Source: Acidimicrobiia bacterium
Lineage (GTDB): Bacteria; Actinomycetota; Acidimicrobiia; IMCC26256; JAMXLJ01
DNA: 64,000 nucleotides
NCBI GenBank assembly: GCA_024281095.1
Contig: JAMXLJ010000089.1
Coordinates: forward strand, 1-64,000
Direction of reading: 5' to 3'
The position numbers were made by a program, and so were the translations under genes. Positions 1-64,000 of this stretch are shown piece by piece. The notes under the pieces are model-generated. The model was not told the DNA's origin. It worked only from the letters and a program-made list of their open reading frames with translations, and ran no database searches. The stretch's first letter is position 1, and each line of letters begins with the position of its first letter.

Positions 1-2287
1 CCGACACGACGACGAGGCCGTGGCGGGGTGTCTTCATCGGCGGCAACGTCGACCAGGTGTTGGACCCGAGATCCAACGCCTCCACCGTGTCGAACACACC
101 TGTCGGCTTCTCACCACCAACCGTCACCAACCGCTTCCCCACGATCGCCGCACCCAGACCACCCCGCGGCGTCGGCAACGCCGGCAACTGCACCCACTGA
201 TTCGCGGCCGGGTCATAACGCTCCACCGCACCCAGGTTCTTGTCCGCCGACAACGCCCGCCCACCAACGGCGTAGAAATACCGGCCGTCCGACACCCCCG
301 CCAAGTGATCACGCAACGTCGGCATCGGCGCCACATCAGACCAACGCGACCCGTCGAACACCTCGGTCTGCGCAACCAAGCGATGATCAGCCTGCCCACC
401 CGACACCACGATCTTGTCGCCCACCACCGCAGCCGCGCCCGCCGCACGCGGATGCAACAACCCCGGCAACTCCACCCACGCCCCGTTGCGCAACGCGAAC
501 ACACGATTCGACGCGACCGAATCCAACACCGGACCGTTCGGGATCCACCCGCCGATCACGACCATCTCGCCCCGGTACACCACCGCCATGTCGTGATGCA
601 GCGGCACCGGAAGATCCGGACCCGACTGCCACGTCGAGATCGTCGGGTCATACCCCTCGACCTTCGTCGTCGCCCCCGAATCCGTCAGCCCGCCAAACAA
701 CCACACCGACCCCTGCCACACCACCGACGCCAACTGCTGACGCGCCGTCGGCGCACTCGGCAACGCGCGCCAGGCCGAGGCGGTGAGTTGCGTGGGCGGG
801 GCGGCCGGAGCCGCACGACCCGGCTTGCTCTTGCCGCCACCGCCGAGCACGGCCACCGCAACCGCGACGAGCGCGACCACGACGACGATCGCAGCCGCCA
901 CGGGCACGACGAGACCGCGCCGCCGGCTGCGTGTGCGGGACCTGCGACGCTCGGCAGCAACGGGAGATATCGGAGGGCCCGGTGGCGGCGCCGGCTCCGA
1001 CGGTGCGGGCGCGGACTCGGCCGCTGGCGGTGCGGGCGGAGATCCTCCACTCGGCGATGCCGCCGCGGGCTGATCGACGAGGGTCTGAGCCCGCTCGACG
1101 CGTGGCGCGGGCTGTTCGGCTCCGTCCGGGCCCGCATCCGACCCGAGATCGACGGAGACCGTCGCGGGCCGGCTCGTGTTCAGTGTCGGCGGAGCAGGAA
1201 CGCGCCCGCCGCCGCCAACGGCAGCTGCGCCGGACTGCGGGCCGCTGTCGCGCAGTTCGGGGTGGACCACTTGGACCGGAAGGAACTCACCGGCGACCGC
1301 CTCCGGGGGATTGCCGCGCGGTGGAGCGGCCTCGACGGTCATGGCCGCACCGAGTTGCATCGAGGGTGAGAGCTCGCCGAGCGCGGCGGCCAAGATGGAG
1401 CCGCTCGCGGAGATCGGCACGTTGGAGCGCGCCAGCCAACCGCGTCCCCACGTTGCCGCAGCGGATCCCGCGATCGCGACGCCGAACTCCTCCGCGCTCT
1501 GGTAACGGTCGGACGGTGACGTGGAGATCGCGCGATCGGCCACCATCGCCAGCTGCGCCGGCACATGGTGCGCGACCTCCAACAGCGGGGGCGGAGCCTC
1601 GTGCACGTGCCGGTACAGGATCGTCGCGGGATCGGTGTCGGCGGGGAACGGCAGCCGGCCGGCGAGGAGCTCGTACAGCAGCGTGCCGGCCTGGTACACG
1701 TCGGTTGCGGGCGTGAGATCACCGCCGCGGGCTTGCTCGGGCGCGATGTAGGCCGGCGTGCCGAGCACTTCACCAGCGCGCGTCGCCAACGTCGACGCAC
1801 CGCCCACCACTTTCGCAATGCCGAGATCGGTGACCTTGAGCGTTCCGTCGCCGGTGAACATCAGGTTCTCCGGCTTCACGTCGCGGTGCAGCACGCCGTG
1901 TCGGTGCGCGTGATGAAGCCCCGCACAGACCGCGAGCAGGATTGCGCACGACACGTCCGGCGTGAAGCCGCCGGCGTGGAACCGGCTCCACACGGTGCCG
2001 CCGGTGAGGCGCTCCATGACGAGCAGGCAAACACCTTCGTAATCGACGAAGTCGTAGATCGCGACGATGTGCGGATGGTCGAGTGTCGCGAGCACACGCG
2101 CCTCGGCGATGAAGCGTGCCCGCACCGCGGGATCGGCGCCGAATGCACGCGGCAGCTGTTTGATCGCGACGAGTCGCCCCAGCTGGCGGTGACGCCCTGC
2201 CAGCACGACTCCATACGCCCCCCGACCGAGCTCGCTACCTATCTCGTACGCCGGCAGCGCAGCTACGACCCGGTCGTAGTCCACCAC
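1..2287 (-). CDS. Ser/Thr protein kinase with transmembrane segment and kelch-like repeats (3' end outside window)
   Basis: A Hanks-type kinase domain fills about residues 12-265. It has the glycine loop GRGAYGVV, the catalytic HRDVKPEN near residue 131 and DLG in place of DFG near residue 150. A Ser/Pro/Ala-rich linker follows, then a hydrophobic segment near residues 463-483. The extracytoplasmic part contains repeats of the kelch type (for example VWLFGG, MVVIGG and YAVGG), a probable beta-propeller sensor. The reading frame is open to position 1, so the C terminus is missing. The start is GTG at 2287 (a second GTG is at 2284); an in-frame stop at 2357 rules out a much longer N terminus. 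The gene lies 69 nt downstream of the radical SAM gene on the same strand, so co-transcription is possible. Its substrate is unknown; the FHA-containing exporter of this locus is an attractive candidate (inference). Confidence 0.93.
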   Translation of the reverse strand, partial: MVDYDRVVAALPAYEIGSELGRGAYGVVLAGRHRQLGRLVAIKQLPRAFGADPAVRARFIAEARVLATLDHPHIVAIYDFVDYEGVCLLVMERLTGGTVWSRFHAGGFTPDVSCAILLAVCAGLHHAHRHGVLHRDVKPENLMFTGDGTLKVTDLGIAKVVGGASTLATRAGEVLGTPAYIAPEQARGGDLTPATDVYQAGTLLYELLAGRLPFPADTDPATILYRHVHEAPPPLLEVAHHVPAQLAMVADRAISTSPSDRYQSAEEFGVAIAGSAAATWGRGWLARSNVPISASGSILAAALGELSPSMQLGAAMTVEAAPPRGNPPEAVAGEFLPVQVVHPELRDSGPQSGAAAVGGGGRVPAPPTLNTSRPATVSVDLGSDAGPDGAEQPAPRVERAQTLVDQPAAASPSGGSPPAPPAAESAPAPSEPAPPPGPPISPVAAERRRSRTRSRRRGLVVPVAAAIVVVVALVAVAVAVLGGGGKSKPGRAAPAAPPTQLTASAWRALPSAPTARQQLASVVWQGSVWLFGGLTDSGATTKVEGYDPTISTWQSGPDLPVPLHHDMAVVYRGEMVVIGGWIPNGPVLDSVASNRVFALRNGAWVELPGLLHPRAAGAAAVVGDKIVVSGGQADHRLVAQTEVFDGSRWSDVAPMPTLRDHLAGVSDGRYFYAVGGRALSADKNLGAVERYDPAANQWVQLPALPTPRGGLGAAIVGKRLVTVGGEKPTGVFDTVEALDLGSNTWSTLPPMKTPRHGLVVVS

Positions 2288-2356
2288 GGCAGCAGCGTAG
2301 CTTTCGGTCGCCGCGTCGTCCGGGCGTTCCCCAGCCGGTGCGCGCTCAGCGGCTCG

Positions 2357-3709
2357 CTATCGGCGGTCGACTGCCCGCGCGAGCTCCCTCGTCTGGACGA
2401 CGCCCTCCATCCCCGCGGCGGCTGCGGCTTCGACGAAGGCGAGCACCCGGTCATGGTGGTTGTACCGGAATGTGTCGCAGCGGTTCTCGTGCTGGATCAC
2501 ATCCATGCCGTGATGGGCGCAGCCGCCCATGCACACCGGCAGGGCGACACAGTTACAACACTCCTCGTTCGTGAAGGGGTTGTACCTCAGCCAGCGCTGC
2601 AGACGGCCGTTCGTGTTCTGATAATCGGACACGTGGCCGATGACCTCGTTGGGATTGCCGACCGAGTCCCAGCATTTGTAGAGCTCGCCATCGCTTCCGA
2701 CAACGAGCTCGTTGGCGCGCACCGCGGTGCATGGGGCGCCGGTTCGCTGCGGCACACTCGGCCCTCCGAAGCCATAGCGCATGATGAGCTCGGTGAACTC
2801 GGTTTCCGCCTTGGCGAACTCACTCGAAGTGAAGCACGCACCCATGTACGAGGCCGACGGGGAAAGGTTGCCGTCGTCGACGCCGACGATCTGGCCGAGG
2901 TTCACCGTCAGCTTTCCCGCCAGGCCCTCAGCGGACAGGATCCGCAACAGTTCCTCGGCCCGCGGGTAGTTCCCTGCATCGACGTTCATGCGAATCGAGA
3001 TTCGCAGGTACTCGACCGCGTGATGGAGGTTCTGCACGATCTGCCAGAACGTCCCCTTGCCGTTCGCGAGCGGTCGCATGCGGTCGTGCACGTCGGGGGG
3101 ACCGTCGAGGCACACCTGCACGTGCTGCACTCGCCGGTCACGAAGCTGTTCGCACGTCTCCTCGTCGAGGAGATACCCGTTCGTCGTGATCGTCGCCGAG
3201 TACCCGACCTCAGCGCGATCACACCTGTCGATGAACGCGTCCGACAGGGCGAGCAGTGCACGCTTGCCGATGAGAGGCTCGCCACCGAACCACGTGACAC
3301 CGAACTGCCTGATCCGCGGCAGCTGGTCGTCGAGGATCGCAAGGATGCCGGCCTGCACGTCGTCACCCATGATCGACGGGTGCTTGTCCTCGAAACAGTA
3401 CGGACAATCGAAGTTGCAGCCCAGACTGGTGACGATCGTCAACCCGAACTGCGAGGTGTCGTAGCGCGTCAGGTCGTAGAGCGTCTCGAGCGCCTTCAGC
3501 TCGTCGTAGTCGTCCGAGACCAGCATGCGTCCTTTCGCCATGTCGGCGAGCAAGGCGGGTCGGACGTCCGGGTCGGGCTCGTCGTCGAGGAAGCGCCGGA
3601 GCCCGTCGTAGTCGCGTTCCGCGATCCGTAGGAGCGCGCCGCTGTTGCCGTTGTAGACGTAGCGACTGTCGCCGTGCCCGACCCAGACGTTGTACCGCGA
3701 CTGCTTCAC
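2357..3709 (-). CDS. Radical SAM/SPASM peptide maturase
   Basis: The 450-residue protein begins with a region typical of SPASM peptide maturases (SRYNVW...YVYNGNSGALL), which probably contacts the leader peptide. The radical SAM cluster motif CNFDCPYC (CX3CX2C, Cys98/102/105) follows. The C-terminal third is rich in cysteines (PCTAV, YKCWD, CCNC, PVCMGGC and a late Cys), as expected for a SPASM domain binding auxiliary [4Fe-4S] clusters. Family knowledge says such enzymes install thioether or carbon cross-links in ribosomal peptides. The GTG start at 3709 is chosen because GAAAGG lies a few bases upstream and because it falls just after the third precursor gene (13-nt gap). Longer in-frame starts would run into that precursor. 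Its likely substrates are the three Cys-rich proteins encoded immediately upstream. The exact cross-link chemistry cannot be read from sequence. Confidence 0.93.
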   Translation of the reverse strand: MKQSRYNVWVGHGDSRYVYNGNSGALLRIAERDYDGLRRFLDDEPDPDVRPALLADMAKGRMLVSDDYDELKALETLYDLTRYDTSQFGLTIVTSLGCNFDCPYCFEDKHPSIMGDDVQAGILAILDDQLPRIRQFGVTWFGGEPLIGKRALLALSDAFIDRCDRAEVGYSATITTNGYLLDEETCEQLRDRRVQHVQVCLDGPPDVHDRMRPLANGKGTFWQIVQNLHHAVEYLRISIRMNVDAGNYPRAEELLRILSAEGLAGKLTVNLGQIVGVDDGNLSPSASYMGACFTSSEFAKAETEFTELIMRYGFGGPSVPQRTGAPCTAVRANELVVGSDGELYKCWDSVGNPNEVIGHVSDYQNTNGRLQRWLRYNPFTNEECCNCVALPVCMGGCAHHGMDVIQHENRCDTFRYNHHDRVLAFVEAAAAAGMEGVVQTRELARAVDRR

Positions 3710-3722
3710 GTGAGCCGGCCTT

Positions 3723-4031
3723 TCACCCGATGCCCGGGTTGATGATCGAGCAGATCTCTTTCGACGCGCACGGGAACCAGATCTTCGGGGCGCAATCGCT
3801 TTGCGGGTTGCAGACCCCGTATCCCGGCGCGCTGCACTTCGTGGGACATCGCTTCGAGAAGGTCTCCACCTCCGGGTTCGCGTCCTCCTCCACCGCGCGC
3901 ACGAGTTCGTCGAGGGCGGCACGAATAGCAGGCGTCAGCGCCGCGTCGGGACCGACGGCGACGCCGATGTGGACCTCGGGGGGCTCGACCACCCAGCCGC
4001 TCTGGTCGCCTGATCCCGCGCCGTCGCTCAT
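3723..4031 (-). CDS. Cys-rich RiPP precursor, third paralogue
   Basis: This 102-residue protein has the shared leader-like half: GWVVEPP near residue 12, then an amphipathic helix ALTPAIRAALDELVRAVEE at about 31-49, ending in EVETF. The tail carries six cysteines at 62, 66, 74, 80, 88 and 94, spaced C-X3-C-X7-C-X5-C-X7-C-X5-C. It is the most divergent of the three and lacks the CPTW ending of the other two. The start ATG is preceded by TTGGAGGA. It is the last precursor before the radical SAM gene. Assignment as a substrate rests on paralogy, size, cysteine pattern and position; no known precursor family was recognised. Confidence 0.8.
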   Translation of the reverse strand: MSDGAGSGDQSGWVVEPPEVHIGVAVGPDAALTPAIRAALDELVRAVEEDANPEVETFSKRCPTKCSAPGYGVCNPQSDCAPKIWFPCASKEICSIINPGIG

Positions 4032-4051
4032 CGTTCAGTCCTCCAACTCGC

Positions 4052-4345
4052 TCACATGCCGGTCCAGGTCGGGCACGCGATGATCCGGCAGTCGATGATG
4101 TACTTGTCGAGGCACGGAGACTCCGTGCGCGGCGCGCACTGGGTCTGCTTGCCGCATTTCCTGAACGCCTCGACCTCCGCCTGCTCGACGCCGGCAGGCA
4201 GCTCCTCGAGCGCGCGCACGAGCCCCTCGACCGCTGCTCGCAGCTCCGGGGTGAGCTCGTCGGCGTTCGAGATGTCAACGCTGATCAATGCCGCGTCGGG
4301 CGCCGCCGGCTCGACGACCCAGCCGGAATCTCCCTGGTCGTTCAT
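4052..4345 (-). CDS. Cys-rich RiPP precursor, second paralogue
   Basis: This 97-residue protein parallels the first precursor closely. It starts MNDQGDSGWVVEP, has the conserved ALISV block, then the helix ELTPELRAAVEGLVRALEE near 30-48 and the junction EVEAF near 57-61. The tail has five cysteines at 64, 70, 78, 86 and 91 with spacing C-X5-C-X7-C-X7-C-X4-C followed by PTW, identical to the first paralogue, while most residues between the cysteines differ. Conserved cysteine spacing with variable loops suggests selection on a cross-linked topology. A purine-rich stretch GGTGGTGGCGA directly precedes the ATG. It is separated by 49 nt from the first paralogue and 20 nt from the third, so one transcript is likely. 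Confidence 0.84.
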   Translation of the reverse strand: MNDQGDSGWVVEPAAPDAALISVDISNADELTPELRAAVEGLVRALEELPAGVEQAEVEAFRKCGKQTQCAPRTESPCLDKYIIDCRIIACPTWTGM

Positions 4346-4394
4346 TCGCCACCACCCATGTGCGGGAAAGCCGATGCTCGACGCCCACGGGCGC

Positions 4395-4703
4395 TCACTG
4401 GACGACCAGCCACGTGGGGCATTTCTCGATCCGACAGCTCTCGATCTGCTTCGCGAGGCACGGCGTCCACGTCTGCGGGTTGCAGCGCACGTTGGTGTCG
4501 CAGGTGGCCCCTTGCCGGAACGCTTCGACCTCGGGCGGCGTCTCGTCGCTCGGCACTTCTTGGATCGCCCGGATCAGGTCCTCCAATGCGGCGCGCAGCG
4601 CGGGGCTGAGCTCCGCGTGCTCGGAGAACTCAACGCTGATCAAGGCGATATCGGGGCCCGGCGGCTCGAGGATCCAACTCGAACCTGCTTCGGCGTCGTT
4701 CAT
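4395..4703 (-). CDS. Cys-rich RiPP precursor, first paralogue
   Basis: This 102-residue protein is the first gene of the precursor operon. Its leader half contains SSWILEPPGPDIALISV, a helix ELSPALRAALEDLIRAIQE near 31-49 and the junction EVEAF near 58-62. The core half has cysteines at 68, 74, 82, 90 and 95, spaced C-X5-C-X7-C-X7-C-X4-C, then PTWLVVQ to the end. There is no signal peptide and no double-glycine site, so leader removal would need a dedicated protease; the subtilisin encoded across the sigma-factor gene is the obvious candidate. AAGAGGTG lies just upstream of the ATG as ribosome-binding site, and an ECF-type promoter pattern lies about 30-50 nt upstream. Confidence 0.84.
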   Translation of the reverse strand: MNDAEAGSSWILEPPGPDIALISVEFSEHAELSPALRAALEDLIRAIQEVPSDETPPEVEAFRQGATCDTNVRCNPQTWTPCLAKQIESCRIEKCPTWLVVQ

Positions 4704-4730
4704 GAGTCACACCTCTTGTCATGGATGCAA

Positions 4731-4753
4731 GACGCCGCGAGGTCCCGCCGGTT
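4731..4753 (-). promoter_or_regulatory. Predicted ECF sigma promoter (AAC-N16-CGTC) for the precursor operon
   Basis: Reading the minus strand, AAC (4753-4751) is followed after exactly 16 bases by CGTC (4734-4731), the common -35/-10 pattern of ECF sigma factors. Transcription would begin near 4724, leaving a leader of about 20 nt that contains the ribosome-binding site of the first precursor. The only ECF sigma gene in the window starts 54 bp away on the other strand, which makes self-contained control plausible. This is a pattern match only. Confidence 0.5.
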
Positions 4754-4793
4754 ACAAGTCGCAGCCATCTTTCGCGGGACGAACGTCGCGCCG

Positions 4794-4799
4794 TAGGCT
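4794..4799 (+). promoter_or_regulatory. Possible -10 hexamer TAGGCT for a leaderless sigma-factor transcript
   Basis: TAGGCT fits the actinobacterial TANNNT -10 consensus and ends 7 nt before the GTG start of the sigma gene. No Shine-Dalgarno sequence is visible before that start, which is what a leaderless transcript would look like. Six bases alone are weak evidence. Confidence 0.3.
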
Positions 4800-4806
4800 C
4801 ACGCCC

Positions 4807-5514
4807 GTGGGGTCAACCCGGGGCACGGACGCTGACCTCGTCCGCGCGGCCGTCGTCGGCGATGCGGACGCGTTCGCGGTCTTGTACCGACGCCACGTCG
4901 CGGCGGTCCACCGGGTGCTGTCGGCATCCGTGCGCGACCGTGAAGCAGCTGCAGACCTCACACAAGAGGTCTTCGCGCGTGCGATCAAGGCCCTTCCGGC
5001 ACTGCGCGACCCGGATCGCTTCCGGCCGTGGATCCTCGCGATCGCCCGTCATGCCGCGATCGACGCCGCACGAACCGACCCGCGTTCACGCTCGTACGAC
5101 GCCGAGGCCGACGAGGGACCGCCGGACCGCGATCCCACCCCCGCGGAGCTCGCGGAGCTCGACTATCTCGTCCAGCGGGTGCGAGGGTGCATCGCCAGCC
5201 TGTCGGCGCGTGATGCCACCGTGCTCGCGCTCGTGACACAATTGGGATATTCACCCGCAGAGGTCGCACAAGCGATCGGCATCACCCCGGGTGCCGCGAA
5301 GGTCGTCCTGCACCGCGCGCGGCGGCGGCTGCGCAGTGCGATCGCATTGACGCTCCTGACCGAGAACCAGGGGGCTGCGTGCCCCGTGTTCCGCTCGGCG
5401 TACCAGCAGGGGCGGCTGGCACAGGCAGGGGCACACGCCTCGTCGTGCCCGACCTGCGCCCGCGTCGTCAACGCCGACGTCGAACTCTTCGGGGCCGGCA
5501 CCGCGACCGGCTGA
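4807..5514 (+). CDS. ECF-family RNA polymerase sigma factor with C-terminal HxxxCxxC motif
   Basis: The 235-residue protein has sigma region 2 at about 10-90 (DLTQEVFARA and DRFRPWILAIARHAAID) and region 4 at about 118-178 (LGYSPAEVAQAIGITPGAAKVVLHRARRRLR), the normal two-domain ECF layout. A tail of about 55 residues follows and contains HASSCPTC, that is His210-X3-Cys214-X2-Cys217. This HxxxCxxC pattern is typical of zinc-binding anti-sigma domains, so the factor may carry its own regulatory element. No separate anti-sigma gene is next to it. GTG at 4807 is chosen because the sigma domain begins there; upstream sequence in the same frame is antisense to precursor genes. The gene points away from the precursors and converges with the export/processing operon. 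Confidence 0.9.
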   Translation: MGSTRGTDADLVRAAVVGDADAFAVLYRRHVAAVHRVLSASVRDREAAADLTQEVFARAIKALPALRDPDRFRPWILAIARHAAIDAARTDPRSRSYDAEADEGPPDRDPTPAELAELDYLVQRVRGCIASLSARDATVLALVTQLGYSPAEVAQAIGITPGAAKVVLHRARRRLRSAIALTLLTENQGAACPVFRSAYQQGRLAQAGAHASSCPTCARVVNADVELFGAGTATG

Positions 5515-5531
5515 TCCGATACCCGCGCCGC

Positions 5532-5813
5532 CTAATCGCCCGGGCTCTCCAAGCCGACAACGCGGAGCGCGGCGCGTTGCATTGCGTCCGCGAGCAGGTC
5601 CGGGAGCGGCGCGAGCGCCGTGACGCCAAAGCCGGCAAGCTCGTCGCCGCCGTACGCGGCCGCGACGGCGGGGGCGAGCAGTGCGGCGAGCACCACCCGC
5701 TCCTCGTCGTCGAGGTCCTCGGCGACGAATCGCCGCAGCTTCGCGAGCAAGCGCTCGACAGCGTCCCGGTCCACGCTTCTCCGGACAACATCAGACGCGC
5801 ACGGTTGCGTCAA
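5532..5813 (-). CDS. Small acidic helical protein, last gene of the export/processing operon
   Basis: About 93 residues if it starts at the TTG that overlaps the subtilisin stop (TTGA), or 80 residues from the GTG at 5774, which has GGAGA only a few bases upstream. The sequence is mostly helical: VERLLAKLRRFVAEDL, then DDEERVVLAALLAPAVAAAY and a C-terminal DLLADAMQRAALRVV helix. It has at most one cysteine, near the extreme N terminus of the longer form, so it does not resemble the Cys-rich precursors. I do not recognise the family. Its position in a tightly coupled operon argues that it is real. Possible roles are an accessory or immunity-type protein or an unrelated peptide substrate, but nothing in the sequence decides this. 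Confidence 0.55.
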   Translation of the reverse strand: MTQPCASDVVRRSVDRDAVERLLAKLRRFVAEDLDDEERVVLAALLAPAVAAAYGGDELAGFGVTALAPLPDLLADAMQRAALRVVGLESPGD

Positions 5814-6724
5814 GGTGCCGCGGGCCCGAGCTGGGAGAGCGCGGCGCTCGCCCGGGCGGACGCCACCCGCTGCATCGTACGGCTGAGGCGGCCCGCCATC
5901 CTCGGGGCTTCGACGACGTTCGCAGCGGTCGCCCACAGCACCGTCTTCAGCTGGAAGGGCCGGAGCTCCGGGTGCTTCGAGCGGATCAGCGCGGCGATGC
6001 CCGCGATGTGGGGAGCCGCGAACGAGTTGCCCGTGCTCGACATCCGCGAGCCGCCCCGCCACGCGACGTCGACGTCGATGCCGGGAGCGAGGAACTCCGT
6101 CGGAGGCTCGGGGTTGTAGTGGAACCGGAACGGGTCGCGCGACATGTTGCACGCGACGCTCGTCACCGACGCGAAGAGCGACGGAAAGCTCGGCCGCACG
6201 ATGTTGTTGGCCGCGGTCACGATGAGCGAGTTGCGGAAGTACCCCTCGTCGCAGATCTCGTAAAACGGAAGTGCCCACTCGCGTTTCGTGGTTCCAAGCG
6301 AGAGGTTGATGACGTCGAAGCCCTCATCGACCGCCCAAGCGAGGCCGCGAAGGAACGCGGCCGCCTTACCACCGAGCCCGCCGCCGATGACCTTCACGCT
6401 CGTGAGGCGGGCGTCCGGTGCGAGCGAGTGCACGATCCCCGCGCATGCGGTGCCGTGGCCGAAGGCGTCGTCGTGGGGGCCGCGGGCCTCCACGACGTCG
6501 CCTGCTGAGTCGATCGTGACGAAGATGCCGCGGTCAACGTCGACGCAGCCGTGCAGGTCGGGATGGTCGGCCTCGATCCCGCTGTCGACGATCGCGACCC
6601 GAACCCCCCGACCTGTCGCGCCACCCCATGCCCATTCGGGTGTCAGGTCGTCGAGCGACAGGGTCCCCGGGAGGCGCAGGGACAACGAGTCACGACTGTA
6701 TGCGGGTCGGTCGGAGTCACCCAC
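5810..6724 (-). CDS. Subtilisin-family (S8) serine protease, cytoplasmic, candidate leader peptidase
   Basis: The 304-residue protein has the full catalytic set: Asp in IVDSGIEADHPDL (about residue 47), His in FGHGTACAG (about 90), an oxyanion Asn in TAANN (about 173) and Ser in STGNSFAAPHIAG (about 234). There is no signal peptide, no long propeptide and no cell-wall segment, so it should act inside the cell. That fits a leader peptidase for ribosomal peptides; dedicated subtilisins do this job in some lanthipeptide clusters. GTG at 6724 overlaps the end of the GAF gene by 8 nt; a TTG at 6742 would add six residues. Translational coupling with the GAF and transporter genes ties it to the same pathway. 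Confidence 0.9.
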   Translation of the reverse strand: MGDSDRPAYSRDSLSLRLPGTLSLDDLTPEWAWGGATGRGVRVAIVDSGIEADHPDLHGCVDVDRGIFVTIDSAGDVVEARGPHDDAFGHGTACAGIVHSLAPDARLTSVKVIGGGLGGKAAAFLRGLAWAVDEGFDVINLSLGTTKREWALPFYEICDEGYFRNSLIVTAANNIVRPSFPSLFASVTSVACNMSRDPFRFHYNPEPPTEFLAPGIDVDVAWRGGSRMSSTGNSFAAPHIAGIAALIRSKHPELRPFQLKTVLWATAANVVEAPRMAGRLSRTMQRVASARASAALSQLGPAAP

Positions 6725-7277
6725 TGGCGAGGAGAGCGGCAAGGAGCGTCGCGACGGTCGCGTACCGTCCAGGGTCGGAATCAGCCAGGCGGCGTAACTC
6801 GCCGGCTAGCTCGTTCGGCAGAGGCACGCCAGCACGGGCCGAGGGGAGAGCCGCGAGCGCGACACCCGCGATGCCCGCCAACATCGTCGCGAGCTCGACG
6901 TCGTCGAAGCTGAACTTCTCGGATCCGAGCTTGTCGACGATCTCGAGAACGCCGACGGCACCCGAGTCGGAGTCGCACGGGATGCACAGCACGCTCGCCG
7001 GCCGGCGGCCGATGACCGCCGCCATGCCGGTCGACGCGCGCTCATCGTCGGCGTCCGGCGCGATGGCGATCGGTTGGTCCGACTCGAGCACGAACCCGGC
7101 AGTGCCAACGCCCGCCGGAATCCTGGCGCCCACCGCCGCGGCCGCTGCCGGTCCCGCGGCCGCGACAACTTCGAGAACTTCGTCGCGACGGACAAGGATC
7201 CAGCCGTCGGTGCCACCCGTCGCGTGAACCGCGGCCTCCACGAGCGCCTGCACAACCGGTGCGACCTCGTCCGTCAT
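6717..7277 (-). CDS. GAF-domain protein
   Basis: A 186-residue protein made mainly of one GAF domain at about residues 8-142: DGWILVRRDE, IPAGVGTAGFVLES, ASVLCIPCDSDSGAVGVLEIVDK and FSFDDVELATMLAGIAGVAL. A short helical tail follows. No catalytic or DNA-binding domain is attached, so it probably senses a small molecule or acts as a scaffold for a partner. The ATG overlaps the stop of the transporter gene (ATGA), and its own end overlaps the protease start, so the three are almost certainly co-translated. The ligand cannot be predicted. The motif LCIPCDSDSG has two cysteines that might matter for redox or metal sensing, which is speculative. Confidence 0.85.
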   Translation of the reverse strand: MTDEVAPVVQALVEAAVHATGGTDGWILVRRDEVLEVVAAAGPAAAAAVGARIPAGVGTAGFVLESDQPIAIAPDADDERASTGMAAVIGRRPASVLCIPCDSDSGAVGVLEIVDKLGSEKFSFDDVELATMLAGIAGVALAALPSARAGVPLPNELAGELRRLADSDPGRYATVATLLAALLASG

Positions 7278-10200
7278 GGCACCACCGCCGTGAAAGCTCC
7301 ACTCACGCGCGGCCCGGCCGGCGTAGCACGCTCGCCGGCTGACGCTTGCACGCGGCTGGACCGCATCACGAGGCTGGCCCTGCTGAGCCTTTGGCCGCCG
7401 CTCGGTGCGACGCGGTGGTCCTCTCCCATGAGCGCGGCGGCGACAGTCGGGTGGCGGGCCGCGAGTGCGGCAAGATCCTCGGCGTCGAGAAGCAACAGCT
7501 CGACGGGCTCGTCGGCGCAGAGGACGGCACCAGTCTCTGCGCCGAGCACCGCCGCCACGCCGAACGCGTCGCCGGGCCGCAACTTCGCGGCCGCCACGAG
7601 TTGCCCGTCGAGACCGGGTGCAAGTACACGGGGACGACCTCTTCGCACGAACGCCAAGGCGCCCGTGTTGTCGGCGAAGCGTGCACCCGCCGCCAGGTCG
7701 ACCGCGCGCAATCGCGTCGCGACATCCACGAGATCGTCACGGCCCAAGCCAAAGAAGAAGTGCACGGCCGATAGAGCGGCGACGGCATCGAACGGCGTAT
7801 CCGTCGGCGTGATGCCACCCGTCTGCTCGCTCCAGAGCTCGGCGTACACACCCCCGAGCGCGAGGAGCTCGGCGTGCGTGCCGCGTTCCACGAGGTGACC
7901 GTCGGACATCACGAAGATCACGTCGTACTCCGTGATGGACGTCAGCCGGTGTGTCACGGCGATCGTGGTGCGTCCCTCCCCTACGCGCTCGAGCGTCGCG
8001 CTGATGCGTCGCTCGGTTCGGGGGTCGAGTGCCGAGGTCGCCTCGTCGAGCAACAGCACAGACGGGCCGCGAAGGAGCGCGCGCGCCAGCGCCAGCCGTT
8101 GCCGTTGGCCACCAGACAGCCGGTTCCCTCGCTCGCCCACGAGCGTGCCGTACCCGCGGGGCAACGTCTCGACGAACTCGTGAAGCTCCGCCGCACGCGA
8201 GGCGGCCTCGATCTCCGCGTCGGTGGCGTCCGGCTTGCCGAGCGCGATGTTCTCCCGAATGGTCGTGTCGAAGAGGAACGTGTCTTGGAACACGACGCCC
8301 AGCTGGCCGCGCAGCGACGCGAGCGTCACCTTGCGCACGTTGTGGCCGTCGAACAGAACGGCACCGGCGTTGACGTCGTAGAACCGCATGATGAGTTGGA
8401 GGACGGACGACTTCCCGGCGCCGGTCGGACCGACGAACGCGACGCGGCTCCCAGCCGGAATCGTGCACGTGATGCCTTCGAGGGTCGCACGGTCCGCGGT
8501 GTACGAGAAGTCGACATGGTCGAGTTGGATCTCGCGCTCGAGGGGCGCGAGATCAAAAGCGTCGGAGAGATCGTCGATCTCGCGCTGCGCGTCGAGTACT
8601 TCGTTGATACGCATGAGCGAACCGGTCGTGGCCTGCACCTGCTGACCGAGGCTCGTGAGCGCGGCCACGGGGCTCAGCACCTGTCCCATCATCGTCGTGA
8701 ACGCCACGAGCCCCCCGACCGTCAGTCGCCCGTGCAGGATCAACCACGAACCCAGCCCGAGCACGATGAGCTGCAACACGGTCACGATCATGTTGACGGA
8801 GAGACTGAACATGGCACCGAAGAGTTGTAGCTTGATCTCGCGGCCGAAGAGACGTTCGGACGCGCGACCGAACCGATCCTGCTCGCGTCGTTCCAGGCCG
8901 AACGCTTTGACGACCGCCTGCGCGCCGTAGTTCTCGGAAGCAACGGTGTACGTCGAGCCGAGCTCCTCCTGCACGGCGAGACTCCGACGTTGCGCGCCCG
9001 ACGCCATCGCGCGGTAGACGAGACCGACGAGCGGTGCGCCGATGATCACGACGAGGCCGAGGATCGGATCGAGCGTGACCAGCACGACTGCTGAGACCGC
9101 AACGGTCAACACCTGAAAGACGCCCTCACGGATGGTGAGGGAGATGCCCGCCTCCAGCTGTCCGACGTCCGAGAACAACCGGGAGAGCACGTCCCCCTCC
9201 TGCTGACGGCCGAACCACCCGGTCGAAAGGGCCTGCAACCGTGCGAACATGTCGACTCTCAGATCGCGTGTCACGGCGCTGCTCACATAGGCCGAGAGAT
9301 ACGAGCGCCGGAGCCCGGCGAGCAACGAGACGAGGAACGCAATGCCGAGCGCACCGACGATCTGCACCACTTGGCCGAAGCTGTGGCGCGGGATGGCGCT
9401 GTCGAACAGGCGTCGCATCGCGAACGGGAACACGGTGGTGAACCCGAGCGCGAGGACCATGTAGACGAAGATCTCGGCCTCCCGGCGCATGTGCGGCCGC
9501 AGATACCGCGCCGTGAGCCGTAGGAACTGTGTCAGTTTCACCTTCGGCTGCCGCTCGCCGAGCGCATCGCGCCACGCCTCCTCGAGCGCGGACAGGTTCT
9601 GCCCGTACACCTCGTGGACCGCGACGTCGAGGGCGCCCGGGCGCGCGCTCCACACGAGGCGGCGGAACGCGTCATGGCCGTCGCGCTCGATAAGGAACGA
9701 GACGAATGACTGAAGCATCGCGGTGCGGAGCTCGCCGTCTGCGTCCTCGAGCGTCGGAAGATCGACAGCGGCGAGCTCGTCGTCCGGGATCGGCCCGTCG
9801 GACACGGCAAGGCCGTAGCCCTCGAGGAGGAACCCGATCTCGCTCGCGGCGGGGAGCGCGGCGCCGAGCAAGAGCGCCAGTGCTCGCTCGGGCGCCTCGG
9901 GCGGCGCCTCGGCGGTCACAGCCATCCAGATCTCGCGCCGCTCGGCGTCGACGACGCTTCCGGCCGTCACCATCTCGCCGGTTCGCGGGTCGGGAAACGG
10001 GTCGACGAGGCAGAGCTGCGGCGCGACGGCCTGCATGTCGACTCCGAGCCCCGCGAGACGGCCGCGTGCGCGCCTGATCGCGGCAACCATCGCCGGCACC
10101 GCTCGCTCCCCGGCCGTACCCGGCTGGAACCGAATGACGGCGCCGTCGACGGGCCGCGCCTGCAGTTCGGCAAGGCGCACGGGCGCCGCCTGGTGAACCG

Positions 10201-10543
10201 GCCCCGCGAGGACCGCGATCTCGACACGGCCGAGGCGGACGCGGTCACCGGCACCGAGCGGGACGCAGCCGTCGATCGGAACATCGTTGACGGACGTCCC
10301 GTTCAAGCTCTCGAGGTCCGTGACCGTGAGCCCGGTCGGACCGACGTCCAAGGCGAGGTGACGGCGCGAGACCCTGGGATCGTCGACGACGACGCCCTCG
10401 CACTCGCGCCCGATGACAACGCGCGTGGTCACCGTGACGCGCCGCGGCGGCCGCCCCTCTTCACGGATCTCGACGACGTGCGCGTCGCCGCCCCCCGATG
10501 CGCCCTCGGTGCTCGCCGGCGCCTGACCCCCCATTGGCCGCAC
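7274..10543 (-). CDS. FHA / degenerate peptidase / ABC exporter / cyclic-nucleotide-binding-like fusion
   Basis: A 1089-residue multidomain protein. Residues about 37-112 form an FHA phosphothreonine-binding domain (VIGRE, SRRH, NGT). Residues about 140-335 resemble the MA-type zinc peptidases (FLLEGYGLAVSD, QSFVSFLIERDG, LDVAVHEVYGQNLSALEEAW) but without the HExxH zinc site. Residues about 350-645 are an ABC exporter membrane domain, and 670-905 the ATPase with Walker A GPTGAGKS (705-712), signature LSGGQ (809-813) and Walker B LLLDE. Residues about 920-1040 look like a cyclic-nucleotide-binding fold. There is no N-terminal C39 peptidase, so leader cleavage must be done elsewhere. NHLM-type bacteriocin exporters also carry a cyclic-nucleotide-like domain (family knowledge). 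GTG at 10543 or ATG at 10534 may be the start. Confidence 0.9.
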   Translation of the reverse strand: MRPMGGQAPASTEGASGGGDAHVVEIREEGRPPRRVTVTTRVVIGRECEGVVVDDPRVSRRHLALDVGPTGLTVTDLESLNGTSVNDVPIDGCVPLGAGDRVRLGRVEIAVLAGPVHQAAPVRLAELQARPVDGAVIRFQPGTAGERAVPAMVAAIRRARGRLAGLGVDMQAVAPQLCLVDPFPDPRTGEMVTAGSVVDAERREIWMAVTAEAPPEAPERALALLLGAALPAASEIGFLLEGYGLAVSDGPIPDDELAAVDLPTLEDADGELRTAMLQSFVSFLIERDGHDAFRRLVWSARPGALDVAVHEVYGQNLSALEEAWRDALGERQPKVKLTQFLRLTARYLRPHMRREAEIFVYMVLALGFTTVFPFAMRRLFDSAIPRHSFGQVVQIVGALGIAFLVSLLAGLRRSYLSAYVSSAVTRDLRVDMFARLQALSTGWFGRQQEGDVLSRLFSDVGQLEAGISLTIREGVFQVLTVAVSAVVLVTLDPILGLVVIIGAPLVGLVYRAMASGAQRRSLAVQEELGSTYTVASENYGAQAVVKAFGLERREQDRFGRASERLFGREIKLQLFGAMFSLSVNMIVTVLQLIVLGLGSWLILHGRLTVGGLVAFTTMMGQVLSPVAALTSLGQQVQATTGSLMRINEVLDAQREIDDLSDAFDLAPLEREIQLDHVDFSYTADRATLEGITCTIPAGSRVAFVGPTGAGKSSVLQLIMRFYDVNAGAVLFDGHNVRKVTLASLRGQLGVVFQDTFLFDTTIRENIALGKPDATDAEIEAASRAAELHEFVETLPRGYGTLVGERGNRLSGGQRQRLALARALLRGPSVLLLDEATSALDPRTERRISATLERVGEGRTTIAVTHRLTSITEYDVIFVMSDGHLVERGTHAELLALGGVYAELWSEQTGGITPTDTPFDAVAALSAVHFFFGLGRDDLVDVATRLRAVDLAAGARFADNTGALAFVRRGRPRVLAPGLDGQLVAAAKLRPGDAFGVAAVLGAETGAVLCADEPVELLLLDAEDLAALAARHPTVAAALMGEDHRVAPSGGQRLSRASLVMRSSRVQASAGERATPAGPRVSGAFTAVVP

Positions 10544-10593
10544 ATGCCATCACCGGCAGCGTCGATACGCAACCGCACCGCGCGTGGGTACAG

Positions 10594-10671
10594 CGTGAGC
10601 CGAGGCCTGCTTCGGCGCGCGAAGAGCGCTTTCGAGAAATAGGCCTCGAGACCTATGCCGATCGGCTCACG
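10594..10671. promoter_or_regulatory. Nested inverted repeats in the divergent intergenic region
   Basis: CGTGAGCCGA (10594-10603) is repeated inverted as TCGGCTCACG (10662-10671). Between them lies the near-perfect 18-bp palindrome ATAGGCCTCGAGACCTAT (10639-10656, core CTCGAG). The block lies between the transporter start (10543, minus strand) and the small peptide gene (10732, plus strand), where an operator would be expected. No recognised regulator motif was matched. Confidence 0.4.
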
Positions 10672-10731
10672 CCTGCCGATAGGACTCCTGCGGCCAACCC
10701 CAGCGCCGCGTACTTGAAGGAGACCAACGCA

Positions 10732-10821
10732 ATGAAGCGTCGTGTCATGCAGCTCAGCACTGCGATCGCCTCGTTCGCCGCCCTGGCCGCCGTCCTCGGT
10801 GCCGGGGTGAAGTGGGGCTGA
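10732..10821 (+). CDS. 29-residue cationic hydrophobic peptide
   Basis: A short gene with a strong ribosome-binding site, TTGAAGGAGA, 8 nt before the ATG. The peptide starts MKRRVMQLSTAIAS, continues with an alanine/leucine-rich hydrophobic stretch and ends GAGVKWG. The layout, two or three positive residues followed by about 18 hydrophobic residues, suggests a single membrane helix or a signal-like peptide. It has no cysteine, so it is not another substrate of the type encoded at 3.7-4.7 kb. It diverges from the transporter operon across the inverted-repeat block and is followed by a hairpin. I do not recognise the family; a role in the peptide locus is only positional inference. Confidence 0.6.
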   Translation: MKRRVMQLSTAIASFAALAAVLGAGVKWG

Positions 10822-10843
10822 GCAAGACTGAACAGGCAGGGAT

Positions 10844-10868
10844 GCCCCGGGTGTTCACAGCCCGGGGC
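10844..10868. terminator. GC-rich hairpin between converging genes
   Basis: GCCCCGGG (10844-10851) and CCCGGGGC (10861-10868) are perfect complements around a 9-nt loop. It lies between the end of the 29-residue peptide gene and the end of asd on the opposite strand, so it could terminate both. No T-run follows on either side. Confidence 0.5.
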
Positions 10869-10885
10869 TCCCGCGCATTGCTCGC

Positions 10886-11929
10886 TCACTGTGCGAGGAG
10901 CAGCTCCGCCATCTGCACCGCGTTGAGCGCGGCGCCCTTGCGCAGGTTGTCGCCCGTGACCCACAGGTCGATAGCGCCGGGCTGCGACGGATCCTCACGC
11001 ACCCGCCCGACCAACACGGGATCGATACCGGCCGACTCGAGCGGCGTCGGCGCGCCCGCACCGACGTCGACGAGACGAACGCCGGGTGCCTCGCGCAGCA
11101 GGTCGACCGCTTCGTCGCGCGAGACCGGCCGGCGGAACGCGAGGTTCGCGGTCATCGCGTGACCGACGTACACCGGCACGCGGACGCACGTCGCCGTCAC
11201 CCGCATGTCGTCGGCGTGCAGGATCTTTCGGCTCTCCCGCACGAGCTTCCACTCTTCCGACGTGTACCCGGCTTCCTTGACGGAGCCGGCGAGCGGGATG
11301 ACGTTGCCGGCGATCGGCTTCGGCCACACGGCACCCGCCTCGAGCACGTCACCGAGGGCGCCGGCGCGGCGCAGCCGCTCCGACTGGCCGTCGTACTTGG
11401 TCCACTGCTCGTCGAGCTCGTGCATGCCGGGCTGGCCCGCGCCCGAGACGGACTGGTACGTCGAGACCACCATGCGGTCGATGGCGGCGGCACGGTGCAA
11501 CGGTGCGAGCGCCGTGACGAGCACCATCGTGGTGCAGTTGGGGCACGACGCGATCCCACGCGGCAGTGTGCGCATGTCGTCGGGATTGACCTCGGCCACG
11601 ACGAGCGGCACATCGGGGTCCATGCGGAACGCGGCCGAGTTGTCGACGACCTTCGCGCCTGCCGCCGCCGCGGCCGGCGCCCACTCGATCGACAAGGGAT
11701 CGTCGACGTCGACGATCACGAGGTCGAGACCGTCGAAGCAGCCGTCGCGCAACACCTCGCACGGCACCTCGCCACCGGCGAAGGGAAGCCGGCGCCCTTC
11801 CGAGCGGGGTGACGCGTAGGCGCGCAGCCGCCCGACCGGGAAACGGCGCTCCTCGAGGACGCGCAACATCTCCTGACCGACGAGACCCGTCGCCCCGACG
11901 ACGCCGACGTCCACAGAAGAGGAGCTCAC
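10886..11929 (-). CDS. asd: Aspartate-semialdehyde dehydrogenase
   Basis: Reduces aspartyl phosphate to aspartate semialdehyde with NADPH, the branch point for lysine/diaminopimelate, threonine and methionine. The 347-residue protein has the N-terminal Rossmann motif [11 protein letters not shown], the catalytic Cys132 in SCPNCTT and the later YQSVSGAG and [12 protein letters not shown] segments typical of the family. The length is normal. GTG at 11929 overlaps the lysC stop (GTGA), so it is coupled to aspartokinase, an arrangement also found in mycobacteria and corynebacteria. It ends near the hairpin at 10844. Confidence 0.97.
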
Positions 11930-13143
11930 GACGCCTCCTCGAGCGCGAACGCCTTGTGCAGTGCGCGCACGGCGCGCTCCACGTCGTCGGCCTGCACGAC
12001 GCACGAGATCCGGATCGACGAGGTGCTGATCATCTCGATGTTGACGCCCTCGTTCGCGAGCACCTCGAACATCTGGGCGGCGACACCCGGGTTGCTCTTC
12101 ATGCCCGCACCGATGAGCGAGACGCGCCCGATGCCGGTGTCGTGACGGAAGCCGCTCGCCTCGGTCTCCGCGACGATCGTCTCCATGACCTTCAACGTGC
12201 GTGGGAGATCGTCCTTCGGGACGGTGAAGGAGATGTCGGTGTGGCCGCCGGCCGACACGTTCTGCACGATCATGTCGACGTTCACGGCCTCCTCCGCGAG
12301 CGAGCGAAACAGCTTCGCGGCGATGCCGGGACGATCGGGTACCTGCTCGATCGTGACCTTCGCCTCCGACACGTCGTGCGTGACGGTCGAGATGATCGCC
12401 TGTTCCATCATCGGTTCTTCCTCTCGAACCCACGTGCCGGGTTCCCACGTGAAGCTCGACCGCACGTGCACGGGGACGCGGTAACGCCGGGCGAACTCCA
12501 CGGACCGCAGCGCGAGAACCTTGCCTCCGCTCGCGGCGGCCTCGAGCATCTCCTCGTACGACACACGCGCCAGCCGCCGGGCTGCGGGCTCGATGCGGGG
12601 GTCGGCCGTGTACACGCCCGCCACGTCGGTGTAGATCTCGCACGCATCGGCATGGAGCGCGGCCGCGAGCGCGACCGCAGTGGTGTCGGAACCGCCCCGT
12701 CCGAGGGTCGTGATGTCGCGTGTGGTCGACACCCCCTGGAAGCCGGCTACGACCGCCACGCTCCCGCCGGCGATCGCCTCGCGGATGCGGTCGCCCTTCA
12801 CCTCGATGATCTTCGCCTTGCCGTGCGTCGTGTCGGTGACGATGCCGGCCTGTGAGCCCGTGAACGAGACGGCCGGCTCGCCGTGGTCGATGATCGCCAT
12901 GCACAGCAGGGCGATGGAGATCCTCTCCCCCGCCGTGAGCAGCATGTCGAGCTCGCGCAGCGCCGGGCTCTGTGACACATCGTTGGCCAGCCGGACGAGA
13001 TCGTCGGTGGTCTTGCCCATCGCCGAGACGACCACGACGACGTCGTCGCCGTTGTGGCGGGACCGCACGATGTGCTCCGCCACGGCCCGGATGCGGTCGG
13101 GGTCGGCGACCGAGGTGCCGCCGTACTTCTGGACGATCAACAT
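11926..13143 (-). CDS. lysC: Aspartokinase
   Basis: Phosphorylates aspartate, the first step of the aspartate amino-acid family. The 405-residue protein opens with [18 protein letters not shown] is the signature of the amino-acid kinase domain. Two ACT repeats at the C terminus ([17 protein letters not shown] and [19 protein letters not shown]) should bind lysine and/or threonine for feedback control. The ATG at 13143 is preferred because the family motif follows at once; upstream in-frame sequence is Arg-rich and unlike protein. As in other actinobacteria, an internal start could also give a separate beta subunit, but this cannot be judged here. Confidence 0.97.
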
Positions 13144-13247
13144 GCGCGCCTCGACGCGCCGAAGGGAGCCACGACGGGCGATTCTACCGGCGGGCCCGCT
13201 GCGGCCCGGCTCGCTTTCCCGCCGCCGGGACCGACGGCGGCGCGTCG

Positions 13248-13253
13248 TAGACT
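13248..13253 (+). promoter_or_regulatory. Possible -10 hexamer TAGACT for the cyclophilin gene
   Basis: TAGACT matches TANNNT and ends 8 nt before the GTG start at 13262; no Shine-Dalgarno sequence is seen between them. This fits a leaderless or near-leaderless transcript. Confidence 0.3.
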
Positions 13254-13261
13254 CCCGCCCC

Positions 13262-14077
13262 GTGTCCAAGGCCACCAAGAGGGAACGTCAGCGTCAGAAC
13301 CGGGAGCTCGCACGGGCCCGCGAGCTCGCGCTCGCCAAGCGACGGCAGCGCACGAAGGCCGCCCGCAACGCGATCATCGCCGCCGTGCTGATCGTCGGCG
13401 TGGTGCTGCTGATCAACACGTTCACGGGCGGCGGCAGCACCAAGAAGAAGACCGCGGCAACCACCGCCACCACCGCGGCGCCGGCCGCGACGACGGCGCC
13501 CGTCTCGGCTGCGGGCTGTGAGAACGTCAACAAGCCGGCACCGAAGACCACCACGTTCACGACCGCACCGCCGATGACGATCAACGCGGCCAAGACCTAC
13601 ACCGCCGTGCTCGAGACCAGCTGCGGCAAGATCACGATCACCCTCGACGCGAAGAACGCACCGGTCGCGACGAACAACTTCGTGTTCCTGGCCCGCCAGC
13701 ACTTCTACGACGGCGAGTGGTTCCACCGGATCGTGGCCGACTTCGTCGTTCAGGACGGTGACCCCAAGGGCGACGGCACGGGCGGCCCGGGATACAGCGT
13801 GCAGGGCGAGGTTCCGAAGGACAGCTATCCCTTGGGCTCGCTCGCCGCGGCGAAGAGCGGGAACGAGCCGGCCGGCACGATGGGCTCGCAGTACTTCATC
13901 GTCACCGGCCAGAACGGCACGACGTTGCCGAACGACTACGCGCGCTTCGGCAAGGTCACCGCGGGGATGGACGTCGCGACCAAGATCGCCTCGTTCGCTC
14001 CTGCCAACGACACGTCGGGCACGGGGCAGCCGACCAAGGTCGTCACGATCAAGTCGGTGACGATCACCGAGTCGTAA
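13262..14077 (+). CDS. Membrane-anchored cyclophilin-type peptidyl-prolyl isomerase
   Basis: The 271-residue protein has a basic cytoplasmic tail ([15 protein letters not shown]), one transmembrane helix (about residues 36-56, [16 protein letters not shown]), a Thr/Ala-rich linker and an outward cyclophilin domain from about residue 110. The domain shows [45 protein letters not shown] and YARFGKV, the usual active-site segments. It should help fold secreted proteins at the outer face of the membrane. The GTG at 13262 places the start at the basic tail. It is divergent from lysC with about 118 bp between them. Confidence 0.93.
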
Positions 14078-14089
14078 CGCTCGGGCCGG

Positions 14090-14788
14090 TCACCGGGCGA
14101 GGGAAACGTGGTCGCCTGGACGGAACTCGTGTCGCTCGCCGTCGCCGTAGACGGTCACGACACCCTCGCCGTCGACCGTCCAGTTCCCGTCGGGGTCGCG
14201 CACGAGCGCGGTGTGCTCGTCGATCCCGGCGAGCACCGCTGACGGCGGCAGCAGATCGACCGAGCGCTCGCGGAGATGGTCGGCCGCGGTGCCGTGATAC
14301 GGGAACACCGCGAGGTCGGTGAGCAGGCCCAGCCCAACCGTGTACGCGCCGCCGCGCGGATCGACCATCGGGTCGCAGAGCAACGTCGCGCCCGCGCCCG
14401 ACGCCGCGACCACCGCGCCACGCTCGTACGCCGCGAGCAGGGCGTCGTAGAGCGCCGATCCCTTCAGCACCGAGCGCAGGTGAAGCGGCGACCCGTCGGC
14501 GAGGTAGACGAACGTGGCGTCACGCACCGTCTCGACGTTGCCGGCGTCCTCGGCCTCGGACCGGTGCAACACCATGAGCGGCGTCACGGAGGCCCCGAGC
14601 CCGTCGAAGTGCTCGGCCGCACGCTCGGCCACACGATCGGCGTGCTCGAACGCGGCCGCGGTCGGCAGGACCACGACCTGCGTGCCACCGCTCGCGGCGA
14701 GGAGCTCGGCGTCGAACCCGGAGCACGCGGCGTCGAACTCGCCCCCGCCGACGAGGGCCAGCGTTCCGGCTGTGCGCTTCGCCGCCAT
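14090..14788 (-). CDS. S51 (cyanophycinase/dipeptidase E)-like protein, catalytic Ser apparently missing
   Basis: The 232-residue protein has the class-I glutamine-amidotransferase-like fold of peptidase family S51: GTLALVGGGEF at the start, VVVLPTAAAFE, and YLADGSPLHLRSVL. In active members the nucleophile lies in a GxSAGA motif. Here the matching segment reads VVAASGAGATLLCDP, so glycine occupies the nucleophile position and serine is one residue early. The later segments GLGLLTDLAVFPYHG and VLAGIDEHTALV are conserved. It may be a non-catalytic relative or use a shifted serine. It converges with the cyclophilin gene, with 12 bp between them. Confidence 0.8.
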   Translation of the reverse strand: MAAKRTAGTLALVGGGEFDAACSGFDAELLAASGGTQVVVLPTAAAFEHADRVAERAAEHFDGLGASVTPLMVLHRSEAEDAGNVETVRDATFVYLADGSPLHLRSVLKGSALYDALLAAYERGAVVAASGAGATLLCDPMVDPRGGAYTVGLGLLTDLAVFPYHGTAADHLRERSVDLLPPSAVLAGIDEHTALVRDPDGNWTVDGEGVVTVYGDGERHEFRPGDHVSLAR

Positions 14789-14916
14789 GGCTCGGGGAGC
14801 CTATCCACTCGGCCACGTGCGCCGGTTCGACCCATCGTGGGACCTGCGCATGGTTTGGGCAGTGGTAGCTACCCGTCGGTAACCTTCGTCTTTCCGTCAC
14901 CGAGGGGAGACCGTCG

Positions 14917-15774
14917 ATGGAGATCAAGCGGGTCGGGATCGTCGGGTCCGGGATCATGGGCGCGGGTGTCGCGGAGGTGGCGTCCAAGGCGGGGTTCGAG
15001 GTCGTCCTGCGGAGCCGGCAGCAGTCGAGCGCCGACGCCATGGTGGCCGGCCTCGAGAAGTCGCTCGGCCGCCAGGTGGAAAAGGGCCGCCTCGCCGAGG
15101 CCGACCGCGACGCCACGCTCGCACGCGTCCGCGCCGTGTCGGACCTCGGTGAGCTGGCGGAGTGCGACCTCGTGATCGAGTCCGTCGTCGAGGACCTCCC
15201 CACGAAGAAGCACCTCTTCAACGAGCTCGACCGGATCTGTCGCGATGGCGCGATCCTCGCCACGAACACGTCGACCCTGCCGGTCGTCGAGCTCGCGATG
15301 GAGACCGGCCGCCCCAACCTCGTCTGTGGCATCCACTTCTTCAATCCCGCGCCGGCGATGCCGCTCGTCGAGATCGTGCGCGCCATCACGACCGGCGACG
15401 ACACCGTCGACACGGCCCGCGCCTTCGCCGAAGCCTGTGGCAAGACACCCGTGCTCGTGAGGGACCAGGCCGGCTTCATCGTGAACGCGCTGTTGTTCCC
15501 GTACCTGAACAACGCGGTGAAGCTGCTCGACGCCGGCGTCGCAACCCGCGACGACATCGACGCCGCGATGAAGGGCGGCTGCAACTTCCCGATGGGCCCG
15601 CTCGAGCTGCTCGACCTCGTCGGGCTCGACACGAGCCTCGCGATCCTCGAGGCGCTGTACGCGGAGTTCCGCGACCCCAACTACGCGCCCGCGCCATTGC
15701 TCAAGCGCATGGTGAGCGCGGAGAAGCTCGGCCGGAAGACCCGCCAAGGGTTCTACGACTACGCCAAGAAGTAG
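14917..15774 (+). CDS. 3-hydroxybutyryl-CoA dehydrogenase
   Basis: Interconverts acetoacetyl-CoA and 3-hydroxybutyryl-CoA. The 285-residue protein has the nucleotide-binding motif VGIVGSGIMGAGVAEV at the N terminus, the active-site segment CGIHFFNPAPAMPLVEIV and the C-terminal dimer domain with KGGCNFPMGPLELLDLVGLD. The size is right for the short, single-function enzymes used in butyryl-CoA and PHB-related routes. GGGGAGA precedes the ATG. The next gene, ethylmalonyl-CoA mutase, begins about 40 bp downstream, so a joint role in the ethylmalonyl-CoA pathway is likely. Confidence 0.95.
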   Translation: MEIKRVGIVGSGIMGAGVAEVASKAGFEVVLRSRQQSSADAMVAGLEKSLGRQVEKGRLAEADRDATLARVRAVSDLGELAECDLVIESVVEDLPTKKHLFNELDRICRDGAILATNTSTLPVVELAMETGRPNLVCGIHFFNPAPAMPLVEIVRAITTGDDTVDTARAFAEACGKTPVLVRDQAGFIVNALLFPYLNNAVKLLDAGVATRDDIDAAMKGGCNFPMGPLELLDLVGLDTSLAILEALYAEFRDPNYAPAPLLKRMVSAEKLGRKTRQGFYDYAKK

Positions 15775-15816
15775 ACCCGTGTGCTGCCGCGTCGGCCTCG
15801 GGTGGAGAATGGGGTC

Positions 15817-17862
15817 ATGACGAGTCGCGACCGGCCCTGGCTGATGAGGACGTACTCGGGTCACTCCTCGGCCCGGGCGTCCAACCGGCTGTACCGCTCC
15901 AACCTCGCGAAGGGCCAGACCGGGCTCTCGGTCGCCTTCGACCTGCCCACCCAGACCGGCTACGACCCCGACGATCCGCTCGCGCGGGGCGAGGTCGGCA
16001 AGGTCGGCGTGCCGGTGCCCCATCTCGGCGAGATGCACGTGCTGTTCGAGCAGATCCCGCTGGGCGAGATGAACACCTCGATGACCATCAACGCGACCGC
16101 GATGTGGTTGCTGGCGATGTACGTCGCCATGGCCGAGGAGGAAGGCGTCGACCCTGCGGTGCTCCAGGGCACGACGCAGAACGACATCGTGAAGGAGTAC
16201 CTGTCGCGAGGCACGTACATCTTCGGCCCCGAACCGTCGAAGCGACTCACCGTCGACCTCGTCGCGTACGCGGTCAAGAACATCCCGAAGTGGAACCCGA
16301 TCAACGTCTGCCCGTATCACCTCCAAGAGGCGGGCGCGACGCCGGTGCAGGAGCTGGCCTACGGGCTCGCAACCGCGGTCGCGGTGCTCGACGCGGTGCG
16401 CGAGTCCGGTCAGGTGCCGCCCGACGAGTTTCCCGACGTGGTCGGGCGCATCTCGTTCTTCATCGACTCCGGCATCCGGTTCGTCGAGGAGATGTGCAAG
16501 ATGCGGGCGTTCACGCGCATGTGGGACCGCATCTGTCTCGAGCGGTACGGCGTCGAGGACGAGAAGAAGCGCCGCTTCCGTTACGGCGTGCAGGTGAACT
16601 CGCTCGGACTCACCGAGAGCCAGCCCGAGAACAACGTGCAGCGCATCGTGCTCGAGATGCTCGGAGTCACGTTGTCGCGCGACGCGCGGGCCCGCGCGAT
16701 TCAGCTGCCATGCTGGAACGAGGCCCTCGGACTGCCCCGACCGTGGGACCAGCAGTGGTCGCTCCGGATGCAGCAGGTACTCGCGAACGAGTCGGACCTG
16801 CTCGAGTACGGCGATCTGTTCGACGGGTCGAAGGTCGTCGAGGCGAAGGTCGCGCAGCTCGAGGAAGCCGCGACGGCCGAGCTGCAGTGGGTGCTCGACG
16901 GTGGTGGCGCGTTCGCCATGATCGACGAGGTGAAGGGCCGGCTCGTGCAGTCGAACGCGGAGCGGGTCCGCCGCATCGAAAGCGGCGACATCCCCGTAGT
17001 GGGCGTCAACACGTTCACGGAGACCGAACCGTCTCCGCTGGTCGCCAGCCTCGACGGCGAAGCAGCGATCCTCACACCCGACGCACGCGCGGAAGCAGAG
17101 CAGATCGAGTCGCTCGCGCGCTGGCGCGAGCAGCGCGACAGCGATGCGGTTGCGCGTGCGCTCGACCGAGTCCGTGAGGTCGCGGCCGGCCGCGACAACC
17201 TGTTCCCGGCAACGTTGGAGCTCGCGCGTGCCGGCGGAACGGTCGGCGAGTGGGCCGGCGCGCTCCGAGAGGTCTTCGGCGAGTACCGCGCACCCACCGG
17301 GGTCGGGTCGGTGGCCGCCGCGCCCGTCGATGACATGGTGCCGGTGCGCGAGCAGGTGCAGTCGGCGGCGTCGGAGCTCGGCGGCCCGGTGCGTCTCCTC
17401 GTCGGCAAGCCGGGGCTCGACGGCCACTCGAACGGCGCGGAGCAGATCGCGGTGGCGGCGCGCGACGCGGGTATGGAGGTCGTGTACCAGGGCATCCGCC
17501 TCACACCGGCACAGATCGCGGCAGCGGCGCGGGACGAAGACGTCGACGTGGTGGGGCTCTCGGTGTTGTCGGGCTCCCACCTGGAGCTCGTGCCCGAGAC
17601 CATGCGGCTGTTGCGCGACGCGGGCGTCGACGCGCCGGTGGTCGTGGGCGGGATCATCCCCGAGGCCGACCAGGACCGCCTGACGGGCGCGGGCGTGGCC
17701 CGGGTCTACACGCCGAAGGACTTTCGTCTCGTCGACATCGTGCGAGACCTCGCCGAGCTCGCCATCGACCATCGTCGGGCGAGCTTCGGCTCCGTCGACC
17801 GTGAAGAAAACCGGCGGAAGCCGTCAATTCCGCCGGGCTCACGGCCGATGGAACGAACGTGA
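15817..17862 (+). CDS. ecm: Ethylmalonyl-CoA mutase (adenosylcobalamin-dependent)
   Basis: The 681-residue protein joins the catalytic barrel and the cobalamin-binding domain of the acyl-CoA mutase family in one chain. The N terminus (RPWLMRTYSGHSSARASN) and the segment GQTGLSVAFDLPTQTGYDPD match the MeaA/Ecm branch. The C-terminal domain has GLDGHSNGAEQIAVAARDAG, which includes the B12-ligating DGHSNG motif, and PVVVGGIIPEAD. Ecm converts ethylmalonyl-CoA to methylsuccinyl-CoA. Assignment to Ecm rather than methylmalonyl-CoA mutase rests on these segments and on the presence of crotonyl-CoA carboxylase/reductase and the epimerase at 31.6-33.4 kb. ATG 15817 follows GGTGGAGAA. Its stop overlaps the start of the next gene. 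Confidence 0.92.
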   Translation: MTSRDRPWLMRTYSGHSSARASNRLYRSNLAKGQTGLSVAFDLPTQTGYDPDDPLARGEVGKVGVPVPHLGEMHVLFEQIPLGEMNTSMTINATAMWLLAMYVAMAEEEGVDPAVLQGTTQNDIVKEYLSRGTYIFGPEPSKRLTVDLVAYAVKNIPKWNPINVCPYHLQEAGATPVQELAYGLATAVAVLDAVRESGQVPPDEFPDVVGRISFFIDSGIRFVEEMCKMRAFTRMWDRICLERYGVEDEKKRRFRYGVQVNSLGLTESQPENNVQRIVLEMLGVTLSRDARARAIQLPCWNEALGLPRPWDQQWSLRMQQVLANESDLLEYGDLFDGSKVVEAKVAQLEEAATAELQWVLDGGGAFAMIDEVKGRLVQSNAERVRRIESGDIPVVGVNTFTETEPSPLVASLDGEAAILTPDARAEAEQIESLARWREQRDSDAVARALDRVREVAAGRDNLFPATLELARAGGTVGEWAGALREVFGEYRAPTGVGSVAAAPVDDMVPVREQVQSAASELGGPVRLLVGKPGLDGHSNGAEQIAVAARDAGMEVVYQGIRLTPAQIAAAARDEDVDVVGLSVLSGSHLELVPETMRLLRDAGVDAPVVVGGIIPEADQDRLTGAGVARVYTPKDFRLVDIVRDLAELAIDHRRASFGSVDREENRRKPSIPPGSRPMERT

Positions 17863-18629
17863 TGGATCGCCGTCTCGTGGTTTCCGTCTGCGCGGCCGTC
17901 GCCGCGCTCGCGGCCGGCGTCGCCGCGCTCGTCATGAACCTCGCCGTGCTCGGTGTCGTCGCAGGCGTGGGCGCGCTCGTAAGCGGCCTCGCGGCCGCCG
18001 CGCTCGCGGGCCGGCTACGGACGTCGCAGGAACAGCTGACGACCGTGGGCGCGGACCTGCGGCGGTCCCGCCGCGAGCTCGACGCTCTCTCGGCTGTCTT
18101 CGCCGAGGAGACGACGCGCCGCTCGGCGCAGCTGACCGCCGCCGCGCCGCCGGCAGAGAAGGTGTTCGACGAGGCGACCGGGCTCCTCGACGAGCGGTTC
18201 TTCGCCGCGACCGTCCACCAGCGGGTCGCCGCGGCCCGCCGGCAGTTGCAGCCGGTGTCGGTCGTGTTGATCGAGCTCGACGGCCTCGACCGCGCGAACG
18301 CGCAGGCGCGCGAGCAGGCCCTCACCGTGCTCGGCGACATCGTGCGGCGGACGCTGCGCGAGTGCGACATCGCATGCCGGCTCGGCGACCTGCTCGCCGG
18401 CGTCGTGCTCGAGGACACCGCCGAGTCCGGGGCGGTCTGGGCCGCGGAACGCCTGCGGGGCAGCCTGCACGGCAGCCTCGTCGGCGAGTCGCTCACGGTC
18501 TCGGCGGGAATCGCCTGCTACCCGTCCCACGCGCTCGGCGCGCCCGAGCTCGTCGCCATGGCCGGTCAGGCGCTGGCGTCAGCCCGTTCCCGAGGTCGTG
18601 ACAACGTCGAGGTTGCGCGCGCCGAATGA
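17859..18629 (+). CDS. Membrane protein with degenerate GGDEF domain
   Basis: The 256-residue protein begins with two hydrophobic helices (about residues 5-50) followed by a short coiled region and a GGDEF-like fold from about residue 100 (FDEATGLLDERFFAATV, VSVVLIELDGLDRANAQ, SLTVSAGIACYPSH, GRDNVEVA). The signature GGDEF is replaced by LGDLL (CRLGDLLAGVV), so diguanylate cyclase activity is unlikely. It could bind GTP or c-di-GMP or serve as a scaffold. GTG at 17859 overlaps the mutase stop; ATG at 17862 is equally possible. It converges with the acyl-CoA synthetase gene 24 bp downstream. Confidence 0.8.
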   Translation: MMDRRLVVSVCAAVAALAAGVAALVMNLAVLGVVAGVGALVSGLAAAALAGRLRTSQEQLTTVGADLRRSRRELDALSAVFAEETTRRSAQLTAAAPPAEKVFDEATGLLDERFFAATVHQRVAAARRQLQPVSVVLIELDGLDRANAQAREQALTVLGDIVRRTLRECDIACRLGDLLAGVVLEDTAESGAVWAAERLRGSLHGSLVGESLTVSAGIACYPSHALGAPELVAMAGQALASARSRGRDNVEVARAE

Positions 18630-18653
18630 CGCGCCGTACGCAGCGGCGCTGGG

Positions 18654-20462
18654 TCAGCTTCGTGAATACAGCGACGCGATCTCCGCTGCATACTTCGCGT
18701 GAATGCTGCGACGCTTCAGCTTCATCGTCGGAGTGAGCTCCTCCGAGTCGGGAAGCCATTCGTCACCCAGCACCACGAACTTCTTCACCCGTTCGGCCTG
18801 GTTGAAGTGCCGCATCGCTTCGTCGACACCGCGTTGTACCTCCCCGAGCACGTCGGGGTTCGCGGCGAGCGCCGGGAGCGAGAGGTCATCGATTCCGTGT
18901 GCCTTCGCCCACGGCGGCGCTACCTCACCGTCGAGCACCAGCAGCGCCGAGATGAACGGCTTGTTGTCACCGAGGACGCACGCCTGGCCGACGAGCGGAA
19001 TTGACTTCAGAGCCGCTTCGAGGTTCGCGGGCGAGACGTTCTTGCCCCCCGCGGTGATGATGAGCTCCTTCTTGCGGTCGACGATGCGGAGATAGCCGTC
19101 GTCATCGAGCACCCCGATGTCGCCGGTGTGCAACCACCCGCCGGAGTCGATCGCGTCCGCGGTCTTGTCGGGATCATTCAGGTAGCCGCGAAAGACGTTG
19201 CCTCCACGGCACACCACCTCGCCGTCCTCGGCGAGCCGCACCTCCAAGCCGGGTATCGCGGGGCCGACCGTGCCGATCCGCACGCGGAACGGCTCCCATG
19301 TCAGCGGGCCCGAGGACTCCGACAGGCCGTAGATCTCGGACAGCGGCACGCCGAGGCTGCGAAAGAACGTCAGCACGTCGCGCGACAGCGGCGCGGCTCC
19401 CGACACCGCCGTGAGGAGATCGTCGAGGCCGAGCATCTGCCTGACGGGACGCAGTGTTGCCGCCTCGGCGTCTTCGGCGGCCGCCACGATGTCGGACGGC
19501 AACTCCTTGCTCGCCGAGCGTGCGTCGTCGACGCGCCGGCCGAGCTCGAGCGCGTCCGCGAACCGCTGCTGCTGGTCGGGTGCCGACGACGACAGCACGG
19601 CCTGCACACCTGCGTGGATCTTCTCCCACACGCGAGGCACGGCGAAGAAGATCTGCGGGCGGACATCGGGCAGGTACGCCGCGACCCGTCCGGCCTCGGG
19701 ACACGTCGTGACTTCATAGCCGACGGCGATGCCCTGGTAGTGCGACGTCATCCGCTCGGCGACATGCGCCATCGGCAAGTACGACACGACGCGGCTGCCG
19801 CTCGGGTCATGGTCGCCCATCGCTCGGAACAGGCTTTCGACGGTCCACGTCACGTTCGCCTGGTCGAGCACGACACCCTTCGGCGGCCCCGTCGTGCCCG
19901 ACGTGTAGATCACCGTCGCGATGTCGGACGGCTCGACCGCGCGCGCAGCTTCATCGAGGTCGATCGGATCGGCGGCGAGCGCGTCGTTCCACGGGATGCG
20001 CCCGTCGCCCGCCGGCACATCGTCGACGACGACGATGTGGTGCACCTGGTCCGGGAACACGCCCGACGCGAGGAAGCCGTCGAGGTAGAGCGCCTCGACC
20101 ACCGCGACGGTCGCGTGCGAGTGCCGCACGAGGTACTCGATCTGGTCGGGAGCCGACGAGTTGTAGATCGAGATCGGCGTGGCCCGCCGCAACTGCGCGG
20201 CGACGTCGGCGACATGGAACTCGGGACGGTTGCGTAGCAACAGCACGACGCGCGAACCGGGCCCGATCTCCAGTTCCCCGAACGTGCCGGCCAGTGCCGA
20301 GGACTGGGCCGCGTACTGGGCCCAGGTCAGCGAGCGCCACTCCTCGCCGTCACGCCATCGCAGGGCCGGGGCGTCGGGCCGTGATGCCACCGTCGCGGCG
20401 AACGCGGCGGGCACCGTACGACCGGCCACGGCGCGGGCGATGTCTTCGTTGGTCGCGGTCAC
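18654..20462 (-). CDS. Long-chain acyl-CoA synthetase (FadD15-like)
   Basis: The 602-residue protein activates long-chain fatty acids with ATP and CoA. It has the AMP-binding P-loop TVIYTSGTTGPPKGVV, the motif YGLSESSGPLTWEP, the adenylate-binding segment GWLHTGDIGVLDDDGYL and the hinge IVDRKKELIITAGGKNVSPANLE, as in the FadD15/ACSL-type enzymes. The C terminus ends TPTMKLKRRSIHAKYAAEIASLYS, typical of that group. The GTG at 20462 has GGGGGAGG about 5 nt upstream, a clear ribosome-binding site; the in-frame region further upstream is not conserved-looking. It is the nearest gene downstream of the CoA transferase, separated by a hairpin region. Confidence 0.95.
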   Translation of the reverse strand: MTATNEDIARAVAGRTVPAAFAATVASRPDAPALRWRDGEEWRSLTWAQYAAQSSALAGTFGELEIGPGSRVVLLLRNRPEFHVADVAAQLRRATPISIYNSSAPDQIEYLVRHSHATVAVVEALYLDGFLASGVFPDQVHHIVVVDDVPAGDGRIPWNDALAADPIDLDEAARAVEPSDIATVIYTSGTTGPPKGVVLDQANVTWTVESLFRAMGDHDPSGSRVVSYLPMAHVAERMTSHYQGIAVGYEVTTCPEAGRVAAYLPDVRPQIFFAVPRVWEKIHAGVQAVLSSSAPDQQQRFADALELGRRVDDARSASKELPSDIVAAAEDAEAATLRPVRQMLGLDDLLTAVSGAAPLSRDVLTFFRSLGVPLSEIYGLSESSGPLTWEPFRVRIGTVGPAIPGLEVRLAEDGEVVCRGGNVFRGYLNDPDKTADAIDSGGWLHTGDIGVLDDDGYLRIVDRKKELIITAGGKNVSPANLEAALKSIPLVGQACVLGDNKPFISALLVLDGEVAPPWAKAHGIDDLSLPALAANPDVLGEVQRGVDEAMRHFNQAERVKKFVVLGDEWLPDSEELTPTMKLKRRSIHAKYAAEIASLYSRS

Positions 20463-20680
20463 GTGACCTCCCCCCGGGGCGAACGGGCTCTCCCTGACGG
20501 CGTCACACGCCGGCGGACCCGTTTCGCACCATTCGTAGCGCGTCGCGGCCCCTCGAGCCACGGGGAGACCGCTCTGCAACCAAACGGCCGTCCACTATCC
20601 ACTGCCGGGCCGGGATATCCACACCGCGTCCACAGGTCCCTCTGGAAAACCTGGGGACAATCGGTCAGAATGTCGGCACT

Positions 20681-20749
20681 CCGCCCCGAGGAGGTCGTTG
20701 GGGCCGGCCGGAAGACCGGCGTTCTCTACTCCGACCCTCCTCGGGGCGG
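20681..20749. terminator. Large stem-loop with 14-bp arms at the 3' end of the CoA transferase gene
   Basis: CCGCCCCGAGGAGG (20681-20694) and CCTCCTCGGGGCGG (20736-20749) are perfect complements. The intervening bases hold a second small hairpin (GCCGG and CCGGC around 20703-20720). One arm codes for the last residues of the transferase. It may terminate or stabilise that transcript; no T-run is present. Confidence 0.5.
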
Positions 20750-22030
20750 TTCGCGTGCGGACGCAGCCGGGTCCTGGGCGGATGCCCGGGAGGATCCGGC
20801 GAGGGAGCCATCGGCCTCGCGTGCGGACGCAGCCGGGTCCTGGGCGGACGCCCGGGAGGATCCGGCGAGGGAGCCATCGGCTTCCTGCCCTTCGCCGCTC
20901 TCGTCTGCGACGAGCCCGAGCTCGCGGAGGACGGCGTCGGTGTCGGCACCGAGAGGGCGGCCGGCGTGGCGGATGTTCGCGGGCGTACCCGACAGCCGCG
21001 CAACCGGGCCCTGCATCAGCACGCCGTCGACGTCGACCAGCGAGCCGCGCTCCTTCACGTGAGGGTCGGCCACCACGTCGGCCATCGAGTACACCGGCGC
21101 GATCGCCGCCTCGACCCGTTCGAAGGCCGCGAGCACCTCGTCGGAGGGTCGCGCCCCGATCCACTCGACCGCCGCCGCTTCGAGCGAATCACGATGGGCC
21201 ATCCGATCCGCGAACGTCGTGAACCGCGTGTCGTCCGCGATGCCGAACAGCTCGAGAACCCGGCGGGCCACCGATTCGCTCGACGCAGACACGGCGACCC
21301 ACACCCCGTCCGCGCAGCGGTACGTGCCCCGCGGCGTGCTGTACGGGATGCCCGATCCCAGGCGGGGCTGCAGGTAGCCGTGCGCGGCGAACGCAGCCGG
21401 CAAGGGCCCCATCATCTGGAGCATCGTGTCGAACAGGCTGATGTCGACGACCTGACCCTCACCCGTGCGGTCGCGGTTGCGCAACGCCGCGAGCGTCGCG
21501 AACGCGCCCGCGAGCGCGGTGATCTCGTCGGTCAGCGCGATGGGCGGGAGCAGTGGCGCGCCGTCGGGCTCGCCGCTGAGCGCCGCGAGACCGCTCATCG
21601 CCTCCGCGATGGTGGCGAATCCGGGCCGGCGCGCGTACGGCCCGTCCTGACCGAAGCCGCTCACGCGCACGAACACCAACCCTGGGTTCTGCGCTCGCAG
21701 GATTTCGGGGCCGAGACCGAGGCGTTCCATCGTGCCCGGGCGCATGTTCTCGACGAGCACGTCGGCCCACTCCGACAGCCGCACCATCGCGTCGACGCCC
21801 GTACGCGACTTGAGATCGAGCACGACCGTGCGCTTGCCACGCCCGACGATCTTCCACATCAGACTTTCGTCGTCGCGAGGGTCGCGCCATCCCATGCCGC
21901 GCGTCGTGTCACCCTCGGGCCGCTCGACCTTGATGACCTCGGCACCGAAATCGGCCAGGTGCCGGGCCAGGCCCGGACCTGCGAGCACGGTCGCGAGGTC
22001 GACGACCTTCAACCCTTCGAGCGCCTGCAC
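20726..22030 (-). CDS. CaiB/BaiF-family (class III) CoA transferase
   Basis: The 434-residue protein moves CoA between acyl groups; the substrate is unknown. It begins LEGLKVVDLATVLAGPGLARHLADFGAEVIKVERP, the family N terminus, and has the active-site aspartate segment ENMRPGTMERLGLGPE and the SGFGQDGPYARRPGF block. The C-terminal part EVLAAFERVEAAIAPVYSMADVVADPHVKERGSL is typical. After the family's usual end there is a low-complexity tail made of two copies of a 22-residue unit (see the repeat at 20751). GTG at 22030 fits the conserved start. It is followed by fadD on the same strand. Confidence 0.93.
   Translation of the reverse strand: MQALEGLKVVDLATVLAGPGLARHLADFGAEVIKVERPEGDTTRGMGWRDPRDDESLMWKIVGRGKRTVVLDLKSRTGVDAMVRLSEWADVLVENMRPGTMERLGLGPEILRAQNPGLVFVRVSGFGQDGPYARRPGFATIAEAMSGLAALSGEPDGAPLLPPIALTDEITALAGAFATLAALRNRDRTGEGQVVDISLFDTMLQMMGPLPAAFAAHGYLQPRLGSGIPYSTPRGTYRCADGVWVAVSASSESVARRVLELFGIADDTRFTTFADRMAHRDSLEAAAVEWIGARPSDEVLAAFERVEAAIAPVYSMADVVADPHVKERGSLVDVDGVLMQGPVARLSGTPANIRHAGRPLGADTDAVLRELGLVADESGEGQEADGSLAGSSRASAQDPAASAREADGSLAGSSRASAQDPAASAREPPRGGSE
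20751..20882 (-). repeat. 66-bp tandem duplication inside the CoA transferase tail
   Basis: Two head-to-tail 66-bp copies (20751-20816 and 20817-20882) differ at only a couple of positions. Being 66 bp long, the duplication keeps the frame and adds 22 residues (READGSLAGSSRASAQDPAA and a few more). The near identity suggests a recent event. Confidence 0.9.
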
Positions 22031-22070
22031 GCCGCCAGGATAGGAACCGGGCGTGGCAGGGGCCGTTCGG

Positions 22071-23387
22071 TCAATGGGCCGGCGAGCCGGCCGGCGCACT
22101 GACGAACTGGCGCAGGCACTCGTCGGAGCAGAAGACCAGGTCTTCACCATCGCGGGTCAACCGCGCCGCGGGCGTACCCTGCACGAGCGCGCCGCAGACC
22201 GGATCCGTCGCGTTCGCATGCCGGGCGACCCGCCACAACGGCAACGGCGCGTCGACCCCGCGGAGGAGCCGCACGCCGACCTGTTCGAGCTCGGCACCGT
22301 GGTCGGAGGCCGCGACGCTCTCGGTGAGCAGGATCTGTCGGGGCATCGCGGCACCGGTGACGCGCGACGCGATGTTGACGGCGCTGCCGACGAATTCGCC
22401 GCCGCGATGCAATGTCGTGCCGTGGTTGATACCGATCCGCAACGGCGGGAGGCCGCCCGACGTGGCGACGTCCTGCAGCGCGATCGCGAACCGCACGGCA
22501 GACGCGGGCTCACGAAACGCGAGCATGAAACCGTCACCGATCTGCTTCACGAGCTTGCCCTCGTGCCGGAGCGCGAGCGTGCGGATCACGGCGTCGAGGC
22601 GCTCGAGCACCGACGCGGCCACCGCGTCGCCCTCCGACTCGACAAGCTCCGTAAAGCCCGCCACATCGGCGAACAGGATCGTCGTCTCGACCGAACCGAG
22701 CTCGGTCGAGCTCCTCCGCGCGGCCAACGCGTGAAGGAACGCGTCCTCGATGGACGCCTGCAGGAGATGCTCCTCGTGGATCCAACGGATCATCGGGTCG
22801 AGGAGCGGGCCGGCGCTCTCCTGGATCGTGAAGGTCTGCCGGCCGATCTCCTTCTCCGAAGCACCCTCGGCGAGCATCCGCTCGTGCACGTGCACGTGCA
22901 CCACCCGGATCTCGGCGTCCGCGATCCGCCGCAGGGAATCCCCGAGCACGCGTGCGGTCTCGAGCACCGCCTCCCACGGGAGCCCCGCCTCGAGGATCGT
23001 CCGGAGCGAGTCGCTGACCGGGATGTCGCGCTCGTCGAGCACCTCCTTCGGAAGCCCGAGCGCGACCAACAGGGCACGGAACTGCTCGGGCTCCACGCCG
23101 CCTCGCGCGGCGGCGTCCTCCACCGACATCGGACTGCCCCGCCCGAACAGGCGGTCGCCGAACATCGTCGCGAAGCGGCCGTCCTGGACGGCAGCGATGA
23201 GCTCGTCGATCGTGGAGCCGTGGTCGAGGTGGTGGCGGATCAAGTCGTAACGCACCAGGTCGACGTCGTCGAACAGCGCGTCGCCGTCGGGATCGAGCAG
23301 GCCGAGCCGCACGAGCTGCATGACGCGCTCGAGGGTGGTGTGGACAAGGCGGGCGAAGTCGTCGGCGCGCATTGCCTCGCGCATCAC
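22071..23387 (-). CDS. Class III adenylate/guanylate cyclase with C-terminal YHS metal-binding domain
   Basis: The 438-residue protein has an N-terminal helical regulatory region (about 1-210, ADDFARLVHTTLERVMQLV at its start), a class III cyclase domain at about 225-385 and a short C-terminal YHS/TRASH-type domain at about 395-430. The cyclase has the metal-binding segment TTILFADVAGFTELVE, KQIGDGFMLAF and the GINHGTTLHRGGEFVGSAVNIASRV block. The last domain reads TDPVCGALVQG...LVFCSDECLRQF, a pattern associated with metal binding. The fusion suggests cyclic-nucleotide synthesis sensitive to a metal or redox state (inference). It has no membrane segment. The start codon at 23387 is followed directly by a second ATG-like start. 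Confidence 0.9.
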   Translation of the reverse strand: MMREAMRADDFARLVHTTLERVMQLVRLGLLDPDGDALFDDVDLVRYDLIRHHLDHGSTIDELIAAVQDGRFATMFGDRLFGRGSPMSVEDAAARGGVEPEQFRALLVALGLPKEVLDERDIPVSDSLRTILEAGLPWEAVLETARVLGDSLRRIADAEIRVVHVHVHERMLAEGASEKEIGRQTFTIQESAGPLLDPMIRWIHEEHLLQASIEDAFLHALAARRSSTELGSVETTILFADVAGFTELVESEGDAVAASVLERLDAVIRTLALRHEGKLVKQIGDGFMLAFREPASAVRFAIALQDVATSGGLPPLRIGINHGTTLHRGGEFVGSAVNIASRVTGAAMPRQILLTESVAASDHGAELEQVGVRLLRGVDAPLPLWRVARHANATDPVCGALVQGTPAARLTRDGEDLVFCSDECLRQFVSAPAGSPAH

Positions 23388-23442
23388 ACGCGAGGGTAGG
23401 TCCGCCGCCGCCGGGCTGCGAGAACGCGTGCACCGTGCACGC

Positions 23443-26400
23443 CTACCAGGCCGGTGCCGCCAGGATCAGCTCGGTGATCTCGTCGGGCGGCCGCGGCCGG
23501 GCGAAGTGATACCCCTGAGCCAGGTCGCAGCCGAGCACCCGAAGCAGCTCGAGCTGCCGTTCCGTCTCGACGCCCTCGGCGATGGTCGTGAGATCGAGGG
23601 TGTGCCCGAGCTCGACGACCGCGCTGACGATCGCCTGGTCCTGCGGGCGCTCGTCGAGCTCTCGTACGAACGAGCGATCGACCTTCACCACGTCGATCGG
23701 GAAGTTCCGAAGGTACGTCAGCGAGGAGTAGCCGGTGCCGAAGTCGTCGATCCCGAGACGCACACCTGCTTCCTTCAGCGCGCGGAGGTTGTCCGTGACC
23801 GAATGCAACGCGTCGATGAAGACCGTCTCGGTCATCTCGAGCGTCAACAGCTCGGGCAGCATCCCGGCCGACTCGACCGCGGCGTCGACGATGCCGGCGA
23901 GCGCGGGCTGCGCGACCTGGCGGCCCGAGACGTTGACGGCCATGTGCAGCGGTTGCGGCAGCATCTTCTGCCACTCCGCCTGTTGGCGGCACGCCTCTTC
24001 GATCACCCACTTCCCGATCGCGCTGATCAGGCCGCTCTCCTCGGCGACGTCGATGAATTCGTCGGGCCCGACGAGGCCGCGCGTCGGGTGTTGGAGCCGG
24101 AGCAGTGCCTCCACGCCGACGATGTGTCCACGCTCGAGGTCGATGATCGGCTGGTAGTGCAGCCGGAACCTTCCGTACGTGAGTGCGTCGCGAAGATCCG
24201 CCTCCATCTCGACGCGCGCCTTGGCCTGCCGACGAAGGCTCTCGTCGTAGAGCTCGTAGCACGCGCGGCCGCTGCCCTTTGCTCGGTACATCGCGGTGTC
24301 GGCCCGCCGGAGGAGCTCGACGGGATCGTCGTCGGTCGAGCGTGTGAACGCAACGCCGATGCTGGGCGACACGACCACGTCGCGGCCCATGAGGCTCACC
24401 GGCTTCGAGATCGCCTCGAGCAGCCGCTCGGCGATCCCGATGCCGTCGGTCTCGTCGACGAGCCCGCCGCACACGACCACGAACTCGTCGCCGCCGAGAC
24501 GGGCGACCGTGTCGGGTGGCCGCATGACGGTGTTGATGCGCCGGCTGACCTCGATGAGCAACTGGTCGCCGGCCTCGTGGCCGAGGTCGTCGTTGATGCG
24601 CTTGAAACGGTCGAGGTCGAGATAGAAGACACCGACCGCGGTGTTGCGCCGGCTCAGGTCGTCGAGCTCGTGCTGCAGCCGGTCCATGAGCACTCGCCGG
24701 TTCGACAACCCCGTGAGCGGGTCGTGCAGGGCCTGGAACACCAGACGGTCTTCCGCGGCGCGACGCGCGGTGATGTCGGCCATCTGCAGGATGGCGTACT
24801 GGGGCTCCCCCCGCTCGCCCTGCACCGCCCGCATCGTGAGGTGGACCCACACCTCCTGGCCGTGCGCGTGACGGATCGGCCCCTCGCGTTGATGCGACGG
24901 TGACTCGCCCCGGACCATGCGCTCGAGCGCTCGTATCTCATCCTCGCGTTCCGCATCGTCGGTGAGGTCCGCGGGAGTCTTGGTGACGAGCTCCGCTTCC
25001 GAGTAGCCCGTCAGGTTCGAGAACTCCTTGTTGACGTGGACGATGCGACCGGCGTGCCGTTCGCCGAGATCGACGAGGGCCATACCGATCGGTGCGTCCT
25101 CGAACGCGACACGGAACCGCTCCTCGCTCTGACGCAGCGCCTCCTGCGTTGCGAGACGTCCCGCGTGCTCACCCGCCAGGGCGAGCGCGTGGGACGCGCG
25201 TTCGCCGATTCCGCGCGCGAACGTGAGGTCGCTCTCGCCGAAGCGCCGATTCGACTGTCCCGTCGTCACGAGCGTGAGGGCCCCGAACGTGCGTCCCCGG
25301 CTCGTCAACGGGATGACGATGGACGAGCGGGGGTCGAGCTCACGCAGCAGCATCGCGTGGCGCGCGTCCTCGGCCAGCTCCTCGATCTCGGCCGGGTCGA
25401 TGTTGCGGAAGCAGAACGACTTCCCCGCGACGACGTTGTCGTCAGGTAGGTCGCCGCCCTCGCTGACCACATACCTCCAGTACAGCTCGTAGAGCTTCAC
25501 CAACATCGTGGTGTCGTGATGGGCGAGTCCGATCCGGGCCGCACCCGACTCGTCGATGCTGTACACCGCGCACCAGTCGGCGATCTCGGGAACAAGAAGA
25601 CGCGGGATGAGCTCGGCCATGGTTTCGAAATCGGATGCTTCCGCCCGACTTTCGAAATCCGCGAGGAAGCGTTCGTGTTCTCGCTGCTGCCGATCGCGCT
25701 CCTCGGCCTGGGCCCGCTCCGTGGCGATCGCGATGCGGTCGGCCGCGAGCTGGAGGAGGTCGACATCGGCTTCGCCGAACCGGTCGGGTTGAACGCTGCC
25801 GACGTGGAGCACGCCGACGAGGTGCCCGCCCGACAACAGAGGCACGCCGACGAGACTGCGTAGCCCCATGGCCCGGAGCACCGGGCTGACGAGCATGCCG
25901 GGCTCGACATCGCCGAGGATCACCGGCGCGCGGGTCTGCGCGACCCGACCGGCGAACCCCTCGCCCACCGGGACCGGCACGTCGTCGACGTCGTCGACGT
26001 AGCCGACGGTCGCACCGACCACGAGCGAGGTCCCGTCGTCGTCGAGCAGGCGAATGCGCGCGACGTCAGCCTCGGTGACGTGCACGAGCCGCTGGAGCAT
26101 CGCGTGCAGAAGATCCTGCAACCCGAGACGGGCGAGCCCGATGTCGGTGATCTCCTGCAGCCGGCGAACCTGGCGCATCGCGTCGAGGCGGGCCGCGTAC
26201 ATGCGCGCGTTGTCGATCGCGAGCCCGACGCGTTCGACGATGTCACACACGAGCTGGAAGTCGTCCTGTGTGTACGGGAGAGACGAGGACTGGCGTGCGA
26301 CCGCCAGCGAACCGAACGTCTCTCGTCGCGCGGCGAGCGGGACGATCAGCAACGAACCGATCGGGTACCGGCCGACGAGGTCGCGGTGGCGCGGGTCGAC

Positions 26401-26829
26401 GTTCGCGGCGACGACACCCGCATCGGCCCGGGGTAGGAACACGGTCTTGCCACCACGCAGCACACGGTTGGCCCAGCCCGCGTCGAGGTCCGCGGCGAGC
26501 GCGTCGGATACTTGGCGCAGCGCCGAGGCGTCCATGCCGTCCGGCAACGCGATGCCGACCGGCTCGAGCCGTTCCCCGTCGTCGGACAACAAGGAGACAA
26601 CGGCAGCATCGCCGACGGCATCGCGGGTCTTCGTCGCGAGCGTCTGGGCCGCGCCGGCAACGTCGTCGAGCGACGCGCTGACCGCCTGGACGATGTCGAC
26701 GATCAGCGCCGACCGTTCCGCCTCGCGCCGGAGTTCTTCGTGGTCCTCGACGCCGGGCTCGAACCCGACGGGGAGGCGCGTCACGGCCCCGGTGGTCTCC
26801 GGGTCTTTGCGGCGGTGGCGGTGCAGCAC
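23443..26829 (-). CDS. Multi-GAF, PAS, GGDEF and EAL c-di-GMP signalling protein
   Basis: About 1128 residues from the GTG at 26829 (1113 from GTG 26784). In order there are three GAF-like sensor domains (about 45-205, 220-375 and 390-545), a PAS domain (about 560-680, FEDAPIGMALVDLGERHAG), a GGDEF domain with the intact motif RLGGDEFVVV and an EAL domain with VEALLRLQHP, DFGTGYSSL and KVDRSFVREL. Both catalytic signatures look intact, so it could make and degrade cyclic di-GMP depending on the sensor inputs. No membrane helix is seen. The exact start is uncertain because no clear ribosome-binding site precedes either GTG, and the Arg-rich sequence upstream in the same frame is unlikely to be translated. 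It lies directly downstream of the phosphoesterase on the same strand. Confidence 0.92.
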   Translation of the reverse strand: MLHRHRRKDPETTGAVTRLPVGFEPGVEDHEELRREAERSALIVDIVQAVSASLDDVAGAAQTLATKTRDAVGDAAVVSLLSDDGERLEPVGIALPDGMDASALRQVSDALAADLDAGWANRVLRGGKTVFLPRADAGVVAANVDPRHRDLVGRYPIGSLLIVPLAARRETFGSLAVARQSSSLPYTQDDFQLVCDIVERVGLAIDNARMYAARLDAMRQVRRLQEITDIGLARLGLQDLLHAMLQRLVHVTEADVARIRLLDDDGTSLVVGATVGYVDDVDDVPVPVGEGFAGRVAQTRAPVILGDVEPGMLVSPVLRAMGLRSLVGVPLLSGGHLVGVLHVGSVQPDRFGEADVDLLQLAADRIAIATERAQAEERDRQQREHERFLADFESRAEASDFETMAELIPRLLVPEIADWCAVYSIDESGAARIGLAHHDTTMLVKLYELYWRYVVSEGGDLPDDNVVAGKSFCFRNIDPAEIEELAEDARHAMLLRELDPRSSIVIPLTSRGRTFGALTLVTTGQSNRRFGESDLTFARGIGERASHALALAGEHAGRLATQEALRQSEERFRVAFEDAPIGMALVDLGERHAGRIVHVNKEFSNLTGYSEAELVTKTPADLTDDAEREDEIRALERMVRGESPSHQREGPIRHAHGQEVWVHLTMRAVQGERGEPQYAILQMADITARRAAEDRLVFQALHDPLTGLSNRRVLMDRLQHELDDLSRRNTAVGVFYLDLDRFKRINDDLGHEAGDQLLIEVSRRINTVMRPPDTVARLGGDEFVVVCGGLVDETDGIGIAERLLEAISKPVSLMGRDVVVSPSIGVAFTRSTDDDPVELLRRADTAMYRAKGSGRACYELYDESLRRQAKARVEMEADLRDALTYGRFRLHYQPIIDLERGHIVGVEALLRLQHPTRGLVGPDEFIDVAEESGLISAIGKWVIEEACRQQAEWQKMLPQPLHMAVNVSGRQVAQPALAGIVDAAVESAGMLPELLTLEMTETVFIDALHSVTDNLRALKEAGVRLGIDDFGTGYSSLTYLRNFPIDVVKVDRSFVRELDERPQDQAIVSAVVELGHTLDLTTIAEGVETERQLELLRVLGCDLAQGYHFARPRPPDEITELILAAPAW

Positions 26830-27073
26830 GTCAGTCGTTCCCGATCGGGACACCGCCCGGGGCCGGTGGGTACTGCCGCCGCGCTGCAGCCGCGCACGCG
26901 GCACGGTCGCAGGCGTTCGGCTGATGAGCACTTGCCTCGTGCACCTCGAGCTCCCGGACCCGCCTGCCAGCGGATGTTCGTCGGTGGGGTACTTACCCAC
27001 CAGTCGCGGATATCCAACTTTACGTGATCTCGCTGCCACTCGGCGCGCGAGGCCTCCCTCTGGAGCGGCGGGG

Positions 27074-28195
27074 TCAGAAGGCCTGTCGGAAGGCGCGGGA
27101 CTCCAGCGGACCGAGTGCGTAGTCGCGATAGAGGCCGGCGAACATGTAGCGCGTCTGCTCCGTCCACGCGAGCGCGGCCGGGGCGGAGATGCGCCGCACG
27201 ATCTGGGTGTAGCCGCCCTCATGGATGCGGTACTCGGCAAAGCAGCCCGGATAGTCCTTCGTCGCACCGATCTCGACGAACGGCACATTGCGCGCACGTC
27301 GGAACCGGCGCACACGGTTGCGGTGGGTGTGTCCGGCGAAGTAGCCGCCGATGGATTGCCGGCGAGCCACGAGGTCGACGAGCGCGTCGCTGTCGTCGGG
27401 GTTGATCCCGAAGTACGCCGCGCTGCGTTCCTTGCCCTCGACGTTCCAGCAATGGTGGTGACCGAATACCAGCACAGGGTTGCTCGACTCGGCCGCGAGA
27501 TCGTCGAGCCACGCGAGTTGCTCCGCGCCGATGCGCCCGCGCTCGATGCCCGGAATCACGGTGTCGAGGACGGCCAGTGTCACGCCGGGCAGTGCGACGG
27601 CATAGGGCGTCTCCTCGACCGCCAGGTGCGGATCGACCATCGCGTCGTGGTTCCCCCGCACGTGGTGCATGCGGGGCCCGAGCGCCCGGTACGCGTCGAG
27701 GAAGGCCTCGTATTCCTCGTGGGTGCCGAGGTTGGTCAGATCACCCTTGACGATGACCGCGTCCGGATCAATGGCCTCGATCTCGGCGATGGCGGCGCGG
27801 TTCATCACTTCCGGGTAGGGCGGTTCGCCGGGCCCGGCGCGCAACACCGGGCCGAGCTCGGCGGGATCGACATCACCGATGCGGCCACATTCGATCTCGC
27901 CGAAGTGCACGTCGTTCACCGTGACGATCCTGGCGAGGAGGCGGCCGGAAGGCCGTTCGAGCGTCGTCACCTGCGCGGGGAGGTGTTCCGCGTCCGCGGG
28001 GGCGTCCTCCACTTCGATCGGGTACGACGTCGACGGCTCGAGACCCGTGACACGCGCGACGTGATGCGGGCCCCGCGTGACCGTCTCGTGTTCACCCACG
28101 CGCGTCACGATGTCGACGGCGGCGTCGGTGACGAACGTGACAACCACCTCGTCCGGGCCGACGGTCATGACCTCGGCGTCGCGAACGGTGGCCAT
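27074..28195 (-). CDS. Calcineurin-like metallophosphoesterase
   Basis: The 373-residue protein begins with a fibronectin-like region of about 90 residues (DEVVVTFVTDAAVDIVTRVG) and then a metallophosphoesterase domain: VTVNDVHFGE, VIVKGDLTNLG, HHVRGNHD, VLVFGHHHCWN and YFAGHTHRNR, the five metal-binding motifs. The substrate may be a phosphate ester or cyclic nucleotide but is not predictable. ATG at 28195 is chosen; it lies 8 nt downstream of the stop of the carboxylase epsilon subunit, so the two may share a transcript. Confidence 0.92.
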   Translation of the reverse strand: MATVRDAEVMTVGPDEVVVTFVTDAAVDIVTRVGEHETVTRGPHHVARVTGLEPSTSYPIEVEDAPADAEHLPAQVTTLERPSGRLLARIVTVNDVHFGEIECGRIGDVDPAELGPVLRAGPGEPPYPEVMNRAAIAEIEAIDPDAVIVKGDLTNLGTHEEYEAFLDAYRALGPRMHHVRGNHDAMVDPHLAVEETPYAVALPGVTLAVLDTVIPGIERGRIGAEQLAWLDDLAAESSNPVLVFGHHHCWNVEGKERSAAYFGINPDDSDALVDLVARRQSIGGYFAGHTHRNRVRRFRRARNVPFVEIGATKDYPGCFAEYRIHEGGYTQIVRRISAPAALAWTEQTRYMFAGLYRDYALGPLESRAFRQAF

Positions 28196-28203
28196 GGTTC
28201 GGG

Positions 28204-28434
28204 CTACGCGCGCGCGCGTCGACCGATGCGGCCGTACATCCGCCATGAACCTCGCTGCAGGCCGGCGCGATGGGCCGACAGCCGCGACATGCGGACCCAC
28301 CCGTCGAGGCGGTCGGGATCGTCGGCGACGGAGGCAGCCGCCGGCACCGCGGTGAGCGCACCGATTGCGGCCACGACCGCGGCGACCTCCTCGGGCGTCG
28401 CTTCGGGCGAGATCGAGCGCAGCACCGGCTTCAC
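28204..28434 (-). CDS. accE: Acyl-CoA carboxylase epsilon subunit
   Basis: A 76-residue protein beginning [24 protein letters not shown], the conserved segment of the small epsilon subunits that stimulate actinobacterial acyl-CoA carboxylases. The rest ends [21 protein letters not shown]. The GTG at 28434 overlaps the stop of the beta subunit (GTGA), as is usual for this pair. No biotin-carrier alpha subunit is encoded in the window. Confidence 0.9.
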
Positions 28435-30071
28435 AGGGGGACGTTCCCGTGCTTGCGTTGCGGCAGCTTCTCCTTCTTGCTCCGCAGCATCTCGAGCGAG
28501 CGTACGAGTACCCGGCGGGTGTCGCGCGGGTCGATCACGTCGTCGACGTAGCCGCGCTCCGCCGCGCTGTACGGGTTGGCGAAGCGTTCGGTGTACTCGG
28601 CGATGAGCTCGCCGCGGCGGGCTTCCGTGTCGGCCGCGGCCTCGATCTCCTTGCGGAAGATGATGTTGACCGCACCCTGCGGACCCATCACCGCGATCTC
28701 GCCCGACGGCCACGCGAACGCGAGGTCGGCGCCGATCGACTTCGAGTTCATGACGACGTACGCGCCGCCGTAGCCCTTGCGGGTGATGATCTGCACTCGC
28801 GGCACGGTCGACTCGCAGTACGCGTACAGCAGCTTCGCCCCGTGCCGGATGATGCCGCCGTACTCCTGGTCGGTGCCGGGCAGGAAGCCGGGTACGTCGA
28901 CGAAGGTGACGAGCGGGATGTTGAACGCATCGCACGTGCGGACGAAGCGCCCCGCCTTCTCCGACGCGTCGATGTCGAGACAGCCCGCCAGGACCTGCGG
29001 CTGATTGCCGACGATGCCCACCGCGTGGCCGTTGATCCGGCCGAATCCGCAAATGATGTTCATCGCCCAGTAGGGCTGTACCTCGAGGAACTCGCCGTCG
29101 TCGACGATCTCGGCAATGACCTTCTTCATGTCGTACGGCTTGTTCGGGGCGTCGGGAATGAGCTCGAGGATTCCCTCGCACCGGCGGTCGGGATCGTCTT
29201 CCGGCTCGAAGTACGGAGCGTCCTCGAGGTTGTTCGACGGGAGGAACGACAGCAAGTAGCGCACCTGCTGCAGGCAGGTCTGCTCGTCGTCGTACACGAA
29301 CGTCGCGACGCCGGACTTCGACGCGTGCGTCATCGCGCCGCCGAGCTCCTCCTGCGTGACGTCTTCACCCGTCACCGTCTTCACGACGTCGGGCCCCGTG
29401 ATGAACATGTGGGAGGTGCCCTTGGTCATGAAGATGAAGTCCGTCATTGCGGGCGAGTAGACGGCACCGCCTGCGCAGGGCCCGAGGATCACGCTGATCT
29501 GCGGCACCACACCCGAGGCCTTCACGTTGCGGAAGAAGATGCCGCCGTAGGAGGCGAGCGACACGACGCCTTCCTGGATGCGGGCACCCGCGCCGTCGTT
29601 GAGGCCGATCATCGGCGCGCCGACCGATTCGGCCAGGTCCATCACCTTGTGGATCTTCTCGGCGAAGACCTCGCCGAGCGCACCACCGAAGACCGTGAAG
29701 TCCTGCGAGAAGACGAACACCTTGCGGCCGTCGATCGTGCCCCATCCGGTGATGACCCCGTCGGTGAGCGGCCGGGTGTTCTCGATCCCGAAGCCGTGGG
29801 CGCGGTGACGGGCCAGCATGTCGAGCTCGACGAAGGAGCCCGGGTCGAGGAGGAGCTCGAGCCGCTCACGCGCGGTGAGCTTGCCCCGCTTGTGCTGGCG
29901 CTCGATCGCCGCGGGGCTGCCCGCGTGCAGCGCCTGCTCCTTCAACTTTCCCAGCTCGTCGAGCCGGTGCTCGATCGGGTCGGTCGGCAGCGGTACCGCC
30001 GGACCGGCCGCACCCTCACCCTGGGGGTTCTCGGCTTCGGCGCTGTTGATGTCGCTCTCCTCGGCGGCCAT
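28431..30071 (-). CDS. accD: Propionyl/acetyl-CoA carboxylase beta subunit (carboxyltransferase)
   Basis: A 546-residue carboxyltransferase that moves CO2 from biotin to acyl-CoA. The N-terminal half has [22 protein letters not shown] and [19 protein letters not shown]; oxyanion-hole segments are [16 protein letters not shown] and, in the second half, [20 protein letters not shown]. It resembles actinobacterial PccB/AccD5-type subunits, with propionyl-CoA as the likely main substrate (the product methylmalonyl-CoA links to the ethylmalonyl-CoA pathway genes nearby). ATG at 30071 is chosen; the Thr/Ser-rich extension upstream is not conserved. Confidence 0.95.
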
Positions 30072-30197
30072 ACGGGCAAGCGTACTTGTGGGCGCTCGAT
30101 CCACTCCGACGACAGAGTGCCCGGCAGGACCCGCGTTCGCGCTCTCGCGAGACGGCCCCGCCGGATGGCGGGGCCGTATGCCTGGTGGACGAAGCGA

Positions 30198-30626
30198 TCA
30201 GCTCGACGTGCCTGCTTCGAGGGGCTGGCTGACGCCCCGTACGTCGACCTTGCGGGGCTTCGCCCGCTCTGCCACGGGGATCGTCACCGTGAGGACACCG
30301 TTCTCGTAGTGAGCTTCGATGTTGTCGGAGTCGAGCGCCTCCCCGAGCAGGATCTGGCGGCTGTACGTGCCCTGCGGCCGCTCGCGGGCGAGCACTTCGT
30401 CGCCCTCGGCGGGCCACCACGCCCGGTCGGCCTTCACCGTGAGCACGTTTCGCTCGACGGTGCATTCGATCGAGTCGGGCGCGACACCCGGCACGTCGAA
30501 ACGGACCTCGAGCGCGTTGCCGTGACGGATCGCGTCCATCGGCATGTACGGCGTGCGGGTCTGGTTCCCGAAGATCTGGTCGGTGAACCGGTCGAGCTCG
30601 CGGAACGGGTCATAGCGCATCAGCAT
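30198..30626 (-). CDS. Hsp20 / alpha-crystallin small heat-shock protein
   Basis: The 142-residue chaperone holds unfolded proteins without ATP. It starts MLMRYDPFRELDRFTDQIFG and contains the crystallin domain (about residues 38-130: ALEVRFDVPGVAPDSIECTVERN, TYSRQILLGEALDSDNIEAHYENGVLTVTIPVAE). GAGGAGGG precedes the ATG at 30626. A sigma-70-type promoter is visible about 90-120 bp upstream. It sits alone between the carboxylase operon and the hydrolase gene. Confidence 0.95.
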   Translation of the reverse strand: MLMRYDPFRELDRFTDQIFGNQTRTPYMPMDAIRHGNALEVRFDVPGVAPDSIECTVERNVLTVKADRAWWPAEGDEVLARERPQGTYSRQILLGEALDSDNIEAHYENGVLTVTIPVAERAKPRKVDVRGVSQPLEAGTSS

Positions 30627-30717
30627 CGTGTTGCCCTCCTCAGCGCATCGAGCCGGGAGAAGTCCTGCGGCCCGTAGTGGCGCCCCACCGGGAGCGCTTC
30701 CAATACCTGCACGACAA

Positions 30718-30746
30718 ACTATCGGAAAACTTGAGCGCTTTGTCAA
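30718..30746 (-). promoter_or_regulatory. Predicted housekeeping promoter for hsp20 (TTGACA-N17-GATAGT)
   Basis: On the minus strand TTGACA (30746-30741) and GATAGT (30723-30718) are separated by 17 bp, giving a start near 30711 and a leader of about 85 nt. The -35 box is part of the partly palindromic TTGACAAAGCGCTCAA, which could be an operator for a heat-shock repressor. The canonical HspR box is not matched. Confidence 0.6.
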
Positions 30747-30761
30747 CAGGTTTTCTGTTGG

Positions 30762-31634
30762 TCAGTCGCCAGAGGGCTGGTCCGTGCCGTCGCGTACGAC
30801 CGCCGCGAGGACCTCGTCCCAGTGCGTGACGACCGCGTAGTGACCCGCGCCGGCCCACGTGACCGCCCGGCACCCCGGCAGCGTCGCGGCGAGATACGCC
30901 GCGTCGGCCTCGGCACGTGCGTCCTGCTCCCCGTGCCACAGCCGGGCACCGGGCGGGAGGTCGGCGATCCGGAAGCCCCACGGACGCCAGAACGCGACGA
31001 GGTCGTCGGCAAGGCCGGCGGCACCCTGGCGGAAGGCCTCCGCGAGGTCGCCGAGGAGCAGGGGCCGGACCACCGGGTCCTCCTGCAGCGCACGGTCGGC
31101 CGGCGGCCCGCCCTGGAGGTAGGCAGAGGGATTGGCCACGGCCGGGGCCATGTGGCGCTCGATCGCCCGGATGGAGCGCGAGGGATCACGCCGGGCCATC
31201 TCCGCAGTGGGTCGCATCCGGTCACCGAGGCTCTCCCAGGCACCGGGCACCTCGTCGAGCGGCCCGGGCGCGCTCACGACTGCGAGGGCCGCCACCCGCG
31301 GGCCCACCTCCCGCGACGCCGCGCAGGCAAGCGCATGAGGACCGCCCGCGGACACGCCGACGAGGCCGACCCGGTCGACACGCACGGCGTCGAGCAGCGC
31401 CGCGACGTCGGATGCCGTGTCGAGCAACGCACGACCGGGGCGCCGGGTCGACCGGCCGAACCCGGGCCGGTCGAACGTCAGGAGCCGAACCCCGGTCGCA
31501 CGGGCGACCTCGTCGTCGGGAGCGAAGCGGCGTGACCCGGGTGCACCGTGCAACACGACGACGGGGAACCCCGCCGGGTCGCCCCGCTGCTCGTACGCGA
31601 GCGTGCGGCCGTCGTGGAGTGCGACGGCCGACAC
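30762..31634 (-). CDS. Alpha/beta-hydrolase-fold protein
   Basis: The 290-residue protein starts MSAVALHDGRTLAYEQRGDPAG and has the oxyanion segment VVLHGAPGSRR, the nucleophile elbow GVSAGGPHALA (Ser near residue 95) and the C-terminal histidine segment GAGHYAVVTHWDEVL. It is probably an esterase or lipase-type hydrolase; the substrate is not predictable. The start codon (GTG) lies 4 nt after the stop of the epimerase, so it belongs to the ccr-epimerase transcription unit. It ends before the hsp20 promoter. Confidence 0.9.
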   Translation of the reverse strand: MSAVALHDGRTLAYEQRGDPAGFPVVVLHGAPGSRRFAPDDEVARATGVRLLTFDRPGFGRSTRRPGRALLDTASDVAALLDAVRVDRVGLVGVSAGGPHALACAASREVGPRVAALAVVSAPGPLDEVPGAWESLGDRMRPTAEMARRDPSRSIRAIERHMAPAVANPSAYLQGGPPADRALQEDPVVRPLLLGDLAEAFRQGAAGLADDLVAFWRPWGFRIADLPPGARLWHGEQDARAEADAAYLAATLPGCRAVTWAGAGHYAVVTHWDEVLAAVVRDGTDQPSGD

Positions 31635-31638
31635 GGCG

Positions 31639-32055
31639 CTACGCGGGATTCTCTTGCACGAGCTCGATCAAGGTGCCGAACGCGGTCTTCGGGTGCACGA
31701 ACGCGACGGTGGTGCCCCGGCTCCCCGGCCGCGGCACTTCGTCCAGCACGCGGTGACCGTGCCCCTTGACCGACTCGAGCGCCTCCGCACACGAGTCGAC
31801 CCGGTAGCCGATGTGGTGCAGACCCTCGCCCTTGTTCGCGAGGAACTTCGCCACGGTCGAGTCTTCACGCGACGGCGTGAGCAGCTGGATGTACGAGTCG
31901 GCGACACGGAGCAGCGCCTCTTCGACGCCGTCCTTCTCGACGACCTCGCGATGCTCCACGTCGCACCCGTAGGTGTCGCGGTAGTAGGCGATCGCGGCCT
32001 CGAGGTCGTTCACCGCGATGGCGACGTGGTCGATCTCGGTCAGCAGCATGTCCAT
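31639..32055 (-). CDS. Methylmalonyl-CoA/ethylmalonyl-CoA epimerase
   Basis: The 138-residue protein of the glyoxalase/VOC fold interconverts the (2R) and (2S) forms of methylmalonyl- or ethylmalonyl-CoA. It has LTEIDHVAIAVNDLEAAIAYYRD (metal-binding His), GEGLHHIGYRVD (second His) and the C-terminal GTLIELVQ with the metal-binding Glu. The gene is 4 nt downstream of crotonyl-CoA carboxylase/reductase. In the ethylmalonyl-CoA pathway this epimerase acts between Ccr and Ecm, so the position fits that route well. Confidence 0.95.
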   Translation of the reverse strand: MDMLLTEIDHVAIAVNDLEAAIAYYRDTYGCDVEHREVVEKDGVEEALLRVADSYIQLLTPSREDSTVAKFLANKGEGLHHIGYRVDSCAEALESVKGHGHRVLDEVPRPGSRGTTVAFVHPKTAFGTLIELVQENPA

Positions 32056-32059
32056 CGGG

Positions 32060-33406
32060 TCAGCCCTGGTGCCGGCGGAAGAGCGTGATCTGGGGAAGCA
32101 ATTGCTCGCGCAGCTGCGGGTTCGTCACGCCGAGGCCCTCTTCGGGCGCGAGGGCGAGAACCCCCAACTTTCCCTCGTGAAGATTGTGGTGCACCTCGTA
32201 GGCCGCGTCGCCCGTCTGCTCGAGCGTGAACGTACGCGACAGCGTGGGGTGGATCCGCCCCTCGCCGATCAAGCGGTTCGCCTCCCACGCCTCGCGGTAG
32301 TTCGCGAAGTGGCAACCCTTGATGGTCTTGAGGTTCATCCACAGGTAGCGGTTGTCGTACTCGATCGTGTAGCCCGACGTCGCCGCGCACGTGATGACGA
32401 GGCCGCCCCGCTTCGCCACGAACACCGACGCACCCATGGTCTGACGGCCGGGGTGCTCGAAGACGATGTCGGGGTCGGTACCGACGAGCTCACGGATCTT
32501 CTTACCGAACCGGCGCCACTCGGCCGGGTCCTGGGTGTGCTCGTCCTTCCAGAAGCGATAACCCTCGGCCTTGCGGTCGATGACGTGCTCGACGCCCATC
32601 TCGCGCACGAGCGCCGCCCGCTCCGGTGACGAGACCACGCCCACGGGTGTGCCGCCCCCGTTGAGGATGTACTGACACGCGTACGCGCCGATGCCGCCAC
32701 TCGCGCCCCATACGAGGACCGTGTGGCCCTGGGTCATCTGCGCGCCGTTGGGGCTGACGATCATCCGGTAGCTCGTGGAGTTGGTCAGCGCGTTGACGGC
32801 CGCCTCCTCCCAGGTGAGATGGGCCGGCTTCGGCATCAGCTGGTTCGCCTTGACCAGCGCGATCTCCGCGAGCCCGCCGAAGTTGGTCTCGAAGCCCCAG
32901 ATCCGCTGGTTCGCGGCGAGCATGGAGTCGTCGTGGGCCGATGGGTCCTGGTCGTCGACGTGGTTGCAGTGCACCGTGACCCGATCACCGGGCTTCCAGT
33001 TCCGCACGGCCGACCCGACCCGCAGCACGACACCGGAGGCGTCACTGCCCATCACGTGGTACGGCTGGTCGTGGCGCTTGCCCCACACGCTCTCCTTGCC
33101 GAGACGCTTCAGGAACTGGAAGGTCGGCAGGGGCTCGAAGATCGACGTCCACACGGTGTTGAAGTTGATCGAGCTCGCCATGACCGCGACGTAGGCCTCG
33201 TCGGGAGCCAGCTCGGGCAACGGCACGTCGTCGATGTGGGTCGACTTGCGTGGGTCCTTCTCCTCTGACGGCATGCCGGCGAACATGTCCTGCTCGTCTT
33301 CGCGCACGACCGCCCCCCGGAACGACTGCGGCAGGGACAGCGCGGCGATCTCGTCGGGCGGGGCATCGGTGAGTATTGCGTCGCGGATTGCGTCGATCTC
33401 CGTCAT
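32060..33406 (-). CDS. ccr: Crotonyl-CoA carboxylase/reductase
   Basis: Reduces and carboxylates crotonyl-CoA to ethylmalonyl-CoA with NADPH and CO2, the hallmark enzyme of the ethylmalonyl-CoA pathway. The 448-residue medium-chain reductase has the family N terminus (MTEIDAIRDAILTDAPPDEI), the segment VMASSINFNTVWTSIFEPLPTF, the cofactor motif VLVWGASGGIGAYACQ and the long insert FWKDEHTQDPAEWRRFGKKI that is specific to Ccr. Length is normal. It is the first gene of ccr-epimerase-hydrolase and is divergent from the thiolase gene, about 206 bp away. Confidence 0.97.
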   Translation of the reverse strand: MTEIDAIRDAILTDAPPDEIAALSLPQSFRGAVVREDEQDMFAGMPSEEKDPRKSTHIDDVPLPELAPDEAYVAVMASSINFNTVWTSIFEPLPTFQFLKRLGKESVWGKRHDQPYHVMGSDASGVVLRVGSAVRNWKPGDRVTVHCNHVDDQDPSAHDDSMLAANQRIWGFETNFGGLAEIALVKANQLMPKPAHLTWEEAAVNALTNSTSYRMIVSPNGAQMTQGHTVLVWGASGGIGAYACQYILNGGGTPVGVVSSPERAALVREMGVEHVIDRKAEGYRFWKDEHTQDPAEWRRFGKKIRELVGTDPDIVFEHPGRQTMGASVFVAKRGGLVITCAATSGYTIEYDNRYLWMNLKTIKGCHFANYREAWEANRLIGEGRIHPTLSRTFTLEQTGDAAYEVHHNLHEGKLGVLALAPEEGLGVTNPQLREQLLPQITLFRRHQG

Positions 33407-33612
33407 GAGCCGCGACGGTAGCGGGGCCAAAGCTCCGCACTCCATGCCGCCACCCCCTGTCGATGCGAGCACGGGGCCGTGGTGCGGGAACGTCGGCCGG
33501 CCGCCGCGGCGGCGGGCGCGGCGGACGGCTTGGAGGTGCTGCCCGGCCCGGAGCCCCCGCGGGGCCCTGGGGCTACCATCCGGTAACCGGCAGCCGTCAC
33601 TGGAGGTCCACG

Positions 33613-34797
33613 ATGCCCGGTTCCGTCATCGCCTCTTCGGCCAGAACTCCGATCGGGAAGCTCTCGGGAGCGCTCGCGTCCTTCAGCGCCATGGACCTCG
33701 GCGGCGTCGCGATCACGGCCGCACTGGAACGGGCGGGCATCGAGGGCGACCAGGTCGACTACGTGATCATGGGCCAGGTGCTCCAGGCCGGCCAGGGCCA
33801 GATCACCGCTCGGCAGGCGGCGGCGAAGGCCGGCATCCCGATGAACGTGCCGGCGATCACGATCAACAAGGTCTGCCTTTCCGGTATCAACGCGATCTAC
33901 CTCGCCGACCAGATGATCCAGGCCGGCGAGGCGGAGATCGTCGTCGCGGGCGGCATGGAGTCGATGACCAACGCGCCCTATCTCCTGCCGAACGCGCGGG
34001 CCGGATACCGCATGGGCAACGGTGAGCTCGTCGACGCGATGATCAACGACGGTCTGTGGTGCGCGTTCGACGCAATCCACATGGGGGCGGGCACCGAGCA
34101 GTACTGCGGCAAGATCGGAGGCATCAGCCGCGAGGCACAGGACGAGGCCGCGGCGAAGAGTCACGAACGGGCCGCAGCCGCCACGAAGGAAGGTCGCTTC
34201 GCCGAAGAGATCGTCGCCGTCCCCGTGCCGCAGCGAAAGGGTGACCCGGTGCTCGTCGAGACCGACGAGGGCATTCGGCCCGGCACGACCGCCGAGTCGC
34301 TCGGCGGGCTGCGCCCGGCGTTCGCGAAGGACGGCACGATCACGGCCGGGAACGCCTCGCAGATCTCCGACGGCGCGGCCGCGGTGATCGTCACGAGCCG
34401 GCAGAAGGCGGAGCAACTCGGCATCGCGCCGCTCGCCGAGCTCGTGTCGTTCGGCATGGTCGCCGGCCCCGACCCCTCGCTGCTGCACCAGCCGTCGGGC
34501 GCGATCAAGCAGGCACTCCAGCGTGCCGGCATGTCCACCGCCGACATCGACCTGTTCGAGCTCAACGAAGCGTTCGCGGCGGTCGGGATCGCGTCGATGC
34601 AGGATCTCGGGATCTCCGACGACGTGGTGAACGTCAACGGCGGCGCGATCTCTCTCGGCCACCCGATCGGCATGTCCGGCGCTCGGGTCGTGCTCACGCT
34701 CGTCAACGAACTTCGCCGGCGTGGCGGAGGGACGGGCGCCGCGGCCCTGTGTGGCGGCGGAGGCCAGGGGGACGCAGCGATCGTGCGCACCCTCTGA
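33613..34797 (+). CDS. Acetyl-CoA C-acetyltransferase (thiolase)
   Basis: Condenses two acetyl-CoA to acetoacetyl-CoA, or runs in reverse. The 394-residue protein has the active-site cysteine segment INKVCLSGINAIYLADQMI (Cys near residue 91), ELNEAFAAVGIAS, GGAISLGHPIGMSGAR and the C-terminal CGGGGQGDA with the second catalytic Cys. TGGAGG precedes the ATG at 33613 by 6 nt. It is divergent from ccr; with the dehydrogenase at 14.9 kb it supplies the start of the route from acetyl-CoA to crotonyl-CoA. Confidence 0.96.
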   Translation: MPGSVIASSARTPIGKLSGALASFSAMDLGGVAITAALERAGIEGDQVDYVIMGQVLQAGQGQITARQAAAKAGIPMNVPAITINKVCLSGINAIYLADQMIQAGEAEIVVAGGMESMTNAPYLLPNARAGYRMGNGELVDAMINDGLWCAFDAIHMGAGTEQYCGKIGGISREAQDEAAAKSHERAAAATKEGRFAEEIVAVPVPQRKGDPVLVETDEGIRPGTTAESLGGLRPAFAKDGTITAGNASQISDGAAAVIVTSRQKAEQLGIAPLAELVSFGMVAGPDPSLLHQPSGAIKQALQRAGMSTADIDLFELNEAFAAVGIASMQDLGISDDVVNVNGGAISLGHPIGMSGARVVLTLVNELRRRGGGTGAAALCGGGGQGDAAIVRTL

Positions 34798-34882
34798 CCC
34801 ACGCGCGCACGCGATCCCGGGGCGGCGAGCACCGGGCAACGGGTTGAGCATCGGACGTTCGGACGCGGGTTAGCGTTCGCCG

Positions 34883-35995
34883 GTGGACCCGGCACAGCTC
34901 CGGCCGCTTCGTGTCGGCGAGATCCTCGACGTCGCGATCCGCGTCTACCGGCAGAAGTTCTCGACGATGGTCAAGGCGGTCGCCGTCGTCGTGGTCCCGG
35001 TGCAGGTGCTCAATGTGCTCGTGCGGTTGTCGCTGCCGTCGTCGACGACGACGACCGACTCCACGACCGGGACGGTTCGTTTCAACGGCTCCGCATTCGC
35101 GACGACGATGGCGGGTCTGCTCGTGCTGCTCGTTGCGAGCGTGATGTCGAGCACCCTCGCACAGGCCGCGTGCTTCAAGACCGTTGGCGACACCTATCTC
35201 GGGACGGATTCCGACTGGCGGGCGTCGTTACGCTTCGGCTTCTCGAAGTTCTGGCGACTGCTCGGGCTCATCGTCCTGCACGGGCTGCTGCTCGTGATCG
35301 CGTTCGCCGCGTGCATCGTGCCGGGCATCTGGCTGTACGCGGCGTGGTCCGTCGCCGTGCCGGTGTTGCTCATCGAGGGAACCGGCGGCTTCAAGGCCCT
35401 CACACGCTCGTTCAACCTCGTGAAGGGTCGATGGTGGCCCGTCGCCGGCACGTTGCTCGTCGCCAACGTCCTCGCGATGTTCGTGTCGGGCATCTTCGGC
35501 TTCGTGCTCGTTCCCGTCGCGATCGCCGGCGGTAACCACACCGTTGCCGCCGTGTTGAGCGGCATCACCGGCGCGATCGGCTCGCTCATCACGACGCCGT
35601 TCATCGCCGCGGTCGTTACCGTGCTCTACTTCGACCTGCGCGTGCGCAAGGAGGGCTTCGACCTGCAGCTGATGGCCTGGCGGATGGGTGTGCCCGAACC
35701 GCAGGGTGGGTTCCCAGCCGCGATGCCGTGGAACCCGCAGCCGGGTTGGGGTCCGGGCGCCCAGCCCTGGAGCGAGCCCACGACCGCCGGGTACCCGTCG
35801 GGCCGGCAATGGGGCCAGCCATGGGTCCAACCACCGCCACCGCCGCAGTGGGGCACACCGCCGGCGGACGCTCCGGCCCCGCGGACCCCGAACCCGTTGC
35901 CGCCACCGTTCCGGCCCGCGCCGCCGCCGGGGTGGGACACCGGCGGCTCCCAGCCCCCGCCGCGTGACGCACGTGGAGACGAGGGCGGCACGTGA
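34883..35995 (+). CDS. Multi-pass membrane protein with Pro-rich C terminus
   Basis: The 370-residue protein starts MDPAQLRPLRVGEILDVAIRVYRQKF, a start shared by a family of actinobacterial membrane proteins related to the glycerophosphodiester-phosphodiesterase membrane domain. About five to six hydrophobic helices lie between residues 30 and 250. The last 110 residues are Pro/Gly/Trp-rich and probably cytoplasmic. GTG at 34883 follows a TAGCGT element 6 nt upstream. Its stop overlaps the next gene (GTGA), starting a run of five close plus-strand genes. The function is unknown; the operon context suggests a role at the membrane or cell envelope. Confidence 0.8.
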   Translation: MDPAQLRPLRVGEILDVAIRVYRQKFSTMVKAVAVVVVPVQVLNVLVRLSLPSSTTTTDSTTGTVRFNGSAFATTMAGLLVLLVASVMSSTLAQAACFKTVGDTYLGTDSDWRASLRFGFSKFWRLLGLIVLHGLLLVIAFAACIVPGIWLYAAWSVAVPVLLIEGTGGFKALTRSFNLVKGRWWPVAGTLLVANVLAMFVSGIFGFVLVPVAIAGGNHTVAAVLSGITGAIGSLITTPFIAAVVTVLYFDLRVRKEGFDLQLMAWRMGVPEPQGGFPAAMPWNPQPGWGPGAQPWSEPTTAGYPSGRQWGQPWVQPPPPPQWGTPPADAPAPRTPNPLPPPFRPAPPPGWDTGGSQPPPRDARGDEGGT

Positions 35996-36615
35996 TCAGC
36001 GTGATCCTGGCCGCGGGCCCGGTCCCGCCCGACGCGGCCCGGCGCGACGCGCGCTCCATCCTCGGCGAACGCCGGTTCCGACCTTCTCACGTGCCGCGCC
36101 CATTCGCGGGCGTGCTGCGCTGGATCGGTCGGCAGCTCGAGCCGATCGGCCGGGCCCTGCGCCCGGTCGGTGACTTCTTCCAGACCGTCGGAGGACGGGT
36201 CGTGCTCGGCACCGTCGTCATCGTCGCGGTGGCCGCGGTCGCGTGGATCCTCGGCACGCGCCGGAGCGCACGAACGCGACCGCCGCGAGATCGCACGCGG
36301 GCACTCTCGGATGCTGACGACCCGGGCGCGCTCGAGCGCGCCGCCGAACGGGCCGAGCGCGACGGCGACTACGCCACCGCGGTGCGGCTCCGCTTCCGTG
36401 CCGGCCTCCTGCGCCTCGACGCCGCCGGGGTGATCAGGCTCGGGCCGTCGTCGACGTCGGGGCAGGTCGCGCGCCGGCTCGACCTGCCCGTGTTCGACGA
36501 CCTCGCTCGCGACCACGACCTCGTCGCGTACGGCGGGCGACCGGCCGACACCGCACTGGCGCGCGCGACGCGAGACGGTTGGTCGCGGGTCCTCCAGTCA
36601 GTCGGGTCGCGTTGA
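35992..36615 (+). CDS. DUF4129 domain membrane protein
   Basis: The 207-residue protein has one transmembrane helix near residues 75-95 (VVLGTVVIVAVAAVAWIL) and a cytoplasmic DUF4129 region (AAERAERDGDYATAVRLRFRAGLLRLDAAGVI ... ARRLDLPVFDDLARDHDLVAYGG). In other actinobacteria DUF4129, DUF4350, MoxR and DUF58 proteins are encoded together and are thought to form a membrane-associated assembly. The GTG start overlaps the previous stop and the TTG of the next gene overlaps its stop. Confidence 0.85.
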   Translation: MISVILAAGPVPPDAARRDARSILGERRFRPSHVPRPFAGVLRWIGRQLEPIGRALRPVGDFFQTVGGRVVLGTVVIVAVAAVAWILGTRRSARTRPPRDRTRALSDADDPGALERAAERAERDGDYATAVRLRFRAGLLRLDAAGVIRLGPSSTSGQVARRLDLPVFDDLARDHDLVAYGGRPADTALARATRDGWSRVLQSVGSR

Positions 36616-37757
36616 GCACCGCCGCGACGACGCGACCCGTGCGCGACCGTTGGCGGGCGCTGCATCCGGGTGCGCGCGTCGTGATCATCGCCGTCGTCGC
36701 GATCGTCGTGGTCGAGGTCGGGCTCGGCATCCTCGACGCCGCGACGCGCGGTTCGGAGCCGAGCGGTCCGGCGTCGTCGTCGTTGTCAACCGCGCACACG
36801 GGCCTTGCGGCATACGAGGAGCTCCTCGCCCGCTACGGCCACCGGATCTCACATCAACGGGGCGCGCTCGCGGACGCTCGTCTCGATCCGTCGGCGACGC
36901 TCGTCCTGCTCGACCCGAGCGACATCAACCGCGCCGATCTCGCGACCGTCCGTCGCTTCGTGCTCGAGGGTGGTCATCTGGTCGCGGGCGGCAGCCGGCC
37001 CGAATGGCTCCTCGAGCTCGCACCGGCCGACATCCCGGGCTGGACCCCTGTCGCCGACCGCGTCGTGACGGAGCCCGACCTCGCCGGTGGGCCGCCCCTG
37101 ACGGTCGAGACCGTCGGCGCCGGAAGCTGGGTGGAGGCGGGCGGCCGTCGCGCGTTGACGTTCCAGCCTGCGCACCAGGGCTCGGGTGCCGCGATCTTCC
37201 TCGCCGACGCGTCGCCGTTGCACAACGAGCTCCTCGACCGTGCCGACAACGCCGCGTTCTCGTTGTCGCTCGCCGGCGCCACGGAACGTCCCGTGATCTT
37301 CGCCGAAGGAGTGCACGGCTATGGCGCGACGACGGGCCTGGCCGCGATCCCGTTCCGCTGGAAGGTCGCGCTGATCGCGGTCGCGCTCGCCGCGCTGCTC
37401 GCAATGGTCGCGGCGGGCCGGCGGCTCGGGCCCGCGGAGGACGACGCGCGTGCCCTCGAGCCGGCCCGTCGCGTCTACATCGACGCGCTCGCGAGCACCC
37501 TCGCACGCACGCGGCGCCCCGCCGAAGCGCTCACGCCCCTGCAACAGGCGATTCAGGCCGACCTCGCCCGCCGGGCCGGGCTGGATGCGCGCGCACCCGA
37601 GTCGGGATTGCGCGATGCGGCACGTTCACTCGGGTGGCCCGTTGACGAGATCGACGCGATGTTCGTCCGCCTCGACACCGACGCGCGCATCCTCGCCGCC
37701 GGCCGCGCGGTCGTTCGCGCCCGCAGCACCGATACGAGTGGGATGGTGAGGGCTTGA
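36612..37757 (+). CDS. DUF4350 domain membrane protein
   Basis: The 381-residue protein has an N-terminal transmembrane helix (about 25-45, VVIIAVVAIVVVEVGLGIL), an outward domain with the DUF4350 pattern (LAAYEELLARYGHRI, LVLLDPSDINRADLATVRRFVLEGGHLVAGG), a second helix near 260-280 (VALIAVALAALLAMVAAG) and a cytoplasmic tail. The TTG start overlaps the stop of the DUF4129 gene (TTGA), and the MoxR gene starts the same way at its end. Confidence 0.85.
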   Translation: MSTAATTRPVRDRWRALHPGARVVIIAVVAIVVVEVGLGILDAATRGSEPSGPASSSLSTAHTGLAAYEELLARYGHRISHQRGALADARLDPSATLVLLDPSDINRADLATVRRFVLEGGHLVAGGSRPEWLLELAPADIPGWTPVADRVVTEPDLAGGPPLTVETVGAGSWVEAGGRRALTFQPAHQGSGAAIFLADASPLHNELLDRADNAAFSLSLAGATERPVIFAEGVHGYGATTGLAAIPFRWKVALIAVALAALLAMVAAGRRLGPAEDDARALEPARRVYIDALASTLARTRRPAEALTPLQQAIQADLARRAGLDARAPESGLRDAARSLGWPVDEIDAMFVRLDTDARILAAGRAVVRARSTDTSGMVRA

Positions 37758-38701
37758 GAGAGCTGCGTGTGCGGGTCGCTTCCGAAGTTCGCAAGGTCGT
37801 GGTCGGGCAGGACGACGTCGTCGACCTCGTGCTCGCCGCGCTCGCGGTGAACGGCCACGTGCTCCTGGAAGGCGTACCGGGTGTCGCGAAGACATTGCTC
37901 GCGAACGCGCTCGCGCGCGCACTCGGGATGTCGTTCCGGCGCGTGCAGTTCACCCCCGACATGCTCCCGTCGGACCTCACCGGAACGATGACCCTCCGTT
38001 GGTCGCCCGACTCGCGGGTGCAGGAACTGACGTTCCGGCCCGGCCCGGTCTTCACGAACGTGTTGCTCGCCGACGAGATCAACCGAACGCCGCCCAAGAC
38101 GCAGGCCGCGCTCCTCGAGGCGATGCAGGAGGCGCAGGTGTCGGTCGACGGCGCCGCCCACCCGCTGCCACAGCCGTTCGTGGTGATCGCGACGCAGAAC
38201 CCGATCGAGTACGAGGGCACCTATCCCCTGCCCGAGGCGCAGCTCGACCGGTTCCTCATGAAGATCGACGTCGGCTATCCCGATGAGCACGCCGAGCTCG
38301 CGTTGCTGCGGCTGGACCATCGCGGTGTCGCGCCGGCGACGCTCGACGACGTACTCGCGGTCACCGACGAAGACGAGCTGCGCAGCATGCGCGAGGCGGT
38401 CGACGCGACAACCGTCACCGACGAGGTCCTCGGATATGTCGCGGCGATCGTGCGACGCACACGCGAGCTTCCGAGCGTCGCGCTCGGCGCGAGCCCCCGC
38501 GCCGCGGTGCACCTGCTCGCCGCGTCGAAGGCGTCCGCCCGGCTGAGCGGCCGCGACTTCGTCACGCCCGACGACGTCGCGTGGATGGCCCGGCCGGTGC
38601 TGCGGCACCGCCTGCTCGTCCGGCCCGAGGCCGAGCTCGAGCGCTACCGCCCCGACGACGCCGTGCAGGCCGCGGTGGCATCGGTGCCGGTACCGAGGTA
38701 G
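37754..38701 (+). CDS. MoxR-family AAA+ ATPase
   Basis: The 315-residue ATPase has Walker A VLLEGVPGVAKTLLAN, Walker B VLLADEINRTPPKTQAALLEAMQE, sensor 1 FVVIATQNPIEYEGTYPLPEAQLDRFLMKI and a sensor-2 helix with SPRAAVHLLAASKA. MoxR proteins help assemble or activate metal or von Willebrand-type partners; here the partner is probably the DUF58 protein encoded next. A TTG start overlapping the DUF4350 stop (TTGA) is preferred. Confidence 0.95.
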   Translation: MRELRVRVASEVRKVVVGQDDVVDLVLAALAVNGHVLLEGVPGVAKTLLANALARALGMSFRRVQFTPDMLPSDLTGTMTLRWSPDSRVQELTFRPGPVFTNVLLADEINRTPPKTQAALLEAMQEAQVSVDGAAHPLPQPFVVIATQNPIEYEGTYPLPEAQLDRFLMKIDVGYPDEHAELALLRLDHRGVAPATLDDVLAVTDEDELRSMREAVDATTVTDEVLGYVAAIVRRTRELPSVALGASPRAAVHLLAASKASARLSGRDFVTPDDVAWMARPVLRHRLLVRPEAELERYRPDDAVQAAVASVPVPR

Positions 38702-38707
38702 CCGTCC

Positions 38708-40021
38708 GTGAGCGCACCGCTCGTGTTCGCGCTGGCGCTGGGGGCGGTGCTCGTGCTCGCCCTCGGCGCCGCGCCGCTCACGGCGACGCGACGGACCGGG
38801 CTGCTGCTCGTCGGCGCGGGGCTGGTCGCGCTCCCAGCCGGCGGTTCGGTTGCCCTCCTGGTCGCGTCGGGCGTGCTCGCCGCGTTCGCCGTCGACGCGA
38901 CGCTCGCCCGCCGCACGCCCATCGTGCGCCGGACGGTGCCGTCGGTCGTGGCGCGTGGCGTGCCCTCGGCGCTGACCGTCACCGGCAGCCCGCGTGGTCC
39001 GGGCCGCCTGCGTGTGCGTCAGCCCCAGGTGCCTGACATCGTCGTCGAGCCACCCGAGGCCGACGACGGGCTCACCGCCCGGATCATTGCGTCACGACGG
39101 GGGCGTCACTCGCTTCCGGCTGTCGCGGCCCGCGTCGACGGACCGCTCGGCCTCGCATCGTGGTACCGCGAAGGGCGGTCGCCGGCCGAGGTGCTCGTGT
39201 ATCCCGACGTGCCCGCGGCCCGTCGCCTCGCGCTCGCGGTTCGCCGGGGCCGGTTCGGCGACGAAGGACGGCGCACGCGCGGTCCCCTCGGCCTCGGCAC
39301 GGATTTCGAGTCGATCCGCGACTACGTGCCGGACGACGACGTGCGGCGCGTGAACTGGCCTGCGACCCAGCGCTGCGGCCGGCCCATGACGAACCAGTAC
39401 CGCATGGAGCAGGACCGCGACGTGACCTGCGTGACCGACTGCGGGCGGCTCATGCGCGCGCCGCTCGGTGACCGCACTCGGCTCGACACCGCGCTCGACG
39501 CGATCACGGCTGTCGCAATGGTGGCGGACGAGGTCGGCGACCGCGTCGGTGTGATCGCGTTCGACGACGACGTTCGCCGGCACTTGCCACCGCGGCGCGC
39601 GGGTGGTGATGGTGTGGTGCGCGCGATCTTCGATCTCGAACCGAGCCGCGTGGACTCGGACTACGAGCGTGCCTTCCGCCTCGTCGGCTCGAAGCGATCT
39701 TTCGTCCTCGTCGTGACCGACCTGCTCGAGGAGGCTGCCGCGCAGCCGCTCGTCGACGCGGTGCCGGTGCTCGCGCGCCGCCACGTCGTCGTCGTCGCCG
39801 GAGCAACCGATCCCGATCTCGACCGCATCGTCTCCGACGCGCCGCGGTCGCCCGCCGACGTGTACGCGGCTGCAGTCGCGATCGACGTGCTGGAAGCCCG
39901 TCGGCGCGTCGGCGCGTTGCTGCGTCATGCGGGGGCCGACGTGATCGAGGCACGACCGGACGGACTGCCGGCCGCGTGCGTCGCGGCCTACCTCAGGGCG
40001 AAGTCGCGAGCACGGCTGTAG
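38708..40021 (+). CDS. DUF58 domain protein
   Basis: The 437-residue protein has two hydrophobic N-terminal helices (about 2-60) and then a DUF58 domain with GLGTDFESIRDYVPDDDVRRVNWPATQRCGRPMTNQY, the family signature, followed by a vWA-like half (TDCGRLMRAPLGDRTRLDTALDAIT, GVIAFDDDVRRHLPPR). It pairs with the MoxR ATPase 6 nt upstream. Its 3' end overlaps that of the converging SpoIIM gene by about 29 bp. Confidence 0.93.
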   Translation: MSAPLVFALALGAVLVLALGAAPLTATRRTGLLLVGAGLVALPAGGSVALLVASGVLAAFAVDATLARRTPIVRRTVPSVVARGVPSALTVTGSPRGPGRLRVRQPQVPDIVVEPPEADDGLTARIIASRRGRHSLPAVAARVDGPLGLASWYREGRSPAEVLVYPDVPAARRLALAVRRGRFGDEGRRTRGPLGLGTDFESIRDYVPDDDVRRVNWPATQRCGRPMTNQYRMEQDRDVTCVTDCGRLMRAPLGDRTRLDTALDAITAVAMVADEVGDRVGVIAFDDDVRRHLPPRRAGGDGVVRAIFDLEPSRVDSDYERAFRLVGSKRSFVLVVTDLLEEAAAQPLVDAVPVLARRHVVVVAGATDPDLDRIVSDAPRSPADVYAAAVAIDVLEARRRVGALLRHAGADVIEARPDGLPAACVAAYLRAKSRARL

Positions 40022-40991
40022 CGTCGTCGGGCGTGGGCACGGAGCGGACAGGCGCGCGCCCTCGCCACAAGACCATGGCCCAGTACGCGCCGCCGAGCGC
40101 GACGCCGAACGCGATCGCAGGCCCGAGGCCGATGCCGGATGTGCTCACCGAGCCCTCGACGATGCCGGCGACCACGAGGCACGCCGCGGTACCGAGCGCG
40201 ATCTCCGCGGCCGGACGCGCTTCGGCGACGATCGCGTCCCGACGCCGCCTGCGACCCGGGGCGACGAGCGCCCAACCCATCCGCATGCCCGCCGCACCGG
40301 CAACGACGATGCACGTGAGCTCGAGCACGCCGTGCGGGAACACGAACTCGAACAACGGCCGGCCGTTGCCGGCATCGATGGTGAGACCGAAGACGGTGCC
40401 GAGCATCACACCCTGATACACGAGGACGAGCGCGGTGCCGATGGCGGCCGCGATACCGAACGCGAACGCGAGGAAGGCCACGCGAATGTTGTTCGTGAAG
40501 ATCGCGCTCGACGCCTGCGCCTTCTCGTCCGCGGTCAGCCCGAAATTCGCGCGGTCACGGGCGACGACCGACTTGAACTCCGCAGGCACGAGGCCTTGGG
40601 CGGCTCCGGGATCACGGACCGCCCACATGCTCGACAGCACCCACGGCCCCATCATCAGCACGACCGATGCGAGCAGGAGCCACGGCCGTTCACGCACACG
40701 GCGCCAGTAGCCGGTCGTGACGAAATGCAGCAGTGAGTCGCCGCGGCGACCCCCCTCGTACACGAGGCTGCGGGCCCTGACGACCAGGTGCTCGAGCCGC
40801 CCCACCAGTGGGTCCCCGGGATAGCGCCGGCGCGCGAACGCCAGATCGGCCGAGGCGGCCCGATACAAGGACCCGAGCCGACGAACACCGTCGGGCCCGA
40901 GCTTCGACGCGCGACGGCCCGACCGTCGTACCAGTTCGTCGAGCTCGGCCCATCGGTCCTGGCGCTCGGCGACGAAGCGCTGCCGGTCCAC
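39993..40991 (-). CDS. Stage II sporulation protein M (SpoIIM/DUF95) family membrane protein
   Basis: The 332-residue protein begins MDRQRFVAERQDRWAELDELVRR, has a soluble helical region of about 120 residues and then about five membrane helices (LLLASVVLMMGPWVL, NNIRVAFLAFAFGIAAAIGTALVLV, HGVLELTCIVVAGAAGMRMGWAL). The NNI/HGVLEL motif is the SpoIIM family signature. In this phylum it is not a sporulation gene; it recurs beside RDD, MoxR and DUF58 genes. GTG at 40991 is chosen because the family N terminus begins there. Confidence 0.92.
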   Translation of the reverse strand: MDRQRFVAERQDRWAELDELVRRSGRRASKLGPDGVRRLGSLYRAASADLAFARRRYPGDPLVGRLEHLVVRARSLVYEGGRRGDSLLHFVTTGYWRRVRERPWLLLASVVLMMGPWVLSSMWAVRDPGAAQGLVPAEFKSVVARDRANFGLTADEKAQASSAIFTNNIRVAFLAFAFGIAAAIGTALVLVYQGVMLGTVFGLTIDAGNGRPLFEFVFPHGVLELTCIVVAGAAGMRMGWALVAPGRRRRRDAIVAEARPAAEIALGTAACLVVAGIVEGSVSTSGIGLGPAIAFGVALGGAYWAMVLWRGRAPVRSVPTPDDATAVLATSP

Positions 40992-41052
40992 GCCCCCATT
41001 GTTAGCGTGCGACGATCGCCTACGGGGCCGACGGCCGGCGGAGCAGCAGCAC

Positions 41053-41787
41053 GTGACGTTCGACGACCGGGTGATGATCTCGACGCCTGAGGGTGTGTCT
41101 CTCGAGTTGGTGCTCGCCGGGCTCGGATCGCGGTTCATCGCGGCCGTCGTCGACGCTGCGATCCAGACCGCGCTCGTGATCGCCATCGCGCTCGCGTCGA
41201 GCGCGTGGAGCTCGAACGGCTTCGTGCAGGCCGCGGTGCTCGTCGTCGTGTTCCTCGTGCTGTTCGCGTACGACGTCGTGTTCGAGGTCGCCAACGCCGG
41301 GCGTACACCGGGGAAGATGGCGACGGGGCTGCGCGTGTTGCGGCGCGACGGCCGGCCGGTCGACTTCCTCACCAGCGCGGTCCGCAACATTCTGCGCCTG
41401 GTCGACTTCCTGCCTGTGCTGTACGTCGTAGGTTCGGTCATGATCGTGGTCACACGCCAGCACCAACGTCTCGGTGACGTTGCCGCGGGCACGATCGTCG
41501 TGCGCGAGCGCCGTGCGGTGGTGCCGGCCGCGGCCTTGCCGCCGCAGGCAGCACTCCCCGACCAGTCGTTCGCGACGTGGGACGTCAGTGCGGTTTCGAT
41601 CGACGAGCTCGTGACCGTGCGCCGCTTCCTCGAACGCCGCTACTCGCTCACACCCGCGGCTCGGAACCAGCTCGCCTGGGACCTGTCGACCCGCCTGCGC
41701 GGCAAGGTTGCCGGGCCGCACGACCGGTGGCCCCCGGAAGCGTTCCTCGAAGGCCTCGTCGCCGCAAAGACCGCACGCGGCGTGTGA
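41053..41787 (+). CDS. RDD family membrane protein
   Basis: The 244-residue protein has the RDD pattern: GLGSRFIAAVVDAAIQTALVIAIAL, FEVANAGRTPGKMATGLRVLRRDGRPVDFLTSAVRNILRLVDFLPVLYVVG and a third helix, with the Arg and Asp residues that name the family. The last 80 residues are soluble (SIDELVTVRRFLERRYSLTPAARNQLA), a tail common in actinobacterial versions. It is divergent from the SpoIIM gene, as in related genomes. Confidence 0.92.
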   Translation: MTFDDRVMISTPEGVSLELVLAGLGSRFIAAVVDAAIQTALVIAIALASSAWSSNGFVQAAVLVVVFLVLFAYDVVFEVANAGRTPGKMATGLRVLRRDGRPVDFLTSAVRNILRLVDFLPVLYVVGSVMIVVTRQHQRLGDVAAGTIVVRERRAVVPAAALPPQAALPDQSFATWDVSAVSIDELVTVRRFLERRYSLTPAARNQLAWDLSTRLRGKVAGPHDRWPPEAFLEGLVAAKTARGV

Positions 41788-41817
41788 TGCCGCGCCACGG
41801 CGGCCCAACGTCGACGC

Positions 41818-42219
41818 ATGGTGCCGGTACGCTCGTGCGCGGTGACGACGATCCAGACCGTCGACGCGACGCGGCTTCGGGCCATGGGCGCGGCGATGCT
41901 CGGCATCGCCGCGGTTCGTCCGATGCTTCCCGTCGAGCCCGGGCTACCGTGCCCGCTGCGCACCCTCACCGGCGTGCCCTGCCCGTTGTGTGGAATGACG
42001 CGCAGCGTGACGGCGGCCGTGCACGGCCACCTTGCGCACTCGCTGGTGCTGAACCCGGGTGGCATCGTCGCGGTGATGCTCGCGGTCGCGCTCCTGGCCG
42101 GATGGCTGCTCGGCTGGCGCGTCCGCCGGCTCACGTACGCCACCTGGCTCGTGCCGGTGGTGCTCGGTGCGATGTGGGCGTACCAGTTGTTCAAGTACGC
42201 GACCGGCCGGCCACTGTGA
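41818..42219 (+). CDS. DUF2752 membrane protein
   Basis: The 133-residue protein has the DUF2752 signature LTGVPCPLCGMTRSVTAAVHGHLAHSL and three hydrophobic segments (about 22-40, 70-95 and 105-125). The CPxCGxTR motif may bind a metal or form a disulfide. ATG at 41818 or GTG at 41842 could be the start. The function is unknown. Confidence 0.88.
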   Translation: MVPVRSCAVTTIQTVDATRLRAMGAAMLGIAAVRPMLPVEPGLPCPLRTLTGVPCPLCGMTRSVTAAVHGHLAHSLVLNPGGIVAVMLAVALLAGWLLGWRVRRLTYATWLVPVVLGAMWAYQLFKYATGRPL

Positions 42220-42408
42220 CGTGTGGAACGGGCGGCCCCCACCAAGCCGCCCGTTCCACTCGCATGCTCCACCCGCAAGCCGCTGTCGCGGCCCTGCCAG
42301 CGCCGCACCCGTGTGACTCACGGGCGTCGCTCGACACGTGTTCAGTGGGAATCGGCGCGCACGGCTCCGTCCTTGACCGCGAAATTGGCTCTCTCGCGAA
42401 GCTGCAGG

Positions 42409-43017
42409 TCAGGCGTCGACTTCGCGGCGGCCTTCCAAGGCCCGTCCGAGCGTGACCTCGTCCGCGTACTCGAGATCGCCCCCGACCGGCAGACCGCTCG
42501 CGATGCGGGTCACCCGGATTCCGAGGGGCTTCAGCAACCGGGCCAGGTACATGGCCGTCGCCTCGCCCTCGATGTTCGGGTTCGTGGCGAGGATGACCTC
42601 CTCCACCCCTTCGTTCGCGATGCGTTCGAGCAACTCGCGGATCCTCAGTTGCTCGGGCCCGACGCCTTCGATCGGTGAGATCGCGCCCTGCAGCACGTGG
42701 TAGCGGCCCTGGAACTCCTGGGTGCGCTCGACCGCCACGATGTCGCGCGGCTCTTCCACCACGCACAACACCCGCGCGTCGCGCCGTTCGTCGCGGCAGA
42801 AACCGCACAGCTCGCCCTCGGCGATGTTGAAGCAGCGGCGGCACCACGTGACCCGTTCCTTCGCCTCGACGATCGCCGCCGCGAGGCGGCGCGCATCCTC
42901 GGGCGCCACCTTCAACAGGTAGAACGCGATGCGCTGGGCCGACTTGGGCCCGACACCGGGAAGCCGGCCGAGCTCGTCGATCAGCGTCTGGACCGGGCCC
43001 TCGTAGACCGACGCCAC
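42409..43017 (-). CDS. recR: Recombination protein RecR
   Basis: Acts with RecF and RecO to load RecA at gaps. The 202-residue protein has the helix-hairpin-helix region [20 protein letters not shown], the Cys4 zinc finger [16 protein letters not shown] and a Toprim domain ([40 protein letters not shown]). It starts 3 nt after the ybaB stop, in the standard dnaX-ybaB-recR order. Confidence 0.97.
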
Positions 43018-43020
43018 GCG

Positions 43021-43353
43021 TCAGCCGAGCAGTCCGCCGAGGCCGCCGAGATCGAGGCCGCCGGTGACGCCGCCGAGACGCTGACTCTGCAGTTCCTGCG
43101 CTTTGCGCAGCGCGTCGCTCACCGCCGCGACGACGAGGTCTTCGAGCATCTCGACGTCGTCGGGATCGACGACGTCCGCCGAGATGTGGACCGCGCGCAG
43201 CTCGAGCCCGCCCGTGACCTCGGCCTTGACCGCGCCGCCGCCCGCGCTGCCCTCGACCGTTTCGCCGGCGAGCGCCTCCTGTGCGGCGGCCATCTCCTCC
43301 TGCATCTTCTGCATCTGGCGCATCATCTGGTTGAGCTGCTTCTGGTTCGCCAC
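43021..43353 (-). CDS. ybaB: YbaB/EbfC family nucleoid-associated protein
   Basis: A 110-residue DNA-binding protein: NQKQLNQMMRQMQKMQEEMAAAQEALA forms the long N-terminal helix, followed by the beta region VKAEVTGGLELRAVHISADVVDPDDVEMLEDLVVAAVSDAL. It ends with a Gly/Leu-rich tail. Family members bend DNA and associate with the nucleoid. It lies between dnaX and recR. Confidence 0.96.
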   Translation of the reverse strand: MANQKQLNQMMRQMQKMQEEMAAAQEALAGETVEGSAGGGAVKAEVTGGLELRAVHISADVVDPDDVEMLEDLVVAAVSDALRKAQELQSQRLGGVTGGLDLGGLGGLLG

Positions 43354-43389
43354 CGAACGCTCCTCGATCCGTTGCCGGGGTCTTTCGGT

Positions 43390-45426
43390 CTACTCCCTCG
43401 GAAGCTCTTCCACGACGCTCGCGCCGAAACGCTCCTGCAGGCGGGAGATCGAATCTACCGCCGTGGCCGGCGGCGCATCGCGCAGCTCGGTCAGGTCGAC
43501 CTCGTCGTCGAGCTCGGGCGGAGGCTCGCCGAGCGGGGGCGCGTCACCAGGCCCGTTCGGTGCCGCGTCCACAGGCGCGGCGGGCGCACGACGAGCGGGC
43601 GGCTTGCGACCGGGCGGAGGGCTCGATGGCGCCGGACCGCCCGTGTTCACCGAGGTGAACGCGTCGTGGGCCGCGAGTTTGAACCGCACGTTTCGGCGCA
43701 GCCGCGACGTCAGCTCGGCCCGGATCGTGTGCGCCTCCTGGTGGAAGCGCGGCTTCGCGATGTCGAGCAGGTGCGGCGCGATCCCGAACACCACGACGTC
43801 ACCGTCGACCTCGACGGGCTGGAAATCCTGGACCGCGCGTCGCGACGACGGCGGCAGCTCCGGCAACACCGCGCTCCACGCGACGATCACGTCGTCGAGG
43901 TCGACCGGCCCGTCCGGTGCTGCGGCGGCGCCGGGAGAAGCGCCGCCGGGCGCAGCGGGCTCGGGGACCGGCGCATCGGGCTCGGCGGCCGGCGCCTCGG
44001 GCTCGGCGGCCGGCGCCTCGGGCTCGGCGGCCGGAGCGGCGGAGGGCGACGCGGATGCTTCGGACCGGCGCCCCCGGACAGCGCCGAGCGTCGGCTTCGA
44101 GGGGCGGCCCGTGGACGGCGCCCGGGAAGCGGGCTCCGGTGCCGGCTCGGGTTCCGCAGCGGCCCGAGGTGCCGGTGACCCGGGAGTCGGCGCCGGTACG
44201 GCGGGAACGGGGGCTGGAGCCGGATCGCGTGGCGCGCCAGGATCGTGGGCCGGCGCCGCCGCCGCCCCGCCGGCGAGGGCCCGCTCGAGCCGCTCCACCC
44301 GCTCCGTGAGCACCTGGACCGGCGTGCCCGCTTCACGGCGCACGAGACGCACGAGGGCGACCTCGAGCACGAGCCGCGGGTCTGCGGCATCCACGCCGCG
44401 CATGTCGACGATCGCCTGCCCAAGGGTTTCGATGCCGCGAACGAGCGTCGTGTTGCCGATCGTCGTACCGAGATCGCGCAGCCGCGCCAATTGCTCGTCG
44501 CTCGCATCGACGCGGACCCGGCCCGCGGCGGCGTTGGCGACGAACGCGTCGCGCAGCGCGCGCAACAGGTCTTCGGCGAGACGCCGGGGATCCTGACCCG
44601 CGTCGAGCACGTTGCCGATCGCGACGAGGACACCCGCGACATCTTCGTTCGCGACCGCTTCGAGAACCTGGGCGCGGAGCTCGAACGGTGCGCCGCGGAA
44701 GGCCTGCGAGACGACCGACGCGTCGAGCCGGCCGGTTGTGAGGGCGAGTGCCTGATCCAGCAACGACAGCGCGTCTCGCGCCGAGCCCGCACCCCGGCGA
44801 GCCAGCACCTCGACCGCCTCGCGATCGAACTCGACACCCTCCTGCTCCAGCACCCATGCGAGATGGTCGGCGAGCTGTTCGGTGGTCAGCAGCGTGAATT
44901 CGAAGTGCTGCGTGCGCGAGCGGATCGTCGGCAGCACCGCGCCCGGCTCCGTGGTGGCGAGCACGAACACGACGTGCTCGGGCGCCTCTTCCAACGTCTT
45001 CAGCAAGGTGTTCGACGCCGCGTCCGTCAGCATGTGGACCTCGTCGAGGATGTACACCTTGCGCCGCGCGCTCGCGCCCAGGCCGAGACTGATGCGCTGC
45101 ACCAGGTCGCGTGCGGCCTCGACCCCGCGGTTCGACGCGGCGTCGAGCTCGATCAGGTCGCTGAAGCGGCCCTCCGCGATTGCGACGCAGTTCTCGCAGG
45201 CGCCGTCGGGCTCGCCGTCGGCGCCGGGATTCGTGCAGTTCAGCGCCTTCGCGAGGATGCGTGCGGTCGTCGTCTTGCCCGTGCCGCGCGGGCCGGAGAA
45301 GAGGTAGGCGTGGCCGACGCGCTCCTCGCGTACCGCGTTGCGCAACGCCGAGGTGACGTGCTCCTGACCGACGAGATCGCCGAAGCGCTGCGGTCGGTAC
45401 TTGCGGTACAGCGACTGGAAGGCCAC
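43390..45426 (-). CDS. dnaX: DNA polymerase III subunits gamma/tau
   Basis: The 678-residue clamp-loader subunit has the AAA+ domain with Walker A FSGPRGTGKTTTARILAK, a four-Cys zinc module (CTNPGADGEPDGACENC), Walker B VYILDEVHML and sensor 1 (FVLATTEPGAVLPTIRSRTQHFEF). Domain III continues to about residue 370. A long Ala/Pro/Glu-rich linker (about 380-500) contains several copies of a PAAEPEA unit, and a C-terminal DNA/polymerase-binding domain follows (ELPPSSRRAVQDFQPVEVDGDVVVFG). It heads the dnaX-ybaB-recR unit; the SRP RNA gene lies upstream on the same strand. Confidence 0.97.
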   Translation of the reverse strand: MAFQSLYRKYRPQRFGDLVGQEHVTSALRNAVREERVGHAYLFSGPRGTGKTTTARILAKALNCTNPGADGEPDGACENCVAIAEGRFSDLIELDAASNRGVEAARDLVQRISLGLGASARRKVYILDEVHMLTDAASNTLLKTLEEAPEHVVFVLATTEPGAVLPTIRSRTQHFEFTLLTTEQLADHLAWVLEQEGVEFDREAVEVLARRGAGSARDALSLLDQALALTTGRLDASVVSQAFRGAPFELRAQVLEAVANEDVAGVLVAIGNVLDAGQDPRRLAEDLLRALRDAFVANAAAGRVRVDASDEQLARLRDLGTTIGNTTLVRGIETLGQAIVDMRGVDAADPRLVLEVALVRLVRREAGTPVQVLTERVERLERALAGGAAAAPAHDPGAPRDPAPAPVPAVPAPTPGSPAPRAAAEPEPAPEPASRAPSTGRPSKPTLGAVRGRRSEASASPSAAPAAEPEAPAAEPEAPAAEPDAPVPEPAAPGGASPGAAAAPDGPVDLDDVIVAWSAVLPELPPSSRRAVQDFQPVEVDGDVVVFGIAPHLLDIAKPRFHQEAHTIRAELTSRLRRNVRFKLAAHDAFTSVNTGGPAPSSPPPGRKPPARRAPAAPVDAAPNGPGDAPPLGEPPPELDDEVDLTELRDAPPATAVDSISRLQERFGASVVEELPRE

Positions 45427-45597
45427 GGGGCGAGGTTAGCGAGGCCCGCGCGGGACCAGCTCGTGTGGTCGAGCGACGCACGGGCGCGAATTCCACACCA
45501 CGTCATCCGGTCCGCGTGGGCTCCGACGCATGCGGACCGTGCACCCGTCGTCGACCAGGCGCCGTGGGGCGCGCAGCCCGCCGTCGGCTCGGACCAG

Positions 45598-45686
45598 GCA
45601 ACCCTGCGGCACACGGAAGAACCCGCTGAGAGCTGCTTCCTTCCGGACCTGACTCGGTTCACGAGATTCCGTTGCGCAGGACCCGG
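45598..45686 (-). ncRNA. ffs: Small bacterial signal recognition particle RNA (4.5S)
   Basis: On the minus strand the sequence GTCAGGTCCGGAAGGAAGCA contains the highly conserved apical loop and symmetrical bulge of SRP RNA (GGAAGGAAGCAG). Flanking arms pair: CCTGCGC near 45680 with GCCGCAGG near 45609, and ACGGAA with TTCCGT. The length, about 85-90 nt, fits the small bacterial type. The exact ends are estimated. The position next to dnaX matches other actinobacteria. Confidence 0.9.
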
Positions 45687-45872
45687 TCTTCGGCGTCGGC
45701 GATCGGGTCGCCTTCCTCACGTCGACCGTGGCCTCGGACGGGGATTCAGCCCCCCTCACGTGGGTTTGGGGTACAGGGCACCACGAGCTCCCCGCCTAGC
45801 ACGGTCCGCCCCGTCAGGCTACCAGTGCCCCGGCCGGTGCCCCGCGGGCGACTTTGTACGATGCGGGGCCCG

Positions 45873-45960
45873 GGAGGGATGCGAGAGCGGCCGAATCGGC
45901 ACGCTTGGAAAGCGTGTGTGGGGCAACCCACCGTGGGTTCGAATCCCACTCCCTCCGCCA
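45873..45960 (+). tRNA. tRNA-Ser (anticodon GGA), CCA encoded
   Basis: Acceptor arms GGAGGGA and TCCCTCC pair; the anticodon loop TTGGAAA gives anticodon GGA for UCC/UCU. A long variable arm (GTGGG-GCAA-CCCAC), typical of serine tRNAs, and the T arm GTGGGTTCGAATCCCAC are present. G is the discriminator and CCA is encoded at 45958-45960. TACGAT at 45857-45862 may be its -10 element. Confidence 0.97.
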
Positions 45961-45978
45961 CGGACCTGCCGGCTCGGG

Positions 45979-46039
45979 CGTCACCGGCGCAGCAGGGCGC
46001 CCCGGCTCGACCGTCACCGGCGCAGCAGGGCGCCCCGGC
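45979..46039. repeat. 33-bp direct duplication across the acyl-CoA synthetase stop codon
   Basis: CGTCACCGGCGCAGCAGGGC and the following GCCCCGGC occur twice with a 33-bp period (starting at 45979 and 46012). The copy at 46012 contains the last codons and stop of the synthetase gene; the other copy lies just downstream and repeats them in the same frame. Confidence 0.8.
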
Positions 46040-47654
46040 CGTTGTGCTCGAGCTCCTCTGCAAGCGCGGCGGCGGCACCGTCATCGAGGCGCTCGTACGG
46101 CGCGTCGCGCTCCGGGCGCCACCACACTTCCGGGGCCTGCCACGCCGCCCGCCGAAGCGGCTGCTTGTCGAGCTTCTCGGTCGTGGTGACCGGCAGGGAA
46201 TCGACGACGCGCACGAACCGTGGTGACCACTTCGTCCCGAGATCGGGCTGGGCGCGGAGGAAGGCGTCGAACTCCGAAGGGTCGAACCCCGCGCCGTCGC
46301 GCAATTCGAGGGCGGCCATCACCTGGTCGCCCGTGACAGGGTCCGGCACGCCGTACACCGCGACACCCGCCACCCCGGGATGACGGCCGATGATCCGCTC
46401 GACGGGCGCGGCGGCGAAGTTCTCGCCGTCGACTCGCAACCAGTCCGCGTTGCGACCGGCGAAGTAGAAGACGCCATCGTCGGCGCGGTATGCCAGATCG
46501 CCCGACCAGAACCAGCCGTGACGCGTCCGCTCCGCGTTCGCGGCGTCGTTGTTGTAGTAGCCCTCGAACAACGAAACGCCGTCGCGACGGACGATCTCTC
46601 CGATCGCTTCGTGCGCGTTACAAAGCCGTCCGTCTTCGTCGAAACGCGCGCGCGGGCACTCGTCGAACGTGTCGGGGTTGACGACCACCACGTCGGCGTC
46701 CGCCTCCGGAACGCCCAACGCGCCCGGGCGCTCGGCTTGCACGGGCATCATCCGTATCGCGCCCTCGCTCGATCCGTAACCCTCGAACACCGGGATGCCG
46801 AATCGCTGGCGGAACGCTTTCATGTCGGGTGCCGAGGACTCCGGGCCGAGCGCGAACTTCACCTTGTGATCGCGGTCGTGCTCGGTCGGCGGCGTCTTCA
46901 GGATGTACGACAGTGCACGCCCGACCGTGTTGAAGTAGGTCACGCCATATCGACGGACGTCGGGAAGGAAGCCCGAGGCCGAGAACTTCCGCCGCAACGC
47001 GATCGTTGCACCGGACGCGAACGCAGGCACGACGTTCGCGCTGAGCGCATTGCCGTGGAACAGCGGCATGGCGCAGTAGAGCACGTCGTCGCGCGAGAAC
47101 CCCATGCCGCGATTGGCGGCCATGCGGCCCTGCGTGGCCCGCACCGCCTTGGGCGCACCCGTGGACCCCGACGTGAAGATGAGCACCCACAACGCGTCGG
47201 CGCCGGGCAGCGCATCCGGCACCGCGGCGCCGCGCCGATGGCGTTCGAGGAGGCCGCGGTACGCCCCCGATTCCACGGTCATCACGCGCTCGGTTGGCAG
47301 GCCGACGTCGAGGCCGTCGAGCAGCGGTGCGTACGAGTCAGCGGTGACGACGAGCCCGCAGTCGGTGTGCCTGATGTCGCCCGCGAGCTCGTCGCCGCGA
47401 CGGGTCGGGTTGATGCCGACGACCGTTGCACCCACGAGCGCGGCGCCGCCCAACAAGAAGAGGTACTCGGGCACGTTGTCGAGCAGGACGCCGGCGTGAA
47501 ACGGCCGCCCGTGCAAGCGCAACGACGCCAGCAACGCGCCGCGGACCGCGCATTCCTGCACGACCTCGGCCCATGTCCATGCTTCGTCCTCGAACACGAG
47601 GCCGGGATGCTCGTCGGACGCCCGCGCCGCGAGCATCTCCGCGATGCTTGTCAT
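46014..47654 (-). CDS. Acyl-CoA synthetase (AMP-forming)
   Basis: The 546-residue protein has the P-loop LWVLIFTSGSTGAPKAVRATQGR, the motif GYGSSEGAIRMMPV, GWFWSGDLAYRADDGVFYFAGRNADWLRVDGENFAAAPVE and the C-terminal catalytic lysine segment TTTEKLDKQPLRR. It resembles mycobacterial FadD17/FadD1-type enzymes that activate medium-chain or sterol-side-chain acids (family knowledge; the substrate is not proven here). ATG at 47654 overlaps the stop of the P450 gene (ATGA), so the two are co-translated. The 3' end carries a short duplication. Confidence 0.93.
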   Translation of the reverse strand: MTSIAEMLAARASDEHPGLVFEDEAWTWAEVVQECAVRGALLASLRLHGRPFHAGVLLDNVPEYLFLLGGAALVGATVVGINPTRRGDELAGDIRHTDCGLVVTADSYAPLLDGLDVGLPTERVMTVESGAYRGLLERHRRGAAVPDALPGADALWVLIFTSGSTGAPKAVRATQGRMAANRGMGFSRDDVLYCAMPLFHGNALSANVVPAFASGATIALRRKFSASGFLPDVRRYGVTYFNTVGRALSYILKTPPTEHDRDHKVKFALGPESSAPDMKAFRQRFGIPVFEGYGSSEGAIRMMPVQAERPGALGVPEADADVVVVNPDTFDECPRARFDEDGRLCNAHEAIGEIVRRDGVSLFEGYYNNDAANAERTRHGWFWSGDLAYRADDGVFYFAGRNADWLRVDGENFAAAPVERIIGRHPGVAGVAVYGVPDPVTGDQVMAALELRDGAGFDPSEFDAFLRAQPDLGTKWSPRFVRVVDSLPVTTTEKLDKQPLRRAAWQAPEVWWRPERDAPYERLDDGAAAALAEELEHNGRGALLRR

Positions 47655-48880
47655 CCGAGCACGACCGGCAACGACGACACGCCGCGCACGAGCGTCGAGC
47701 GCGTCCACGCCGGTTCGCCGGCAATTTCGTATTCCGGATGGCGCACGAGCAGCTCCTCGAGCATGACTCGCGCCTCGAGCCGCGCCAGTGCGGCGCCGAG
47801 GCAGAGGTGTTCGCCGAAGCCGAAGGCGAGGTGGGCGCTGTCGAAGCGACGGGCCACGTCGAAGGCTCCGGCGTCAGGTCCGAACACCGCCTCGTCGCGG
47901 TTCGCCGACGCGTACAGCATCACGACGAAATCACCCTCGGCGATCGACTGACCGCCGACGCTCGTGTCGCGCGTTGCGGTGCGCCCGAACATCTGGATCG
48001 GCGTCACCCAGCGCAGGCATTCCTCCACCGCGGCCGGGATCCGCGACGGGTCGCGCGCCAGACGGCGCCGCTGGTCGGGATGCTCGAACAGCGCGAGCGC
48101 GCTGCCGGAGAGCAGATGCCGGGTCGTCTCGTTGCCGGCAACGAGCAACGTGAGGCAGTAGCCGACTGCGTCGGCCGTGCTCATCGACTCGCCGTCGATG
48201 TCCGCGGTCACGAGCACGGAGACAATGTCGCCGCGAGGTCTCGCGCGCCGCTCCTTCACGTGATCTCCGAGGAACGCGTAGAGCTGGGCGACGTCGTCGA
48301 GACTCGCACCCGGGTTGTCCGGCGATTCGATGGTGGCGTCGGACCAGCGCCGGAAGTCGGCCCGGTCGCCGTCGCCGATGCCCAACAGGTCCGCGATGAC
48401 GAGGACGGGAAACGCCGCGCTGATCGCGTCCACGAAGTCGATCTCGATGCCAACCGGTGTCGCGTCGAGCACGTCGCGTGCCACGCGCCGCACCCGCGGT
48501 TCGAGCGCTGCGACAGCGCGCGGCGTGAAGTGCCGGCTCACCACCTGGCGCCACGGCGCGTGCCGCGGCGGATCCATGTGGAGTATTGACCCGCGGATCG
48601 TTCCGCCGTTGCGCAGCGGGTCGTGCATCAACACGCCCCGCCCCGAACAGAACCGGCCAGGATCGCGGCTGACCTCGCGTACCTCCGCGTACCGGGCGAG
48701 CGTCCACGCGCCGGGCGCGTACCTGTGCACCGGCGCGTCACGGCGCAAGTGCGCGAGCACGTCGTAGTAGTCAGGCCGCGTGCACCATCCCGGAGTCTCG
48801 GGATCGATGACGGGATCAACCGCCGTCAACGGCGCCTCCGTCGCGCATTCGGCACAGTTTGTAATCTCCCGCTCCGGCAT
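47651..48880 (-). CDS. Cytochrome P450
   Basis: The 409-residue monooxygenase has the I-helix segment LLVAGNETTRHLLSG, the ExxR pair in AAVEECLRWVTPIQMFGR, the meander FDSAH and the heme-binding loop LAFGFGEHLCLGAALARLEARV with the cysteine ligand. It has no membrane anchor, as expected for bacterial P450s. It is coupled to an acyl-CoA synthetase, suggesting oxidation of a lipid or sterol-like acid before activation (inference). Its ATG at 48880 overlaps the ATG of the divergent APH-like gene by two bases on opposite strands, leaving no intergenic space. A ferredoxin partner is not in the window. Confidence 0.95.
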   Translation of the reverse strand: MPEREITNCAECATEAPLTAVDPVIDPETPGWCTRPDYYDVLAHLRRDAPVHRYAPGAWTLARYAEVREVSRDPGRFCSGRGVLMHDPLRNGGTIRGSILHMDPPRHAPWRQVVSRHFTPRAVAALEPRVRRVARDVLDATPVGIEIDFVDAISAAFPVLVIADLLGIGDGDRADFRRWSDATIESPDNPGASLDDVAQLYAFLGDHVKERRARPRGDIVSVLVTADIDGESMSTADAVGYCLTLLVAGNETTRHLLSGSALALFEHPDQRRRLARDPSRIPAAVEECLRWVTPIQMFGRTATRDTSVGGQSIAEGDFVVMLYASANRDEAVFGPDAGAFDVARRFDSAHLAFGFGEHLCLGAALARLEARVMLEELLVRHPEYEIAGEPAWTRSTLVRGVSSLPVVLG

Positions 48881-49934
48881 GGCAATCGCACAGCGAGACG
48901 ACACAGTGCTCGCCGAGGGGCTCGCATCATGGGCGGAGGCTCTTGATCCCGCGCGCGGGCGGGCCCGAACATCGTCCGTGGGGCGCCCGTCCGCGGGCTG
49001 GTCGAACGAGACCGTCCTCGCGACGGTCGAATGGGACGACCGGTCCGACGACGTCGTGGTGCGCCTGCCGCCCGTCGTCGCGTCGTTCCCGGGCGACACG
49101 CTGCGCACCGAGTCGATCGTGCTCGACGCGCTCTCCAGGGCGCGCCTTCCCGTACCACGACCGATCGCGTTGGAGCCCGACCTGCGGTGGCTCGGCGCGC
49201 CGTTCCTCGTGATGACGCGCGTCAGTGGAAGGCCCGTGGGGGCGGCACCGTCGCGCGACCCGTGGCTCGTCGAGGCGCCGCCGCAACGGCAGCGCTTCGT
49301 GCAGGAGCAGTTCCTCGCCACCCTCGCGATGGTGCACCGGCTGGACTGGCGTGCCGCCGGGCTCAGTCAGCATCTTCGGGGCGCGGACGGCGCGCTCGCA
49401 ACCGAGGTCGACTGGTGGTCGAGCTACGTCGACTGGGCCGCCGACGGTTCACCCGCCCGGCGGCTGGTCGACCACGTGCGTTGGTGCCGCGAGCACGTGC
49501 CGGCGACGGAGCCACCGGCGTCGCTCTGTTGGGGCGACGCCCGCCTCGGCAACGTGATGTACGACGACGGTGGCGCGCTCGTCGCGCTCATCGACTGGGA
49601 GCTCGCGAGCATCGGCCCGGCCGAGATGGACCTGGCCTGGTACCTCGCGCTCGAGGAGCTCACGGACCGGTACGCGCGCGCGTCCGTGCCGGGATTCATG
49701 GCGCACGACGACGCCGTCGCCCACTTCGAAGCCGCGCTCGGCCGTCGCGTCCGAGATCTCGAGTGGCACGAGGTCTTCGCGCTGGTTCGCTCCGTGGCGA
49801 TCAACGACCGTCAGGCCCGCCTCGCGGCTGTCAGCGGCATCGCGTATCCCGGCGTGGCCGGCGACGACAACCCCGTTCTCGGATGGGTCGACGGCAAGGT
49901 CGAGCAGTACGAACAGACCGAGAGGAGCACGTAG
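48879..49934 (+). CDS. Aminoglycoside phosphotransferase (APH)-fold kinase
   Basis: About 351 residues from the ATG at 48879 (342 from GTG 48906). The fold motifs are the N-lobe VVVRLPP, the catalytic loop CWGDARLGNVMYDDGGALVALIDWELASIGPAEMDLAWYLA (WGD in place of HGD) and a C-terminal helical region. Proteins of this family next to acyl-CoA synthetases and P450s in actinobacteria are usually annotated as phosphotransferases of unknown small molecules, not antibiotic resistance. Its start overlaps the P450 start on the opposite strand. It forms an operon with the next gene, about 3 nt apart. Confidence 0.9.
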   Translation: MAIAQRDDTVLAEGLASWAEALDPARGRARTSSVGRPSAGWSNETVLATVEWDDRSDDVVVRLPPVVASFPGDTLRTESIVLDALSRARLPVPRPIALEPDLRWLGAPFLVMTRVSGRPVGAAPSRDPWLVEAPPQRQRFVQEQFLATLAMVHRLDWRAAGLSQHLRGADGALATEVDWWSSYVDWAADGSPARRLVDHVRWCREHVPATEPPASLCWGDARLGNVMYDDGGALVALIDWELASIGPAEMDLAWYLALEELTDRYARASVPGFMAHDDAVAHFEAALGRRVRDLEWHEVFALVRSVAINDRQARLAAVSGIAYPGVAGDDNPVLGWVDGKVEQYEQTERST

Positions 49935-49936
49935 CA

Positions 49937-51046
49937 GTGTTCGACGCCGGCCCCGAACACTCGCCGATGTCAGGTCTCGACGAGTACCTGGTCCACAACT
50001 ATCCGCATCCCGTGCGGGTGATGTGGACCACCGACGCGCAGGCGTACGAACGGGTCTGGTTCACCGCGCAGGACGACACGGGCGAGCTCCTCGTCGTCTG
50101 CGGCCTCGCGTTCTACCCCAATCTCGGCACCGCCGAGGCCTTTGCCATCGTGGTTCACGAAGGCCGGCACACGACCGTGCGCGCGCACCGGCTGCTCGGC
50201 GACAACCGGATGGACATGCGGGTCGGCCCGCTCGCGTACGAGGTCGTCGAGCCGTTTCGAGAGTGGCGCCTCACGCTCGACGACAACGAGCATGGGACGA
50301 GCTACGACATCCACTGGTTCGACACGAAGCGTGCGGTGTTCCGCAACCTCGGCGCGGGGATGATCGCCGCCGGCCGCCCCTTCGGTGGCGTGGCGGGTTA
50401 CGACGGCTTCGGTGTGCAGGAAGGGTGGGTCCGGGTCCACGACCGGCGTTTCGAGCTCACACCGGCACACTTCAACGGGACACGTGATCATCACTGGGGA
50501 ACGCGCGACGGCGTCGGCGGGCGCGGCCGCTGGTCGGGCTGGCAACACACGCTGTCGGGAGCGTTCGTGCAGTTCCCGAACTGGAGCGTGTGGACGGACC
50601 ATCTGTTGCGCAATCTCGGCGACCCGCGGCCGGGAAGCTCCACGCTGCGACGGCGTACACATCGCTTGCGCTTCGAGGACGGCACCCGCCTGCTGCTCGG
50701 TGGTGAGGTGGACATGGAGCTCCCGTCCGGCGAGGTGAAGACCATGACCTTCGAGCGTCTCGGGAACCAGATCGCGTTCCTCCGCTGCGGGATGTACGGC
50801 GGCCCGAACGGCGGCACACCCGAGGGCGACATCTGGCACGGCGTATACGTGGGCGACGGTGTCGTGACGGGCGAGACGTACGACGGCAACGATCCCGACG
50901 TGCGGGCGCGCATCTGCGGCCTCGACCAGCACCACATGCGCTTCGAGTGCGACGGCGAGGTCTCGTACGGGCTGTTCGAGGCGTACGACACGCTCGCCTA
51001 CGAACGCGCGCTCACGGGCCGCGAGGGCCTGTCCCTGCTCGGCTAG
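49937..51046 (+). CDS. Protein of unknown function (beta-rich, hydroxyneurosporene-synthase-like fold)
   Basis: The 369-residue protein is rich in tryptophan and aromatic beta-strand patterns: YLVHNYPHPVRVMWTTDAQAYERVWF, VEPFREWRLTLDDNEHGTSYDIHWF, HHWGTRDGVGGRGRWSGWQHT. This layout recalls DUF7064/7065-type and CrtC-like lipocalin-fold proteins that often sit beside acyl-CoA synthetase, P450 and APH-like genes. No catalytic residues can be assigned. AGGAG precedes the GTG at 49937; ATG at 49967 is an alternative. Confidence 0.85.
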   Translation: MFDAGPEHSPMSGLDEYLVHNYPHPVRVMWTTDAQAYERVWFTAQDDTGELLVVCGLAFYPNLGTAEAFAIVVHEGRHTTVRAHRLLGDNRMDMRVGPLAYEVVEPFREWRLTLDDNEHGTSYDIHWFDTKRAVFRNLGAGMIAAGRPFGGVAGYDGFGVQEGWVRVHDRRFELTPAHFNGTRDHHWGTRDGVGGRGRWSGWQHTLSGAFVQFPNWSVWTDHLLRNLGDPRPGSSTLRRRTHRLRFEDGTRLLLGGEVDMELPSGEVKTMTFERLGNQIAFLRCGMYGGPNGGTPEGDIWHGVYVGDGVVTGETYDGNDPDVRARICGLDQHHMRFECDGEVSYGLFEAYDTLAYERALTGREGLSLLG

Positions 51047-51050
51047 CAGG

Positions 51051-51536
51051 ATGGCGCCGGTGAATCCTTCCGAGCTGGACCGCTGGATGGGTGTCGCGCT
51101 CGACGAGGCGCGAGCGGCCGCCGCCGACGACGACGTCCCCGTCGGGGCGCTCGTCGTGCGGCTCGAGAGTGGCGAGATCCTCGCCCGGGCGCACAACGAG
51201 CGGGAGCTGCGCGGCGACCCGACCGCACACGCGGAGATCCTCGCGTTGCGAGACGCAGCGGCGAGCGCCGGCACCTGGCGACTGCACGGTTGCGCGCTCG
51301 TGGTGACGCTCGAGCCGTGTCCCATGTGCGCGGGCGCCGCGCTTGCCGCACGCCTCGACGCGGTGGCGTTCGGCGCGCCGGACCCGAAGGCCGGCGCGCT
51401 CGGCAGTCTCTACAACCTCGGCGCGGATCCGCGTCTCAACCACGAGCTGGTCGTGGTGGACGGCGTGCGAGCGGCGGAGTCGGCCGCGTTGATGAGCGGG
51501 TTCTTCGCCGCCCGGCGACCCGAGTCGTCACTCTGA
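51051..51536 (+). CDS. tadA: tRNA-specific adenosine deaminase
   Basis: Converts A34 to inosine in tRNA-Arg(ACG). The 161-residue protein has the zinc-deaminase motifs DPTAHAEILAL (His and catalytic Glu) and TLEPCPMCAGAAL (two Cys), and GSLYNLGADPRLNHELVV, which is typical of TadA. It lies between an unknown gene and tRNA-Ser(CGA); tadA beside a serine tRNA is also found in mycobacteria (recalled, not checked). The ATG is 4 nt after the previous stop. Confidence 0.95.
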   Translation: MAPVNPSELDRWMGVALDEARAAAADDDVPVGALVVRLESGEILARAHNERELRGDPTAHAEILALRDAAASAGTWRLHGCALVVTLEPCPMCAGAALAARLDAVAFGAPDPKAGALGSLYNLGADPRLNHELVVVDGVRAAESAALMSGFFAARRPESSL

Positions 51537-51588
51537 GACGGCGTGTCCGTCAGGCGGGGCGTCGGGAGCCGCCCCTACACTCCCCCCC

Positions 51589-51673
51589 GGAGGGATGCGA
51601 GAGCGGCCGAATCGGATGGTCTCGAAAACCATTGTGCCTCCGGGCACCGTGGGTTCAAATCCCACTCCCTCCG
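51589..51673 (+). tRNA. tRNA-Ser (anticodon CGA)
   Basis: GGAGGGA and TCCCTCC form the acceptor stem. The anticodon loop CTCGAAA gives anticodon CGA for UCG, and the long variable arm (GTGCC-TCC-GGGCAC) marks a serine tRNA. T arm GTGGGTTCAAATCCCAC. CCA is not encoded. TACACT at 51576-51581 may be the -10 element. The first 27 bases match the tRNA-Ser(GGA) at 45873. Confidence 0.96.
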
Positions 51674-51680
51674 CCGGCGC

Positions 51681-52241
51681 TCAGGGTCGCGATCTGTCGC
51701 GGCCCTGAGCCGCGTCCGAGGCCGGCCGCGCAACGGTCCGCCCTGTCCACCCGAGGCGTTGCAGCCACCGCGTGGCCTCGTCCTGTTCCATTGCCGGCCC
51801 GACGGTCCGCATGCCGTGCTCGGCCATCATCCGGTTCAGCGCTTCCGGTGCCGGTCCGCCGGCCGAGTGCGGACGCCCGTCCCCGGCAGGGTCGCCCATG
51901 TCGTGCACGGCGTCCATGAAGCCGCGGTGGGCGTGCACGAGGAGCACCCGGGCCCGCGGGCTCATGACGCGGAACGTGTGCGGCACACCCCGCGGGAACG
52001 GCACCCACGTGCCCGGGCCGGCGATCGTCACGTCGCCGCCGCAACGCACGACCATGGTCCCCTCGAGCACGTAGAAGCTGTCGTCGAGATCGGCGTGCAC
52101 GTGGAACGGCGGTGCCGCCCCGTGCGGGAGGACGGCCTCGGCCACCACCGTCGGCTCGTCGGCCGCACTCAGCTCCGTGACGTGGACGCCGAGGAACCAC
52201 CACTGCGATCCCGGCTTCACGGGTGCCGGCCGCGCGCTCAT
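51681..52241 (-). CDS. Cupin-domain protein
   Basis: The 186-residue protein has a single cupin barrel at about 30-125: PPFHVHADLDDSFYVLEGTMVVRCGGDVTIAGPGTWVPFPRGVPHTFRV, with the metal-binding HVH, a downstream His and a Glu. The C-terminal 60 residues are soluble and less conserved. The ATG at 52241 overlaps the stop of the upstream cupin gene (ATGA). The substrate is unknown. Confidence 0.88.
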   Translation of the reverse strand: MSARPAPVKPGSQWWFLGVHVTELSAADEPTVVAEAVLPHGAAPPFHVHADLDDSFYVLEGTMVVRCGGDVTIAGPGTWVPFPRGVPHTFRVMSPRARVLLVHAHRGFMDAVHDMGDPAGDGRPHSAGGPAPEALNRMMAEHGMRTVGPAMEQDEATRWLQRLGWTGRTVARPASDAAQGRDRSRP

Positions 52242-52765
52242 GCGTCCTCGACCTGCGCGAGGACCTCGTCGGTCGTGAGGTCGTGACGGTGAGAACCGCG
52301 CGCGTGCTCCTGCACCGCAGCGACCAAGTGCCCGACGCCGTCCGTGCCCGCGACGCGGAATTCGACGCCACACGGGCACCGGGAGACTTTCCCGCTCGCA
52401 GGTGCGCCCGTCGCGGCGAAGTCGAGGATGACGCACGGTTCGTCGCCGACGACCCAGGCGTCGTGACCGGGGGCGACGACGTGCGCGTCACCCGGCGAGA
52501 GGTCGATCTCGCGGCCGTCCTCCATGCGCACGTGGAATCGTCCGGACAGGACGACACCGTTGTGCGCGACCTCGCACGAGTCGGTGCCCGCAGCCGGCTT
52601 GATGTCGGTCGACCACTTCCAACCGGGTTGGAAGACGGCACGGACGATCGTCGCGCCGGGGAGGTTGACGACCTCGAGCACGCCGTGATCCGTGGTGCGG
52701 CGTTCGTCGGGAGACTGGAGGTTCTTGACCCCGACGGTGGTTGCAGTGGGCGCGGTCATCGGCAT
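52238..52765 (-). CDS. Cupin-domain protein
   Basis: The 175-residue protein has a cupin core (WKWSTDIKPAAGTDSCEVAHNGVVLSGRFHVRMEDGREIDLSPGDAHVVAPGHDAWVV) with fewer metal-binding histidines than its neighbour, so it may be a binding rather than catalytic cupin. GAGGAAGG precedes the ATG at 52765. It ends overlapping the next cupin gene and may form a two-gene operon downstream of the LuxR-type regulator on the same strand. Confidence 0.85.
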   Translation of the reverse strand: MPMTAPTATTVGVKNLQSPDERRTTDHGVLEVVNLPGATIVRAVFQPGWKWSTDIKPAAGTDSCEVAHNGVVLSGRFHVRMEDGREIDLSPGDAHVVAPGHDAWVVGDEPCVILDFAATGAPASGKVSRCPCGVEFRVAGTDGVGHLVAAVQEHARGSHRHDLTTDEVLAQVEDA

Positions 52766-52852
52766 CTGCCTTCCTCGATGAACGGACCGGGTCAGCATCG
52801 CTCGACCGGGGTCGCGCGCACATCGGGGAGACCACGTAATCGCGGCGACGGC

Positions 52853-55633
52853 CTACGTAGTGCCGGACCGGCGAGGCAAGGCCCTTCGAGTCGCCATCGT
52901 CGACGCGAGCTCGGTGCGCGAACGCGCGTCGGTCTTGCGCAGCAGGCTCTCCACGTGCTTCTCGACGGTGCGGGGCGAGACACCGATGCTCGCCGCGATC
53001 TCCTTGTTCGACAAGCCCTCGATGACGTGTCGGAGCACGTCGGCTTCACGCGGCGTGATCCCGGCATCAGCCCACGGATTGGCATCCGCGTCCGCGACGA
53101 GTTCCGTGCAGTGGGTGGCAAGGGCGTGGAGCCCGCGGCGGACGAACCCGTCGCGCGCGTCGGTCAACCATTCCGTCGGGTTGCCCCATCCGTGGGCGGC
53201 GGCCGATGGTGCGGCCAGGTATCGCACGAGATCGGCCCAGCCGTCGCCATTGACGAACCCCGGCGTGACCGTGGCGACGATGTCGTCGGCGCGTCGAGCC
53301 TCGCCGGCGCGTCCGGCCACGACCGCCTCCGCGTAGCCGATCAACGCGACGTTGAGTCCGAACGCGGACACGCCGAGCCGTCGCGCCTCGGCTATGGCGT
53401 GCCCCGCACGGCGATCACCCAGCGACGCAAGGAGCACCGGCCACACCGCACGAGGTGCAGCGGGCTCGGCATGTGGAAGCTTCGAGAGGATCGTCGCGCC
53501 CCGGCTGTACGGCTCGACCGCGCGTTCGGCATCGCCGCCGAGCAGGACCGCGAAACCGCGGTTCACCCACCCGAAGCCCTCGATCATGCGGTCGTCCGGT
53601 GCCGCAGCGGCCGCCAGTGCCATCCAGTGGTCGGTCGACGCCAGGTCGGCGCGCATGCTGGCGCTGCCGGCGAGCATCGCAAACGCCTTGGCCCGCACCT
53701 GGTCGAGGCGGAATCGCTCTGCGAGCTCGATCGCGGCACGCGCGTGGCTGTCACAGCGGTCGAGGTCCCACCGACATGTGTAGCCGGCGGACAGCTGAAG
53801 GTCGAGGACGGCCGCGGTGCTCATCGCGCCCATTTCCTCGGCGGCACGCCGGGCCTCGAGGAGTCGGTCGACGCCCGCGTGGTCGAGGAGAAAGATCGTG
53901 CCGAGCTCGTGCAACGCGCGCAGTCGCCACAACGGGAGATCGGCCGTCTCGGCAGTGACCAGCCCTCGCTCGAACGCGGCGCGTGCAGCGGACAGGTCGT
54001 CGAAGCGGTGCACGCGACCAATGATCTCGAGGGCGTGGCAGCACACGTCGGGAGGAGCGCCTTCGATGGCGAGCACCTTCTCGGCCAGCGACCGGGCGCG
54101 GTCGACGTCATCGGCGGCGAGCGCCACGTCAGCGTCGAGCACGGCGAGTCGGGCTCGCGCCGACGGCTGCTCGCTCCGGCCGAGAACCCGACGCGCTTCG
54201 TCGAGTTGATGGCGCGCCATCGACCAGCGCGACGCGGCAACTGCGGCCTGCGCGAGGCGGAGGTGCGCCTCGACGCGGATCGCATCGGCCGCCGCGCCGT
54301 CGTCGAGCCGGGTGATGAGCCGGCCGGTCTCCGCCGCGGCTTCGTCGACCCGGCCGGCCAGTGCCAGCGCCTCGATCAGGAGCAGCCCGACTTCTGGCTG
54401 TTCCGGTTGTCCGGAGAACACCTCGGTCGCGCGCCGCAGCGCGTCGATCGCGGTAGCGAGCGCGCCGACGCTCAGCGCGTCGCGGCCCGCGTCGCGCAGG
54501 AGGGCTCCTGCCTGGGGCGCGTCGCCGGAGCGCATCGCGAGGCCGATCGCCGCCTCGCGGGCCGCGCCGTCGAGCCGCGGGTGCGCGGCGGTGACCGCGG
54601 CGAGCGCCGTGGCGGCGATCGCGCGTTGCCGGGGCGGGAGCATCGTGTCGAGGACGGCCTCACGCGTCAGCGCGTGCCGAAAGCGGAGCCCGCCACCGTC
54701 CGCACTCATCAGCAGCGAGTCGACAGCATGAGCCAACGCGTGGGTGACGACATCCGGTGGCTGCGCGCTGACCGGCGCCAGCAACTCCCAATCGAAATGC
54801 CGGCCGAGCACGGCTGCTGTCTCGACGACCGAACGCGCGTCGTCGTCGAGCTCGTCCAACCGCTCGCGCACCGTGTCGGCGAACGATTGCGGCACGCCCG
54901 GTGACGCGAGCACCTCTTCGACGAGGAGCGGCACACCTTCGGCGGCGGCGCGCACTCGCTCGAGCAGTTCGGGGCCGGCGGTGGGACAACAGGCACGAAC
55001 CATCTCTTCGACGTCGGAGTCCGGCAGCCGGTCGAGCGAGATGTGAAGGACTGCCGGCCTTCCCCGCACACGACGTGCGGCGTCGAGCGCGTCGGACCGG
55101 GGAGCGCTGCGCAACGTCCACAGGATCATCACGGGTTGGTCGTGGATGTTGTCGGCCAGGTAGTCGATGACCGCCACGGTGTCGGGGTCGGCCCAGTGCA
55201 GGTCCTCCAGGATCAGAACCGCGCCGGCCGGCGCGTGGCGTTGCAGGAGGTCCATCAGCGACTCGCCGCGGGTCATCGGTGACACGCGTGCGTGCTCCGT
55301 GACGGCACCCGACGCCCCGGGCGTCTCGAGCCACGCCGCGAGCGCGGCCCGGGCGTCGCTGCCCGCATCACGACAGAGTTGCAGCAACGCTTCCGACAAC
55401 GGGCGGTACGGCGTCGCGATCGACGACGGCACCGCGCGACCCGACACCACGCGAATACCGAGCGGCGCGGCACGAGATGCCACCTCGCGCGCGAGCCGCG
55501 ACTTCCCCACACCAGGCTCGCCGGTCACCACGACGGTCTGGCCCTCGCGTCGAGCGGCGCACGCGAGCGCGGTGTCGAGCGCGGCGAGCTCGGCATCCCG
55601 TCCGATCACCACCGGGCACAGGACGGGCGCCAC
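52853..55633 (-). CDS. Large LuxR-type ATPase (LAL-family) transcription regulator
   Basis: The 926-residue protein starts with a P-loop ATPase (VVVTGEPGVGKSRLAREVA, VLILEDLHWADPDTVAVIDYL), followed by a long helical-repeat region of TPR type (about 350-840) and a C-terminal LuxR helix-turn-helix (WADAGITPREADVLRHVIEGLSNKEIAASIGVSPRTVEKHVESLLRK). This is the layout of LAL regulators, which respond to inducers and control secondary or carbon metabolism. It is followed by the two cupin genes on the same strand, plausible targets or co-genes. GTG at 55633 lies 8 nt from the metF stop. Confidence 0.93.
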   Translation of the reverse strand: MAPVLCPVVIGRDAELAALDTALACAARREGQTVVVTGEPGVGKSRLAREVASRAAPLGIRVVSGRAVPSSIATPYRPLSEALLQLCRDAGSDARAALAAWLETPGASGAVTEHARVSPMTRGESLMDLLQRHAPAGAVLILEDLHWADPDTVAVIDYLADNIHDQPVMILWTLRSAPRSDALDAARRVRGRPAVLHISLDRLPDSDVEEMVRACCPTAGPELLERVRAAAEGVPLLVEEVLASPGVPQSFADTVRERLDELDDDARSVVETAAVLGRHFDWELLAPVSAQPPDVVTHALAHAVDSLLMSADGGGLRFRHALTREAVLDTMLPPRQRAIAATALAAVTAAHPRLDGAAREAAIGLAMRSGDAPQAGALLRDAGRDALSVGALATAIDALRRATEVFSGQPEQPEVGLLLIEALALAGRVDEAAAETGRLITRLDDGAAADAIRVEAHLRLAQAAVAASRWSMARHQLDEARRVLGRSEQPSARARLAVLDADVALAADDVDRARSLAEKVLAIEGAPPDVCCHALEIIGRVHRFDDLSAARAAFERGLVTAETADLPLWRLRALHELGTIFLLDHAGVDRLLEARRAAEEMGAMSTAAVLDLQLSAGYTCRWDLDRCDSHARAAIELAERFRLDQVRAKAFAMLAGSASMRADLASTDHWMALAAAAAPDDRMIEGFGWVNRGFAVLLGGDAERAVEPYSRGATILSKLPHAEPAAPRAVWPVLLASLGDRRAGHAIAEARRLGVSAFGLNVALIGYAEAVVAGRAGEARRADDIVATVTPGFVNGDGWADLVRYLAAPSAAAHGWGNPTEWLTDARDGFVRRGLHALATHCTELVADADANPWADAGITPREADVLRHVIEGLSNKEIAASIGVSPRTVEKHVESLLRKTDARSRTELASTMATRRALPRRSGTT

Positions 55634-55641
55634 GGGCCGGA

Positions 55642-56505
55642 TCAGCGCGCGGATGTGAGGCCGAGGCTGGCGTAGATCTCGAGGGTCGCGGTCGAACGGT
55701 TGAGCGTGTAGAAGTGCAGCCCCGGCGCGCCGCCGTCGAGCAGCGCGCGGCAGAGCTTCGTCGCTTCTTCGACGCCCACGGCGCGCACCGCCTCGGGATC
55801 GTCGCCGACGGCGTAGAGGCGGTCCGCGAGCCACGCCGGGAATTCCGATCCCTGCAGCTGCGCCATGCGCTTGATGCCCGAGAGGCTCGTGACCGGCATG
55901 ATGCCCGCGATCACGGGCTTGTCGACGCCATGGTTGCGCAGGCCCTCGACGAGGTCGAAATAGTGCTCGGCCTCGAAGAAGAACTGGGTGATGGCGAAGT
56001 CCGCTTCGGCGAGCTTCTGCGCGGTGTGGAACCGGTCGGCCTCTTTGCTCGGCGAACGCGGGTGCGGTTCGGGATGCGCGGCGACGCCCACGGCGAAGTC
56101 GCCGACCTCGCGGATGAGACGCACGAGCTCCACCGCGTACGGCAACTCGCCCGGCGGCAGATCGCTGTCCTTCGGCGGGTCGCCTCCGAGCGCCAGCACG
56201 TTCTCGATGCCCGCGTCGCGGTACCGCACGACGATCTCGTGAAGCTCTCCCCGGGTGTGGCCGACGCACGTGAGGTGAGCCATCGGCGTGATCGAGGTGT
56301 CGTGCAAGATCTGCACGACGAGGTCGTGGGTGCGTTCGCGGGTGGAGCCGCCGGCGCCGTACGTCACCGAGACGTACGACGGCTGCAGCGGCTCGAGCTC
56401 GCGCAGCGCTCGTTCGAGCGTCGCCTCGGCCTCGGGTGTGCGGGGCGGGAAGAACTCGAACGAATAGCTGACGCCCCGTCTGAGGATGTCGGTGATCTTG
56501 GCCAC
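55642..56505 (-). CDS. metF: 5,10-methylenetetrahydrofolate reductase
   Basis: Reduces methylene-THF to methyl-THF for methionine synthesis. The 287-residue flavoprotein has YSFEFFPPRTPEAEATLERAL, VSVTYGAGGSTRERT, LTCVGHT and ENVLALGGDPP, and the ITQFFFEAEHYFDLV segment. Size and motifs are normal. It starts the unit metF-LuxR-type regulator-cupins on the minus strand. Confidence 0.96.
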   Translation of the reverse strand: MAKITDILRRGVSYSFEFFPPRTPEAEATLERALRELEPLQPSYVSVTYGAGGSTRERTHDLVVQILHDTSITPMAHLTCVGHTRGELHEIVVRYRDAGIENVLALGGDPPKDSDLPPGELPYAVELVRLIREVGDFAVGVAAHPEPHPRSPSKEADRFHTAQKLAEADFAITQFFFEAEHYFDLVEGLRNHGVDKPVIAGIMPVTSLSGIKRMAQLQGSEFPAWLADRLYAVGDDPEAVRAVGVEEATKLCRALLDGGAPGLHFYTLNRSTATLEIYASLGLTSAR

Positions 56506-56554
56506 GGGTGCCCCTCTCGAGCGCCGCGAAGCGTAGCGGGCGGCAAAGGCTCGA

Positions 56555-56914
56555 TCAGCCGCGAGCGCCGATGACGAACCCGGCGATGCTGATACCGAGC
56601 AGGACCAACATCACGACGCCGAGATTGATCCAGGCGATCACGCGTGCCGCGGTCACGAGGCCGGTGCCGCCGAGTCTTCCCATCGCGTCGTCGATGTGGT
56701 TGCGGGCGTGCTGGGCGAGCACCAGTGCGACGACAGCGGGGACCGCGGGGCACACGACGAACGAAGCGATCGCGGCGACGAGCGCGCCGATCGCGAGCCC
56801 CTCGGTCTGCTGCGACGGATATGGCGCCGGTGGCGCATACGGCGCGGCGGCGTACACCGGACCCGGTGGCGGCTGTGGTCCGGGCGGCGGCGAGCCCCAG
56901 CCCTGCGTGCTCAT
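56555..56914 (-). CDS. DUF4190 domain membrane protein
   Basis: The 119-residue protein has a Pro/Gly/Tyr-rich cytoplasmic N terminus (GSPPPGPQPPPGPVYAAAPYAPP) and two transmembrane helices (LAIGALVAAIASFVVCPAVPAVVALVLA and VIAWINLGVVMLVLLGISIAGFVI). This is the usual DUF4190 layout. The ATG at 56914 is chosen; upstream in-frame sequence runs into the divergent FrhB-like gene region. The function is unknown. Confidence 0.88.
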   Translation of the reverse strand: MSTQGWGSPPPGPQPPPGPVYAAAPYAPPAPYPSQQTEGLAIGALVAAIASFVVCPAVPAVVALVLAQHARNHIDDAMGRLGGTGLVTAARVIAWINLGVVMLVLLGISIAGFVIGARG

Positions 56915-57018
56915 CCCGCGAAATGTACGCGCCGCGACACGCACGGTCCCGCGGCACCCTTCGGCAGCGCCCGGGTGGCCGTGCCAGACTCATCACTCCC
57001 GTCCCCCAGGGAGACACC

Positions 57019-58137
57019 ATGCCGCCCGAGAAGCTCCACTGGAAGCACCTGTACGACGAGGTCGTCACGAGCGGCCTCTGCACCGGCTGTGCGGGCTGCG
57101 TCATCGCCTGTCCCCACGACGTGCTCGGCTACAACGACGACGAAGGCGTCTACAAGCCGTTCCAGCTCGAGGACTTCGGGGGTCCCGGCGACTGCAGCCA
57201 CGGCGAGCGCGGCTGCACGTCCTGCACCCGGGCTTGCCCCCGCTTTCGCGCGTGGGAGCCCGAGATCGACGCGTTCATGTTCGGACGGCCGCGGCGCGCC
57301 GACGAGCTCTCGGGAATCTTCAAGGACGTCTGCCTCGCCAAGGCCGCCGACCCCGTCCTCCACGAGGTCGGCCAGGACGGCGGGCTCGTCTCGGCGATCC
57401 TGCTGTACGCGCTCGAACACGACGTGATCGACGCCGCGCTCGTGAGCTACCTCGAGGGCGACGGCTCCACGTGGAAGGCCGTCCCGGGCGTCGCCCGCAC
57501 GAAGGACGAGATCATCGCCTCCGCCGGCAGCCGCTACACCTACTCGGCGAACACGCTGGCGTACGTGGACGCGGTGGAGCAGGGCGCCGAACGGATCGCG
57601 CTCGTCGGCATGAGCTGCCAGTCGTCGGTGCCTCCGGTCATGAAGCAGCGCAAGGCGGGCAAGGTCGCGCGGCGCTTGTCGCTCAACATCGGGCTGCTGT
57701 GCTCGAAGACGTTCGACGACGCGATCTTCGACGAGCTGCTCGACGCGAAGTACGGGCTGAAGCGGGCCGACATCAAGAAGATGAACATCAAGGGCCGCTT
57801 GCAGATCTGGATGCACAACGGCGACTACCACGAGGTGCCGCTCAAGGAGTGCCACCAGTGGACGCGCGAGGGGTGCAAGCTCTGTCCCGACTTCGCGGCC
57901 GAGCACGCCGACATCTCCACCGGCGGTATCGGCAAGTTCAACGACTGGACGCTGACGATCGTCCGCACCGACATCGGGCGCGAGCTGATGGAGAACATGC
58001 TGCGCGACGGCTGGATCGAAGTACGCCCGGGCGACGACGACCCCGACGCGATCGCGCTGATGCACAAGCTGGCGAAGAAGTCGCGCCAGCGCTGGCCCGA
58101 GTTCGCGGTGAAGGAACCGGGGCTGGTCGAAGCCTGA
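57019..58137 (+). CDS. FrhB-like F420-dependent oxidoreductase, iron-sulfur
   Basis: The 372-residue protein begins with a ferredoxin-like segment (SGLCTGCAGCVIACPHDVLGYNDDEGVYKPF and GCTSCTRACPRFRAWE), giving two [4Fe-4S] motifs, then the F420 hydrogenase/dehydrogenase beta-subunit domain (QDGGLVSAILLYALEHDVIDAALV, GIGKFNDWTLTIVRTDIG). Such proteins move electrons between reduced F420 and iron-sulfur partners. GGGAGA precedes the ATG at 57019. It is divergent from the DUF4190 and metF genes; the proximity of a folate reductase is suggestive only. Its partner protein is not in the window. Confidence 0.92.
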   Translation: MPPEKLHWKHLYDEVVTSGLCTGCAGCVIACPHDVLGYNDDEGVYKPFQLEDFGGPGDCSHGERGCTSCTRACPRFRAWEPEIDAFMFGRPRRADELSGIFKDVCLAKAADPVLHEVGQDGGLVSAILLYALEHDVIDAALVSYLEGDGSTWKAVPGVARTKDEIIASAGSRYTYSANTLAYVDAVEQGAERIALVGMSCQSSVPPVMKQRKAGKVARRLSLNIGLLCSKTFDDAIFDELLDAKYGLKRADIKKMNIKGRLQIWMHNGDYHEVPLKECHQWTREGCKLCPDFAAEHADISTGGIGKFNDWTLTIVRTDIGRELMENMLRDGWIEVRPGDDDPDAIALMHKLAKKSRQRWPEFAVKEPGLVEA

Positions 58138-58216
58138 CCCGGCGCTACGCTTGCCGGCGGAGAGCCGGGAAGCCTGGTCGGCACACGTCATCGCGCGTCA
58201 TGTCGAAAGGCGCCCC

Positions 58217-59683
58217 GTGCCCCGTCGCAGGCTGCTCGCCCCCGTCGCCGAGTTCCTCCGCACCGAAGCAGCCGGCGGAGCCGCGCTGCTCGTTGCTGCG
58301 GGCGTCGCGCTGGTGTGGGCGAACGTGTGGGCCGCGTCGTATCGCGACATCTGGCAGCACCGTCTGGTGCTCGGCACCGGCTCGCTCGGCCGCATGGAGG
58401 ACCTCCGTCACTGGGTGAACGACGGCTTGATGTCGGTGTTCTTCTTCGTCGTCGGCCTCGAGATCAAGCGGGAGCTCGTGCGAGGCGAGCTGCGCGACCG
58501 CCGCGCGGCGGCGTTGCCGGCCGTCGCGGCCCTCGGCGGCATGGCCGGCGCGGCGGTCGTGTACCTCGTCGTGGCCGGCAGCTCCGCGCCACGCGGCTGG
58601 GCGGTGCCCATGGCAACCGACATCGCGCTGGCGCTCGGTGTGCTCGCCCTGTTCGGTGGCCACGCGTCGTCGCGGGTGAAGCTGTTCCTCCTCGCGCTCG
58701 CCATCGCCGACGACGTCGCGACGATCATCGTGCTCGCATTCGCGTATTCCGCGACGCTGCACCCGAAGTGGCTCGCGGGTGCGCTGCTGTCGCTCGGAGT
58801 CGTTGTCGCGTTGAACCGGGTCGAGGCGTCGCATCCCGTCGTCTTCGTCGCGCCGGCCGTCGCCGCGTGGTGGTGCACGGTCCACTCCGGCATCCCGGCG
58901 ACGGTGTGCGGCATGGTGCTCGCGCTGCTCGTGCCCGCCGCCCCCGTGCGCGGGCGGCCCCTCCTCGAGCGGCTCGAGACCCTGCTCCACCCGTTCAGCA
59001 GCTTCGTCGTGGTGCCGGTGTTCGCGCTCGCAAATCTCGGCGTGGAGATCAACCGCACGTCGCTGAGCCACACGTTCCGCTCGTCGATCGGCACGGGCAT
59101 CGTCGCCGCGCGCGTCGTGGGGAAGCCCGCCGGCGTGATCGCCGCCACAGCCGGCGCGGTCGCGCTCGGTCTCGCGCCCCGACCGAGAGGAATGGACCGC
59201 GCCCATCTGCTCGCGGCCGGCATGCTCACGGGGCTCGGGTTCACCGTGCCGCTCGTCGTCGCGGACCTTGCGTTCACCACGGGCGACCAACTCGCGATCA
59301 CCAAGATCGCCCTGCTCGCGGGGTCGCTGTTCGCGGGTCTCGTCGGTGCGGCCATGCTGCGCCGCCTACCCTCGACCCCGATGCGGACGGTGGCGCTGGT
59401 CGACGACCTCATGGACCGGTCCCGCCTGCAGGGCGCGCTGTCCGCGGTGGAGTTCGTGCGAGCTGCCACGGAATGTGAAGGTGCCGACATCATCGTGATC
59501 GACCTCGCCCGTCACGTCGGCGACGTGGCGGCCGTCCGGGCGGCCGCACCGGCGGCCCGCATCGTCGGCTTCGGGCCGCACGTCGACGGGGAGGCGGCGG
59601 AGAGGGCCCGTGACTCCGGCGCCGACGAGGTGCTCGCCCGCTCCAGGTTCTTCCACGACCCGGCCGGGGCGCTGCGCACGTAA
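58217..59683 (+). CDS. nhaA: NhaA-type Na+/H+ antiporter fused to a receiver-like C-terminal domain
   Basis: The 488-residue protein has the NhaA core: LRHWVNDGLMSVFFFVVGLEIKRELVRGELRD, PMATDIALALGVLALFG and FLLALAIADDVATIIVLAFAYSA with the paired Asp residues of the transport site. About ten helices run to residue 385. From about residue 389 a soluble domain of about 100 residues follows (MRTVALVDDLMDRSRLQGAL, GADIIVIDLARHVGD, GADEVLARSRFFHDPAGAL), resembling a response-regulator receiver without the usual phospho-acceptor pattern. An in-frame ATG at 59381 could also start a separate protein. GTG at 58217 follows AAAGG. Confidence 0.9.
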   Translation: MPRRRLLAPVAEFLRTEAAGGAALLVAAGVALVWANVWAASYRDIWQHRLVLGTGSLGRMEDLRHWVNDGLMSVFFFVVGLEIKRELVRGELRDRRAAALPAVAALGGMAGAAVVYLVVAGSSAPRGWAVPMATDIALALGVLALFGGHASSRVKLFLLALAIADDVATIIVLAFAYSATLHPKWLAGALLSLGVVVALNRVEASHPVVFVAPAVAAWWCTVHSGIPATVCGMVLALLVPAAPVRGRPLLERLETLLHPFSSFVVVPVFALANLGVEINRTSLSHTFRSSIGTGIVAARVVGKPAGVIAATAGAVALGLAPRPRGMDRAHLLAAGMLTGLGFTVPLVVADLAFTTGDQLAITKIALLAGSLFAGLVGAAMLRRLPSTPMRTVALVDDLMDRSRLQGALSAVEFVRAATECEGADIIVIDLARHVGDVAAVRAAAPAARIVGFGPHVDGEAAERARDSGADEVLARSRFFHDPAGALRT

Positions 59684-59713
59684 CGCCGGGGGGAACGCCG
59701 CGGTCGAACGATC

Positions 59714-61360
59714 GTGACCCCCCTCCTGACCCGGATCGAAGACGCGACGTGCTCGCCGCGCGGCATCACGTTCGTCGGCCCGGCCGGTGTCGATGCGTAC
59801 ACCGCCGAACGCGTGAGCTGGGCCCGCCTCCACGACGACGCGCGGCGCATGGCCGGTGTGTTCCAAGCGCGAGGCGTGGGGCCGGGTGCGCACGTCGCGC
59901 TGCTCGGGCCGACGAGCCGGGCCTTCGTCACCGCGGTGCAGGCGACGTGGCTCGCCGGTGCGACGGTCGTCGTGCTGCCCCTTCCGTTGCGCCTTGGTTC
60001 GATCGACGAGTTCGTGCGGGCGACGCGGTCGCGCGTCCTGCACGCCGACATCGACCTGCTCGTGGCCGATCCCGAGCTCGCCGCGTTCCTCGACACGCGC
60101 AACGGCGAGCCCCCGATCCTCATGTTGGACGAGCTCGCGCGCCGTTCGGCCCGATACGACGCGCCAAAGGCCGACCCCGACGCGCTCGCACTGCTGCAGT
60201 TCACGAGCGGCTCGACCGCGGACCCGCGCGGCGTGATGCTCCCCCAGTCGCGTCTGCTGGCGAACGTCGACGCGGCGACGACCGCAGCGAGACTCGACGT
60301 CGACGACGTCTTCGTGTCGTGGCTCCCGCTGTACCACGACATGGGCCTGGTCGGGCTGTTGACGATCCCGATGCTCACCGGCACCGATCTGGTGCTGGCC
60401 GCGCCCCAGGACTTCCTCGCCGCGCCGGGCCGGTGGTTGCGGTGGATGTCGGACTTCCGCGCGACCGTCACCGCGGGACCCAACTTCTCGTACGCGCTCG
60501 CGACACGCGCGTTGAACCGCCTCCGTGGGCTGGACCTGTCTCGTTGGCGCATCGCACTGAACGGCGCCGAGCCGGTGGACCCCGGGACGGTCGAGTCGTT
60601 CGCCACCGCGGCGCGACCGCAGGGCTTCGACCCGCGCTCGGTCTTCTGCGCGTTCGGCATGGCCGAGCTCGCGATCGCGGGAACGTTCCCCGAACCGCTG
60701 ACCGGCATGGTGACGGACTCGGTGGACCGCCGCGCCCTCGAGCACGACGGTCGCGCAGTCGTCGCCGACGGCGGGCCGCAGGCGCGACGGTTCGCTCGCC
60801 TCGGCCGGCCGGTGCCCGGCCTCGAGATGCGCATCGTCGACCCCGTCGCGGGCACCGAGCACGGCGAGCGTCGCGTGGGCGAGCTCGAGATCCGGGGCAC
60901 GTCGGTGATGACGGGCTACTACGGCCGGCCCGACGCGACCGAGGCGGTCTTCCACGACGGCTGGCTTCGCACCGGCGACCTCGCGTACACCGTCGACGAC
61001 GAGCTGGTCGTGTGCGGCCGGATGAAGGACGTGATCATCGTCGGCGGCCGCAACGTGCTACCCGAAGACGTCGAGCGCGCCGTTGGCGGAATCGACGGTG
61101 TGCGCACCGGCAACGTCATCGCCTTCGGGGCGCCGCGACGCGCCGGACGGGAAGCGGTCGTCGTCGTGGCCGAGACCCGGGAGAAGGACGTCGCACTGAT
61201 TCGTGACGCAGTCGCCACCCGCGTGCGCGACGCGGTCGGGATCCCCGCTGCCGACGTGGTACTCGTCGCACCGGGAACGCTGCCGAAGACGTCGTCGGGC
61301 AAGCTGCAGCGCTCACTGTGCAAGTCGCGCTACACCGAAGGCGCGCTTGCCGCCGTCTAG
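59714..61360 (+). CDS. Fatty-acyl-AMP ligase (FAAL-like)
   Basis: The 548-residue protein has the P-loop ALLQFTSGSTADPRGVMLPQSRLLANV, FVSWLPLYHDMGLVGLLTIPMLTG, FCAFGMAELAIAGTFPEP, GWLRTGDLAYTVDDELVVCGRMKDVIIVGGRNVLPEDVERAV and the C-terminal lysine segment LPKTSSGKLQRSLCKSRY. The HDMGLVG segment and spacing resemble FAALs, which load fatty acyl-AMP onto carrier proteins rather than CoA. No polyketide synthase gene is beside it, so the acceptor is unknown. It converges with the SCO1664-family gene. Confidence 0.9.
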   Translation: MTPLLTRIEDATCSPRGITFVGPAGVDAYTAERVSWARLHDDARRMAGVFQARGVGPGAHVALLGPTSRAFVTAVQATWLAGATVVVLPLPLRLGSIDEFVRATRSRVLHADIDLLVADPELAAFLDTRNGEPPILMLDELARRSARYDAPKADPDALALLQFTSGSTADPRGVMLPQSRLLANVDAATTAARLDVDDVFVSWLPLYHDMGLVGLLTIPMLTGTDLVLAAPQDFLAAPGRWLRWMSDFRATVTAGPNFSYALATRALNRLRGLDLSRWRIALNGAEPVDPGTVESFATAARPQGFDPRSVFCAFGMAELAIAGTFPEPLTGMVTDSVDRRALEHDGRAVVADGGPQARRFARLGRPVPGLEMRIVDPVAGTEHGERRVGELEIRGTSVMTGYYGRPDATEAVFHDGWLRTGDLAYTVDDELVVCGRMKDVIIVGGRNVLPEDVERAVGGIDGVRTGNVIAFGAPRRAGREAVVVVAETREKDVALIRDAVATRVRDAVGIPAADVVLVAPGTLPKTSSGKLQRSLCKSRYTEGALAAV

Positions 61361-61404
61361 CAGCGCGGCGAGCGGAGCAGCCCCGGACGGCGCGAAGCGA
61401 GCCA

Positions 61405-61426
61405 GGCGCCCTTACCGAAGGGCGCC
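61405..61426. terminator. Hairpin in the convergent intergenic region
   Basis: GGCGCCCTT (61405-61413) pairs perfectly with AAGGGCGCC (61418-61426) around a 4-nt loop. It follows the FAAL gene and faces the SCO1664-family gene, so termination from either side is possible. No T-run. Confidence 0.5.
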
Positions 61427-61466
61427 AAGCAGGAGCGGTGAGCTTGCGAGCGCGACGAGGAGGCAT

Positions 61467-61499
61467 CCGTTGGTGTGATGCGCAGCATCACACCAACGG
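61467..61499. terminator. Strong hairpin with 15-bp arms overlapping the SCO1664-family stop
   Basis: CCGTTGGTGTGATGC (61467-61481) and GCATCACACCAACGG (61485-61499) are perfect inverted repeats with a 3-nt loop; the right arm codes for the last residues of the minus-strand gene. Such symmetry and stem length are unusual for a simple terminator. No T-run follows. Confidence 0.55.
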
Positions 61500-62198
61500 C
61501 CAGGGAACGGAGTGGTAGCCCGGCTCGGGCTCCGGCAAGCGTTTCGTGCGGAGCAGCTGACGGGCCCGGTCAGTGAGCGCGTCGACCTCCATTGGTGACA
61601 GCAGCGCCGCGAGCTGCTCGCGCAGGCAGTCGTCGGTGGCAACCCGCTCGACGGCGTCGAGCAGCTCGGCATCGAGGTCGTCGCCGGCGAAGTCCCAGAT
61701 GACGGTCCGCAGCTTGTCGTGCGGGTGGAATGTCAGGCCGTGATCGATGCCCCACACGTGGCCGTCGGATTGTGCGCGCAGGCAGTGACCCGCCTTGCGG
61801 TCGGCGTTGTTCGCCAGCACGTCGAAGACCGCGAACTTCCGGAACACGTCCTCGTGCGTCTCGAGCAGCGTGAAGTAGTGCTCCTCGGGATCGTGCTCGA
61901 TGAAGCGTTGCACGCTGCCGATCCCCAACGGCCCGTCGCGCAGCACGGTCTCGGGCACGATCGACCAGCCGAGCGCCTCCGACAGCACGTACGCGGCGAC
62001 CTCGCGGGCGCACAGGGAGCCCTGCGGAAAGTCCCACAGGGGCCGCTCGCCCCGGCGCGGCTTGTAGACCACGACCGCCTGCACACCGTCACCGTCGACA
62101 CACGCGAGAAACGTGCCGTTCGACGACCACGGCATGCGACCGAGTACCTCGAGCTCGCCCTCGGCGAGATGCTCCCGGCTCAGTTCCACCGCGGGCAC
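61488..62198 (-). CDS. SCO1664-family protein (kinase-like, PI3/4-kinase-related)
   Basis: A 236-residue protein from the GTG at 62198. It shows the kinase-like pattern of the SCO1664 family: SSNGTFLACVDGDGVQAVVVYKPRRGERPLWDFPQG, VFDVLANNADRKAGHCL and the WGIDHGLTFHPHDKLRTVIWDFAGDDL segment that would hold the catalytic Asp. In actinobacteria this protein is found with a DUF3090 protein, a histidine phosphatase and often the mycothiol ligase MshC. The start overlaps the DUF3090 gene; a longer start at 62240 is possible. The 3' end lies in a hairpin. Confidence 0.9.
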   Translation of the reverse strand: MPAVELSREHLAEGELEVLGRMPWSSNGTFLACVDGDGVQAVVVYKPRRGERPLWDFPQGSLCAREVAAYVLSEALGWSIVPETVLRDGPLGIGSVQRFIEHDPEEHYFTLLETHEDVFRKFAVFDVLANNADRKAGHCLRAQSDGHVWGIDHGLTFHPHDKLRTVIWDFAGDDLDAELLDAVERVATDDCLREQLAALLSPMEVDALTDRARQLLRTKRLPEPEPGYHSVPWPLV

Positions 62199-62713
62199 TG
62201 ATGTCCGGCCGGGTCGATCGGCTGCTCGCACAACGGACACGTGGGACGCCCGGCCGCAACCGCCGCGGCGCCGCTCGCGGCCATTGCGCGTATCTGACTC
62301 CGGGTCGCGTAGATGCGTGCGACGAACCCCTCCTCGTCGTCGTCATCGTCGCCGGCGCTCTCGTCGTCGTCGTCGTCGGAGCTCTCGCGCAGCTCGAGGA
62401 GCACGAGCCGGCGGTCGGGCTCGAAGCCGAGCCCGATCATGCGGGCCCGGAACAACGGCACGGCGGGCTCCGCGATCGTCGCCTCCTCGCGCACCGCGCT
62501 GACGTCGCCGCCGTCCTCGGGAAAGTCCTCCGCGAGCCGGTCGAGGAAGGCCACGGCCTCCGCGGCGAGCAGCGCGATCTGTTCCTTCTCGACGAGCACG
62601 GTGAGGCGGGCGCCGTCCTTGCCGGCCTGGATGTAGAACGCGCGCGCACCAGGCGCGCCGACTGCGCCCGCGCTCAGCGCGTCGACTCCGTCGAGCTCGA
62701 TCACGTCACCCAT
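62180..62713 (-). CDS. DUF3090 family protein
   Basis: The 177-residue protein has the DUF3090 pattern (RAFYIQAGKDGARLTVLVEKEQIALLAAEAVAFLDRLAED, FRARMIGLGFEPDRRLVLLELRE), an acidic run of Asp/Glu near residue 115-130 and a C-terminal zinc-ribbon motif CPLCEQPIDPAGHQCP. It is encoded between the histidine phosphatase (8-nt overlap) and the SCO1664-family protein in the usual order. The function is unknown; the set is linked to thiol metabolism by its common neighbourhood. Confidence 0.92.
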   Translation of the reverse strand: MGDVIELDGVDALSAGAVGAPGARAFYIQAGKDGARLTVLVEKEQIALLAAEAVAFLDRLAEDFPEDGGDVSAVREEATIAEPAVPLFRARMIGLGFEPDRRLVLLELRESSDDDDDESAGDDDDDEEGFVARIYATRSQIRAMAASGAAAVAAGRPTCPLCEQPIDPAGHQCPRWN

Positions 62714-63551
62714 CCTGCACCTCGTGCTCGGACGTGCCGCTGCCGGCGTCCGTTTCGCCGGCGGGCCCCGGCGCGGTTGTCGACGACGCAGTCGGTGACG
62801 GCGGCACCACGTCGGAGAGGTCGCCCGTGTCGTTGCACTTCAACAGGGCCGCGCCGTGGGCCGACAGCGCGACCGCAGTGACCGACGCCGGCGAGACGAC
62901 GATGCGCTGGAACAAGTCGAGGTGCACGCCCGTGTAGTGCGCGATCGCGGCCTTGATCGGATCCGCGTGCGACACGACCACGATGACGCTCCCCTCGTGC
63001 TCCGTCGCGACCTCCTCGAGCGCGGTCACCATGCGCGCCTGCATCCCCGCGAGCGATTCCCCCCCTGGAAAGCTTGCCCGCGACGGCGCGAGTTGCACCG
63101 TCTTCCACAACTCCGTCTTCGCAAGCTCAGCCAGCTTGCCCCCGGTCCACTCGCCGTAATCAGCCTCGATCACTCCGGGAAGCGGCCGCACGACCATCCC
63201 GTGGTGGCGGGCGATCGCTTCCGCAGTCTGGGTCGTGCGCTCGATCGGGCTCGCGTACACCGCGGTGACCGGCAGCGATGCGAGCCGCTGCGCAACCGCC
63301 TCCGCCTGCGTGCGGCCGGTGTCGGACAGGTCGATCCCCGGAGTTCGACCGGAAAGCATCGGCCCGGTCTGCGCGGTGACGGCGTGGCGCACGAGCAGCA
63401 GCGTGGTGATCTTCGGCGTGGCGGCGGCGGCCTCGTCGGGTACCGAAGACCCGCCCGTTGCCGGCGCCCCGTGGCGAGTCCCCGACTGCGGTTCGGTGCC
63501 GTCGACGCTCGCGTCCCCGGCAGCCGGACGAACCTGCGTCGTGTCGGACAT
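62706..63551 (-). CDS. Histidine phosphatase family protein (MSMEG_4193-like)
   Basis: The 281-residue protein has the phosphoglycerate-mutase-like motif LLLVRHAVTAQTGPMLSGRTPGIDLSDTGRTQAEAVAQRL (catalytic His in RHA), SPIERTTQTAEAIA, EADYGEWTGGKL and VVVVSHADPIKAAIAHYTGV. About 45 N-terminal residues and the 50-residue C-terminal tail are low-complexity. ATG at 63551 is chosen. It heads the phosphatase-DUF3090-SCO1664 operon and is divergent from the DUF3151 gene. Confidence 0.93.
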   Translation of the reverse strand: MSDTTQVRPAAGDASVDGTEPQSGTRHGAPATGGSSVPDEAAAATPKITTLLLVRHAVTAQTGPMLSGRTPGIDLSDTGRTQAEAVAQRLASLPVTAVYASPIERTTQTAEAIARHHGMVVRPLPGVIEADYGEWTGGKLAELAKTELWKTVQLAPSRASFPGGESLAGMQARMVTALEEVATEHEGSVIVVVSHADPIKAAIAHYTGVHLDLFQRIVVSPASVTAVALSAHGAALLKCNDTGDLSDVVPPSPTASSTTAPGPAGETDAGSGTSEHEVQDG

Positions 63552-63610
63552 CCGAACGATGCTACCGGTACGCCCTGTGAATCCTGCCCTGCGGTCTACA
63601 TTCAACGGTC

Positions 63611-64000
63611 ATGCCGGACCTACCCGTCCAGCTCTCCACTGAAGGGCCTCCCGACACGGTCCTGCCGCCCGAGGCGCCCGAGGCGGTCGACGCGCTCGAA
63701 CATGCGATGGCGGAACCGCCGGAGCGGCGGCGCGAGGCGGTCGCGTCCGTCGTGGCGCGCTGGCCGCGCTTCCTCGACGCGTGGGCCGCGATGGGCACGC
63801 TGGGCCGCGACGCGGTCGAGCGCTACGCATACTTCCGCGTCGGATACCACCGTGGCCTGGACCGGCTGCGCCAGGCGGGGTGGCGCGGCAACGGCTACGT
63901 CCGTTTCGCCCACGCGACCAACCGGGGCTTTCTGCACGCGCTCGACGGCTTGCGTGCCGCGGCGGCGGAGATCGGAGAGCGTGACGAAGAGCAGCGCTGC
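63611..64000 (+). CDS. DUF3151 family protein (3' end outside window)
   Basis: At least 130 residues: MPDLPVQLSTEGPPDTVLPP, EAVASVVARWPRFLDAWAAMG, DAVERYAYFRVGYHRGLDRLRQAGWRGNGYVRF, the conserved core of the DUF3151 family of actinobacteria, followed by a charged tail. The frame is open at the right edge, so it continues beyond the window, but the family is only about 130-140 residues long. TACATT ends 8 nt before the ATG and could be a -10 element. The function is unknown. Confidence 0.88.
   Translation, partial: MPDLPVQLSTEGPPDTVLPPEAPEAVDALEHAMAEPPERRREAVASVVARWPRFLDAWAAMGTLGRDAVERYAYFRVGYHRGLDRLRQAGWRGNGYVRFAHATNRGFLHALDGLRAAAAEIGERDEEQRC

Follow-up and report, generated by a model that had tools for sequence, protein, structure and literature searches.

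A probable accessory RiPP cluster in an Acidimicrobiia bacterium, with three cysteine-rich precursor paralogues, one radical-SAM/SPASM maturase and a candidate S8 leader peptidase

The window analysed here, a stretch of 64,000 nucleotides from an Acidimicrobiia bacterium, carries three short cysteine-rich genes in front of a single radical-SAM gene, which raises the question of whether the three encode RiPP precursors and, if so, how their products are matured and released. Our reading of the locus from its sequence, which we hold to be probably right as a whole, is an accessory RiPP cluster in which three diversifying paralogues are served by one maturase, an S8 leader peptidase and an FHA-ABC-cNMP exporter. 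The three precursor genes lie where the sequence-only reading had placed them, between 3723 and 4703 on the minus strand, and the minus-strand order is P1, P2, P3 and then the maturase gene, whose start lies 13 bases past the P3 stop when judged by eye (Table 1).

Table 1. Genes and border motifs of the cluster region, in window coordinates
Feature	Coordinates	Strand	Remarks
P1, precursor peptide gene	4395..4703	-	102 aa
P2, precursor peptide gene	4052..4345	-	97 aa
P3, precursor peptide gene	3723..4031	-	102 aa
P1 leader/core border motif EVEAF	4518..4532	-
P2 leader/core border motif EVEAF	4163..4177	-
P3 leader/core border motif EVETF	3858..3872	-
Radical-SAM/SPASM maturase	2357..3709	-	450 aa, GTG start
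S8 subtilase	5810..6742	-	proposed leader peptidase
GAF-domain protein	6717..7277	-
FHA - ABC transporter - cNMP-binding protein	7274..10543	-	proposed exporter
ECF-type sigma factor	4807..5514	+	divergent from P1; kin beside other S8 modules
Conserved small protein of S8 module	5532..5774	-	80 aa
Ser/Thr kinase, Kelch-like repeats (by eye)	1..2287	-	downstream of maturase, exits window

The cysteine gaps are 5-7-7-4 in both P1 and P2, which bears out the pattern C-X5-C-X7-C-X7-C-X4-CPTW attributed to them earlier, and both proteins end in CPTW and a short tail. Shuffled P1 and P2 cores share an identical five-cysteine spacing with a probability of 2.5e-5, and because the two proteins are homologous the match is conservation and not coincidence. 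P3 does have six cysteines with X7 and X5 gaps (3-7-5-7-5), but these do not stand in another order as had been claimed, since its C-X5-C-X7-C aligns with P1 and P2 in the same order; it departs from them by extra N-terminal Cys and a terminal C-X5-C. The nearest relative, L002, has three tandem paralogues, two of which repeat the final 5-7-5 run of P3 (gaps 5-5-5-7-5, 4-5-5-7-5 and, in the third, 5-4-7-5). Pairwise identity among P1–P3 is 51–56% in the leaders and 44–50% in the cores with the matched cysteines counted, and a genome search found no further homologues in the window's genome, all of which supports the proposed origin by gene duplication. The N-terminal halves also look like the leaders they were taken for, being free of cysteine in all three proteins, predicted (at low confidence) to form one helix in front of a disordered core, and shared with the precursors of most relatives of the locus.

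These relatives come from one scan of genome contigs, in which a close group (L002–L012 and L014) encodes maturases 41–64% identical to the window's over the alignment; one of them, L011, is truncated and was left out of the maturase alignment. Maturase relatives occur in Actinomycetota, including Streptomyces and Paractinoplanes, and in a Thermomicrobiales MAG, and the family is rare, since searches of 395 genomes from the class and 396 from the phylum gave, at the thresholds used, no maturase besides the window's own. Wherever a relative's locus extends far enough, short candidate precursors lie immediately upstream of the maturase gene, in tandem at L002 (three) and L008 (two); the one at L012 is interrupted by the contig end, and the upstream reading frames of L009 and L014 carry neither the shared leader nor the border motif. 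Most of these precursors have the leader in common, and their cores differ strongly, both in length and in cysteine number, which ranges from 1 to 6. The expectation that core cysteine spacing would be conserved in orthologues holds locally, among close relatives: the last two core cysteines form C-X5-C in P3, in all three L002 paralogues and in L003, L004, L005, L006 and L007, which is most of the nearer group, but the pattern fails in L008, L010 and L012, and P1 and P2 have C-X7-C-RI-X2-C in place of the final C-X5-C. A leader/core precursor beside a modifying enzyme, the mark of a RiPP locus, is retained across genomes.

That the cores diversify, as had been suggested, agrees with a comparison of nonsynonymous change (dN) between leader and core, computed on a MAFFT-based codon alignment for six within-genome pairs from the window and L002. 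The dN of the non-cysteine core is 1.9–2.6 times that of the leader in all six pairs (bootstrap 0.002–0.018), a contrast that dropping the matched cysteines favours and that weakens when they are kept in (bootstrap 0.036–0.112), the cysteines being the most conserved residues of the core. The corresponding dN/dS values are 0.27–0.87 for the leader and 0.66–1.42 for the non-cysteine core. The omitted cysteines, the short genes, the high dS and the mutual dependence of the six pairs limit what follows: the comparison shows cores that are relaxed or diversifying and stops short of proving positive selection.

The maturase exceeds the cut-offs for Radical_SAM in Pfam and for SPASM TIGR04085 (49.4 bits, cut-off 27), and CX3CX2C, the SPASM cysteines and C292 are invariant across fourteen aligned maturase sequences; by these sequence marks it belongs to the radical-SAM/SPASM peptide maturases. 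It has one match in the window's genome, in line with the idea that a single enzyme serves the three paralogues. Its structural model (mean pLDDT 85) begins with a domain of three strands and three helices (bbbaaa), arranged as in RRE domains and with no Pfam match, followed by the barrel and the SPASM parts. The leader of about 60 residues, ending at EVE(A/T)F, would dock on this RRE-like domain, and the enzyme would then link sulphurs of the core cysteines to carbons of other core residues as thioethers. One maturase and three paralogues whose non-cysteine core residues drift or diversify may in this way yield a small family of products.

Thioether formation is suggested on a single ground, kinship. 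Among solved structures, the one closest to the maturase in sequence is CteB, which forms thioethers, and those closest in fold are CteB, TigE and anSME. Since TigE and SuiB, radical-SAM/SPASM maturases of other chemistries, also match the model, the peptides could instead be RiPPs with a carbon-carbon or ether cross-link, or with some other modification, whose cysteines stay free or form disulphides. The upstream reading frames of L012, L009 and L014 point the same way, having one to three cysteines, with a single core cysteine in L012 and L009, so many-ring thioether chemistry is not general to the enzyme family. Against this stand the cysteines as the best-conserved core residues, CteB as the nearest structure, and the fact that the nearest families act on cysteine-rich peptides, and we regard a different modification as unlikely, though still one of the two strongest competitors to the reading given here.

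Past the sigma-factor gene, the minus strand carries the small conserved gene and an S8 gene, which encodes the candidate leader peptidase and overlaps with the GAF and FHA-ABC-cNMP genes in a series. Among 395 Acidimicrobiia, kin of the S8 protease (E below 1e-60) turned up in 6 genomes, one of them the window's own, which leaves 5 of 394 background genomes. Among the eleven genomes of the other maturase loci, seven have the protease at 57–75% identity and four have distant subtilases or none, so that, counting the window's genome, 8 of 12 maturase genomes have it, compared with 5 of 394 in the background (p=4e-11, with the background drawn from one class and the maturase genomes from several). 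The S8 and maturase genes are adjacent in the window and L010, but usually they do not lie near each other; without the two adjacent cases the count is 6 of 10 (p=2e-8). A GAF gene adjoins the S8 gene in 8/8 S8-positive maturase genomes, and an FHA-ABC gene stands beside it in six (the window, L121, L122, L123, L124 and L010). The remaining two are G762, where no FHA-ABC gene was found on the 8.4 kb contig (L125), and the Thermomicrobiales MAG G754, where the S8 gene (L126) has a class IV lanthionine synthetase next to it and the sole sign of an ABC gene is a weak match. With 4 of 12 maturase genomes lacking the protease in their assemblies as they stand, it is not obligatory for them. These genes, the border motif and their co-occurrence with the maturase are additions to the sequence-only reading.

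The presence of S8 is mirrored in the precursors themselves. Precursors of all eight S8-positive genomes have EVx[GAT][FY] at the end of the leader, and those of the four S8-negative genomes lack it (p=0.002), in a comparison for which the motif was defined after the sequences had been viewed, the sample of 12 genomes is small and in part made up of relatives, and the reading frames of L009 and L014 were entered as motif-negative (without them the table is 8 to 2). The background frequency of the motif in long reading frames is about 0.004 per 100 residues, and the motif/S8 label is unclustered on the maturase tree, changing about three times. It is conceivable, at about the same low level as a different cross-link, that the S8 module has nothing to do with the maturase and that the two occur together through common descent or a common tendency towards gene transfer, given that the module occurs without a maturase in the background Acidimicrobiia and the maturase without the module in four genomes. 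Such an account has to contend with the co-occurrence beyond adjacent cases and its extension to the Thermomicrobiales genome, with the joint changes of motif and protease on the tree, and with the adjacency of the genes in the window and L010.

The border also occurs outside the radical-SAM precursors, in the same Thermomicrobiales MAG, which has two class IV lanthipeptide systems (L126 1332-6360 and L139 1019-4287). Their precursors have different, longer leaders, and in both EVEGY precedes a core with Ser, Thr and Cys; each adjoins a LanL above the curated cut-off (674.6 and 702.9 bits), and the L126 system also adjoins GAF and S8 genes. The border is not general to class IV, as the synthetase of G756 (L138) has no motif-bearing reading frame nearby. 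Two precedents exist for the protease. AmyP, according to a review (PMC10885120), is an S8 leader peptidase of class III lanthipeptides whose (T/S/A)EVE motif resembles the EVE(A/T)F seen here; it belongs to a Bacillus lanthipeptide system, unlike the window's, and the likeness is one of description and motif. QhpE, likewise an S8 protease, acts in the cytosol on a peptide that a radical-SAM enzyme has cross-linked, and its cut precedes ABC export (PMC7876137).

On the strength of the co-occurrence, the motif correlation, the lanthipeptides of G754 and the two precedents, the S8 protease is likely the leader peptidase and EVx[GAT][FY] likely its site. It would act in the cytosol, after the maturase, cutting at or next to the border; the FHA-ABC-cNMP transporter would then export the product, and the kinase, the GAF protein and the sigma factor would probably be regulatory, an order of steps that we infer from the parts. 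We tentatively go one step further, in a proposal that we favour somewhat less than its opposite, namely that the S8/GAF protease, in most cases accompanied by an FHA-ABC exporter and in many encoded apart from the biosynthetic genes, is a class-independent finishing unit recognising a common EVx[GAT][FY] border. Precursors with unrelated leaders and modifying enzymes (radical-SAM, class IV lanthipeptides) would then share one border, and a peptide class could join the pathway by acquiring it. The correlation between S8 and motif suggests that a single protease may finish several RiPP classes per cell and offers a possible answer to how peptides are released when their cluster holds no protease.

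How does the cluster compare with known systems? Its best NCBIfam match is TIGR04463 (rSAM_vs_C_rich), at 292 bits under a cut-off of 525, a score that rules out filing the maturase there; the relatives' maturases score 260–298 bits. In the family's example, on a Methylomagnum plasmid, the maturase gene likewise directly follows a cysteine-rich precursor, CefA, which has 679 residues with a C-terminal cysteine at about every fifth, in contrast to the roughly 100-residue leader/core precursors of the window; the gaps of the latter and a CefB score of 203 bits against 600 set the two apart. Clo7bot/CtpM has tandem cysteine-rich paralogues directly before one radical-SAM/SPASM maturase, as here, and its maturase family TIGR04334 is the second-best match (280 bits, under the cut-off of 600), but its precursors have 41–53 residues with a short MKFIKKP-type leader and its annotated neighbours include no S8 or GAF gene. 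Neither TIGR04463 nor Clo7bot was found by name in the literature searched. In SCIFF, the system of CteB, the precursors differ, and the window's maturase reaches 97 bits on TIGR03974 against a cut-off of 425. We see the cluster as a new variation close to the Clo7bot and TIGR04463 systems, by score a member of neither, whose protease step is probably shared and often unclustered. With it, an actinobacterial lineage that has been little studied gains a cysteine-rich radical-SAM peptide family, and the natural variation of the cores behind one shared leader is useful for asking what sets ring positions.

The identical Clo7bot layout also speaks against P1–P3 being small proteins of an ordinary metal-binding or redox kind, with cysteines in a structural role and the neighbouring radical-SAM enzyme acting elsewhere. 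Cysteine-rich proteins with no precursor family match in Pfam or NCBIfam could bind metal through their cores, but across several genera and two phyla the upstream reading frame keeps its leader while core length and cysteine number vary, although the ligands of a metal site should tend to be retained, and the core is predicted to be disordered, so we consider this improbable. Slightly weaker again is maturation of the QHNDH kind (QhpC, QhpD, QhpE, QhpF; PMC7876137), in which P1–P3 would be cross-linked structural subunits and not secreted natural products: its scheme, in which a peptide is cross-linked by a radical-SAM enzyme in the cytosol, loses its leader to an S8 protease and is exported by an ABC transporter, resembles the one proposed, an ABC gene is present, and S8 matches QhpE NF049966 (100 bits, 113 for the L122 homologue, cut-off 165) and the maturase QhpD (83 bits, cut-off 453), yet these scores fall under the curated cut-offs, the three paralogues are variable, and no dehydrogenase-like partner or enzyme subunit genes were noticed beside the cluster.

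The cluster region is accessory. Rightwards of about 10.9 kb the window is collinear with G001, which belongs to the same genus (81–82% DNA identity in the two main aligned blocks); on the other side of that position the two gave no alignment and G001 carries other genes, and G001 has no match to the maturase or the S8 protease at the thresholds used. About 100 bases separate P1 from the start of the sigma-factor gene, whose product has an HxxxCxxC stretch near the C-terminus, seen by eye. The sigma, small-protein and kinase genes recur at several, not all, S8 places of the other maturase genomes, and kin of the kinase (51–60% identity) stand beside several other S8 modules. The small protein, which adjoins S8 and sigma genes in several Acidimicrobiia, has a DELAGF-like motif and belongs to no Pfam family; it was considered as a fourth precursor and dropped, its C-terminal half being conserved between genomes, unlike a core. 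A stretch of the FHA-ABC-cNMP protein is weakly like peptidase MA (E 0.045), and at L010 (4160-5983) a single gene fuses an S8 protease with a protein kinase domain. Finally, a more distant radical-SAM gene, 37% identical to the maturase, lies on a Thermus plasmid (L083, 7001-8068) with transposase genes on either side.
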